DNA from: a virus
DNA length: 39,986 nucleotides
Reading direction: 5' to 3' (one strand)
IMG/VR virus record: IMGVR_UViG_3300036781_000626
Span: 1-39,986 of that record
How positions within the stretch are numbered: position 1 is the first letter of the stretch; every line of letters begins with the position of its first letter. Made by a program: the position numbers and the translations under genes. Positions 1 to 39,986 of this stretch are shown here, one piece after another. The notes beneath the pieces were generated by a model that saw only the letters and a list, made by a program, of their open reading frames with translations, ran no database searches and was not told the DNA's origin.

Positions 1-126
1 ACGACCGGATCGTCACCTCCCTGCTCCGCTTCGACGAAATCGGCCGCAAGGAGCGCATCGGAAATCCCGCGGCCCTGCTCCGCTCGCTGCTCACCCGCGG
101 CTGCACCCCGCCGCGGCCCAGGCGCG
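1..126. repeat. Terminal direct repeat, left copy
   Basis: Bases 1-126 are identical to 39854-39979. The coding frame of the initiator gene crosses the join without interruption, so this is the overlap of a circular or terminally redundant assembly rather than a duplicated locus. The two copies part at 127 versus 39980. Confidence 0.97.
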
Positions 127-278
127 CCCACCCCGCCCCCGCCCTCCAGCCCAAACCCGCGGAAACCATCGACATCATGCCAGGAACGCAATGGCGACCT
201 GCCGACGATGCGCCCCCTGCCACCAGGGAATTCTTTGCGCAGCACAGAAAACTCCAGGAAATGAAAGGGAACACGTGA
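1..278 (+). CDS. Replication initiator, C-terminal part (continues from 39193 across the circular join)
   Basis: This is the 3' end of the gene that starts at 39193. Base 1 corresponds to 39854, and reading on in the same frame reaches TGA at 276-278, giving a 312-residue protein in the closed genome. The C-terminal part here is Pro/Ala-rich (the region PPRPRRAHPAPALQPKP) and ends in a short charged segment. The stop overlaps the ATG of the ParB-like gene (TGATG), which implies translational coupling. The domain description is under the right-hand part. No GTG or ATG inside this stretch has a better case for an independent start. Confidence 0.85.
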   Translation, partial: DRIVTSLLRFDEIGRKERIGNPAALLRSLLTRGCTPPRPRRAHPAPALQPKPAETIDIMPGTQWRPADDAPPATREFFAQHRKLQEMKGNT

Positions 279-2227
279 TGGCCACCGAAGCCGAGAAGAA
301 AATCGCGCAGCCGCGGATGCTGCCTCAGGAGCTCATCGCCGTCGACCGCATCGTCGATGACGGCAAAAACCCCAGGCTGGAATCGAAGGAAGAACGAGAC
401 TCCCTGCAGGAGTTGGCCGAGTCGATCGCGCGCGACGGCCTGCTGCAGCCGATCCTGGTATTTCGCGACGGCGGGAAGTTCCACCTGGTTGCCGGCAAGC
501 GGCGGCTGGCCGCGGCGAAATCCATCGGCTGGAAAAAGATCCAGGCCCTGATCGGTGAATCGCTCGCCGATGTGGACCGCGAACGCAAACGCGTCGTCGA
601 AAACCTCCGCCGGCTGAACCTGAACAAGGCCGAGGAAGTGCTCGCCGTCGTGCAGATGGTCGAACTCTGCGGCGGCGAGGTGGAACTGGCGGCGGACCAG
701 TTCGGCTCAAGCGAAACCTGGATCCGCGATCGGCTCTACCTGCAGAAACTCACAACCAGGGTCCGCGACATGCTCGCCGACGGCCGGCTCAACCTGGGCC
801 AGGCCCGGGAGATCGCGATGTGGGGCGATCCGCGGGACCAGGTGAGGATCGCCCACACGGTCCTGGGCGAGCAGGAAAAGGGCGGACCGGTCACGCGCGA
901 GGACATCCGCGGCTGGCATGACCAGGAGAAGCGCCCGCTCAAAACCGTCGCCTGGGACAAGGCCGTCGAGTTCAACGGCAAGCCGGCGTGCGATGGCTGC
1001 GAGCACAATACGCAGAACAACCGCGGCCTCTTCGGCATCGTCAAAAAGGCGGACCTGGAGGCGTACTGCTCCCTGCCCTCGTGCTACGAGTCGAAAGTCA
1101 TCAAGAGCTCGGAAGAACTTCGCCGGCAGGCGGAGAAGATCAAGGCGCGCGTCGCCGAAAAGGAAATCTCCATCGAGTCGGCGTCGTCGATCGAAGTGGC
1201 GAGAGAAGTGTCGCCGCACTGGATGAACCCCGAGGCGATGCAGAGCACGATCGCGGCGACGATGCCGATCTCGACGCCGGCGAACATCGCCGCCAAAAAG
1301 CCCGACTCCAAGGCGGCCGAGAAAAAAGGCCCCACCGAAAAAGAGATTCGCCAGGCCGCGGTGATCAAGTGGGCCGACGAGTTCCGCCCGTGGCGCGCGG
1401 AGACTTGCCAGGCGATCGTGGCGGCCGTCGAGGAAACAGGGCCAGGGCATCTGCGGATTTCGCGGCTGATCCTGGAACACGCCGAGCCGATGCAAAGGCA
1501 CCCGCCGTACTGGGCCCCGCATTCGATTTACGATTTCACCGGGGCGCGGAAGAATGCCACCGCGCCCGAGGAAGAGGGACCGATCAGCCCTTCGCTCTCG
1601 CGGCTCCTGGACTGCGTCGCCGCCGGGACCTGGGCCCGGCTCTCGGAAATGTCGGCGGCGATCGCCTGGGACGAAGGTGATCTGCTGCAGGATTTTTCCG
1701 GCGGTCCCTACGCCTGCCAGGCGCTGGCCAAAGCCTTCGGCGTGAAAACGCCGCCGCCACCGGCATTCGATAAATTCCTGCCCGAGGCCCTGCGATCGCC
1801 GGCTGCCGCTGGCAAATCACCCGAGGGTGTTTCGGACCAGCCGAGGAACTACGCCGGCGTGGTACGCGAGCCCACATCGATCTCCCTGCACTTCGACCGG
1901 GCTGGCTGGCTCAGCGCCGTGAAACTGCCGACCGCGTCCATCGAGGTTTCGCTGACGCCGGCGGATGGCGGTTTCATGGCCACGGTCCTGGGATCGTTTG
2001 GCCAAGGATCCGCCGCGGCCAAGTTCGAGATCCACCACGCCAACGAGCGGGAAGTTTTCGCCACCAAGGCCGCCGCCGTCCTGGCCGCCTGTCAGCTGGC
2101 CGACAACTGGCTTTCGCGCGATGTCATCAAGTCCCACAAAAAAGACCTTCCGAAAATCGAGCAGGCGATTCAGAAGCTCCGCGCATTCATGCAGACGATC
2201 ACGGCCGCCCTGGAAATCTCAAGGTGA
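278..2227 (+). CDS. ParB-like nuclease/partition-domain protein
   Basis: A 649-residue protein. ATG at 278 overlaps the initiator stop; the longer reading from 191 lies inside the initiator gene and is not preferred. Residues 15-100 form a ParB N-terminal domain with a GKRRLAAAK box at 73-81 (the GERR box of ParB). A helix-turn-helix region follows at about 134-160. Four cysteines, C238-x2-C241 and C264-x4-C269, form a probable zinc site of the kind seen in ParB-like proteins of mobile elements. The rest is a long, weakly conserved C-terminal half with a charged helical end. No ParA ATPase is visible; the nearest ATPase is the HerA-like protein at 4322. The role could be DNA partition, replication control or nicking; the family assignment is firm, the role is inferred. 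Confidence 0.85.
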   Translation: MATEAEKKIAQPRMLPQELIAVDRIVDDGKNPRLESKEERDSLQELAESIARDGLLQPILVFRDGGKFHLVAGKRRLAAAKSIGWKKIQALIGESLADVDRERKRVVENLRRLNLNKAEEVLAVVQMVELCGGEVELAADQFGSSETWIRDRLYLQKLTTRVRDMLADGRLNLGQAREIAMWGDPRDQVRIAHTVLGEQEKGGPVTREDIRGWHDQEKRPLKTVAWDKAVEFNGKPACDGCEHNTQNNRGLFGIVKKADLEAYCSLPSCYESKVIKSSEELRRQAEKIKARVAEKEISIESASSIEVAREVSPHWMNPEAMQSTIAATMPISTPANIAAKKPDSKAAEKKGPTEKEIRQAAVIKWADEFRPWRAETCQAIVAAVEETGPGHLRISRLILEHAEPMQRHPPYWAPHSIYDFTGARKNATAPEEEGPISPSLSRLLDCVAAGTWARLSEMSAAIAWDEGDLLQDFSGGPYACQALAKAFGVKTPPPPAFDKFLPEALRSPAAAGKSPEGVSDQPRNYAGVVREPTSISLHFDRAGWLSAVKLPTASIEVSLTPADGGFMATVLGSFGQGSAAAKFEIHHANEREVFATKAAAVLAACQLADNWLSRDVIKSHKKDLPKIEQAIQKLRAFMQTITAALEISR

Positions 2228-2230
2228 AAT

Positions 2231-3298
2231 ATGCCAGCGCCCCAATGCAAGGTTTTTCTGTGCTGCGAGCGGGCTTTCGATTACCGAAAACCCGGCGATG
2301 CCGAGCCGCTGTTTTACTGCGAGGAGCATGCCGAGCAGATGGGCCTTTCGGCGGGCGGCGAATCGTCGATCGAGGAGGAATCGGTGACGACGGCGGCTGC
2401 GGTCGAGGAAAAATATCAGGCACGGCTCGATGGTGCGGAGGTGATTCCGGCGCAGCCGTTCAAACCGAAACCAGATCCCACGCCGCCCAGGAGTCCATCG
2501 CATGTCGCAGACCAGAAACCTGCCAGGGAAACCCCGCTGCACCGCGTGTCGGCAAACGGTGGGATCGGTGGAGGAAAAGTTACCGTCGCCGTCCGACCGG
2601 ATCGCGATCGCCATGTGCCGCAATTGCGGCCATCTCATGTTCCTGCATCAGGACGGCAGACTGACGGATCTCAGGCCGGCGGAGGCCGCGGCGTTGGCGC
2701 GGCAGAAGAACTTCAACGAGATCAGGGCAGCCCAGAAATACATCACCCGATTCATGTGGGGGTGACAACGCGCGAAACGCCGGCGCCGCCGGCGTCGACC
2801 AAAACCACTCATCGGAAAGGAACTGCGATGCGGGAAAAGCGAGAAGTCATTTGTCTGGACACCGGCCAGCGCTACCCGGACAAACAGGCCGCGGCGAAAG
2901 CGGCCGGATGTACGGAGGGGAGCATGGGCGGCGTGCTCGCGCCCAGCGGGCAGGCGAAACGCGCCACCGTTGGCGGAAAACACTGGGCCTGGGCGGATGC
3001 GGCGGCCCCGGCCGTAAAACGGGCTTACATGCGCAAGGCAGTTCCCCAGGCGAAACCCGTCACGGCATCATCGCCGATCTCGCTGGCGCCCACCGGCCGG
3101 CCGTCCGATGCCCTGGTTGCCGACGAACGCGCGCGGCTCACGCCTTCGATCTCCGCCGCCATCTCCGCGTTTACCCTGGGCATGGCCGGCCTGGGCGAGG
3201 CGCGGGAGGTCAAGCTGCAGCTCAAAACCCGCGGCCTGGACGTCCAGATCGAAATCGAACGCATGAAGGTTTCGGTGACGGAGCTGCCGGTTGAATAA
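2231..3298 (+). CDS. Composite open frame: small Cys protein whose frame runs on into a downstream gene
   Basis: The ATG at 2231 follows AAGGTG and opens 3 bases after the ParB stop. The first ~90 residues look like a real small protein: VFLCCERAF, then FYCEEHAEQMG, a treble-clef-like Cys/His arrangement, then an acidic and proline-rich part. No stop occurs where one is expected near 2500, so the frame continues for 355 codons, through the region better explained by the +2 frame gene at 2502-2765, and joins in frame the gene starting at 2828. The middle of the long product (about 92-198) has the Arg/Gly/His-rich look of an out-of-frame shadow. Either the stop was lost or a base error extends the frame. 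Each of the three units has its own Shine-Dalgarno sequence. Confidence 0.45.
   Translation: MPAPQCKVFLCCERAFDYRKPGDAEPLFYCEEHAEQMGLSAGGESSIEEESVTTAAAVEEKYQARLDGAEVIPAQPFKPKPDPTPPRSPSHVADQKPARETPLHRVSANGGIGGGKVTVAVRPDRDRHVPQLRPSHVPASGRQTDGSQAGGGRGVGAAEELQRDQGSPEIHHPIHVGVTTRETPAPPASTKTTHRKGTAMREKREVICLDTGQRYPDKQAAAKAAGCTEGSMGGVLAPSGQAKRATVGGKHWAWADAAAPAVKRAYMRKAVPQAKPVTASSPISLAPTGRPSDALVADERARLTPSISAAISAFTLGMAGLGEAREVKLQLKTRGLDVQIEIERMKVSVTELPVE
2502..2765 (+). CDS. Zinc-ribbon small protein
   Basis: An 87-residue protein. ATG at 2502 lies 8 bases after AGGAG. CTAC near residue 13 and CRNC near 40 make a two-knuckle CxxC...CxxC zinc ribbon, followed by a helical C-terminus ending YITRFMWG. 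It lies in a different frame from the long composite frame that overlaps it, and it is the better coding candidate for this stretch because the motif and the composition are protein-like. Zinc-ribbon proteins of this size are common in phage early regions. No specific function can be given. Confidence 0.7.
   Translation: MSQTRNLPGKPRCTACRQTVGSVEEKLPSPSDRIAIAMCRNCGHLMFLHQDGRLTDLRPAEAAALARQKNFNEIRAAQKYITRFMWG
2828..3298 (+). CDS. NUMOD1-like DNA-binding protein
   Basis: A 156-residue protein. ATG at 2828 lies 6 bases after AAGGA. Residues 6-55 match the pattern of NUMOD1-type modules, in which a 'sequence-text-like' stretch V-x-C-L-D-T-G, a helical AA-K-A-A-G turn and a final GGKHWAWA recur; these modules bind DNA in phage and homing-endonuclease proteins. 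No nuclease domain is attached. The C-terminal half (100-156) is a separate mixed alpha/beta segment ending VTELPVE. The gene shares its frame with the composite frame from 2231. Function is probably DNA binding in the early region; the target is unknown. Confidence 0.65.
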   Translation: MREKREVICLDTGQRYPDKQAAAKAAGCTEGSMGGVLAPSGQAKRATVGGKHWAWADAAAPAVKRAYMRKAVPQAKPVTASSPISLAPTGRPSDALVADERARLTPSISAAISAFTLGMAGLGEAREVKLQLKTRGLDVQIEIERMKVSVTELPVE

Positions 3299-3419
3299 GA
3301 CTATCGCCATCTTTTCTGGTGACGGCCGGCGAATGTTTGATATCTCCGTCCAGTACTGCCGCCCGCTTCGCAAAGGAATCGAGATTGACCCGCGCAAAAC
3401 TCAAAGGCGATTACGGTGA
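3291..3419 (+). CDS. Very small ORF with TTG start
   Basis: A possible 42-residue protein, MNKTIAIFSGDGRRMFDISV and onwards. TTG at 3291 overlaps the preceding stop and has GGAG 8 bases upstream. The composition looks coding (IEIDPRKTQRRLR at the end), but the size and the rare start make it uncertain. It competes with a GTG-started frame from 3319 that overlaps it. Confidence 0.35.
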   Translation: MNKTIAIFSGDGRRMFDISVQYCRPLRKGIEIDPRKTQRRLR

Positions 3420-3426
3420 ATCCAAT

Positions 3427-3540
3427 ATGCTCCAACTGCTCTATACGCGGCGCGGCCAGTTTGTGACGCTGACGTACTACCAAGTCGGCAGCGGCGATAT
3501 TGTCCGGCACGTTCGCGTCTCGACGGATGAAGAATCGTGA
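3427..3540 (+). CDS. Hypothetical small protein
   Basis: A 37-residue product from ATG 3427: MLQLLYTRRGQFVTLTYYQV, then a short tail ending STDEES. A longer version from GTG 3319 is open but lacks a ribosome site and overlaps the 3291 ORF. The stop overlaps the GTG of the next gene (GTGA), as is usual in this operon. The sequence looks like a small beta-rich fold; no family is recognised. Confidence 0.45.
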   Translation: MLQLLYTRRGQFVTLTYYQVGSGDIVRHVRVSTDEES

Positions 3541-3737
3541 AGGCACAGATTTCGAAAAATAAAACGCCGCGGCGCGGCAGCTGGATCGTGATGGGTGGCG
3601 ATCAAGATGCAGTCGCGCATTGCATGCGGTGCAATGCGCAGCTGGAGTTTCGTCTGCCACTGAACTTCACCACCGTGATCGCTCTATTAAATGCGTTTCG
3701 CAAAGCGCATCTTGGATGCGAGGTGGCGGGTGAGTGA
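3537..3737 (+). CDS. Small CxxC protein
   Basis: A 66-residue protein from GTG 3537, overlapping the upstream stop. It contains HCMRC near residue 30 and a lone C near the end (HLGCEVAGE), compatible with half of a zinc knuckle completed by His/Cys from the C-terminal helix. It sits in a run of four tiny Cys-containing genes. Function unknown. Confidence 0.6.
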   Translation: MKAQISKNKTPRRGSWIVMGGDQDAVAHCMRCNAQLEFRLPLNFTTVIALLNAFRKAHLGCEVAGE

Positions 3738-3741
3738 AGCA

Positions 3742-4074
3742 ATGAATCAGAAAATCATGACCAACCTGAAAATGCTCCAGTCGCTCATCGGCGAGATCTG
3801 CTACGTACTCTCGGTCAACCCGCGGAAAACCGTCACGTTGTATCAGTGGGATCAGATTTCCCGGTTCCATCAGGCCGCCGTCTCCGAACAGCAGAAAATC
3901 CTCCCTGTGTCCGGCATCTGCCGCTACTGCGACTGCACCGACGGCGAGGCCTGCATGATCGCCGGCATTCCCTGCCATTGGATCGATCGCCGAAAAACAG
4001 TTTGCAGCAACCCCGACTGCGCCGCCCAATGGAAAGCCCAAAAGAAAAAACGAAAGGCAGCAAAATCATCATGA
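3742..4074 (+). CDS. Cys-rich CRYCDCTDG motif protein
   Basis: A 110-residue protein. ATG at 3742 follows the preceding stop by 4 bases; an in-frame ATG at 3691 lies inside the upstream gene. A helical N-terminus is followed by a cysteine cluster: CRYCDCTDGEAC, then IPCHW, then VCSNPDC. This C-x2-C-x-C...C...CHW...C cluster is a recurrent phage motif that probably binds zinc. The C-terminus is Lys-rich (KAQKKKRKAAKSS) and could contact nucleic acid. It overlaps the next gene by ATGA. Confidence 0.7.
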   Translation: MNQKIMTNLKMLQSLIGEICYVLSVNPRKTVTLYQWDQISRFHQAAVSEQQKILPVSGICRYCDCTDGEACMIAGIPCHWIDRRKTVCSNPDCAAQWKAQKKKRKAAKSS

Positions 4075-4313
4075 AAGCACAGATTGAAAGTACTACAAAA
4101 ATCATCACCCTCGTCGTCAATGGTGCGGAAATTCCTGCCCGCATCTGGGAAGGTCGAACCGAAAAAGGCGTCCCCTGCCATTTCTTCGTCACGCGCGTGG
4201 CCGTCGCCAACGACCAGGATAAGACCGAATTCACGCAGGAACTCCAGGAGCATGTCCCACCCACGGCCGCGATCGCACGCACCTACGGCTTTGATCCCCG
4301 ACTAATCTTGTGA
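4071..4313 (+). CDS. Hypothetical 80-residue protein
   Basis: Starts at ATG 4071 in an ATGA overlap with the previous stop. Beta-rich N-terminus (TTKIITLVVNGAEIPARIWE), then a helical part ending YGFDPRLIL. It resembles the small conserved proteins of phage early operons; no family is recognised. Its stop is 8 bases before the HerA-like gene, so the two are co-transcribed. Confidence 0.65.
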   Translation: MKAQIESTTKIITLVVNGAEIPARIWEGRTEKGVPCHFFVTRVAVANDQDKTEFTQELQEHVPPTAAIARTYGFDPRLIL

Positions 4314-4321
4314 GGCCCTGG

Positions 4322-6115
4322 ATGAAACCCGTTACCATCGGAACCTCCGACGCCGGCAACGTCCAGCTTGACCTGGTCAAGCTCGTCAGCACCCGTGCCC
4401 TGGTCACCGCCAACAGCGGTGGCGGAAAATCCTGGCTCCTCCGCCTCATCGCCGAAAAAGCCATCGGCCATATCCAAACCCTCATCCTCGATCCCGAGGG
4501 CGAATTCGCCACGCTCCGGGAAAAGCATGACGTGCTACTCGTTGGCGCCGAGGGAGAGGTGGCGGCGGATCCCCGCACCGCAGGCCTGCTCGCCCGCAAA
4601 CTCGCCGAGCTCGAGGTCTCCGCCGTCATCGATTTATCCGAGTTCCACCTGGAGGAACGACAGCGCTTCGTCAAAATATTCGCCGAAACACTGATTGATC
4701 TTCCCAAGAACCTCCGCCACCCCACCATCCTGCTCCTGGACGAGGCCCATTTGTTCTGCCCGGAAAAAGGCGCAGGCGAAGCTGAGTCGGGCCCCGCCGT
4801 CATCGACTTGGCCGTCCGCGGCCGCAAACGCGGCATCTGCCTCATCCCCGCCACGCAGCGGCTCAGCAAACTGTCCAAGCATTGTGAGGCCGAATGCAAC
4901 AACGTCTTCATCGGCCGCACCGTCCAGGACATCGATCAGGCGCGCGCTGCCAAGGTCCTCGGACTCAAACCCGCCGACGCCCTGGCGCTCCGCGACGTGG
5001 AGGCCGGCGAATTCTTCACCTTCGGTCCGGCTATCGCCGCCGCCGGCGTCGTGAAATTTCACGTCGGCGCCGTCGCCACCACGCACCCCGAGCCCGGCGA
5101 TCGCCACAAGCTCAGCGCCCCCAAGGCCTCCGACGCCGTCAAGCAACTCGTCGCCCACCTCGCCGATCTGCCGCAGCAGGCAATTGAGGAGGCGCGCACA
5201 CTCTCCGAAGCCAAACGGCAAATCACCGACCTGCAGCGGCAACTCAAATCCGCCGGCAATCTCAAAACCGTGGAAGTCGCCAGCTCCCAGGAAAAGCAGC
5301 CCATCCGCAACTTGCGCAAAGGACTCGATGACGCCATGAAGATAATCAACCAGCTCGCAGCGACTTCCGCGGATCCCGCCGCGGCGGATCCCGAGCACGT
5401 CCGCAAGATCGTCCAAGGCGCCGTCGACCAGCTCGTCAAATTGTTCCAGGCAAACGATTCCAGGCGGCGCGCGGAACTTGATCGACTTCGCCGCGACGCC
5501 AACCCCATCATCACCAGGCTCCAGAAACTCCTGGGTGACAACAGTGTGTCAATGCAGGCAGTTGCGGTGCCAGCGACTCCGCCGCGGCGGCCAGTGAATG
5601 ACGGCATCGATTCAGCCGAGGACGATTACGCCGGCGATGACCCCGCCCAGGAGCTCGGCGGCGGTGCGCTGAAACGCATCATGCAGGCGCTCGCGCAGAA
5701 TCCCGAGGGCATCACCGATCGGAAACTCGCCATCCTCGCCGACGTGAAATGCCGAGGCAGCACCATGCGCGGTGCCCTCTCCAAAGGCCGCGGCCTGGGC
5801 TGGATCGAGGGAAAGGGGGATCGATTTAAGGCCACGGCAGAGGGGCTCGCGGCGATGGGGGACATCAGCCCGTTGCCCGTCGGCGAGGAGCTCAGGCGCT
5901 ATTGGCAGAATCGGCTGGGCAACGGAGCCGCGCGGCAGATTTTTGATATCGCCCTCGCCAGCTATCCCGAGCCCGTCACCAAACATTACATCGCCGAGCA
6001 CACCGACATCAGCAACAACGGCAGCACCATGCGCGGTGCGCTGAGCAAGCTCCGCGGCCTGCAGTTGATTTCAAAACACGACCTGGTTGCGTCGCCGGTT
6101 CTATTTGAGGAGTGA
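4322..6115 (+). CDS. HerA/DUF87-type P-loop ATPase with tandem winged-helix C-terminus
   Basis: A 597-residue protein; ATG at 4322 follows GAGG by 7 bases. Walker A is ANSGGGKS at 30-37 and Walker B is [11 protein letters not shown] at about 135-145 (D140, E141). A later segment, [15 protein letters not shown], matches sensor/arginine-rich parts of HerA-FtsK-fold translocases. Residues 290-400 are helical with a coiled-coil look. The C-terminus holds two related winged-helix modules, each carrying the string [10 protein letters not shown] (at about 480 and 568), so they arose by duplication. HerA proteins are hexameric DNA-pumping motors, usually paired with NurA; no NurA is seen here. It may supply the motor to the ParB-like protein or process replication intermediates; the role is inferred. 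Confidence 0.8.
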
Positions 6116-6120
6116 AGCCC

Positions 6121-6369
6121 ATGCCCCAAGCAGATAACAAAGCGGTCTGTGGCGGCAATTTTCTGCCGTGCCCCTTTTGTGGGGAGCAGCCAATAATTCA
6201 GCCATGGCATGGGGGCGGCCCACGCAAGCGAATGGTGCGTTGCGTTAATGACGCTTGCGCTGCATCGCCCGCCGTCACCAGCCCCACTTCGGAGAAAGCC
6301 CGGAGAGTCTGGAACACGAGGCACGGAGGAGTGAGCGATGTCGGAGGCTGGCCAAATGTCCATCACTGA
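6121..6369 (+). CDS. Lar-like restriction-alleviation family protein
   Basis: An 82-residue protein; ATG at 6121 is preceded by GGAGTG. The pattern [10 protein letters not shown], then [14 protein letters not shown], then a closing RRVWNTR is the signature of the Lar_restr_allev zinc-ribbon family. Named members reduce type I restriction in enteric hosts; most phage members are uncharacterised. It overlaps the 5' end of the nucleotidyltransferase gene. The family call is good; an anti-restriction role is only inferred from the family name. Confidence 0.75.
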
Positions 6370-7036
6370 AACAAAACGCCCCCTCGCTCACGCCCTCGCC
6401 GACGCCGAGGCCTTCCGCGACCTCTTCCCCGCGGCCTGCTACGAACGCTGGGAATTCGGCGGCTCCATCCGCCGGCGAAAACCCGAGGTCTCAGATGTCG
6501 AGCACATCGTCATCCCCCGTCTCACCCTGGTCGGCACCGGCGGCCTCTTCGACGAAAAGAAAATCGCCAACCTCCTCTGGGCCCGCTCCGATGATCTCCT
6601 CGCCGCCGGCTGCATCACCAAACATATCTATGTCAGCGATCGCGGATCCTCCCCCCGCTGGGGCCAGCGCCAACGCGGCTGCGACTTCCGCGGCATGAAT
6701 CACGAAATATTCTCCGCCGATCTCGACAACTGGGGCTCCATCCTCGCCTGCCGAACCGGTCCCTGGGAACGATCGAAGGAACTCGTCATCGGCCTGCAAC
6801 GTCACGGTTACGTCAACCACAAAGCTTACGTCCGCGACAAACACCACTGGACCTGCCCCTGCGGCTGGACCGGCGACGCCCCCTACGTCCAGCGAAAAAT
6901 GCCCGCCGTCGACGTGGCCGTCTGCCCCGGCTGCTCAGCCGTCGGCAAGGCGGAACCCAACATTGTCCCCTGCCCCACCGAGGAAGATTTTTTCCGCATG
7001 GCCGGATTCCCCTACATCCAACCGGAGGCACGCTGA
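6338..7036 (+). CDS. Minimal PolX-type (DNA polymerase beta-like) nucleotidyltransferase
   Basis: A 232-residue protein; ATG at 6338 has a strong GGAGGAGTGAG site, which decides this start over the in-frame ATG at 6356. Helix-hairpin-like N-terminus, then [18 protein letters not shown] with G42-S43 and the acidic pair D53/E55, the palm motif of PolX enzymes. A third acidic element, ADLDNWG (D128, D130), is followed by CRTGPWERS, matching the T-G-x-x-x-x-N region. The 8-kDa lyase and PHP domains of full PolX are absent. The C-terminus carries a CPCGW...CPGC zinc ribbon. Probably fills gaps or ends during repair or replication; the activity is inferred from the motifs. Confidence 0.75.
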
Positions 7037-7389
7037 TGATGAGGTTTATTGATGGCCCGGCTGCCGGAGTTGTGTTGACGCTTCGCCGCGCTCCCATTTT
7101 GATCCGCGCCGTGTTCAACGGGCGCAAACAAAAAGAACAATGGGATGCGCTCGATCAGCCAGACGACGTTCCTTCGCCCCACGAAAAGATATACCTCTAT
7201 ATCGCCGCCGACCGACCACAATCTATTCACCTCTCCAGGCGGCCGCGGACCGCCAGCGGCTGGTTTTGGATGGGAACTTACAAATACCTCCAGGACGCTC
7301 CGCCCGACGAAGTGCTTTTTGACAACGAAGCATACTCGGCCTGGTGCATGGCCAATAAAGATCGCCTCATGCCGGAATGGGCGCGATGA
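7036..7389 (+). CDS. Hypothetical 117-residue protein
   Basis: ATG at 7036 overlaps the previous stop (TGATG). Mixed alpha/beta; aromatic-rich centre (SGWFWMGTYKYL) and the C-terminus AWCMANKDRLMPEWAR. No family recognised. It is the last gene of the early run; a ~250-base gap with regulatory-looking DNA follows. Confidence 0.6.
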   Translation: MMRFIDGPAAGVVLTLRRAPILIRAVFNGRKQKEQWDALDQPDDVPSPHEKIYLYIAADRPQSIHLSRRPRTASGWFWMGTYKYLQDAPPDEVLFDNEAYSAWCMANKDRLMPEWAR

Positions 7390-7429
7390 GAATTCTCACG
7401 CGGTCACAAGACGATAGGAAACAAATGGA

Positions 7430-7451
7430 CAAAATGACATATGACATTTTG
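7430..7451. promoter_or_regulatory. Operator-like inverted and direct repeat
   Basis: CAAAATG and CATTTTG form perfect 7-base arms around ACATATGA, and ATGACAT is repeated in tandem inside. It is AT-rich in GC-rich surroundings and lies upstream of the excisionase/integrase genes. A site for a regulator is inferred. Confidence 0.45.
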
Positions 7452-7585
7452 GCTATGGGAGGGGCAGGTAAAATCCTTGCAGCGAAAAAGCCCCAGACCG
7501 TCAACCAGCCAACGCGCGCTTTTCCGCAGTTGGCGCTTGGGGGGGGGTATGGACGCCTGGGCGAAAGGAGGTGCGGCCTAAAAGG

Positions 7586-7591
7586 TATAAT
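7586..7591 (+). promoter_or_regulatory. Consensus -10 hexamer, promoter for the HTH/integrase operon
   Basis: TATAAT is a perfect -10 match about 45 bases before the first ATG. No good -35 is found at 16-18 spacing (GAAAGG-like), so if real it may need an activator. The operator-like repeat at 7430 lies upstream. Confidence 0.45.
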
Positions 7592-7638
7592 CGGCCTCGT
7601 GTTTAGGGATAAACGCGGCGCTGAAGGAATGGACCCCG

Positions 7639-7899
7639 ATGGATAGCACGATCGATATCCGGCACTGGCTTGAAACAAAACAAGCAGCGCTGCAGCTCGA
7701 CAAATCAACCGTAACAATCACGCGAATGGCAAAAGATGGCCGGCTTAGGGGAGTGATTTACGGCGGCGGATCCAAACGCCGCCGTCTACGAATCGACCCC
7801 TTAAGCGTTACAGAATTTCTGGCGCGGGAGAAGGCGCCGATTCCTGGAGAATTTTGTGAACATTCAAATGTTCGAAGCAAAGCCGGCGGCCAAGGATGA
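7639..7899 (+). CDS. Small MerR-like helix-turn-helix protein (excisionase-like)
   Basis: An 86-residue protein; the pattern LQLDKSTVTITRMAKDGRL, then RLRIDPLSVTEFLAREK is the winged-helix DNA-binding layout of MerR/Xis-type small proteins. It precedes a second HTH protein and the integrase in the same direction. Either this or the 7856 gene could be the recombination directionality factor. It overlaps the next gene by 44 bases in another frame. Confidence 0.65.
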   Translation: MDSTIDIRHWLETKQAALQLDKSTVTITRMAKDGRLRGVIYGGGSKRRRLRIDPLSVTEFLAREKAPIPGEFCEHSNVRSKAGGQG

Positions 7900-8080
7900 C
7901 GACAAATTGCTTTGGCGCGCCGGCACGGTGGCGCGAAAACTGAGCATCGGAATGCGCACCCTGAATCGATGGCGGGCGATGGGGGAGTTTCCTGAACCCG
8001 ATTTTCGGAAGGGCCCGAAAATGATGTGGTGGAAACCGGAGACCGTTCGCAGCTGGATTGAGGCACAGAAGCGCCGGTAG
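7856..8080 (+). CDS. AlpA/Xis-like helix-turn-helix protein
   Basis: A 74-residue protein from GTG 7856, 6 bases after GGAG. LWRAGTVARKLSIGMRTLNR is a helix-turn-helix, followed by WRAMGEFPEPDF and WWKPETVRSWIEAQK, the layout of AlpA-type phage regulators and excisionases. An ATG at 7868 gives a slightly shorter form without a ribosome site. Its place directly upstream of int makes it the best excisionase candidate. Confidence 0.7.
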   Translation: MNIQMFEAKPAAKDDDKLLWRAGTVARKLSIGMRTLNRWRAMGEFPEPDFRKGPKMMWWKPETVRSWIEAQKRR

Positions 8081-8095
8081 AATCCCGAACGGGAC

Positions 8096-8115
8096 GGCCG
8101 GCTTGATCACCGGCC
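8096..8115 (+). terminator. Hairpin upstream of int
   Basis: GGCCGG (8096-8101) pairs with CCGGCC (8110-8115) across 8 bases. There is no T-run, so termination is uncertain; it is the first of two hairpins in the 111-base gap before int. Confidence 0.35.
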
Positions 8116-8123
8116 AAGCGGAT

Positions 8124-8163
8124 CCGGGCGACACGCACTCTTCACCTGGTGTGCGTCGCCCGG
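8124..8163 (+). other. Second hairpin upstream of int
   Basis: CCGGGCGAC (8124-8132) pairs with GTCGCCCGG (8155-8163). Together with the preceding hairpin it could attenuate int relative to the HTH genes or shape an integrase arm region. The function is inferred. Confidence 0.35.
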
Positions 8164-8191
8164 GCCGGCCCAGTTAATGGACAGGTGAACC

Positions 8192-9844
8192 GTGGCATCA
8201 ATTCAAAAGCGCCGTTACTGGGTGGACAAAAAAACCGGCAAGGAGGTTCCGGCAAATACGCCCGGCGCCGAACAGCGGGAATCGCGATTCTGGCGGATCA
8301 GATATCGGGACGCAGCGGGCAAACCCAAGAGTGCCCGGGGCTATGTCGATCTTCGCGCGACGCGCCAGCTCGCGGCGCGACTGGAGGCCGCAGCGGCGCA
8401 AGGCGAAGAGGGACTGATTAACAAATTTTCCGTGCACGACAGACGCCCACTGATGGAACACGTGGCCGATTACCTGAAGGATTTGGAGATGCGAGGAAGG
8501 GATGACGGCAACCTGGTCATTATGAATTACCGATTCAAGCGGCTGATCGAAGATTGCGGTTGGACCAGGCTGCGCGATGTGACCGCGGAATCGTTCGACC
8601 AATGGCGGCGGGAACGGTTCGTGGAATCGGGGAAGTCTGGCAAGACACTCAACCATTTTTTCGACACGATGCGTGCGTTCTTAAATTGGTGCGTCTCGCC
8701 ATCGCGGAACCGGCTGGCGCGCAACCCGCTCACCGGTTTGGAGCGCCTGCCGCATAAGCCAACATTTCTTCGCCGCGCCCTGCAGCCCGAAGAGCTGGTG
8801 TCGCTGTATAAGGCGGCGCCGGTGGAGCGCTATCGCGTGTACGTTTTCGCCGTAACTACCGGACTGCGTCGCCAGGAGATCGCCGATCTGCAGTGGAGCG
8901 ACGTCGTCCTGGATGCGCCTCAGCCGTTCCTTCAGCTCCGCGACTATGCCACGAAGGCGCGGCGCGCGGATGTTTTTGCGATCAAGTCGGAGGTGGCGGC
9001 GATGCTGAAGGAGATCCGCCCAGGCGCGTGGTCGGCAGAGGACAAGGTGTTTGCCGCCGTCCCCCAGGTGAGCGAGCTGCTGGCGGACCTGGAGGCTGCC
9101 GGCGTCGCGTTACCAGACGCCGAATCGATTGACCGGATTGATTTCCACGCCCTGCGAACAACCCTGGGATCGTTCATCGGGCGGGCAGGGATACCGGAGC
9201 GCACCGGTATGGAGCTGATGCGGGTCACCGATCCAAAGCTATTGCGCCGGACTTACTGCGATCCGCGGATCCTGCAGACCGCGCAGGCCGCCGCCGGTCT
9301 GGCGATTCCGACCGGGCGGCCGACCCCGCCATCCTCGGAACCGATGATCCTCACCGGAACCGACGCCTATCCGCTCGCCCCCTCCGATCCCGGCACTCGG
9401 GAAGCCGGCAACCGGGGCAACAATCGGACACAAAAACCGGGCGCGGAAGGGCAGTCAGAGGCAGTCATTGGCAGGATGTCTTTGACGCTCGATGGTGGCC
9501 AAGCATTGTCCGTGGGGGGCTGTAGTCCGCCAATGGCCTCTACGGGCATTGATCGGCAGGATGGTGACAAAAATGGACCGGGTGGGGCTCGAACCCATGG
9601 TGGGATTGCGGATTTACCGGTGAATTTCAGGTTTCCAGGGGCGGCGGGGCAGTTATCGGACACGCATAATGCAGCGTTCGTCCCCTCCCCCTTAACTATA
9701 CCCAAACAGGCTGATCGGCCGCCTAGGCGTGCGCCCGATCGACTACTGGAAAATCTGACGGAAATGTGGCCGTCACTCAGCGTCGCTATGCGCGAATCGC
9801 TGGTGGCTATGGCCGCAGCAGCGGCGAAGGAGACAAGATCGTGA
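8192..9844 (+). CDS. int: Tyrosine-recombinase integrase with an unusual long C-terminal tail
   Basis: A 550-residue protein from GTG 8192 (AGGTG upstream). A core-binding domain spans about 85-195, then the catalytic domain: R226 in TTGLRRQEIADL, H319-x2-R322 in DFHALR and the nucleophile Y355 in LLRRTYCDP. A normal integrase would end near residue 375. Here about 175 more residues follow: a low-complexity linker, the string GPGGARTHG (about 461-470) that is the antisense reading of a tRNA 3' end (attP, 9572-9600), and a last ~40 residues that resemble the product of the next gene. Integration at that attP would cut the gene and replace the tail. It mediates site-specific integration and excision of the phage. 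Confidence 0.9.
   Translation: MASIQKRRYWVDKKTGKEVPANTPGAEQRESRFWRIRYRDAAGKPKSARGYVDLRATRQLAARLEAAAAQGEEGLINKFSVHDRRPLMEHVADYLKDLEMRGRDDGNLVIMNYRFKRLIEDCGWTRLRDVTAESFDQWRRERFVESGKSGKTLNHFFDTMRAFLNWCVSPSRNRLARNPLTGLERLPHKPTFLRRALQPEELVSLYKAAPVERYRVYVFAVTTGLRRQEIADLQWSDVVLDAPQPFLQLRDYATKARRADVFAIKSEVAAMLKEIRPGAWSAEDKVFAAVPQVSELLADLEAAGVALPDAESIDRIDFHALRTTLGSFIGRAGIPERTGMELMRVTDPKLLRRTYCDPRILQTAQAAAGLAIPTGRPTPPSSEPMILTGTDAYPLAPSDPGTREAGNRGNNRTQKPGAEGQSEAVIGRMSLTLDGGQALSVGGCSPPMASTGIDRQDGDKNGPGGARTHGGIADLPVNFRFPGAAGQLSDTHNAAFVPSPLTIPKQADRPPRRAPDRLLENLTEMWPSLSVAMRESLVAMAAAAAKETRS
9572..9600 (-). other. attP: Candidate attP core (tRNA 3' end, antisense)
   Basis: Read on the minus strand, this gives a T-arm with GGGTTCGAGCCCC, a 7-base acceptor strand CCGGTCC and a discriminator A. 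Upstream of this the match to a tRNA degrades and there is no complete cloverleaf. Tyrosine integrases commonly use tRNA 3' ends as attachment sites. It lies inside int, downstream of the catalytic codons. Confidence 0.7.
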
Positions 9845-10083
9845 GTGCGAATCCAAAGTCCGCGATTAAATTCGCCAAAACGTACAGGGGAAAGAACCCG
9901 CAGCCACCGGACTTCGGATTCCTTGGCCGGCTCCATCCGCCATACCCCCGGCCTCCGATGCCTCCCCCCGTCCCACCTGATCAGCTACTCGAGCATCTGG
10001 CGTCGTTCTGGATGGCCCTGAGCCCCGCTAGGCGCGAGTACATCGTGGCGAAGGCGGCGGCGACGGCGAGTGGGGCGGGTTGA
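9841..10083 (+). CDS. Small helical protein, paralogue of the Int tail
   Basis: An 80-residue protein from GTG 9841, overlapping the int stop (GTGA). A basic N-terminus and a proline-rich stretch lead to a helix-forming end: DQLLEHLASFWMALSPARRE. The last ~40 residues of Int (DRLLENLTEMWPSLSVAMRE) align with it without gaps, with shared P-D-x-LLE-x-L, W, LS, A-x-RE and VA-x-A positions. The two are tandem duplicates, one fused to Int. No named family is recognised. Confidence 0.65.
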   Translation: MSANPKSAIKFAKTYRGKNPQPPDFGFLGRLHPPYPRPPMPPPVPPDQLLEHLASFWMALSPARREYIVAKAAATASGAG

Positions 10084-10496
10084 TGGCGTCCAGCTGGAGG
10101 TACTGGTGGCGGCGATGGCTGGGGTGGATGCCGGTGCAATTTTGCATCCAATGTGGAAAACCTTACTGGGGCGGCTGGCCGCGGAGAGGGTGGCGGGCGT
10201 GGATGCAGGATTTCTGTTCGAGGGAATGCTGCGATGATGAACCGGGACCGTGGCGCTATCAGGCGGGCGACGAGTTGGCTGCCCAGTCGCTGGTACATAG
10301 TCGACCCCGTCCGCAGGATCGTGTTCAATCACCCGCGGCGGATGCGGCACCAGGCGATGGCGCTGTGCGGTGTTGCCATAGATGCGAGCAACTGGCGCTT
10401 CGCCAGGCGGGTTTGGCGGGACACGAAACTTGGATTGCTGATCGTGCGCGGGCGGGAACTCGATGGCGAAAAGTTTCTGGCGTTCGCCAGGAGTGA
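10083..10496 (+). CDS. Trp-rich zinc-ribbon protein with run-on frame
   Basis: ATG at 10083 overlaps the previous stop. The first ~70 residues are convincing: Trp-rich start (WRYWWRRWLGWMPV), FCIQCGKPYW and FCSRECCDD, a zinc ribbon. The frame has no stop where the next gene begins at 10234 and runs on to 137 codons, overlapping it for ~260 bases with a shadow-like tail. This is the same pattern as at 2231-3298. The true C-terminus is uncertain. Confidence 0.5.
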   Translation: MASSWRYWWRRWLGWMPVQFCIQCGKPYWGGWPRRGWRAWMQDFCSRECCDDEPGPWRYQAGDELAAQSLVHSRPRPQDRVQSPAADAAPGDGAVRCCHRCEQLALRQAGLAGHETWIADRARAGTRWRKVSGVRQE

Positions 10497-10539
10497 TGAC
10501 TGGCCGACTATCGAGGCGGCAGCGGCGGGGATTTCTTAA
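10234..10539 (+). CDS. Hypothetical basic protein
   Basis: A 101-residue protein starting at one of two tandem ATGs (10234, 10237) after GAGGGAATG. Arg/Trp-rich, SRWYIVDPVRRIVFNHPRR, ending SDDWPTIEAAAAGIS. The segment FARRVWRDTKLGLLIVRGRE is mixed alpha/beta. No family recognised. Confidence 0.55.
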   Translation: MMNRDRGAIRRATSWLPSRWYIVDPVRRIVFNHPRRMRHQAMALCGVAIDASNWRFARRVWRDTKLGLLIVRGRELDGEKFLAFARSDDWPTIEAAAAGIS

Positions 10540-10609
10540 TCCAGCAATTAGTGACTGGAGGCGCGATGCCTCACACATTGCGAACCGGACTTCCGTTACA
10601 AGGGGCGGG

Positions 10610-10621
10610 ACCCTTTATAAA
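10610..10621. promoter_or_regulatory. 12-base perfect palindrome over a ribosome binding site
   Basis: CCTTTATAAAGG is self-complementary and its right arm forms the AAGGA ribosome site of the gene at 10632. It could be an operator, a TATAAA-type -10 or a translational switch. Confidence 0.35.
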
Positions 10622-10631
10622 GGAAAAGATT

Positions 10632-10985
10632 ATGGCCGTGATCACTGGAGTGGACGCTCTGCGCCCCGGTTTCAGTTTGGTTATGGAGCTGCTTTGCTCC
10701 CTGCCCCGGTGGCCGGCCCAGGCGCCGCTGACGGCGATCGTGCGGGACTTAAATTTACCGAACCAGGTATTGCTGCAAAAGATGCTGCGGGATCTCAAGG
10801 GCATCGGTTTCGACGTTCGGTGCACCAATCATGATCGCTATGGGCGGGTGGCGTATATTACGCGGCTGGGCTGGGAATATGCCGAGGCGGCGGCGGAAAA
10901 CTACTGGCAGACTATTTGGGGGGACAAGCGGGGCACAGCGCCTGACTTGGGGGGCGAAGCGGCGGCGCCCAGCGCGGCGGCGTGA
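10632..10985 (+). CDS. Winged-helix-like small protein
   Basis: A 117-residue protein; ATG 10632 lies after AAAGGAAAAG. An in-frame ATG at 10566 (after GGAGG) would add 22 residues and cannot be excluded. The segment APLTAIVRDLNLPNQVLLQK, then LKGIGFDVRCTNHDRYGRV and YITRLGWEYAEAA looks like a winged-helix fold (three helices then a beta-wing). Probably a DNA-binding regulator; no named family is claimed. Confidence 0.6.
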   Translation: MAVITGVDALRPGFSLVMELLCSLPRWPAQAPLTAIVRDLNLPNQVLLQKMLRDLKGIGFDVRCTNHDRYGRVAYITRLGWEYAEAAAENYWQTIWGDKRGTAPDLGGEAAAPSAAA

Positions 10986-10998
10986 GGTCAGTCACGGG

Positions 10999-11032
10999 GT
11001 CATGTCAAGCGCATGTAAAGCGGGGCCTTCCA
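10999..11032 (+). repeat. Dispersed intergenic repeat, copy 1
   Basis: GTCATGTCAAGCG, then ATGTAAAG, then GGGGCCTTCC. Shared with copies at 11421 and 22532. Each contains ATGTCAAGC, which would start a peptide MSS-x-[CS]-K; here that frame stops after 21 codons. No Shine-Dalgarno precedes it. Confidence 0.6.
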
Positions 11033-11095
11033 TGTCTACGTTCCCGCCGTCTATGTTGGAGTTCTGATGGCGCGTGACCCTCCAGGAGATGGGCT

Positions 11096-11386
11096 TTGAG
11101 AACAAAAAAAGAAGCCGGCGGCAAGCTTGCGGTGACGATTTCCGCCGCGCTGGTGGGGCGGATGGAGCGTTTGGCGGCGAAGCGCAAGGCGTTGAACGCC
11201 AAAACATGGGAGATGAAGTGCGCCGAGGACGCGATGAAGGAGGAGATCAAGGCGGAAATGGGGCGGTATCGGAGAGCGGCGGTGGGGAAAACTGGGCGGG
11301 TGGTGGAGCTGGTGACGGTGCATCAGGATAAAAAGGTCGTCGAAGCCTACAGCTACGTGCTCGTCAGGGTCGTGAATCCAAAGTGA
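11096..11386 (+). CDS. Hypothetical basic helical protein
   Basis: A 96-residue protein from TTG 11096, chosen because AGGAG lies about 8 bases upstream and no in-frame ATG is available early. Lys/Arg-rich N-terminus (RTKKEAGGKLAVTISAALVG), long helix, then beta-strands ending AYSYVLVRVVNPK. The early 'LAVTISAALVGRMERLA' part resembles a ribbon-helix-helix start. Possibly DNA-binding; the family is not recognised. Confidence 0.55.
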   Translation: MRTKKEAGGKLAVTISAALVGRMERLAAKRKALNAKTWEMKCAEDAMKEEIKAEMGRYRRAAVGKTGRVVELVTVHQDKKVVEAYSYVLVRVVNPK

Positions 11387-11420
11387 CGCCTGTTGGTCAG
11401 CGGGAATGGCACTTTCTGGT

Positions 11421-11453
11421 GTCATGTCAAGCGGATGTAAAGGAGGGGCTTCC
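11421..11453 (+). repeat. Dispersed intergenic repeat, copy 2
   Basis: GTCATGTCAAGCGG, then ATGTAAAGGAGGGGCTTCCC. It is nearly identical to copy 1 about 420 bases upstream and sits in the gap before the 11487 gene. Confidence 0.6.
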
Positions 11454-11486
11454 CTGGCGCGCGGGTGGTTGCTTACTGTGAACATC

Positions 11487-11837
11487 ATGGAAGTGATTCG
11501 TCATTTCGGGCATTTCGGGCGCAAGATCAGGCTATACGCGGGGCTTATGTACCTGCGTTTCGCCGGGCTGGCCAAATGGGCGACGGCGCTGACGGCGATC
11601 GCCGGGTGCGTGGCGGCCTGCTGGAGCCTGGCGAGTTCGTGGGAAGCGCGGACCAGGCAGCAACAGGCGCGGGATGACCATGTGGGGGAAGTCCAAAGCG
11701 AACTGCTGGAGGTGAAGGGGGACGTGAAGAAGCTGGTGGGTGACGTGGGAGATATCAAAGGGACGTTGCGGACCTTCTTGCGCGATCGTGAGCCGCCGCA
11801 TCTTTCGTTCGATCCCGATCTGTCGAATCCCAGGTAA
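11487..11837 (+). CDS. Single-TM coiled-coil membrane protein (holin candidate)
   Basis: A 116-residue protein from ATG 11487 (a GTG at 11478 is also possible). Basic N-terminus (HFGRKIRLYAG), a transmembrane segment about residues 32-53 (ATALTAIAGCVAACWSLASS), then a heptad-like soluble tail with VQSELLEVKGDVKKLVGDVG. A short TM protein with a coiled-coil tail upstream of an envelope module could be a holin, or a tail/virion accessory protein. The call as holin is inference only. Confidence 0.55.
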   Translation: MEVIRHFGHFGRKIRLYAGLMYLRFAGLAKWATALTAIAGCVAACWSLASSWEARTRQQQARDDHVGEVQSELLEVKGDVKKLVGDVGDIKGTLRTFLRDREPPHLSFDPDLSNPR

Positions 11838-11847
11838 TGGAGCGCGC

Positions 11848-12081
11848 ATGAACAACGGCGTGATCTACACGATTTTGGCCAAAGCCGTGAACGCGGCGCT
11901 GGGGATCCGGCCGGTACAACTGCTGCCCGAACCGCTGGGACCTGGGAGGCGGTTCACGAGCGGCCGCGGCCACGGGCCATCCAACCACTATTACCTTCCG
12001 CGGGCGCTCCGCGTGGCGCGGCGAAAACAAGAGCGGCGGAACCGGCACGCGGCGCAGCGCCGGCTGCGGATTGCGGCCTGA
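11848..12081 (+). CDS. Hypothetical basic small protein
   Basis: A 77-residue protein; ATG 11848 lies 7 bases after GGAG. N-terminus NNGVIYTILAKAVNAALGI, C-terminus extremely Arg-rich (RVARRKQERRNRHAAQRRLR). Likely binds nucleic acid or membrane lipids; no family recognised. Confidence 0.5.
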   Translation: MNNGVIYTILAKAVNAALGIRPVQLLPEPLGPGRRFTSGRGHGPSNHYYLPRALRVARRKQERRNRHAAQRRLRIAA

Positions 12082-12117
12082 GTTATCGACCGAGTCCACT
12101 TTTTTGAAGGGATCTAT

Positions 12118-12315
12118 ATGCATGACGTGAACGGCAAGCCTCTCAAGATTGGGGACAAGGTGCATATTCCGTGCGTCATCACAAGCCTGAGCGAGAGCTA
12201 TCCCGACTTTTGCAATGTCGCCGTCGAAACCATCCACGGGCGCCGGCCTGACGGTCAGAAGAACCGGTATGGCGACATCAACACCGGCCAGCTCGAGAAG
12301 GTCGACGAGGCCTGA
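12118..12315 (+). CDS. Small SH3-like beta-barrel protein
   Basis: A 65-residue protein with a clear AAGGGA site. The pattern MHDVNGKPLKIGDKVHIPCV, then NVAVETIHGRRPDG and INTGQLEKVD is that of a small KOW/SH3-like barrel, found as a stand-alone protein in many phages. Its function there is unknown. Confidence 0.6.
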   Translation: MHDVNGKPLKIGDKVHIPCVITSLSESYPDFCNVAVETIHGRRPDGQKNRYGDINTGQLEKVDEA

Positions 12316-12361
12316 CGACGAAGATCCGCTGAAGCATGAAACGCCAGACTGCTGGAGAGCG

Positions 12362-13462
12362 ATGAAATTTTTCCCGTCATTGCGGTTCTACATCATGATC
12401 TTCGTCAGCGCATTCGCGGCGCTGGAGGCGATCACCGCTTGTGCGCCGCATTTTGCGCCGACGTCGGCGGACCTTCGTCCCACGATCAACAGTGCGTCGG
12501 TGGAAGTGCAAAAGCAGAATGGGGTGCTGACGGCGCAGAATCAGTTGCTCCAGCAGCAGGTTCAAACACTCCAGACGGCGGTGGACGCGGCGACGGCGAC
12601 GGGCAGTTTGATCGACAAGGCGAAGGGGCAGGGGGCAAAGGCGGCGGCGGCTGGCGCCGGTGTCCCGGACGTGGTTACCAACCTTGCGGATCAATCAAAG
12701 ACGCTGGACGGCGCGATGAGTTCGAACGGACAGACCGCGAGTGAGCTCCGCGCCGCCCAGGACGAGAACGGGAAATTGAAATCTGGAAATGCGGCGCTCG
12801 CGGCGAGCAATGTGACGTTGAGCGGGCAACTCAAAACGCTGACGGACCAGGCGGCGGCCGGCGAGAAGGAGAAGGCGGGGTTGCGGGCCCAGGTGGCGGA
12901 GCTGACGAAGGAGAAGGAGGAGGGGCGGCTGACGACGCTTTACCATTATTTCGGGCTGTCGATCGCGGCGCTGATCGCAGGCCTTGCCGCGGCGATCTGG
13001 ATCCCGTCGCCGGGGAAGACGGCCGGTTATGTTTTGGCGACGATGGGGGGCGTTGGGCTGGCTGTCACGGTTTTTTTGATCGTGTGGATGAAGGTATTTG
13101 TGTGGCTGGTGCTGGCGGCTTTCGTCGCCAGCATCGGATACATCGCCTGTCAACTCTGGAAGACCCACGGCGCACTCGTGAAGACGAGCCAGGGCGTCGA
13201 CGGCATCAAGCAGGACCTGCAGACGCTGGTGAGCAGCAGTCCGGCAGCGGAAGTGAGGACGGCGGCGGGGACGATCCTGCGGGATTGGTTCGGTTCGATC
13301 GAGAATGATTTTGTCGGGATATTTCACTGGCTGCACAGCGAATATGAGGCGGTGATCGCGCGGGTGCGATCCCTGATCGGGAGCAAACCGGCGGCGGCGC
13401 CCGCTCCCAATATGGCGGCCGCGGTGAACGGTCCGGCGAACATCCTGACGAAGGGTGTGTGA
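12362..13462 (+). CDS. Lipobox, coiled-coil, multi-TM membrane protein (u-spanin-like layout)
   Basis: A 366-residue protein; ATG 12362 follows GGAGAG by 5 bases. The N-terminus has a hydrophobic segment ending in AITAC, a plausible lipobox with C27. Residues 40-200 are long coiled coil, rich in Gln/Ala/Glu (QNQLLQQQVQTLQTAVDAAT). Three transmembrane segments lie at about 203-225, 227-246 and 247-265, followed by an amphipathic tail. An N-terminal lipid anchor, a periplasmic rod and a C-terminal TM is the plan of unimolecular spanins (T1 gp11), though this protein is larger and has extra TMs. A bridging role between two membranes is inferred; no sequence similarity to named spanins is claimed. 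Confidence 0.6.
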   Translation: MKFFPSLRFYIMIFVSAFAALEAITACAPHFAPTSADLRPTINSASVEVQKQNGVLTAQNQLLQQQVQTLQTAVDAATATGSLIDKAKGQGAKAAAAGAGVPDVVTNLADQSKTLDGAMSSNGQTASELRAAQDENGKLKSGNAALAASNVTLSGQLKTLTDQAAAGEKEKAGLRAQVAELTKEKEEGRLTTLYHYFGLSIAALIAGLAAAIWIPSPGKTAGYVLATMGGVGLAVTVFLIVWMKVFVWLVLAAFVASIGYIACQLWKTHGALVKTSQGVDGIKQDLQTLVSSSPAAEVRTAAGTILRDWFGSIENDFVGIFHWLHSEYEAVIARVRSLIGSKPAAAPAPNMAAAVNGPANILTKGV

Positions 13463-13501
13463 TGGAAAGTGCGAAGGAAAAGGCATTCATCGAATTGATT
13501 C

Positions 13502-13520
13502 AGCGGGCGGTGCGCCCGCT
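13502..13520 (+). terminator. Stem-loop terminator-like element
   Basis: AGCGGGC and GCCCGCT form a 7-base stem with a GGTGC loop, then TTATGTT. It lies directly after the lipobox protein, which argues that the coding start of the next gene is 13552 rather than 13462. Confidence 0.45.
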
Positions 13521-13551
13521 TTATGTTCCTCTTGCCAAAAGGATTGAAACC

Positions 13552-13761
13552 ATGGCCACGATTCAGGATTTGCTTACCTCCGTCGCCAATCTCCAGGCCG
13601 CGGACACGGTCAACAAGGCTCGCATTGCCGATCTGCAGACACAGCTCGCGGCGTCGCAGGCGGCCAACGGGACGATCGATGATTCGATCGTGAACAACAT
13701 CAACTCCGTCAGCGCCGATTTGGATCCGCCAACGCCGGCTGCGCCGACGACCACCGCCTAA
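13552..13761 (+). CDS. Small coiled-coil protein (paralogue of 16123)
   Basis: A 69-residue protein from ATG 13552, after AAAGGATTG. An in-frame ATG at 13462 would run through the hairpin at 13502-13520 and is less likely. Heptad-like (LTSVANLQAADTVNKARIAD), closing IVNNINSVSADLDP. The gene at 16123 shares the plan and the ending (SVTNDLNP). Both look like trimeric or dimeric helical rods of virion or envelope proteins. Function unknown. Confidence 0.6.
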   Translation: MATIQDLLTSVANLQAADTVNKARIADLQTQLAASQAANGTIDDSIVNNINSVSADLDPPTPAAPTTTA

Positions 13762-13843
13762 AGACGGCGGTATTCCGAACACGACGACGACGTCCGCCGA
13801 AGTGCGGGACTCGGAACGATGACCCCTTTTTTGGGAGACGCGC

Positions 13844-14179
13844 ATGCCATCACCGACATTGACGCCCATCACGCCGACGCGCGCGGGGGTCGTGTTCGCC
13901 CTGGTCGCAGCCACCAGCGGCGGCGACAGCTTTTTGAATACCGGCGTCGAGGTTCTTCAGGTGACCAACGGCTCGGGAAGTTCGATCACCCTGACCTTTC
14001 CTATCGCGGCCACGGTGGACGGACAAGCCGTGGCGTCGAAGACCGTGGCCGTTGCTGCAGGCGCGACCAAGATCATCGGCCCCTTTCCGACCAGCGCCTA
14101 CAACGACGTGAATGGATTCTGCAACGTCACATACAGCGGCGTGACGACGCTGACCGTCGGCATTCTCAAACCTAGTTGA
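13844..14179 (+). CDS. Small beta-sandwich-like protein
   Basis: A 111-residue protein; ATG 13844 lies 6 bases after GGGAG. Thr/Val/Gly-rich alternation (SSITLTFPIAATVDGQAVAS, FCNVTYSGVTTLTVGIL) indicates a beta-sandwich like phage decoration or fibre proteins. It sits between the coiled-coil gene and the calpain-like gene. No family recognised. Confidence 0.6.
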   Translation: MPSPTLTPITPTRAGVVFALVAATSGGDSFLNTGVEVLQVTNGSGSSITLTFPIAATVDGQAVASKTVAVAAGATKIIGPFPTSAYNDVNGFCNVTYSGVTTLTVGILKPS

Positions 14180-14249
14180 TTCCCGTCCCCCGCCGCCCCG
14201 GCCGCGGATGCGCAACACGCACGGGGCGCCGGGATTTTCGAGGAACCAG

Positions 14250-15515
14250 ATGCAGCTTCGCAGATTCAGACCCGATCAATTCACGCGCGAGCCAAGGAAA
14301 CTTGTGTTGCGACTGGGCGCGCGCCAGCTGATGGCCATGCCTGGGATGTATGACGGCACGCTGCCCACCTCGATCTTCTCCGCGGTGCACGCCGCCGGCG
14401 CCGCTCCCCTGGTCTTCCGACCGCCCAATCCCGTCGACGGGGTTAATTATGTCAACATGGATTCGGTGCCTCTGTTCGCCGATCCCATCTCGATCCAGGA
14501 CACCCTCCAGGGAGAAACCGCGGATTGCTGGGAACTCGCAGTTGACGGGTCGATTGCCCTGGATAAGCCGGACCTGCTGCGCCAACTGATTATAAAAGAG
14601 GCCGAGAACGTTTACCGGGTGCGATTCTTCCGCAATGGGGCCGACAACTGGGTGTATGTTTCCGCCGATGTGCCAAACAATGGCGTGCACGTGACCCGGT
14701 GCCTATGGCCGGCGATCAAGGAAAAGGCGTGCGCGTTTTTCCGCAACGGGGCGAATACCTACGCGTCTTTGGATAACGGCCTGAATGCTTCGGCCTATAA
14801 CGATGAGGGGTTCTCGACCAAGCAATATGCCGCCAACGCCGCCGGTTGGGCAGCTGCGGCAGTCGCGCTAGCGGCGGGCTGGCCGGCGTCGGTGATCACG
14901 GTGCAGCTGATGCCCCCAGGCGTCGCGCTGATCGGGGATCATTCGCACACGGTCGTGGCCGTCGACGCAACGAACATCACGTTTCATAACCCCTGGGGAT
15001 TTGACGGGGCAGGCGCGGACAGCAACCCCGCCGACGGCACGGTAACGATACCGGTGGCGCTGGCGAGCACAGGCGTGGCGGTGATCTGCATCACGACCGG
15101 CTTCACGCCGCCGCTGCCATTCGCCCCCGCGGCGACCCCAGTATCTACACAGGAGTCTGCCGTGCCGCCGACCATCACCATTGTCCCCAGCAAGCTAAAC
15201 CCCGCCCTCAAGGAGGTCATCACGATCGGGTGGACGACGGATGCAGCAACCGTGGAAGTCACTGATGCGCTCTTCAAAATGAAGCAGATATACAAACCGG
15301 GGGATCCCTTCGCATTCACCGTGACCGCGCCCGACGTGTACACCTTTACTCCGATCGCCGCCGACGGAACGCGCGGGGTTTCGGCGACTTATCCCGTGCT
15401 ACAAGCCGCACCGTCGCCGGCGGGGAAAGTCTTGCAGGCGGTCGAGCTGGTGGCCACTCCGATTTACATCGGCGGGGTCCGCGGCACGCCAACGACCCAG
15501 ACTATTACCGCTTAA
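14250..15515 (+). CDS. Calpain-like (C2-type) cysteine protease with Ig-like C-terminus
   Basis: A 421-residue protein; ATG 14250 follows GAGGAA by 6 bases. Residues 85-100 hold DTLQGETADCWELA, the Q-G-x-x-x-D-C-W motif of calpains with nucleophile C93. A strand-rich part VRFFRNGADNWVYVSADVP corresponds to the calpain VRF...W-V-x-V-D-D block. DHSHTVVAVDA gives H233 and ITFHNPWGFDG gives N247, completing the Cys-His-Asn triad with the N-P-W-G box. Residues ~305-400 are a beta-sandwich, Ig-like. No signal peptide is obvious. The enzyme probably cuts host or envelope proteins. It lies in a membrane-protein cluster, where phages usually carry an endolysin; a lysis role is inferred. Confidence 0.8.
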   Translation: MQLRRFRPDQFTREPRKLVLRLGARQLMAMPGMYDGTLPTSIFSAVHAAGAAPLVFRPPNPVDGVNYVNMDSVPLFADPISIQDTLQGETADCWELAVDGSIALDKPDLLRQLIIKEAENVYRVRFFRNGADNWVYVSADVPNNGVHVTRCLWPAIKEKACAFFRNGANTYASLDNGLNASAYNDEGFSTKQYAANAAGWAAAAVALAAGWPASVITVQLMPPGVALIGDHSHTVVAVDATNITFHNPWGFDGAGADSNPADGTVTIPVALASTGVAVICITTGFTPPLPFAPAATPVSTQESAVPPTITIVPSKLNPALKEVITIGWTTDAATVEVTDALFKMKQIYKPGDPFAFTVTAPDVYTFTPIAADGTRGVSATYPVLQAAPSPAGKVLQAVELVATPIYIGGVRGTPTTQTITA

Positions 15516-15536
15516 AAGGGAATCAGCACCGCAGTC

Positions 15537-16112
15537 ATGCGCCACGACTACTACAACATCCTGATCGCCTACAGCGCATTCGCACTGCTGCTGGCCAGTT
15601 GCAAACCGCCCGCTGCCGCGGCGCCCTCGCCTTCGACGGCGGACACGCTGGTCGTGGTCGACGGCGGCTGGGGCGAGGATCAAACCGGGAAGATGGCCGC
15701 GGCCATTCGCGCCCAGTGCCCGCGCGCGCGGGTGATTTCAGTGGGATCGTGGGATGCGTACAAGGTGGATATCCGCCCGATCATTGCCGCCAACCCGCTG
15801 CCGAAGCGGGTTTATATTCTGCATAGCTACGCTGCTTGGTGGCTGACGCAGACGCTGCCGCATGCGGATTACGAGGTGATTTTGGACGGGGTCAATCCGG
15901 GTGGATCCGGGCAGACCTGGTACGGAGACCTGCCACTTCCGGCGAACGTCGATCACGTTGAGCTCTACTGGCGGACCGATTTAATCGGTCCGCGCGACGC
16001 GAGGATTCCAGGAACAACGCCCATCATTGTCCCCGGTGCTCACAACGACGTGCCGAACAACGAGGGCGTAATCGCTGCGACAATCGCTGAAATCAATGCA
16101 CTTGAACCATAG
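15537..16112 (+). CDS. Lipoprotein with alpha/beta-hydrolase-like motifs
   Basis: A 191-residue protein from ATG 15537 (the ribosome site is weak and far, AAGGGAAT). Lipobox LLLASC gives C22 as the lipidated residue, followed by a Pro/Ala linker. A strand DTLVVVDGGWG, helix, then VYILHSYAAWW with S97 in a nucleophile-elbow-like H-S-Y-A-A, then VILDGVNPGG, and VPGAHNDVPNNE with H169. This resembles a small serine hydrolase, missing the canonical G-x-S-x-G. It could be an envelope esterase, or, as a lipoprotein next to a u-spanin-like gene, part of the lysis set. Both ideas are inference. Confidence 0.6.
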   Translation: MRHDYYNILIAYSAFALLLASCKPPAAAAPSPSTADTLVVVDGGWGEDQTGKMAAAIRAQCPRARVISVGSWDAYKVDIRPIIAANPLPKRVYILHSYAAWWLTQTLPHADYEVILDGVNPGGSGQTWYGDLPLPANVDHVELYWRTDLIGPRDARIPGTTPIIVPGAHNDVPNNEGVIAATIAEINALEP

Positions 16113-16122
16113 AGGAGAAACA

Positions 16123-16356
16123 ATGCCTACCGCCCAGGATTATTCGAGCGCCCTTACAGCCCTGAATACCGCCGACCAGGCGGTCCAGGCAAAACTCAAA
16201 TCGCAGCAGGACACAATCGCGCAACTCCAAAACACCGTTGCGAACCTCCAGGCGCAAATCAAGCAGATGACCGATGCCCAGGTGCAATCCGATGCGCTTG
16301 CTGATGACGCGATCACGCAGATTAAATCGGTCACGAACGACCTGAACCCGGCATGA
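16123..16356 (+). CDS. Small coiled-coil protein (paralogue of 13552)
   Basis: A 77-residue protein with a very strong GAGGAGAAACA-ATG start. Heptads throughout (LKSQQDTIAQLQNTVANLQA), ending ITQIKSVTNDLNPA, like the protein at 13552. The pair brackets the protease and lipoprotein genes. Function unknown; a rod-like structural or spacer role is inferred. Confidence 0.65.
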   Translation: MPTAQDYSSALTALNTADQAVQAKLKSQQDTIAQLQNTVANLQAQIKQMTDAQVQSDALADDAITQIKSVTNDLNPA

Positions 16357-16399
16357 GGTCCGCCGCCGCGACCATCGGATTACCAGGAGTGGAAACCAA

Positions 16400-16783
16400 A
16401 TGACCCTTCCGACGCTTTCATCACCTGCGATCAGGAGCGACGGCCTGCATCTGACCGCGACGTTTTCAATTCCTGGCATGACGCCTACCAGTGGAAGCGA
16501 CGCGGGCGGGATTGCCGTGCATGTTTCTGGTGGAACTCCCAATGTGACTGGGTGGTCCATCAGCGGAACGACGTTGACACTTATGCTGGATGAGGCGGTT
16601 CTGCAGGGATCTGTCGTCACCTACGACTACGTCGGCCCCGCGCCGGCATTTGACTCCGCCAACTTTGAGGATGGGTCCAGCAACGCCATGGCAGCGTTCT
16701 CGGGGGTGACGGTAGCGAATAGCAGCGGCGGTCCGGCGATAAATCCAGCACTGAATCCCGCTTCACCACAGGGTTTTTTTTGA
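16400..16783 (+). CDS. SwmB/Ig-like repeat-fold protein
   Basis: A 127-residue protein; AGGAGTGG lies 8 bases upstream. The part TPNVTGWSISGTTLTLMLDE, then SVVTYDYVGPAP and the closing SNAMAAFSGVTVANSS is the pattern of SwmB-type Ig-like domains of surface and fibre proteins. Single domain; likely a virion decoration or adhesion protein. Confidence 0.6.
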   Translation: MTLPTLSSPAIRSDGLHLTATFSIPGMTPTSGSDAGGIAVHVSGGTPNVTGWSISGTTLTLMLDEAVLQGSVVTYDYVGPAPAFDSANFEDGSSNAMAAFSGVTVANSSGGPAINPALNPASPQGFF

Positions 16784-16792
16784 GGGGAAACA

Positions 16793-17095
16793 ATGAACAT
16801 GCAGACAGCTCTCACGAGCGCGGCCCACACGTCGGGCGCCGTGGCGGTCAAACGCGGCCGATATATTTTGAAGATCGACGGAACACTTGGATCCGGAACC
16901 GTCACGCTGACCTGGTGCGAGACATCCGGCGGCACATATGTCGCGATCGGTACGGGCGTGAGCCTGGCCGCGGCGGGAACCACCGAATTCGACACGGACG
17001 AGGGTTTTATCAAAGCGGACCTTTCCGGATCCACGGGCGCGACGGTGAATTGGGGGATCGCCGGCATTGTCGGCCGGGCGGCATCGGACGCTTGA
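16793..17095 (+). CDS. Small beta-rich structural-like protein
   Basis: A 100-residue protein; GAGGGGAAACA-ATG is nearly the same leader as at 16123. Beta-rich with SGTVTLTWCETSGGTYVAIG, typical of small phage structural proteins that report on 'variance/condition' type sandwich folds. It resembles in style the 24179 product. No family named. Confidence 0.55.
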   Translation: MNMQTALTSAAHTSGAVAVKRGRYILKIDGTLGSGTVTLTWCETSGGTYVAIGTGVSLAAAGTTEFDTDEGFIKADLSGSTGATVNWGIAGIVGRAASDA

Positions 17096-17145
17096 GCCAG
17101 GGAACCAACACGACGACTTTCAGAATGTGAAGTTGAGGGGCAAAA

Positions 17146-17469
17146 ATGCCATCGCGTCCATTGGCTCATCGGCCTTCATTCCATCGCCCGTCATCGCCGG
17201 CGCCGCGGCCGACGGCGGCGGCCCGCGGGTACGGGTATGACTGGCAGGAAAATCGGAAGCTGTTTCTGGCGGACCCGGCGAACGCGATTTGCCGGATGTG
17301 TTTGGCCGAAGGGCGGGCAACCGCGGCAACGGTGGTCGACCACATTATCGCGCACCGCGGAAATGAACATCTGCGGATGGATCCGAAGAACTGGCAGCCA
17401 TTATGCAAGCGGCATCACGATCAGAAGACGGCGCGAGAGGACGGCGGATTCGGGAGGAAGGGCAAATGA
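17146..17469 (+). CDS. HNH endonuclease (packaging-associated)
   Basis: A 107-residue protein with GAGGGG ribosome site. ICRMCLAEG and PLCKRHHDQKT give a zinc-binding C-x2-C...C-x2-H frame around VVDHIIAHRGN, the HNH core, and NWQPLC. The Arg/Pro-rich N-terminus is disordered. HNH proteins next to terminase genes in HK97-type cos phages are needed for end formation, so this supports cos-type packaging and a circular assembly. The activity is known for the family, the role here inferred. Confidence 0.85.
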   Translation: MPSRPLAHRPSFHRPSSPAPRPTAAARGYGYDWQENRKLFLADPANAICRMCLAEGRATAATVVDHIIAHRGNEHLRMDPKNWQPLCKRHHDQKTAREDGGFGRKGK

Positions 17470-17621
17470 GATGGCAGTGCAAGTTTTACATTTTTGGGTG
17501 GACGGATGTCATGAACGTGGAGGGCGCGCGGCTGCCGGCGGACGAGACGGTTCGGGCGGGCGTGTTCGCGATCTTTTATGGGCTGCCGATTCGGCTGGTG
17601 AAAGGAGAGAGCCGTGGCTAA
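17466..17621 (+). CDS. Hypothetical 51-residue protein
   Basis: ATGA overlap with the HNH stop (17466). MRWQCKFYIFGWTDVMNVEG, then TVRAGVFAIFYGLPIRLVKG. Its end overlaps the small-terminase start. A small beta-rich protein wedged between HNH and terS; no family recognised. Confidence 0.6.
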   Translation: MRWQCKFYIFGWTDVMNVEGARLPADETVRAGVFAIFYGLPIRLVKGESRG

Positions 17622-18075
17622 CCGTCCCAAACCGATGGCGCTGAGACTGGCCGAGGGGAATCCGGGGAAGCGGGCAATGAAGGGAAAGGGGGTGACGGCG
17701 GCGCCGGAGCTGCCGGCATGTCCGAAGGGACTGGATTCAGAGGCGATGCGGGAATGGAACCGTTTGGCGCTGGTGATGTTCAGGCTGGGGATATTGACGG
17801 GCCTTGATCGGGCGGCGCTCGGGGTGTACTGCCAGAATTATTCGGTGTGGATCCAGGCGGTGGGAAAGGCGAAGAAGGATGGGCTGGTGGTGGATGTGAA
17901 CGGGGGTCTGCAGGCGAATCCCTACCTGGGGATTGCCAACCGGGCGGCGGAGCAGATGCGGAAATACATGACGGAGATGGGGCTTACGCCGGCGAGCCGG
18001 GCGAGTTTGGTAGTTTCGGAGAAGGGTGGCGATGACCTGGACGACTTTTTGAACCAGAACTGGAAGGCGGGATGA
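17614..18075 (+). CDS. terS: Terminase small subunit, P27 family
   Basis: A 153-residue protein from GTG 17614 after AAAGGAGAG. The opening RPKPMALRLAEGNPGKRAMK is typical for P27-family small terminases, followed by a helical core with REWNRLALVMFRLGILTGLD and C-terminal ASRASLVVSEK. It recognises phage DNA and loads the large subunit. Ends in an ATGA overlap with terL. Confidence 0.85.
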   Translation: MANRPKPMALRLAEGNPGKRAMKGKGVTAAPELPACPKGLDSEAMREWNRLALVMFRLGILTGLDRAALGVYCQNYSVWIQAVGKAKKDGLVVDVNGGLQANPYLGIANRAAEQMRKYMTEMGLTPASRASLVVSEKGGDDLDDFLNQNWKAG

Positions 18076-19721
18076 AAAAAAAGGTCGACAATGTCGCGCG
18101 GAACACGAAGGCTTGGACGCGGAATGTGGCGGACGAGCGGGCGGTAGCGCGCGGGTGTTATTTCGATCTGGCCGCGGCGGAGCGCGTACGGACGTTTTTC
18201 AGCACATTCTTGCGGCATGGCAAGGGTCGGTGGGCGGGTGAGCCATTCGAGTTGCTGGATTGGCAGTGGGAGCGGTTGATTGCGCCCTTGTTCGGTTGGA
18301 AGCGGGAGGATGGGACGCGCAGGTTTCGCAAGGCGTATGTAGAGCTCCCCAAAAAGAACGGGAAATCGACTCTATGTTCGGGATTGGCGACTTACATGCT
18401 GGTGGCCGACGGAGAGGATGGAGCGGAGGTGTATTGTGCGGCCGCGGACAAGGCGCAGGCGGGGATCGTGTTCAACGAAGCGGCGAACATGGTGGAGAAA
18501 TCGCCGAAGCTGGCGGCGCGGCTGCAGGTGATTCGATCGACGAAGCGGATGACGTTTTTGGCGAAGCAATCGATTCTGCAGGCGCTGTCGGCGGACGTGA
18601 AAACCAAGGAGGGGCTTAATGCGCACGCGGTGATTTTCGACGAGCTGCACGCGCAGCCGAACCGGCGGATGTTCGACACGCTGGTATATGCCGGTGCATC
18701 GAGGGCGCAGCCGCTGCATATTTACATTACGACGGCGGGGCACGATACCGAGAGCATTTGTTACGAGCAGCATGAGTATGCGCTGGCGATTTTGAGCGGG
18801 GAAAAAGAGGATGACGAGTTTTTCGCCTTCGTCGCCGCGGCGGATCCAGGGGACGACTGGGAGGATGAGAAGACCTGGAAGAAGGCGAACCCAAGTTATG
18901 GGATCACGATCAAGCCGGAGGATTTCCGGGCGGCGTATATCGAGGCGAAGAACAAGCCGGCGGCGCGGAACAGTTTCAAGCGGTACCGGCTGAACATCTG
19001 GACGGAGCAGGAGACGCTGTGGATTGCCCCCGAGCAGTGGGCGGCGTGCGCCGGGGCGGTGGATCGGGAGGAACTGGCTGGACGGGCATGCCATGCGGGG
19101 CTGGATTTGGCCAAGACGGGGGATCTGACGGCGCTGGTCCTGATTTTCCCGGCGGAGGATGATTTTATCGATGTGCTGCCTTTCTTCTGGATCCCGGAGG
19201 ACAAGGCGAAGGAGAAGGAGGAAACGGATAAGGTGCCTTACCGGCAGTGGGCCGAGGAGGGACTGATCACGCTGACGCCGGGGGCGACGACCGATTACCG
19301 CGCTGTGCGGCAGACGATCAACGAGCTGAAGGAGGAGTTTGAGCTGATCGATGCGGCATATGACGACTGGAACGCGCAGCATCTGGTCACGGAGATGCGG
19401 GACGAGGACGGGATGGAGGATATGTGGTTTGCCTTTTTCCAGAACATCAAGAATTTCAACGAGCCGTCGAAGGAATTTGAGGAGCTGGTGACAAAGAAGA
19501 AAATTCGCCACGGCGGCCACAAAGTGCTGGCGTGGAACGCGAAGAACTGCACGGTGATCACGGACCGCTCGGGGAACATTCGGCCGGTGAAGCCGAAGCA
19601 CACGAGTTCGAAGAGGGTGGACGGGATTGTGGCGTTGATCATGGCGCTGGGACGGTCGATCGTGAACCCCTCGGGCGCTGGAACGAACTATGGCGAAGGC
19701 CATGAACTGCTGGTGCTGTAA
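18072..19721 (+). CDS. terL: Terminase large subunit
   Basis: A 549-residue protein starting in the ATGA overlap at 18072. Atypical Walker A P93-K-K-N-G-K-S99, Walker B VIFDE at 187-191, and a coupling motif YITTAGH. The nuclease domain starts GLDLAKTGDLTALV with D345, and later acidic residues in YDDWN. It is the Terminase_1 (YmfN-like) type that goes with P27 small subunits. Drives DNA into proheads and cuts it. Confidence 0.92.
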   Translation: MKKKVDNVARNTKAWTRNVADERAVARGCYFDLAAAERVRTFFSTFLRHGKGRWAGEPFELLDWQWERLIAPLFGWKREDGTRRFRKAYVELPKKNGKSTLCSGLATYMLVADGEDGAEVYCAAADKAQAGIVFNEAANMVEKSPKLAARLQVIRSTKRMTFLAKQSILQALSADVKTKEGLNAHAVIFDELHAQPNRRMFDTLVYAGASRAQPLHIYITTAGHDTESICYEQHEYALAILSGEKEDDEFFAFVAAADPGDDWEDEKTWKKANPSYGITIKPEDFRAAYIEAKNKPAARNSFKRYRLNIWTEQETLWIAPEQWAACAGAVDREELAGRACHAGLDLAKTGDLTALVLIFPAEDDFIDVLPFFWIPEDKAKEKEETDKVPYRQWAEEGLITLTPGATTDYRAVRQTINELKEEFELIDAAYDDWNAQHLVTEMRDEDGMEDMWFAFFQNIKNFNEPSKEFEELVTKKKIRHGGHKVLAWNAKNCTVITDRSGNIRPVKPKHTSSKRVDGIVALIMALGRSIVNPSGAGTNYGEGHELLVL

Positions 19722-19901
19722 ATGAAGATGCCGAGGAAATGGATGCCCAGGAAGAGCACGATCGAGCGGGCGGCGGTGGTGGTGGGAATTGCGCTGGTGA
19801 CATGGGGACTGTTCGGGATCTACCGGCCGCTAGCGCCAATATTTGTGGGGCTGGTGATTTTGATGGAGGTTTTGTCGGCGTCACCAAGGGAGAATGAATG
19901 A
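19722..19901 (+). CDS. Small two-segment membrane protein between terL and portal
   Basis: A 59-residue ORF starting directly after the terL stop and ending in an ATGA overlap with the portal ATG at 19898. Basic N-terminus (KMPRKWMPRKST), then two hydrophobic stretches, AAVVVGIALVTWGLFGIY and LAPIFVGLVILMEVL. The tight packing at both ends argues that it is real. A membrane protein in the packaging cluster is unusual; it could be a holin or an anchoring factor. Confidence 0.65.
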   Translation: MKMPRKWMPRKSTIERAAVVVGIALVTWGLFGIYRPLAPIFVGLVILMEVLSASPRENE

Positions 19902-21547
19902 GCATTTTCGGCATCACTGAAAAGAGGTCGGAGACGCTGTCGAATCCGGGGTCGTTTCTGACGGGTGTCTTCGGAGGCCGGGGGACGGATGCCGGACTGA
20001 TGGTGAGCGAGCAGACGGCGCTGACCTACACGACGGTTTACGCATGCGTCCAGGTAATTGCGGAGGCGATCGGGGTTCTGCCCTTAAATCTTTACCAGCG
20101 GAAGGGGGATGGGGCGCCGGCGCTGGTCGAAGATACTGCGATCGCGCCGATCGCGAGCTTGTTGAACGCCGCGCCGAACGACGAGATGGGGTCGATGAGT
20201 TTCAAGGCGACGGAGATGGGGTGGACGCTTACCTGGGGGAACGGCTACGCGGAGATCGAGCGGAACAACGCGGGATTTCCGATCGCGTTGCATCCGATCG
20301 CGCCCAATCGGGTGGTGCCGCGGCGGCGGCAGGGAATGCGGGCGGCGGACTGCCCGATCGAATACTGGATTACGCGGACGGCGATGATGAGCCCTTACGT
20401 TTTGGAACAGCCGATTGACGCGGTGGATGCGATCATTCCGAAGGATGATATGTTTCATCTGGCGGGATTGGGGTATGACGGGATCATTGGGTATTCGCCG
20501 GTGGCGATGGCGCGGGAGGCGGTGGGGCTGGGGCTGGCGGCTCAGGCATATGGCAGTCGATTTTTCGGGAACAATTCAACGCCGAGCGGGGTTTTGCAGA
20601 CAAAGGGGAAGGTGAAGGATCCGGAGGCGCTCAAGGCGCAGTGGGAAGCGGCAAACGCCGCCGGCAATCAGCGCCGGACGGCCGTGCTCGAGTACGGAAT
20701 GACGTGGAACCAGATCGGGATCCCGCCAGAGGACTCGCAATTTTTGGAGACGCGTAAATTCCAGCGGAGTGAGGTATGCGGCATCTATCGAGTGCCGCCG
20801 CACATGGTGGGCGATCTGGATCGATCGACGAACAACAACATTGAGCACCAGGGGATGGACTTCGTCACCTATTGCCTGCTGGGATGGTTGACCAGGTGGG
20901 AGCAGGAGGCGAACCGCAAGCTGCTGACAAAACAGCAGCGGGCGATGGGCTATTTTTACCGGTTCGATGCTGACGAGTTGATGCGCGGGGACATGAAGAC
21001 GCGATACGAGGCCTACCAGATTGCGCGGAATTCGGGGTGGATGAACGCGAATCAGATCCTGGCGAAAGAACATGCGCCTGCCCAGGCGGGGGAGCAGGGG
21101 GAAATTTACCTGGTGCCGATGAACATGATGGACCAGCGGAGTCTTTTGGAGCCGGGCAAGTCGATCGACCCGGCTAAGGTACGATCGAGTTTCCGGGCGT
21201 TGCTGGCGGACTCGGCCGGGCGGGTGGTTAAAAAGGAAATCAGCGCGGCACGGCGTGCGGCGAAGGACCAGGGGACGTTTGCGCAGTCGATGCGGGCGTT
21301 TTACCGGGATCATGCCGATTACATCGAGTTGGTGATGGCAGAGACGGCGAGCAGCCTTGGGGACATGGTGGGAGCGCCATTTCCGACGGTGCGTGCTGGG
21401 GTTCGGCGGCTGGCGAAGGAGAGCGTAGCGCGGGCGATGGGGGAATTGGCGGCGCCGGCAGTGGATGTTGAGGCGGTGGCGACGCAGTGGGACGCGGTGC
21501 GTCCTGGCCAAATGGCGGATGCTCTTTTGAAGGAGATTGGACTGTGA
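19898..21547 (+). CDS. Portal protein, HK97 type
   Basis: A 549-residue protein. Early TALTYTTVYACVQVIAEAIG and LPLNLYQRKGDG match the HK97-portal N-terminus; QFLETRKFQRSEVCGIYRVP and later helices match the stem/clip region. The last ~120 residues (after KEISAARRAAK) are an extra helical part longer than in many portals. It forms the dodecameric vertex channel for DNA. Confidence 0.9.
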   Translation: MSIFGITEKRSETLSNPGSFLTGVFGGRGTDAGLMVSEQTALTYTTVYACVQVIAEAIGVLPLNLYQRKGDGAPALVEDTAIAPIASLLNAAPNDEMGSMSFKATEMGWTLTWGNGYAEIERNNAGFPIALHPIAPNRVVPRRRQGMRAADCPIEYWITRTAMMSPYVLEQPIDAVDAIIPKDDMFHLAGLGYDGIIGYSPVAMAREAVGLGLAAQAYGSRFFGNNSTPSGVLQTKGKVKDPEALKAQWEAANAAGNQRRTAVLEYGMTWNQIGIPPEDSQFLETRKFQRSEVCGIYRVPPHMVGDLDRSTNNNIEHQGMDFVTYCLLGWLTRWEQEANRKLLTKQQRAMGYFYRFDADELMRGDMKTRYEAYQIARNSGWMNANQILAKEHAPAQAGEQGEIYLVPMNMMDQRSLLEPGKSIDPAKVRSSFRALLADSAGRVVKKEISAARRAAKDQGTFAQSMRAFYRDHADYIELVMAETASSLGDMVGAPFPTVRAGVRRLAKESVARAMGELAAPAVDVEAVATQWDAVRPGQMADALLKEIGL

Positions 21548-22506
21548 AGACTGAAGTGCGATTCTTGGCGGGGCAGGAAGTTCGGATGGTCGCGGCAGCC
21601 GACGGGAAACCGGCGATGATTGAGGGGTATGCGGCGGTGTACGATTCGGTGAGCCAGGACCTGGGCGGGTTTGTGGAGGTGGTGAAGCCCGGGGCATTCG
21701 CCGCGGCATTGGCGGCGAAGCCGGACGTGCGGGGTAAATACAACCACGAGGCAATGCTGGGTCGAACGAAGTCGGGGACGCTGCGGCTGTTCGATGATGC
21801 GAAGGGATTGCGGTACCAGATCGACGTGCCGGCCACGACGGTGGGTCGGGATGTCGCGGAGAGCATTCGGCGCGGCGACGTGGACGGGAGTTCTTTTTGC
21901 TTTCGGGTGATGGGGAGCGACGGGGAGAGTTTTCGGAATGTGAACGGGCAGCTGCTGCGGGAACTGCGGGTATGCCAGATATTGGATGTCGGGCCGGTGG
22001 ATTCGCCGGCGTACCTGGGGACGGAGGGGAACCTGGGATTGCGTTCCCTGCCGGAGGCCTCCAGGAAGGCGGCGGAAGCGGTGGGGGGGACCGCGGGTCC
22101 CACGCGATCGCGGTTGACCGAGGCGCGGCTGAAACTGGCGGAGAAGGGGGCGGAGGGGCGGTTCTATCTTATGTCGGAGGATCCGGATTCGGCGTGCGCG
22201 GATGCCTGCCGGCAGGCGGGCAGCGCATGCGATTCGTTATGCAGCCTGGGGTGGAAGGTTTCGGGGCTGGATGACGCGATGGCGGCGGCGCGAGACGCGA
22301 TTTTGGTGTGCCAGGCGACGGCGTGCGCCTTGGAGAATGAGGAGTCTGGGATTGCCGGCGATCTGGCGGCGGTGGCGGCGAAAGCGCTGAGAACGACCGC
22401 AGAGGTGTGCGGCAGCCTGGATTATCCGGTGGCAAAGCTTTGCGCGGTGATTTGCCAGGAAGCGGCGGATCAGTGCGACGGGATGACCGACGACGACGCC
22501 ACATAA
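21544..22506 (+). CDS. Prohead protease (S78) fused to a Cys-rich helical domain
   Basis: A 320-residue protein from GTG 21544, overlapping the portal stop. The N-terminal ~165 residues are an HK97 prohead protease: IEGYAAVYDSVSQDLGG, KYNHEAMLGR with H68, GDVDGSSFCF with S117 as nucleophile, and VGPVDSPAYLG. A linker follows, and residues 218-311 contain ten cysteines in helical spacing: ACADACRQAGSACDSLC, LVCQATACA, EVCG, LCAVICQEAADQC. This resembles the DUF326/Csp-type four-helix Cys-rich bundles that bind copper. Such a fusion is not known to me. A role in metal binding or disulfide cross-linking in the prohead is inferred. Confidence 0.85.
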   Translation: MKTEVRFLAGQEVRMVAAADGKPAMIEGYAAVYDSVSQDLGGFVEVVKPGAFAAALAAKPDVRGKYNHEAMLGRTKSGTLRLFDDAKGLRYQIDVPATTVGRDVAESIRRGDVDGSSFCFRVMGSDGESFRNVNGQLLRELRVCQILDVGPVDSPAYLGTEGNLGLRSLPEASRKAAEAVGGTAGPTRSRLTEARLKLAEKGAEGRFYLMSEDPDSACADACRQAGSACDSLCSLGWKVSGLDDAMAAARDAILVCQATACALENEESGIAGDLAAVAAKALRTTAEVCGSLDYPVAKLCAVICQEAADQCDGMTDDDAT

Positions 22507-22793
22507 GTGCGGAACGGCGGCGCTCTGTACCTATGTCAAGCAGAAGTAAGGGTGCGGCTTGTCTGCGGGGCGCCAGGGTGTAAAGTTGAGTCGTTACGTC
22601 AATCAGGCTTTGCCCACGCCGGTCTGTCTTCGGAGCCGTTGCTGACCAACTGCCGGTTGTGGTGAAAAAGCGAGAAGTGAACGCCGTTGCGGTCATGGAT
22701 CGCTGGACATGGTCAAAAAGAACCATGCCGGTGGATCATGCTCAAGGCTTGGTGATTTTCCGGCAGCAGAGACATGCTGGGGAGTCACCGAAA
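22507..22793 (+). other. Leader region before the capsid gene
   Basis: A 287-base stretch with no convincing gene. It includes repeat copy 3 and a frame that is open from 22659 into the capsid gene. No clear sigma70 promoter is seen. The long untranslated leader is unusual in this otherwise tightly packed operon. Confidence 0.5.
22532..22562 (+). repeat. Dispersed intergenic repeat, copy 3
   Basis: TATGTCAAGCAGAAGTAAGG, then GTGCGGCTTGTC, diverged from copies 1 and 2 but with ATGTCAAGC kept. The frame reads MSSRSKGAACLRGARV and stops, similar to the MSS-x-[CS]-K start in the other copies. Confidence 0.45.
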
Positions 22794-24104
22794 ATGGCAA
22801 CCATCAACGAACTTAAGCAAAATCGCGCCAAGCTAGTCGCTGACGCCCGGGCGATTCACGCCAAGGCGGAGACCGAGAAGCGCGACATGAACGCCGGCGA
22901 GACCGAATCGTTCAACAAGATCATGGACGTGGAACTGGGAACCGCGGACAAGGCGATCGAGGCGGCCGAGAAGAATGACCGGAACCTTGCGAAGCTCAAG
23001 AGCGAGGAAGAGCGGCTGCTGGAGAGTTCCGGGCGGCGTGCGGATCCGAATCCGTTGGGCGGAGCGGCGAAGCCGGCAACGGAGTTTCGATATACCTCGG
23101 CGGGCGGTCGGGAACGGGTAATCCCGTTGCGCGGTGAGCGTTCGACCGAAGTTTACAACAGCGCGTTTCGCAGGTCGCTGATCGATCCGATGTCGATGCT
23201 AAAACTGGACGAGCAGCGAGCATTGGCCGGCGACAGCGACACAGCGGGTGGTTTTTTGGTGGTGCCGCAGCAGTTTGCGGCGCAAATGATTGCGGCGCTG
23301 GACAACGCTGTTTTCATCCGGCGGCTGGCGAACGTGCTGCCGCCGATCGAGAAGGCGGAATCGCTGGGGATTCCCACCCGTGAAAACGACCTGGCGGATA
23401 CGGACTGGACATCGGAAATCGGCACCGGATCGGAAGATTCGTCGCTGAACTTCGGCAAGCGCGAGTTGAAGCCGCATCCCCTGGCGAAGCGGGTGAAGAT
23501 CAGCAAAACCCTTTTGCGGAAAGCGACGTTGAACCCCGAGGCGATCGTTATGGATCGCATGACCTACAAGTTCGGGGTGACCGAGGAGAAGGCCTTTTTG
23601 TCGGGCAGCGGCGCCGGGCAACCCCTGGGCGTCTTCACCGCGTCATCGAACGGGATTTCCACGGGGCGCGACGTTTCAACTGGGAACACCACAACCTCCA
23701 TCCAGGCCGACAACCTGCTGAACGTGAAATACTCGCTGAAGAGCCAGTATTGGGCTCGGGCGCAGTGGGTATTCCACCGGGACGCCCTGAAGCAGATTTC
23801 GAAGTTGAAGGACGGGGTGGGACAATATTTGTGGAGCGCGGGCCTGAAGGGCGGCAGCCCGGACACGCTGTGTAACATGCCGGTCAATTTGAGCGAATAC
23901 GCACCCAACACGTTCACCACGGGCCAATATGTCGGGATCCTGGGGGACTTTTCCCAATACTGGGTCGTCGATTCGCTGGCGATGCAGGTGCAGACGCTTC
24001 TGGAACTGTACGCGGAGACGAACCAGAACGGGTATATCGGCCGGAAGGAGACGGACGGGATGCCGGTTCTGGAGGAGGCTTTTGCGCGGGTGGCGTTGGG
24101 ATAG
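22794..24104 (+). CDS. Major capsid protein, HK97 fold
   Basis: A 436-residue protein; ATG 22794 is preceded by GGGGAG, which decides it over the open frame upstream. Residues 1-95 are a charged helical delta-domain (KQNRAKLVADARAIHAKAET) that the S78 protease would remove. The mature part has DTAGGFLVVPQQFAAQMIAA and SLGIPTRENDLADTDWTSE, E-loop and P-domain features of HK97-family capsids. VKISKTLLRKATLNPEAIV and the final DGMPVLEEAFARVALG also fit. Confidence 0.92.
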   Translation: MATINELKQNRAKLVADARAIHAKAETEKRDMNAGETESFNKIMDVELGTADKAIEAAEKNDRNLAKLKSEEERLLESSGRRADPNPLGGAAKPATEFRYTSAGGRERVIPLRGERSTEVYNSAFRRSLIDPMSMLKLDEQRALAGDSDTAGGFLVVPQQFAAQMIAALDNAVFIRRLANVLPPIEKAESLGIPTRENDLADTDWTSEIGTGSEDSSLNFGKRELKPHPLAKRVKISKTLLRKATLNPEAIVMDRMTYKFGVTEEKAFLSGSGAGQPLGVFTASSNGISTGRDVSTGNTTTSIQADNLLNVKYSLKSQYWARAQWVFHRDALKQISKLKDGVGQYLWSAGLKGGSPDTLCNMPVNLSEYAPNTFTTGQYVGILGDFSQYWVVDSLAMQVQTLLELYAETNQNGYIGRKETDGMPVLEEAFARVALG

Positions 24105-24178
24105 CCGCAAGGGTTGCGATCCCTGGGATTTTGGTGCCGGGGGTTCTTTTTGAATTGGAAATCTTTCGGAGACACGCG

Positions 24179-24619
24179 ATGAATCTTTTGAAGCATGTAA
24201 AGGTGACGGTGATTTCGCCGGCGGCGGTGGCCGCGCAGACGGCGATCGACAGCACGGTCCTGGACATGCAGGGCTTTGACGGCGTGATGTTTATCGCGCT
24301 CACGGGCGATGCGACCAGCGGCACGGTGCTGACGCTCACGCCCAAGGGCAACACGGCCAGCTCGACGAGCTCACCGGCGCCAGTGGCGTTGACGGCGATC
24401 GCGGCGACATACACGGCCACGGGCGCAGCGGACGCTGACTCGATGGCGTTGATTTGCGACGTTTACCGGCCGCAGCTGCGGTACATCTACGCCAACCTGA
24501 CGAGGACAACGCAGAATTGCGTGATTGGCGGGATCATCGCGATTCAGTATTGCGCGGCAAAAAAGCCGACGGCACAGGATGCGTCGGTAATTGCGTCGAC
24601 GTTTGGCGTTGGCACTTAA
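24179..24619 (+). CDS. Small head/decoration-like protein
   Basis: A 146-residue protein; CGGAGA lies 8 bases before ATG 24179. Beta-rich, small-residue rich (MQGFDGVMFIALTGDATSGT), YIYANLTRTTQNCVIGGIIA, a pattern seen in phage proteins encoded just after capsid. Likely capsid decoration or stabilisation. Confidence 0.6.
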   Translation: MNLLKHVKVTVISPAAVAAQTAIDSTVLDMQGFDGVMFIALTGDATSGTVLTLTPKGNTASSTSSPAPVALTAIAATYTATGAADADSMALICDVYRPQLRYIYANLTRTTQNCVIGGIIAIQYCAAKKPTAQDASVIASTFGVGT

Positions 24620-24632
24620 GACCCATACGGGG

Positions 24633-24683
24633 CCGAAAGGGGGCTTTGGGCTTCGACGCCCGAACCCCCTACCCCGGTTTCGG
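24633..24683 (+). terminator. Nested stem-loop in the capsid-downstream gap
   Basis: CCGAAA/TTTCGG on the outside, GGGGG/CCCCC next and GGGC/GCCC inside form one layered hairpin. No T-run follows. It may lower read-through or protect the capsid message's 3' end. Confidence 0.5.
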
Positions 24684-24692
24684 TTGTTGTCG

Positions 24693-24714
24693 GCGGCCAG
24701 TGGTCAGTGGCCGC
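24693..24714 (+). other. Second stem-loop
   Basis: GCGGCCA and TGGCCGC form a 7-base perfect stem with an 8-base loop, directly after the nested hairpin. The two together make a structured 3' or 5' region of the mRNA. Confidence 0.4.
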
Positions 24715-24767
24715 GACGAGTAACGGTTCTGACCGCGGGTACCTGACCACTTACCAGGGGCATGAAA

Positions 24768-25727
24768 ATGGCGGACAATTCATACCAGTCGAAGGTTTAC
24801 GAGAAGCAGGGCGGCGACACCCTGGTAGTGGGCCCGGGTGGGACGCTGCAGCTCGAAGGCGCCGTGAGCGGGCTCTCGGCTGGGGGGCGGTTTTTCGTTT
24901 CCTCGGTGACGGGGCTGTCGGGGAACGACGGACTGAGTTTTTCGAGTCCCAAGGCGACATTGGCGCAGGCGATTGCATTATGCACGGCGAACAAAGGCGA
25001 CGTCATTTACTTGATGCCGGGGCATGCCGAATCGCTGAGCGGGGCGGCGGCCTTGAACATCAACGTGGCCGGCGTTTCGATCGTCGGGCTGGGTAATGGG
25101 AGTTTGCGGCCGACGTTCACATGGCACACGACGGACGCAGTGGTGACGATCTCGGCAAACAACGTGCTGGTTCAGAATATCTTCACGGCGGTCGACATCG
25201 ACGAGGTGGTGAGCATGTTCCTGGTGACGGGGACAAACTGCACGCTGGAACGGGTTGATTTCGGGGCATTGGGAACGAGCGCCCAGGCGATCCAGTGGTT
25301 GCTGACGACGGCCGCGGCCGATTTTCTGACGATCAAGAATTCTTTGCACCGGCAGCTGACGGCGGCGGGTTCGGCGCAGAAGTGGATCCAGCTGGTCGGG
25401 ACGTTTCTCACGCGGATCGTGGACAACACGTTTCAGATCGTGGCCAACGCGTCGACGAGCTCGCAATTGATCGCCGGGACGACGGCGGTGGTGTACTGCG
25501 AAATTTCGCGGAACAACATTCTGTGGATCGGGGCGACGATCACGACCGTGGTGAATCTGGTGACGACTTCGACGGGGATCATCTGCGACAACCGGTGCGG
25601 GAGCGGAACGAGTGTCGCGACTGCGGCCGCATTCACGGGAGATGCGTGCTTCATGTTTAACAATCTCTGGGCCGATACCGCGGCCGCATCGGGCCTGCTG
25701 GCGCCGGTGGTGGATACGGACACGTGA
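24768..25727 (+). CDS. Parallel beta-helix-like virion protein
   Basis: About 319 residues. ATG 24768 is spaced better from AGGGG than ATG 24762. Starting GGDTLVVGPGGTLQLEG and then repeated short strands with turns (NINVAGVSIVGLGNGSLRP, VTISANNVLVQNIFTAVD, FLTIKNSLHRQ, IVDNTFQIVANAS), the layout of a right-handed beta-helix. Such proteins occur in the head module of several phages. Virion decoration or carbohydrate binding is inferred; no catalytic residues are identified. Confidence 0.65.
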   Translation: MADNSYQSKVYEKQGGDTLVVGPGGTLQLEGAVSGLSAGGRFFVSSVTGLSGNDGLSFSSPKATLAQAIALCTANKGDVIYLMPGHAESLSGAAALNINVAGVSIVGLGNGSLRPTFTWHTTDAVVTISANNVLVQNIFTAVDIDEVVSMFLVTGTNCTLERVDFGALGTSAQAIQWLLTTAAADFLTIKNSLHRQLTAAGSAQKWIQLVGTFLTRIVDNTFQIVANASTSSQLIAGTTAVVYCEISRNNILWIGATITTVVNLVTTSTGIICDNRCGSGTSVATAAAFTGDACFMFNNLWADTAAASGLLAPVVDTDT

Positions 25728-25778
25728 TGCCGGGGGGTTTAGGTCACGGGCTTATTTTTTCTCGCATGGGAGCCGCGC

Positions 25779-25985
25779 ATGTTCGTCAGATTTCGCACAC
25801 TTTCCGCAGGTCCGGCCGGCGTACGCCTGGCGGGATCCATTCACGAGGTTTCGCCGGCTGAGGGAATCGCTCTGGTGGCGGGCGGGTTTGCCTCGGCATG
25901 TGACGAGCAGGGCAAGGCGGTGGTGGAGGGGCCGGCGGAGACCGCCGTCAAGAAGCCGAATTCGAAGGATGAGAAGCGAGGGTAG
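25779..25985 (+). CDS. Small head-module protein
   Basis: A 68-residue protein; GGGAG about 7 bases before the ATG. The layout VRFRTLSAGPAGVRLAGSIH and then EGIALVAGGFASACDE is that of the small beta proteins that often precede gp6-like connectors ('L-x-GxG-x-F-x' end). Lys-rich tail. Function unknown. Confidence 0.6.
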   Translation: MFVRFRTLSAGPAGVRLAGSIHEVSPAEGIALVAGGFASACDEQGKAVVEGPAETAVKKPNSKDEKRG

Positions 25986-25987
25986 CA

Positions 25988-26845
25988 GTGGGCAGCCAGC
26001 AACTCATCGTGCCGCCGCTGGCTGAGCCGCTTTCGCTGGTGGACGCCAAGGCGCAGCTGCGGCTGGATGCGGACCAGACGGCCGACGACATGCTGATCGG
26101 GGCGTACGTCACTGCCGCGCGTATTCACGTTGAGAACTTGATTCGCCGGCAGATCGTGATGGCGACCTTTCGGCTAACGCTAGATCGCTTTCCGTGGCGG
26201 GTGCCGGCGTATTCGGGGGTGTACGGGGATCCGCGAGCGGTTCCGATACCGCATTTTGACGTCGGCAGGATAGTGCTGCCGAGTCCGCCGCTGCAGCAGG
26301 TGACCCGGGTTGCATATGTGGATGCGGGGGGGGCGGCGCAGACGATGGATCCCGCGCTGTATTTTGTCGATGACCAGGCGGAGCCGGCGCGGGTGATGTC
26401 GGCGGCGGGGACATCATGGCCGTCGACGCTGGGGCAGATCAATTCGTTGAGCATTACTTATACCGCCGGGTGGATGGTGCCGTTTGCCGTTGACGCTACT
26501 GCGGACACGGTGACGCCGGCGGGGAGGCCCAGGGCGAACGGGGACGGGGTGCGGCTTTACTTGGCGGGGGCTTCGCTGCCTGGTGGGCTGGCGGCGGGGT
26601 TGACGTATTACGTGGTGAACGCGGGGGCGAATTCGTGCCAGTTATCGCTGACAGCGGGCGGGTCGGCGGTGAACATCACGGATGCGGGCATCGGTTATTT
26701 CTTCCTGGACGCGACGCCTGAGCCGGTGCGGCAGGCGATACGGCTGGCGTTGAGTTTTTTTTATGACAATCGAGGGGACATGGAGGCCGTGCCGCCGGAG
26801 GCAATCGAGACGCTTTTGAGTTCCTACAACATCTGGAGTTTCTGA
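25988..26845 (+). CDS. Head-tail connector, gp6-like, with inserted beta-domain
   Basis: A 285-residue protein from GTG 25988. EPLSLVDAKAQLRLDADQTA and YVTAARIHVENLIRRQIV are the N-terminus of the gp6-like connector family, and VRQAIRLALSFFYDNRGDME closes it. The usual direct join after the YTAGW-like strand is interrupted by about 70 residues (172-241): DTVTPAGRPRANGDGVRLYL, GLTYYVVNAGANSC, QLSLTAGGSAVNITD, a beta-domain common in tail and baseplate proteins. The connector joins head and tail; the insertion is unusual. Confidence 0.8.
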   Translation: MGSQQLIVPPLAEPLSLVDAKAQLRLDADQTADDMLIGAYVTAARIHVENLIRRQIVMATFRLTLDRFPWRVPAYSGVYGDPRAVPIPHFDVGRIVLPSPPLQQVTRVAYVDAGGAAQTMDPALYFVDDQAEPARVMSAAGTSWPSTLGQINSLSITYTAGWMVPFAVDATADTVTPAGRPRANGDGVRLYLAGASLPGGLAAGLTYYVVNAGANSCQLSLTAGGSAVNITDAGIGYFFLDATPEPVRQAIRLALSFFYDNRGDMEAVPPEAIETLLSSYNIWSF

Positions 26846-27189
26846 TGGAGGCTGGGAGGTTGAGGCATCGGGTGCAAATCTTGGCGAAGCAGTCGCCGGT
26901 GGCGAATGCGGTGAACTCGTTTGGCGAGCGGACGCCGACGTGGGGTGTTGCGGCGACGGTATGGGCGCAGGTGAGTCCGATCAGCGCGCGGGAGACGGAG
27001 CGTGCGAAATCCTTTGGTCCAAACGTGACACACAAGGTCGTCATGCGCTATCGCACGCCTTTGCCGACGGCCGCCAATCGGCTGAGTTTCCGCGGCAGGA
27101 ACCTGGATATTAACGGCGTCATAAACGTCGAGGAGCGAAATCGGGAGCTCAATTTATTCGTCACTGAATTCGTAGCGGGGAGTGCGTAA
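26845..27189 (+). CDS. Head-closure protein, SPP1 gp16-like
   Basis: A 114-residue protein in a TGATG overlap. Start AGRLRHRVQILAKQSPVANA, middle TVWAQVSPISARETERAK and HKVVMRYRTPLPTAANRLSF are the head-closure (phage head-tail adaptor) pattern. It closes the connector after packaging. Confidence 0.85.
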   Translation: MEAGRLRHRVQILAKQSPVANAVNSFGERTPTWGVAATVWAQVSPISARETERAKSFGPNVTHKVVMRYRTPLPTAANRLSFRGRNLDINGVINVEERNRELNLFVTEFVAGSA

Positions 27190-27656
27190 TGGATGGAGAA
27201 CTTAAAGGAGCCGCCGAACTGAAGCTGGCTTTGGGACAAATCGCCGAGAACGTGCGGAACAAGCACATGCGAACAGCCCTGCGCGCGGGCGCGAAAGTGA
27301 TCCGGGGGGAATGCATCGAGCATGCGCCCAATCGGACCGGAGCGACCGGGGCTGCAATCAAGGTGCGGGCCGGGAAACGCCGGAAAGGCTTTGTGTCAAT
27401 GCTCGTCAACATCGGCCGCGGGCTGTTCCAGGGGAAAACGTACTACGCCGGCTTCGTCAACTACGGCTGGACATGGAAACCCCACAAATCGGCGCGCTTC
27501 CAGCTGGGCGGCGACCAGGACGAGAAAAAGATTCCCGGGACCAGGTGGCTGAATAAAGCCTTCGCCGCCTCGGCGGGCGCCGCCCAGGAGGCCATCAAGA
27601 CATCGCTGACAGAATCGCTGGCGGAAGAGGCGGCGGCATCCAAGGCGCTGAAATAG
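27189..27656 (+). CDS. HK97 gp10-like tail-completion protein
   Basis: A 155-residue protein; its ATG overlaps the previous stop (TAATGG). LKGAAELKLALGQIAENVRN, helix with MRTALRAGAKVIRGECIEHA, and YYAGFVNYGWTWKPHKSARF match the HK97 gp10 family. It shapes the neck/tail junction. Confidence 0.85.
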   Translation: MDGELKGAAELKLALGQIAENVRNKHMRTALRAGAKVIRGECIEHAPNRTGATGAAIKVRAGKRRKGFVSMLVNIGRGLFQGKTYYAGFVNYGWTWKPHKSARFQLGGDQDEKKIPGTRWLNKAFAASAGAAQEAIKTSLTESLAEEAAASKALK

Positions 27657-27666
27657 GAATGCGGCA

Positions 27667-28059
27667 ATGATCGGAAAAGCGGTATATGGCAGGCTCTCCA
27701 GCGATGCGGGCGTTTCCGCGCTCGTGGGGAATCGCATATATCCCAACACTTCGCCGGAAAACGTCTACCCGATGATCGTCTACGACTGCCAGCAGGAGCC
27801 GGAGGATTCGTTGGAGCCGATGGTGCTCAAGGAGCACACCGTCACTTTGACGATTGTTACCACCAGCTACGACCAGGCCCAGGCCATTGCCGCGGCAACG
27901 CTGATTTCCCTTGACCGGCAGGGGGGGACCTGGGGCGGGATCTTCGTCAAAGGTTTTTTTGTTCAACAAACGTCGGAGGATTCGTTCTCCGATGGCAGCA
28001 ATCCCAATCAGATTTATTACACGATCGACCAGCCCTACCGGGTCTGGGCGCAGACCTGA
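27667..28059 (+). CDS. Tail terminator-like protein (DUF3168)
   Basis: A 130-residue protein; AGGA at about 9 bases before ATG 27667. AVYGRLSSDAGVSALVGNRI, NVYPMIVYDC and VTLTIVTTSYDQAQAIAAAT match DUF3168. Stops tail-tube growth. Confidence 0.85.
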   Translation: MIGKAVYGRLSSDAGVSALVGNRIYPNTSPENVYPMIVYDCQQEPEDSLEPMVLKEHTVTLTIVTTSYDQAQAIAAATLISLDRQGGTWGGIFVKGFFVQQTSEDSFSDGSNPNQIYYTIDQPYRVWAQT

Positions 28060-28078
28060 TTTTTGAAAGGATATCATC

Positions 28079-28507
28079 ATGGCCAATGAAGCAGTCGGCG
28101 ACAACGGGCTCATCGAATACGACAGCGGCGGAAGCGTCTATGTGGCGCTTGCAAAAATATATGACATCAGCCCCAACAAGCTCAGCGTCAAGGAAGTCGA
28201 GACGCTGAAACTCAATTCGGCCGCCATGGAAACCCAGCCCGGCACGCCTGATTATGGGGAAGTCACTGTTACGATCGGATTCATTGCCGCCTCGACCACA
28301 CTGATCAACGGGTGGGTTGCCACCAAATCCATCAAAACCTTCCGCATCACCCCCGACGATTCCGCGAACACCGATTCCACTGAGATCTTCACCGCCTGGG
28401 TCAAGGAATACGAACCGTTGGGTGGTGAGTGGAAAAAAGATGAAACGATCAAGGCCAAGCTGACGCTACGAATTACGGGCGTCCCGGCGTTCGCCGCCGG
28501 GTCCTAA
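28079..28507 (+). CDS. Major tail tube protein
   Basis: A 142-residue protein; ribosome site AAAGGATAT. Beta-barrel-like alternation, ALAKIYDISPNKLSVKEVET, TQPGTPDYGEVTVTIGF, TDSTEIFTAWVKEYEPLG, of the lambda gpV/TP901 tube family. Placement after the terminator and before the chaperones agrees. Confidence 0.85.
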   Translation: MANEAVGDNGLIEYDSGGSVYVALAKIYDISPNKLSVKEVETLKLNSAAMETQPGTPDYGEVTVTIGFIAASTTLINGWVATKSIKTFRITPDDSANTDSTEIFTAWVKEYEPLGGEWKKDETIKAKLTLRITGVPAFAAGS

Positions 28508-28553
28508 TAAACCTCCCAGTCATTCGAGCCTTCTTTGAACGGAGCAGTTTCAT

Positions 28554-28970
28554 ATGACAGACGCGAATCCCACCCTCCTGGAGCAGCTCGCCGGCGTTTC
28601 GTCCAGCGTCGCAACCGTCCTGATCGGCGATCAGTCTTTCTATATTCGGGTTTTGTCGGGGACAGAGCGCGACGAGTGGGAGGAGATCGTGGCAAACGTC
28701 ACCAGCTCTGAGAAGCGATGCGGGCGATCGAAAACCTACGCGGACCTTCTGGTCCGCGCACTATCGACCGCCCAGGGCAAGCGTGCGTTCAAGGATGACG
28801 CCCGCGACGCTCTCGCCGAATCGGTAGATCACAAGACCCTAAAACGCCTGTTTGAAGCCGCCGTTAAATACAACCTCATCGGAGAAGAGGGAGTCGACGA
28901 CGCAAAAAAAGGTTCCGCCGCCGGCCCCACCTCCGATTCTGGAACACCATTGCCCGCTCCATCGGAATGA
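28554..28970 (+). CDS. Tail assembly chaperone, G-type (zero-frame product)
   Basis: A 138-residue protein; GGAG lies 9 bases before the ATG. LLEQLAGVSSSVATVLIGDQ, helical middle with KTYADLLVRALSTAQGKRAF. A slippery A-run at 28904-28910 lets part of the ribosomes pass into the -1 frame and join the T-type domain. It binds the tape measure during tail assembly. Confidence 0.85.
   Translation: MTDANPTLLEQLAGVSSSVATVLIGDQSFYIRVLSGTERDEWEEIVANVTSSEKRCGRSKTYADLLVRALSTAQGKRAFKDDARDALAESVDHKTLKRLFEAAVKYNLIGEEGVDDAKKGSAAGPTSDSGTPLPAPSE
28904..28910 (+). promoter_or_regulatory. Programmed -1 frameshift site
   Basis: The zero frame reads GCA-AAA-AAA-GGT, giving the heptamer A-AAA-AAA. After a -1 slip, the frame from 28910 is open without a stop through 28967 to 29257 and encodes FWNTIARSIGMSIAQAK, the typical beginning of T domains. 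The fused product would be about 234 residues. Confidence 0.8.
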
Positions 28971-29257
28971 GCATCGCGCAAGCAAAAGCTTGTGTTGATT
29001 CCCGGGAGTTCACCGACTGGCAGGCGGCGTATGAAATGGAACCATGGGGAGAAAAGCGTGAGGATTTCCGCGCGGCGATCGTCATGCAGGCGAACGCCGC
29101 GGCGCACGGCGGAAAATTGAAGCTCAAGGACGCGATCGAACTCCTGAACCCTTGGGAAGAGTTCGAGAGAAAGCATGGCGCCGATCCGCAATCGATTCGG
29201 ACGAAGATTCGAATGTTCAATGCTGGCATCGCCGGCTTAGCTCGGAAGAAAGGATAG
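28967..29257 (+). CDS. Tail assembly chaperone, T domain (made as GT fusion by -1 frameshift)
   Basis: 96 residues if started at ATG 28967. FTDWQAAYEMEPWGEKREDF is the usual E-P-(W/I)-G-E-x-R-x-D motif of T domains. In lambda-like phages it is made only as a G-T fusion. The part upstream of 28967, open to 28910, belongs to the domain, so the ATG may not be used. Confidence 0.85.
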   Translation: MSIAQAKACVDSREFTDWQAAYEMEPWGEKREDFRAAIVMQANAAAHGGKLKLKDAIELLNPWEEFERKHGADPQSIRTKIRMFNAGIAGLARKKG

Positions 29258-29260
29258 GCC

Positions 29261-30715
29261 GTGTCATTTTTCGGATCGCTCACCGCCCTTCTGAAGTCCG
29301 ACAATCGCCAGTGGTCGAAGGGGATGGACCAGGCCGGCCGGGATGTCGATCGGCTGGATAAGAAAACGAAAAACTTTTTCAAGGAGCTCAAGGGCAGCTT
29401 CGGCAAATCGTCGGTGCTGGGACAATCGGTCAAGCTCCTCGCCGGCGGGGGAGCGATCGGCGCCCTGTCCCTGGCAACCAAGGATGCCACAGAGTTCGTC
29501 GACAAAATTGCGGAAATCAAAAAGCAATTCGATGCCGGCGACACAAGTTTCAAGGATATGGCCGCCGACATTGCGAGAGAAATCCCCGTCGTGGGCGGAT
29601 TCGTGAAGTTTTTTGATTCCGTCCGCAATGCCATCACGGGTGAAAAAGATGAAATCGATGCGATGAACAAGGCGGTCGCAGACCAGAACGCCGCATTTGA
29701 AGAACGGAATCGCCTGATCAAGGAGGGAGCGGCCGCCCAGCGGGAATTCGGCGATCTGATTACGAAGCTCAAGCGCGATCGTGAACTAAATGCCTTGCCC
29801 GAGGGCGCCGAGAAAGATCGCGTGCGACTCAGGAACGAGCGAGATGACCAGCTCAAACAGGCAAGCGAGAATTACCAAAAGGAAGGAACGCCCGACGACC
29901 TGAAAAAACGCCAGGATGAATATGACAAGCTGACGGCGCAGCTTAATGGTGCCCAGTCCAGGGTGAACTCTGCGAATGCCGCCATGGAACGGCGCCGCTC
30001 GATCGACGCCAATCTGCACAACAAGGTCGGAGGAGATTACATCCTGAAACTCAGGGGGGACGATGGCGAAGCTGCGGAGAAGAAGCGGGCGGATGCCGCG
30101 CTGGCGCAGATTATGACCGATCGCCAGAACGCGAACATCAAGTTGCAGCAGCTGCAGAACAATGAGCTCGATGCGCGCCGGAACTTTAACGCGGCCAAGG
30201 AACAGATCGACGCCGGTTATGCCGAGGGCAACAAGAAGATCGCGGACCAGGCCAATAGCCAGGATGAGGAAAAACACCAGGCACAAATGAAAGCGTACGA
30301 AGAATTCACCGGTAAAAACCGGGAGGCGCTGGCCCGCGCGGGCGACAAGCTACGCCATGAAACCATGACGCCCATGCAGCACTTCCTGGAGGAGATGAAG
30401 CAGCTGGATGTGCTTTTCCAGACGCGCAACATCGACCAGGGGACGTTCCAGGGCATGGCCGAAAAGCTATTTCAGCAATTGTCCAAGGAAACCGAGCTTC
30501 CGAAGATCGAGTACCGCCAGGCCGATTCCTCCGCCATCCGCGGCGGCGGCCACATGATCCTTGAGCCCCCAAAAATCTCGGGACCGAATCCAATCGAGGA
30601 CCTGCGTAAAACCGCCGTGGAGCAGCTCAAGGCGCAAAGAGAATCGAATCGGCTGTCGCAGCAGCAGATCGATTTGATTCAGGCCGGTGATATCACCGTG
30701 ACGATCGCCGGGTAA
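29261..30715 (+). CDS. Tape measure protein, short
   Basis: A 484-residue protein from GTG 29261, after AAAGGA. Starts SFFGSLTALLKSDNRQWSKG and DRLDKKTKNFFKELKG, a typical tape measure beginning. A hydrophobic part LLAGGGAIGALSLAT near 60-75; then long charged helical stretches. At about 1.5 angstrom per residue it predicts a short tail of about 70 nm. Sets tail length. Confidence 0.8.
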   Translation: MSFFGSLTALLKSDNRQWSKGMDQAGRDVDRLDKKTKNFFKELKGSFGKSSVLGQSVKLLAGGGAIGALSLATKDATEFVDKIAEIKKQFDAGDTSFKDMAADIAREIPVVGGFVKFFDSVRNAITGEKDEIDAMNKAVADQNAAFEERNRLIKEGAAAQREFGDLITKLKRDRELNALPEGAEKDRVRLRNERDDQLKQASENYQKEGTPDDLKKRQDEYDKLTAQLNGAQSRVNSANAAMERRRSIDANLHNKVGGDYILKLRGDDGEAAEKKRADAALAQIMTDRQNANIKLQQLQNNELDARRNFNAAKEQIDAGYAEGNKKIADQANSQDEEKHQAQMKAYEEFTGKNREALARAGDKLRHETMTPMQHFLEEMKQLDVLFQTRNIDQGTFQGMAEKLFQQLSKETELPKIEYRQADSSAIRGGGHMILEPPKISGPNPIEDLRKTAVEQLKAQRESNRLSQQQIDLIQAGDITVTIAG

Positions 30716-30726
30716 TTGGAGGCATC

Positions 30727-31668
30727 ATGGCCAGCTGGGTAAAAACCGAAGCCATCAGAGGGCGCGAGGCCGACGGCGACATCCGCTCGGGCAAGGCGCA
30801 GGAACGCCAAAGCTATCGCGTCTATTTCGACGACGTCGACGCACGGGCGGCGGATGCGCTGGCGGCGCCCATGATTCCGGTTTGGGGCCAGCAGCTCACT
30901 CCCTATCTCCTCTATGTCTCCAATCTCAGGGCGCGACAGGACCCGGACGACCCGACGGTATTCATCGTCGAAGTCACCTACAGCACGCTTGAAATCTCTC
31001 AGCAAACCCAAAAGCCTCCGGGCGCTACGAAATGGAACGTGGAGATATCGGGGACGTCGGTGGCGGTGCAGGAGGCGGTGGAGAAGGACCGGAGCGGGAA
31101 GCTGATCGTGAATGTTTTGAACGAGCCGATATCGCCGGCGTTGACAAAGGTGCTTTACGACGAGCAGATCGTGGTGTCGTATTACTGCGACAATCCGGAC
31201 TGGTCTGCGCTGGATTTATGCCGGGGGAAGGTGAATGACGGGGCGGTGACGTTGACGATCAATGCGACGACGGTGCCCGACGCGACGGATGCGGCGACGG
31301 TGGCGACGAAGCGGGTGTTTGGCAGCGAGTTGTTGAAGCTGGATTCGACCAGTTGGAACGTGGTGTATGACGCGACGGGGAACAAGGTGGTGCAGATGCA
31401 CCTGACGTTCGTGTACCGGGCGGACGGGTGGGCGGAGGACGTACCGGCGATGTCGTATTTTCAGTTGGATGGGAGCGGTACGTACACACCGATTTTGATG
31501 AAGGACACGCCGGACGGGAAATCAGACGACAACAATCAAGTGTCGCATCCCTACCATATCAGCGGGGCAGGGCATGCGATTTTCACGACTTCGGACGACG
31601 TGCACACGGACACGTTTTTGATTGTGGAGAAGACGCCCTTCAGCATTCTTTTGAGGGAGATACCCTGA
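30727..31668 (+). CDS. Tail tip protein, unknown
   Basis: A 313-residue protein, GGAGG 4-5 bases before the ATG. QSYRVYFDDVDARAADALAA, then a beta-rich middle (VVSYYCDNPDWSALDLCRGK) and GDWAEDV-like end; no family recognised. Its position directly after the tape measure fits a distal-tail or baseplate protein. In an overlapping TGATG arrangement with the next gene. Confidence 0.6.
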   Translation: MASWVKTEAIRGREADGDIRSGKAQERQSYRVYFDDVDARAADALAAPMIPVWGQQLTPYLLYVSNLRARQDPDDPTVFIVEVTYSTLEISQQTQKPPGATKWNVEISGTSVAVQEAVEKDRSGKLIVNVLNEPISPALTKVLYDEQIVVSYYCDNPDWSALDLCRGKVNDGAVTLTINATTVPDATDAATVATKRVFGSELLKLDSTSWNVVYDATGNKVVQMHLTFVYRADGWAEDVPAMSYFQLDGSGTYTPILMKDTPDGKSDDNNQVSHPYHISGAGHAIFTTSDDVHTDTFLIVEKTPFSILLREIP

Positions 31669-32369
31669 TGAGCGTGCAGCCCGTGAAATTTGACAGACCG
31701 AGCGCTGTGCGGATTGCGAAGACGGTTCGGCGGGTCGAGGCATTTCCGGTCAATGCGCCCGGCGAGGCGCGGGGTGGGCCGGGCGAGTTCCGGGCGATCC
31801 AGGCGGCGGTGACGGCGGTGACGGTGACGGCCGACGGGATAAAATACTCGCTTCGGCGGGGGCATTGGGACGGGGCGGCGACGGCGACTCAGGGGGCGTG
31901 GGTCGACGACAGCGGGGGAATTGACGAATTTGGCTATGGGATGGATCCGGGGATGTTGCCACCCGGGGTGGGGGAATACGTATGGGCCATCTTTCGGGGG
32001 ACGACGGCCTATTACTCGATCGTCGGGAGGCCTGGCGGCGGTCCGACTGGCTACATCACGGGCGCCGCAAGCGCCTCGGGGACATACGCCGGCGTAATCC
32101 TGGTACCGCCCGCGGCAGATGCGCCGGCTGGTACAACCTTGGCCGTGGGCGATTTCGGGACGGCGGGCGAGGAGATATTGATTGAGAACGCAAAGGAGGT
32201 GACGCTGGGGACGCACGATTTGACGGACGCGGCGAACACGTTTGATTTCGTGTGTCCGGGTATGAGTTATTTGCGGACGAACGCCGACGGCACCAAGGTG
32301 TTCGGCATCGACAAGGTTTTTGTGGGCTGCGACGACAGCGATGATGACGGGCCGGCGTTTGGGTTTTGA
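31668..32369 (+). CDS. Tail tip/fibre-associated protein
   Basis: A 233-residue protein. Helical start (RPSAVRIAKTVRRVEAFPVN), Gly-rich beta middle, TFDFVCPGMSYLRTNADGTK, Asp-rich end (DDSDDDGPAFGF). No family recognised; the place between tip and fibre genes suggests a baseplate or fibre-hinge role. Confidence 0.55.
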   Translation: MSVQPVKFDRPSAVRIAKTVRRVEAFPVNAPGEARGGPGEFRAIQAAVTAVTVTADGIKYSLRRGHWDGAATATQGAWVDDSGGIDEFGYGMDPGMLPPGVGEYVWAIFRGTTAYYSIVGRPGGGPTGYITGAASASGTYAGVILVPPAADAPAGTTLAVGDFGTAGEEILIENAKEVTLGTHDLTDAANTFDFVCPGMSYLRTNADGTKVFGIDKVFVGCDDSDDDGPAFGF

Positions 32370-32381
32370 GGCGAAGCAGGC

Positions 32382-32705
32382 ATGGCAATCACGTGGGCGA
32401 CATTGGCGGACGGGCAGCTGGCGGCGAGCAAGGGGACGCTGTACACGGCGGTCGGGCAGGTAGCCATCACGGCGATCTTGCTGGTGAACACGGATTCGGC
32501 ATCGCGGACAGTGAATCTGTACATCAAGCGAAGCGGTGGAACGAGCCGGCGTATTGCGGGGAAGGATATTTCCCTGGCGGCGGGAGGAAGTTTGAACGGG
32601 TGCGACGATTCGATGGGGATCCGGCTATCGAACGGGGATTTAATTGAGGGGGATGCAAGCAGTGCGACGGTGGTGGATTTTATGATCTGCGGGGTGACCA
32701 GGTGA
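32382..32705 (+). CDS. Small beta-rich tail protein
   Basis: A 107-residue protein; its stop region overlaps the fibre start. [60 protein letters not shown] is the pattern of small receptor-binding or decoration beta-sandwich proteins. Function inferred from place. Confidence 0.6.
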
Positions 32706-33718
32706 TATTGAATCGGATTCCGCGGGCGATTTACGATTGGGTCATAGCCACCTTTGCCGCCCTCGCCTCGCCCACATTCACCGGCACGCCTGCGGCGCCA
32801 ACGGCGGCCGCCGACACGAATACAGCGCAGGTTGCGACGACGGCCTACGTGATCAGCCAAGCTTCATCCTCGACACCGGCGGGTGACGGAACCGCCGCGA
32901 TCGGCACTTCAAAAAGATATGCCCGCGCCGATCACGTCCACCCGACTGATGCGAGCAGAGCGCCGGCAGCATCGCCGACATTCACGGGCACTGTTGCCGG
33001 CGCAGCACTCTCGTTCTCCGGTGGCGGTCTATTCGTCCAGGGATTAACGCTCGGGTCGGGGACTGCGACCGCATACACCGGAGGGGACCTAAATTTAAGT
33101 CGCGGAGATGCCACCGGCGCCATTGCGTTTGGTCAAACTTCGGCTGGCTCGATTTTTTTTGACGGCTCTGCATTCGATTTCAATTGCGTGGCTGGAGCAT
33201 CATGTAGATTTACCTCGACCGGCGGGGCGGTGTATGGAGGCCTGCCGGCGGGGAACGGAACAACAGCCATTGATAACATTGGTGGCGCCCGGCTGTACCA
33301 ATATGACAACTCCGGAACGCTGGTGAACCTCTTTCATTCCGCAAGCGCCAGCTACATTTCGGCTGGCAATTTCTACGTCGGGCAAACATCCGGCTCCGAA
33401 GCGTTCGAGGTAACCGGCAGCGTCAAGATTACGGGATCATTCAAACCGGCATCGCCGCAAACCACGGTCAACGCATCATCCAGCGGGACGGTGGTTTTCT
33501 CCCAACCCCACCAGGGGCCCTCTAACAAAAAAGTCATCATCTATTGCAATGCCGCAGTGGGAACGGCTTCCTACACCTTCCCAACCCCGTTTTCCCATAC
33601 GCCGGCGATCATCGACACAAACGGCCCGGCAGCCTCGGTCATAACGAGCCTGTCGACAACTGCAGTTACTGTGACGGGCGCGACAACGACAGGCATTATC
33701 ATTCTTGAAGGCTATTGA
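32702..33718 (+). CDS. Tail fibre/receptor-binding protein
   Basis: A 338-residue protein from GTG 32702. Two ASPTFTGT repeats at about 22 and 98, each leading to A/T/G-rich turns ([20 protein letters not shown]), are common in trimeric fibres. A short-strand repetitive centre follows, then a C-terminal domain with [16 protein letters not shown]. It likely contacts the host receptor. Confidence 0.75.
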
Positions 33719-33726
33719 GGTTAACG

Positions 33727-34593
33727 ATGGCCGGAATAGTGCGATGTTCGAGGAGCGGCGGTGTGAAGCGGTCGGGCGCGGCGACCGCATCGTGCGCGTG
33801 CTATTCTCAAGCGTATACCTGTTCCGACGAGCCAGCCGGCATTTGGATGACCGTTCAAGATGCGGCATCGTTTCCAGATTTCTTTATTCTTGCCAGCGGC
33901 GACGATTCGTGCGGATGCTATCACTTTAATTTTGCAGACAAGCCCAGCCCTTCGCATGGCCCACTTTTTACATTGCCACAAGCCGTGGCGATGCCGAATT
34001 GCACCGGCTACCCATGTTGCGGTTGTTGCAAATCGCGCAAGACTCCGTATGCGTATCTGGCGACGATGAACAATGTTGGCTCCCTAGTCGGAACGTGTGT
34101 ACCGATGTCATCAAGCGGCCCCGGCAGTGGGCTTGGGCGAAGGATGAAGATTATTTCTGTCGCCGATTTTACGTCGCCGAGGGTTATATTAAATGATAAC
34201 TCTGTTCTTTCTGGCTACGATATTAACCCCGGCGTGACTATAAGCTCGTCGCAGTGTTTTTGGAGAACGATAGTCGCTAGCGCGATCACTTTCGACTTGT
34301 ACATCGGCACACTCTGCACCGGAACTCCCGACAACCGATTCACGGCTGACTTGCAATTGATGGCGTATTGGGGGGCGGGTTGCACAAACTTCACCATGGG
34401 CCTAGAAACCTCCCGCGTGGTTGACTCCGCTGGCGTGACATCAAAGGTATTTTTATGGAGTGTGGGCAAATTGGGGCATTTCGTCGGAGGATTCTTTCAA
34501 GCCTTGTCGTGCGGAGGTACTACTGTCTTGAGTGATTTTCTGCCGAATGTTGGGGAGGTTACAGGGGATTGCGAAGAAGCTCCACCACCATAA
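33727..34593 (+). CDS. Cys-rich virion or adhesion protein
   Basis: A 288-residue protein; GAGG 9 bases before ATG 33727. It has 17 cysteines, dense in the N-terminal third (ASCACYSQAYTC, DDSCGCYHF, YPCCGCCKSRK) and scattered afterwards, as in disulfide-stabilised extracellular proteins. Base composition is more AT-rich than in its neighbours and codon use shifts, pointing to later acquisition. Downstream of the fibre, it may be a tip adhesin or a host-directed protein. No family recognised. Confidence 0.6.
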   Translation: MAGIVRCSRSGGVKRSGAATASCACYSQAYTCSDEPAGIWMTVQDAASFPDFFILASGDDSCGCYHFNFADKPSPSHGPLFTLPQAVAMPNCTGYPCCGCCKSRKTPYAYLATMNNVGSLVGTCVPMSSSGPGSGLGRRMKIISVADFTSPRVILNDNSVLSGYDINPGVTISSSQCFWRTIVASAITFDLYIGTLCTGTPDNRFTADLQLMAYWGAGCTNFTMGLETSRVVDSAGVTSKVFLWSVGKLGHFVGGFFQALSCGGTTVLSDFLPNVGEVTGDCEEAPPP

Positions 34594-34603
34594 GGTAAAC
34601 ATC

Positions 34604-35044
34604 ATGCCGATTATATCGAGAGACGCGTTAAAGCAGGTCGCCGCGAGCAAGCCCGACGCGAAAGAGTATCTTGCCCGCGTTTACGCTGGCCGCGACCCCA
34701 AAAAAGATACCGATTCCCATATTTTTTTGCCGGCCGCCGAATACGCGGCGCTCGCCCAAATCTATGGTGGCGGCCGAATACAATCCACGCCCATTTCTGG
34801 CGTGCCGATGTTCCCGCGGGGCCTCGGAACGCTGGTGCGAAATGGCGTTGACGCAGCATCGCTAGGCTTGGCAAAACCGATAGCCGACGCACTGGCGAAA
34901 GCGTTCGCTGGAGGCAATTGCCAATGTCTGGCTCGGGAAGCGTGCCTGAATAAGCTCGTACCGGACGTTCACGAGGTGCTCACGCGGGAATGGCCAATGA
35001 TTGCCGTAAAGGCGGCCTTTTGTGTGGTGGCGAAATCCCTGTAA
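34604..35044 (+). CDS. Hypothetical protein at the end of the late block
   Basis: A 146-residue protein; AAGGT 8 bases before ATG 34604. KQVAASKPDAKEYLARVYAG, DTDSHIFLPAAEYAALAQIY, GNCQCLAREACLNK. It is the last rightward late gene before the convergent repressor region. No family recognised. Confidence 0.6.
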   Translation: MPIISRDALKQVAASKPDAKEYLARVYAGRDPKKDTDSHIFLPAAEYAALAQIYGGGRIQSTPISGVPMFPRGLGTLVRNGVDAASLGLAKPIADALAKAFAGGNCQCLAREACLNKLVPDVHEVLTREWPMIAVKAAFCVVAKSL

Positions 35045-35074
35045 TTTGGTGGGAAGCGCGTCGTTTGTTCGCCT

Positions 35075-35464
35075 TTAGAAATTGACTTTTTCCAGGATCA
35101 CGACACCCAAGGCCACGATAATAAGCATCAGGATAATAACGGCGACGGCCTTGAGGATTCCATTTTGCACGGCATCGGACATTTTCTCGGCGCGCGGGGC
35201 CGTGTAACGCGGACCGCCGGAAGGCTTTCGCGCGAGGCTCATGCAGGAGCCGCAGATTATTCCGTCGCCCCAGGGATATCCTTCGCCATCGTCCAGTTTT
35301 GTGTTGCATGCCACGCAGTCCCGGCCGATTGATCTGAGCTCGGATGGTCTGGAAGGTTTCGTTGAAAGCTTCGAATGGCATTCGGCGCAGACGACTGCGT
35401 CTTCCCAAAGCATTGGGGTTTCCAGATTGCCGATTGGCCGCTCACAGTTCTGGCATTTCTCCAT
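35075..35464 (-). CDS. Zinc-ribbon membrane protein with its own promoter (moron-like)
   Basis: A 129-residue protein read on the minus strand from 35464, GGAGA about 9 bases upstream; the longer reading to 35671 overlaps the repressor and is not used. Two zinc ribbons (CQNCERPIGN...VCAEC and CVACNTKLDD...ICGSC), then a basic/Pro linker and a C-terminal TM with LKAVAVIILMLIIVALGVVI. Next to the repressor, it would be expressed in the lysogen. A superinfection-exclusion or host-modifying role is inferred. Confidence 0.75.
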   Translation of the reverse strand: MEKCQNCERPIGNLETPMLWEDAVVCAECHSKLSTKPSRPSELRSIGRDCVACNTKLDDGEGYPWGDGIICGSCMSLARKPSGGPRYTAPRAEKMSDAVQNGILKAVAVIILMLIIVALGVVILEKVNF

Positions 35465-35511
35465 GGGCGGGATCTCCGGGGAGGCGTCGCAGGAACGGGG
35501 AACTTTCAGCG

Positions 35512-35540
35512 TATATAGGTTGGTTCTTTTTTTTGTGCAA
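35512..35540 (-). promoter_or_regulatory. Promoter for the zinc-ribbon membrane protein
   Basis: On the minus strand: TTGCAC, a 17-base spacer beginning with eight A residues, then TATATA. Right place for the start at 35464. Spacing is ideal though the -35 is moderate. Confidence 0.6.
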
Positions 35541-35558
35541 CGCCGGGGAAGAGGTAGT

Positions 35559-35963
35559 TCATCCCGCCTTGCTGGCGGTGCGCGCCGAAGTTTTTGCGCG
35601 GGGGTTTGGATCGGGGTGGAGTTGGGCGATCCGGCGATCGAGAGCGCCCTGTAGCACGTCGCATTCTTCATAACTGAGTTTGGCGATGTCGCGGATGTCG
35701 GTGAAATTCATGGGCTTCTCCTCATCGGGTTCCTTAGCCGGCGTCGCTAAGTCAGCGGCGTCTCCCTTCCATGCGGCGTCGAGTTGCTCGGTAGTTAGTT
35801 TGAGGCCATCCGCAAACTCCTGGTATTTGTGGCCCTTGAATTTTTCCCATTTGACCGCGCGGCTCACCAGCGAAAGAGACACGCCTGCGCGCTCCGCGAA
35901 CCTCTTGAGGGTCAGGTTGCGCTCGCTGATGAGCCCGACGAGGGTCTTTCCAAAATGGGCCAT
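35559..35963 (-). CDS. CI-like repressor, helix-turn-helix
   Basis: A 134-residue protein if started at 35963 (MAHFGKTLVGLISERN); starts at 35978 (ATG) or 36002 (TTG) are also open. LTLKRFAERAGVSLSLVSRA is a classical HTH_3/XRE helix-turn-helix. The C-terminal part is short, with helices and a Pro-rich end, and has no Ser-Lys peptidase module, so RecA-driven self-cleavage is unlikely. Divergent to the + strand RHH-like gene. It would keep early genes off in the lysogen. Confidence 0.8.
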   Translation of the reverse strand: MAHFGKTLVGLISERNLTLKRFAERAGVSLSLVSRAVKWEKFKGHKYQEFADGLKLTTEQLDAAWKGDAADLATPAKEPDEEKPMNFTDIRDIAKLSYEECDVLQGALDRRIAQLHPDPNPRAKTSARTASKAG

Positions 35964-36002
35964 TCCTAAAACTCTCATACCGACAAACCCCGTCGTCAAC
36001 AA

Positions 36003-36093
36003 TGGTTAGAAGAAATATCGAAAAAACATCTAAAAAACAGTTGAAAGACATTCAAAAGACGATAAGCTTGTTTTTATCAGTCAGGAGTTCAGC
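36003..36093. promoter_or_regulatory. Divergent operator/promoter region with phased A-tracts
   Basis: AT-rich in a GC-rich genome. A-runs recur about every 10-12 bases (36021-36057), which would curve the DNA. TTGAA-AGACA-TTCAA at 36041-36055 is an inverted repeat, and GATAA/TTATC at 36061-36078 a second. On the minus strand TTGAAT-N17-TAGATG (36055-36027) is a promoter candidate for the repressor; on the plus strand TTGAAA at 36041 lacks a good -10. Confidence 0.65.
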
Positions 36094-36285
36094 ATGGCGC
36101 TTCAAGTAACCATTCCCGACAAAGACCCCTTGATCACGCACCTGGAACGGCGCGCCATCAAGCGTGGCATGGCGACCGACAAAAAATCCGCACGCAAGAA
36201 AGCCTCGAAGCTGGCGCGCGCCCTGCTCAACGAACACCTGAGCGACCTCGAAAAAAACGGAGACCCCTTGGAACTCCGCTCTTGA
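36094..36285 (+). CDS. Small RHH/Cro-like early regulator candidate
   Basis: A 63-residue protein, AGGAG 6 bases before ATG 36094. Start ALQVTIPDKDPLITHLERRA, a strand then helices with SARKKASKLARALLNEHLSD, in the manner of Arc/MetJ ribbon-helix-helix proteins. First gene of the rightward early operon, opposite the repressor, a Cro-like position. The fold is inferred. Confidence 0.65.
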   Translation: MALQVTIPDKDPLITHLERRAIKRGMATDKKSARKKASKLARALLNEHLSDLEKNGDPLELRS

Positions 36286-36303
36286 TGGTCCTTCTACTGG
36301 AGT

Positions 36304-36332
36304 CTGGCGGAATCCCTCTCTGGTGCCGCCAG
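36304..36332 (+). terminator. Stem-loop in the first early gap
   Basis: CTGGCGG and CCGCCAG are perfect 7-base arms with a 15-base loop, then a C/T-rich stretch. It could attenuate transcription behind the first early gene. Confidence 0.4.
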
Positions 36333-36364
36333 CCCTCCTCTTTCTGTACGTGGGAGATTTTCAA

Positions 36365-36790
36365 ATGTCCTCTTCAACATTCAACACGCCGCCATGCGAG
36401 GCAAGCGAAAAATCGCGGCCGGCGGAACTGTCCGATAAAAGGCCGCATTCCCCGCAGGCAGCGGATGCGGCGCCGGCGGCGATTTCAGATGGGCGGCGCG
36501 GGCCAACCGGCTGCTGTAATGACTGCTTGCCGCAACCCCATGTGCATGCAGCCGACCGCGCCCCCCGCCCTGAAGAAACCGGCCTCGCCGCCGGACTTAA
36601 ACACTTCGTCCGGCTGGCGCGGAGGGGTCGGTCGCGCGGTTGCAGCAGCGGCGAACGAAACGCCAGCAAATTAGCCGAAGCGATTCTGTCCTATGCCAGC
36701 GGATTGGATGAATCGGCAATCGATGGCGCCGTTAATTTCATGCGGGGTGCATCGCTGGCGCCGTGGGTGGCGCGTGATCTGATCCGCTGA
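36365..36790 (+). CDS. Hypothetical early protein
   Basis: A 141-residue protein from ATG 36365 with GGGAGA about 8 bases upstream. The middle contains GCCNDCLPQPHVHAA and other Cys; the C-terminus LAEAILSYASGLDESAIDGA is helical. A 130-codon competing frame (36282-36674) is open but has a weaker start. No family recognised. Confidence 0.5.
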   Translation: MSSSTFNTPPCEASEKSRPAELSDKRPHSPQAADAAPAAISDGRRGPTGCCNDCLPQPHVHAADRAPRPEETGLAAGLKHFVRLARRGRSRGCSSGERNASKLAEAILSYASGLDESAIDGAVNFMRGASLAPWVARDLIR

Positions 36791-36801
36791 CGGAGGTTTC
36801 G

Positions 36802-37191
36802 ATGTCGTTCGTGACATCCATTTTTAATTCCAAAAACGCGGCCGTGGAAATCTGCGAAAACTGGGCGCGGACTCACGACGAACGAATGTTCATCCAGGAA
36901 TCAGCAACACCCTCAAAGAGCCTTGAGCTCCACATCGATTCCTACAGCGGCGCCGTGATCGACTCCGCCAACGCGTTTGCCCGCGGCTTTCTCGCCGGCT
37001 ACTGCTGGGCGATCAAACCAAAAGCAACCGTTCGCGAAACAACCGTTCGCGGCCGAACCACCAGCGGCGCGCCGGTGGAGATCAGTTTCCCGCCGGGCGT
37101 TCCAACTCCCTTTGATCGGGAGCGACCGACGACGGAGAACGCGTCAAAAAAAAGCGGGATGGCGCAGGCCGGTAGCGCGCTGGGCCCATAA
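36802..37191 (+). CDS. Hypothetical early protein overlapping the tRNA
   Basis: A 129-residue protein, GGAGG 6 bases before the ATG. MSFVTSIFNSKNAAVEICEN, AFARGFLAGYCWAIKPKATV. The last 13 codons lie inside the tRNA gene, and its stop TAA uses the last anticodon-loop bases. Possibly the natural end was earlier and the gene was extended when the tRNA was acquired. Confidence 0.6.
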   Translation: MSFVTSIFNSKNAAVEICENWARTHDERMFIQESATPSKSLELHIDSYSGAVIDSANAFARGFLAGYCWAIKPKATVRETTVRGRTTSGAPVEISFPPGVPTPFDRERPTTENASKKSGMAQAGSALGP

Positions 37192-37226
37192 CCCAGAGGT
37201 CGGTGGTTCGAATCCATCTCCCGCCA
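37153..37226 (+). tRNA. tRNA-Met (CAT), initiator-like
   Basis: A 74-base cloverleaf: acceptor GCGGGA/TCCCGC (37154-37159 with 37219-37224), D-stem GCGC/GCGC, anticodon stem CTGGG/CCCAG with loop CCCATAA, T-arm GGTGG-TTCGAAT-CCATC. Positions 1 and 72 are A and C, unpaired, and the anticodon stem carries GGG/CCC; both are hallmarks of initiator tRNAs. Position 33 is C rather than U, as in cytosolic eukaryotic initiators. No CCA is encoded in full. Confidence 0.85.
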
Positions 37227-37308
37227 GTGTTCGAAAAATTCAATGCGACATTCCTATCGGCCGCAAAGCCGAAGGTGGAATCCTACCGCCGCGTTTTTGG
37301 AGAAGTCG

Positions 37309-37980
37309 ATGCCGGTGATTTTGGAAATTGATGCGAAGTCGGAAGTGATCTCGCATCTGCTGTATGCGGAAATCGTGACGGCGGAAGCGCTCTTAAAGTC
37401 GGGGATGGAGAATGCGGACATCGTCAACATCATCGAATCGCTGGTCACGTTGGCACGCCAGCCGGCCGAGGTAGTGCACGCGTTTTTTGTGGCGGGGCTG
37501 AAAGAGCGGACGAAGGTGCGGTTCGAGTTCCCGGCTTCTCCCCCAGCGGCATTCGCTCCCACCACAACTGCCGCGCCGCCCGCCCCAATCTACTCTCCCG
37601 CCGTCCCCTCCAAAAAACCACCCGCAACCCCCATCACCTCCTCTCCGCCCGTCGATGAACCGCCGTCCGTCCCCGCGGCTCCCGTCGATCCCCACGTCGC
37701 CGCCACCGCCTACATTAAGGCCTTCGCCACGCCGGACCTGCAGCTGCAGTGGGTGCTGCGCGCCCAGGGGAGCCTGGATGCCAAAACTGCCGCGGACATC
37801 AAAGCCGAGGCCGGGTTAAAGAACGGCTGCCTCCTCAATGAAAACGGCCCCGACGCCGTCGAACGCTACGCCATCATGGTTGCCGAGCATCTGCTCCGCA
37901 TGGGCCTGCCTCTCCCCAAACCCCTGCCCCCCGCGCCCAAGCGGCCGGTGGCGAAGAAGAACCAGGAGCAAAACGCATGA
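37309..37980 (+). CDS. Hypothetical protein with Pro-rich linker
   Basis: A 223-residue protein; GGAGAAG before ATG 37309. N-terminal helical domain (VISHLLYAEIVTAEALLKSG), Pro/Ala-rich linker about 75-135, C-terminal helical domain with YIKAFATPDLQLQWVLRAQG and a Lys/Pro tail. No family recognised. Coupled by ATGA to the next gene. Confidence 0.6.
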   Translation: MPVILEIDAKSEVISHLLYAEIVTAEALLKSGMENADIVNIIESLVTLARQPAEVVHAFFVAGLKERTKVRFEFPASPPAAFAPTTTAAPPAPIYSPAVPSKKPPATPITSSPPVDEPPSVPAAPVDPHVAATAYIKAFATPDLQLQWVLRAQGSLDAKTAADIKAEAGLKNGCLLNENGPDAVERYAIMVAEHLLRMGLPLPKPLPPAPKRPVAKKNQEQNA

Positions 37981-38213
37981 TCAACAAACCAAAACTCTCC
38001 CTGGCGTTGCGTCAGATGTCGGAGAAGGTCCGGGCGAAGGAGGATCCAAAGACCGGTTTCTGTACGAGCTTTGATAGTGACGTTTCGGAGATGCTGTGCG
38101 TGCTGGCGCGAATGGTGCAGGGTGTGGAAATGGAACGAGCATTCGGAGCCCCTGGTGATTGGGTCTACGACACGCCCATCGGTGACGCCTTGGCGGGGAG
38201 GGCGTCAAAATGA
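37977..38213 (+). CDS. Hypothetical 78-residue protein
   Basis: ATGA overlap at 37977. Helical, SLALRQMSEKVRAKEDPKTG and MLCVLARMVQGVEMERAFGA. The pair with the previous gene suggests a joint function; family unknown. Confidence 0.6.
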   Translation: MINKPKLSLALRQMSEKVRAKEDPKTGFCTSFDSDVSEMLCVLARMVQGVEMERAFGAPGDWVYDTPIGDALAGRASK

Positions 38214-38263
38214 TGTGCGCCATCACCGACATCGAGATCACTGTGATACCGGCGGCTTCGTGA
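38213..38263 (+). CDS. 16-residue linker ORF
   Basis: MCAITDIEITVIPAAS, starting at the previous stop and ending in a TGATG overlap with the next start. It may serve only for translational coupling. Confidence 0.25.
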   Translation: MCAITDIEITVIPAAS

Positions 38264-38493
38264 TGGCCGTCCTGGAGAACAATCTTGTCGAGGCCGTTGC
38301 CCGCGCTGATCAAGATTCAATCCGCCATCTGCCGGCGATCGTCTTCTTCCTTTTGTCAGACATGCCAGGGAACTCCTTTGGATCACGGGAAGCTTGCATG
38401 AAGTGGATGGAGAAAGGCGGAATCGAGCACTGGCACGGCGAAACGCCGCGCTGGGAGATTGCCCTGGAAATTTCGAAAGCAGGTGGCGCTTGA
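38263..38493 (+). CDS. Hypothetical 76-residue protein
   Basis: LENNLVEAVARADQDSIRHL, FFLLSDMPGNSFGSREACMK, ending in a charged helix. No family recognised. The stop overlaps the TTG of the next small gene. Confidence 0.6.
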   Translation: MAVLENNLVEAVARADQDSIRHLPAIVFFLLSDMPGNSFGSREACMKWMEKGGIEHWHGETPRWEIALEISKAGGA

Positions 38494-38672
38494 AACCCCC
38501 GCACCAGGGATTCTTCTCACGCCTCCGTGCCATTGAGGGCGCCGCCTCCGAGCCCAAGCCAGCGCCCATCCCGCGGTCGCCGCGGCCGCCGCTCATTCCG
38601 GTCCTGGTGTTGATCGTGGCGCTGGCAGCCGCGTTCCTGGTCGCCATCGCGGCGATGCTGAAGTGTTTTTGA
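38490..38672 (+). CDS. Small tail-anchored membrane protein
   Basis: A 60-residue protein from TTG 38490 (TTGA overlap, AGGTGG upstream). Basic N-terminus, Pro-rich linker, then one TM, LIPVLVLIVALAAAFLVAIA, ending MLKCF. Could be a host-envelope-directed early protein. Confidence 0.55.
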   Translation: MKPPHQGFFSRLRAIEGAASEPKPAPIPRSPRPPLIPVLVLIVALAAAFLVAIAAMLKCF

Positions 38673-38950
38673 TTCCGCCGGGTTTTTCACCGGACGCAAC
38701 CCCGAACCGCGGCAATGGCCGCAGAAAGGATTCTGGTTCCCTGAGCGAAAACATCGCTCCGGCCGTGCCCCGGCCGGAGCATTTCACGGAGGTCGTCTAG
38801 TCGGAAGGACGCGGGATAGATCGGCGCATTAGCGTGTACCTGGGCCCTTGATTGGACCCCATCTGATGGAAAGCAGCTACGCCATTCTTCAACCATTCCC
38901 GAGGCGCAGGTTCGGGTCCTGCCCTCCGCTTTGTCTGCCTGGAGGTTTCA
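38673..38950 (+). other. Intergenic region before the replication genes
   Basis: About 280 bases without a convincing gene. It holds the strong hairpin at 38756-38780. Open frames on both strands are shadow-like. Confidence 0.45.
38756..38780 (+). terminator. Strong stem-loop
   Basis: GCTCCGGCCG and CGGCCGGAGC form a perfect 10-base stem with a TGCCC loop. The T-run is short (ATTTC). Likely a terminator or RNA stabiliser between the early genes and the replication genes. Confidence 0.55.
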
Positions 38951-39178
38951 GTGAACAGCGCGCGCATCGACGATCCGCGGTGGATCGACTGGCGGGAAGT
39001 CGTCGAACTTTCCGGCCTCGACGCCGCGGGCGCTGCCAATCTCCTGGATCGGAAAATACTTCCACCGCCGAAGGACCAGGCGGTATTTGAAAATGGCCGC
39101 TGGCAAAGAGGTTTGCGCTGGTGGCGGCCATCGGTGGAGCTCAACCTCGCGCAGTGGCGCGTCTCTATCAAAAGGTAG
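38951..39178 (+). CDS. Small protein with HTH-like start
   Basis: A 75-residue protein from GTG 38951, GGAGG 6 bases upstream. DWREVVELSGLDAAGAANLL is an excisionase/AlpA-type HTH, ending WWRPSVELNLAQWRVSIK. Directly ahead of the initiator; may regulate replication. Confidence 0.6.
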   Translation: MNSARIDDPRWIDWREVVELSGLDAAGAANLLDRKILPPPKDQAVFENGRWQRGLRWWRPSVELNLAQWRVSIKR

Positions 39179-39192
39179 CCCGCTGCCCGGAA

Positions 39193-39986
39193 ATGGGCGG
39201 TGCCAATGGAGTGGACGAAAACGTGGTCGAAGAACCCATCACGAGATTTCATCGTGAACGTGCTGTGCTGCTCGGGGGCCATTGGGCCGAACTATCCCTG
39301 TTGGAAAGAGGAGTGTGCTTCGTGCTGTTCGTGCAGTCTGATTTTAGGACCGGAATCGTGCGGTTAAAGATGAGCGACATCCAGCGCCTCGCCGGCATCA
39401 ACAACAAGGACCGCGCCGTCAAGGCCTGCCAGCACCTGGAGGTCCTCGGCATTGTTGAGCTGGTGCATGCCGGCGGTGGGTGGGGGGAACGGGCGGTGCG
39501 CCGGTTACTCTGCCCGCGCCCCCTCCCGGGATCCTATTTGTATGAACAGATGGAGCTGGGTTCAGAGGGCGTTTCCGCGCCGCCGGAACCCCAACCCGGA
39601 CAAAATTACAGTGCCGGTGAGCGAACAACTACGGTGCCGGTCACCGGCACTGTAATTCCCAACTACAGTGCCGGTGAGCGAACAACTACGGTGCCGGTCA
39701 CCGGCACCCCACGTCATACCCGTCATATAACAGCAGCAGCAGCAGCCGGTCCTGCAGCGCCCGACCCCCGCACTGAGGCTGCTGCTGCTGAGTTTTATTC
39801 TCGGGGGATCACGGATACTCAGACGCTCGCCTGGGCGATCGCGAATTACGACGACGACCGGATCGTCACCTCCCTGCTCCGCTTCGACGAAATCGGCCGC
39901 AAGGAGCGCATCGGAAATCCCGCGGCCCTGCTCCGCTCGCTGCTCACCCGCGGCTGCACCCCGCCGCGGCCCAGGCGCGGCCGCGG
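39193..39986 (+). CDS. Replication initiator with winged-helix domain (continues at base 1)
   Basis: ATG 39193 opens a frame that passes the right edge and ends at 278 after circular closure (312 residues). MSDIQRLAGINNKDRAVKAC and EVLGIVELVHAGGGWGERAV are the winged-helix of phage and plasmid replication initiators. Residues 138-172 hold two copies of NYSAGERTTTVPVTGT, which are the translated iterons. Then an Ala-run and a C-terminal helical domain, DTQTLAWAIANYDDD. It would open the origin lying inside its own gene, as lambda O does. No helicase loader is recognised nearby. Confidence 0.75.
   Translation, partial: MGGANGVDENVVEEPITRFHRERAVLLGGHWAELSLLERGVCFVLFVQSDFRTGIVRLKMSDIQRLAGINNKDRAVKACQHLEVLGIVELVHAGGGWGERAVRRLLCPRPLPGSYLYEQMELGSEGVSAPPEPQPGQNYSAGERTTTVPVTGTVIPNYSAGERTTTVPVTGTPRHTRHITAAAAAGPAAPDPRTEAAAAEFYSRGITDTQTLAWAIANYDDDRIVTSLLRFDEIGRKERIGNPAALLRSLLTRGCTPPRPRRGR
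39604..39707 (+). repeat. Iterons, candidate replication origin
   Basis: Two 47-base copies (39604-39650, 39661-39707; period 57, one mismatch). Each contains GTGCCGGT twice and its inverse ACCGGCAC once; GTGCCGGT-C-ACCGGCAC is a perfect palindrome. ATTACAGTGCCGGT and its inverse flank the first copy. Confidence 0.7.
39734..39790 (+). repeat. 14-base inverted repeat beside the iterons
   Basis: CAGCAGCAGCAGCC at 39734-39747 is the reverse complement of 39777-39790. It directly follows the iterons and an AT-rich patch (CATATAACA). Could extrude as a cruciform at the origin. Confidence 0.6.
39854..39979. repeat. Terminal direct repeat, right copy
   Basis: Identical to bases 1-126. The last seven bases of the window (39980-39986) do not match the continuation at 127 and look like an assembly tail. 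Confidence 0.97.

Follow-up and report, generated by a model that had tools for sequence, protein, structure and literature searches.

The stretch at 11487–16112, which lies between the integrase and the terminase genes of a soil-type siphophage genome, encodes a calpain-family cysteine protease with intact catalytic residues. We tentatively assign this stretch to two neighbouring units, one a membrane unit that may be spanin-like and the other a virion or accessory module bearing the phage calpain. The sequence-only reading had proposed a single lysis cassette of a one-TM protein, a lipobox/coiled-coil/TM protein, a calpain-like protease and a lipoprotein. All four proteins (designated here by the first base of their genes as 11487, 12362, 14250 and 15537, respectively) are indeed encoded at these positions. 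Their grouping into one cassette is not supported, because a tail-family gene (13844) lies within it and the composition of the calpain and lipoprotein genes separates them from 11487 and 12362.

Genome closure and the endolysin question

The window, the whole stretch of DNA that was analysed, comprises the 39,986 bases of an IMG/VR virus record. The first 129 bases are repeated at the genome end (128 of 129 identical, 126 of them in one unbroken run), which indicates that the genome is circularly closed and complete for questions of endolysin and lysis, as had been claimed. Profile scans identified the gene set of an HK97-type siphophage, comprising a ParB-like protein, integrase, terminase subunits, portal, head protease, head-tail connectors, tail terminator, tail assembly chaperone, tape measure protein and fibre. 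The packaging region begins with an HNH endonuclease and the small (TerS) and large (TerL) terminase subunits (17146–19721, plus strand). The integrase and a minus-strand candidate repressor (35559–36002) suggest that the phage is temperate. Next to the candidate repressor lies a minus-strand gene (35075–35671) whose product has a DUF4428/zinc-ribbon-like stretch and, at its C terminus, a strong TM segment. A tRNA gene with the anticodon CAT is located at 37153–37226. The palindrome GTGCCGGTCACCGGCAC is present in each of two direct 47-base repeats at 39604–39707, which are separated by 57 bases. Counted across the closed junction, these repeats lie upstream of the ParB-like gene (191) by about 0.3 kb and could be partition or operator sites. 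Gene 11096 is flanked by two copies of another element, GTCATGTCAAGCGSATGTAAAG (10999–11020 and 11421–11442), a possible promoter or operator that has no further copy when 3 mismatches are allowed (0 expected).

Relatives of TerL with 63–69% identity were found on two environmental viral contigs. In the genome collection, 64–65% identity over about 245 residues was found with a fragment from a Planctomycetota assembly, so that a planctomycete host is possible. TerL and 13844 relatives share contigs in four planctomycete genomes, some of which carry several copies, and these loci are likely to be related prophages.

No peptidoglycan hydrolase was recognised when 50 gene products were scanned against NCBIfam, PHROGs and Pfam, with further scans of the larger genes, and no amidase, lysozyme, SLT, M15, NlpC/P60 or similar domain was found anywhere in the genome. 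The earlier observation that a canonical endolysin is not recognisable was thus borne out. This absence discriminates poorly: six-frame searches of four TerL-related phages (41–43 kb), limited to four families (Amidase_2, SLT, M15 and NlpC/P60), gave one hydrolase match each in two of the phages and none in the other two. The lack of a recognisable endolysin appears to be common in this phage group, judging from these four relatives. The relatives identified by TerL have other genes at the place of the 11487–16112 stretch. Because no phage relatives of the calpain, the lipoprotein or 12362 were found, a conserved neighbourhood gives no help in assigning their roles.

The calpain, the tail-family gene and the composition of the block

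Gene 14250 (14250–15515, plus strand) belongs to the calpain family (Peptidase_C2, MEROPS C2). Its product matches PF00648 with an E value of 1.6e-8 and 34.4 bits, against a Pfam cut-off of 23.8, over profile positions 39–160 of 297, and a six-frame search for Peptidase_C2 gave an E value of 1.2e-10 at this gene. An alignment with two planctomycete calpains shows Cys93, His231 and Asn247 (numbering of the 421-residue protein) to be invariant, in agreement with the earlier identification, and the catalytic motifs are, in order, QGETADCW, DHSHTV and FHNPWG. The translation start is backed by an upstream GAGGAA, a good ribosome-binding site. No signal peptide was seen, and the sole hydrophobic segment found is internal. 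The protein has a C-terminal extension of about 125 residues, and the single-sequence AlphaFold2 model of the calpain had a pLDDT of 33. Judged from these features, 14250 is a calpain with intact catalytic residues and a putative protease.

No close match to 14250 was found among 50,697 phage records, and a degenerate DNA pattern detected no calpain in IMG/VR. The pattern returned four stretches, in which the sole readable protease was papain-like rather than a calpain (L109, 8052–9131 on the minus strand of an 84-kb viral contig, with an N-terminal signal-like segment). One calpain-like ORF lies in a 19-kb record, unverified and labelled 'Bacteriophage sp.', and was set aside because the record may be bacterial. 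The 3,795 calpain homologues covered by one survey come from eukaryotes and bacteria, and its text mentions neither viruses nor phages (PMC4631099), so that a catalytically intact phage calpain is unusual whatever its role. The calpains known so far are cellular, and finding one with intact catalytic residues in a closed phage genome would be an early, or the first, report of a viral calpain; it also raises the question of what a phage would cleave with it.

Gene 13844 (13844–14179, plus strand), which the sequence-only reading had omitted, is located between 12362 and the calpain gene, inside the supposed cassette. Its product matches the tail-protein family phrog_16194 (PHROG profile, E 1.7e-18), and its membership is supported by the profile match, by tblastn and by the tail-region synteny of its relatives. 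The search gave 18 viral relatives, several of which adjoin the tail terminator and other connector genes, with positions between the tail terminator and major tail protein genes among them. Placement beside tail genes or before TerS was also seen in the likely planctomycete prophages. The phrog_16194 member gp31 of phiSASD1 is annotated as a tail protein and lies within head-tail genes, and in an environmental siphophage the relative directly precedes the tail tube gene.

Genes 13552 to 17095 are tightly spaced on one strand. Among them, a short helical protein (13552–13761, plus strand) and a short coiled-coil protein (16123–16356, plus strand) are weakly similar to each other (shuffle Z 4.2; score reached in 3 of 2000 shuffles) and are possible paralogues. 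They are accompanied by a protein with an SWM-repeat-like stretch (16400–16783, plus strand; PF13753 with E 2.8e-5, under the Pfam cut-off, and TIGR02059 with E 7.3e-5) and a small protein (16793–17095, plus strand) weakly similar to 32382 of the tail region (shuffle Z 3.7).

The G/C skew at third codon positions is −0.035 for genes 13844–17095 (13.8–17.1 kb) and +0.313 for the upstream genes back to 10632 (10.6–13.8 kb). The corresponding values are +0.458 from the HNH and terminase genes through the portal to the head protease, and −0.074 for the tail genes. The 13.8–17.1 kb block differs from the upstream genes with p 1.4e-10 and compares with the tail genes at p 0.42, p-values that overstate the case because the test takes codons as independent. 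By this measure, the calpain and lipoprotein genes fall together with 13844 and the tail genes, and 11487 and 12362 with the upstream genes. The split at approximately 13.8 kb suggests two units of different history, for which the skew alone is no proof.

Membrane proteins and the lipoprotein

Gene 11487 (11487–11837, plus strand) encodes a 116-residue protein with one weak N-terminal TM segment by hydropathy, followed by a charged helical region. The TM segment is marginal, with a best Kyte-Doolittle mean of 1.56 over 19 residues, just under the membrane-protein threshold, and a clear ribosome-binding site is absent at both starts (ATG at 11487 and GTG at 11478). No phage relative was found, and the match to the PHROG Rz-like spanin profile reached only E 0.27. 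Of the one-TM, holin-like protein proposed earlier, the N-terminal segment is present in this weak form, and the protein is at most i-spanin-like or holin-like.

In the 366-residue product of 12362 (12362–13462, plus strand), an N-terminal hydrophobic segment leads to a lipobox, ITA-C27, as assigned by pattern and hydropathy only. The long middle part is coiled-coil-like, with profile matches to coiled-coil families, and is predicted to be a periplasmic rod without cysteines. Two to three TM segments follow at residues ~196–265, of which at least two, around residues 196–255, are strong, and the chain ends in a tail of about 100 residues. No relatives were found in IMG/VR or phage records. The predicted layout is envelope-spanning and spanin-like.

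Gene 15537 (15537–16112, plus strand) encodes a lipoprotein (lipobox LAS-C22) with an α/β-hydrolase-like layout. In a single-sequence AlphaFold2 model of low confidence (pLDDT 57), strands and helices alternate in β-α order, Ser97 occupies the nucleophile-elbow position, and Asp148 and His168 come after later strands, consistent with the serine-hydrolase-like lipoprotein recognised in the earlier reading. The best PDB match of the model was the TesA thioesterase 6fw5 (probability 0.94, TM 0.55, E 0.026), and no PDB match fell below E 0.001. No sequence relative was found, including in IMG/VR and phage records, and short, weak planctomycete matches were taken as noise. Because of the low pLDDT, we tentatively treat 15537 as a lipoprotein that is probably a hydrolase.

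Possible roles and comparison with known systems

In the arrangement that we tentatively favour, the upstream unit would be 12362, possibly with 11487, an envelope-spanning protein that could take part in lysis in the manner of a spanin or holin. The downstream unit (13844–17095) would be a virion or accessory module composed of the tail-family gene, the small proteins, the calpain-type protease and the lipoprotein hydrolase. Lacking an export signal, the calpain would be packaged in or attached to the virion, or would process proteins during assembly, and the lipoprotein would go to the host envelope. The actual endolysin would be some unassigned gene, too divergent for recognition. The gene content, families, catalytic residues, composition split and position of 13844 are observed, and every function is proposed from them. 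A lipoprotein signal would not be expected in a virion module and argues against this arrangement, and one tail gene is compatible with a lysis role because lysis genes can adjoin structural genes.

It is unlikely, though next in our order, that the calpain and the lipoprotein hydrolase are cargo that alters the envelope of the lysogen (conversion) or blocks competing phages (superinfection exclusion). The integrase and the candidate repressor point to a temperate phage, the two genes are absent from all relatives found, and exclusion by lipoproteins is known from other phages. However, both genes lie on the same strand as late-type genes, embedded between them and with tail-gene composition, and no promoter or terminator above chance sets them apart. 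Protease-based lysis is possible but not favoured, and we rate it as less probable still. Here, 11487 would permeabilise the inner membrane, the cytoplasmic calpain would escape and cut envelope proteins or peptidoglycan peptides, the lipoprotein hydrolase would weaken the outer membrane and 12362 would fuse the membranes. Apart from the missing endolysin, this scheme draws on the few predicted membrane or exported proteins genome-wide, three of which are encoded here (11487 being just under the threshold), and on a calpain that, like holin-dependent endolysins, has no signal peptide. The position just before terminase is also in its favour, as the lysis genes of lambda likewise lie directly upstream of terminase. 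The peptidoglycan peptidases of the CHAP and NlpC/P60 types have a papain-like clan CA fold. The calpain fold is likewise papain-like, of clan CA (PMC4631099). The tail-family gene inside the block, the separate composition of the calpain and lipoprotein genes, the weakness of 11487 as a membrane protein without a clear ribosome-binding site, and the lack of a conserved cassette in any of the relatives found all speak against this scheme.

Ranked below protease-based lysis, and doubtful, is a role of 12362 and 11487 in lysis together with an unrecognised endolysin elsewhere, the calpain and the lipoprotein being unrelated to lysis or the virion. The spanin-like layout of 12362 and the frequency of unrecognised endolysins among relatives would fit, but no endolysin candidate can be named in the remaining genes. 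We give the least credence to the specific claim that the calpain replaces a peptidoglycan hydrolase in killing a diderm host, with a lipid-anchored hydrolase and a multi-TM spanin of unusual type as helpers. If true, calpain-based killing would be a new principle of phage lysis, and if the calpain acted in lysis, release without a peptidoglycan hydrolase would become directly testable.

The phage calpain has the catalytic-domain match and the conserved Cys-His-Asn in common with bacterial calpains. In contrast, it shares only 27% identity with planctomycete calpains, is phage-encoded and apparently lacks a signal peptide, whereas the distant planctomycete proteins L033/L034 have N-terminal signal-peptide-like segments. 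Gene 13844 is located just before TerS, as in L010/L088, L090 and L091, whereas elsewhere its relatives lie inside the tail operon. In its model, 15537 resembles α/β-hydrolases such as TesA (6fw5) in strand-helix order and the placement of the candidate Ser-Asp-His, but it is lipid-anchored, has the nucleophile motif HSYAA instead of GxSxG, and has no sequence relative. In the u-spanins described so far the TMD is single and C-terminal, and the periplasmic domain of the T1 prototype (gp11) is β-rich (PMC6139136). Gene product 12362 resembles these unimolecular spanins in its N-terminal lipobox, C-terminal membrane anchoring and cysteine-free periplasmic part, and to this extent the u-spanin layout proposed earlier stands. 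It departs from them in that multiple TM segments and a long tail at the C terminus replace the single C-terminal TMD, and probably also in that the periplasmic part is coiled-coil-like, judged by sequence matches, rather than β-rich. By analogy, 12362 may work like a spanin while standing outside the u-spanin group.
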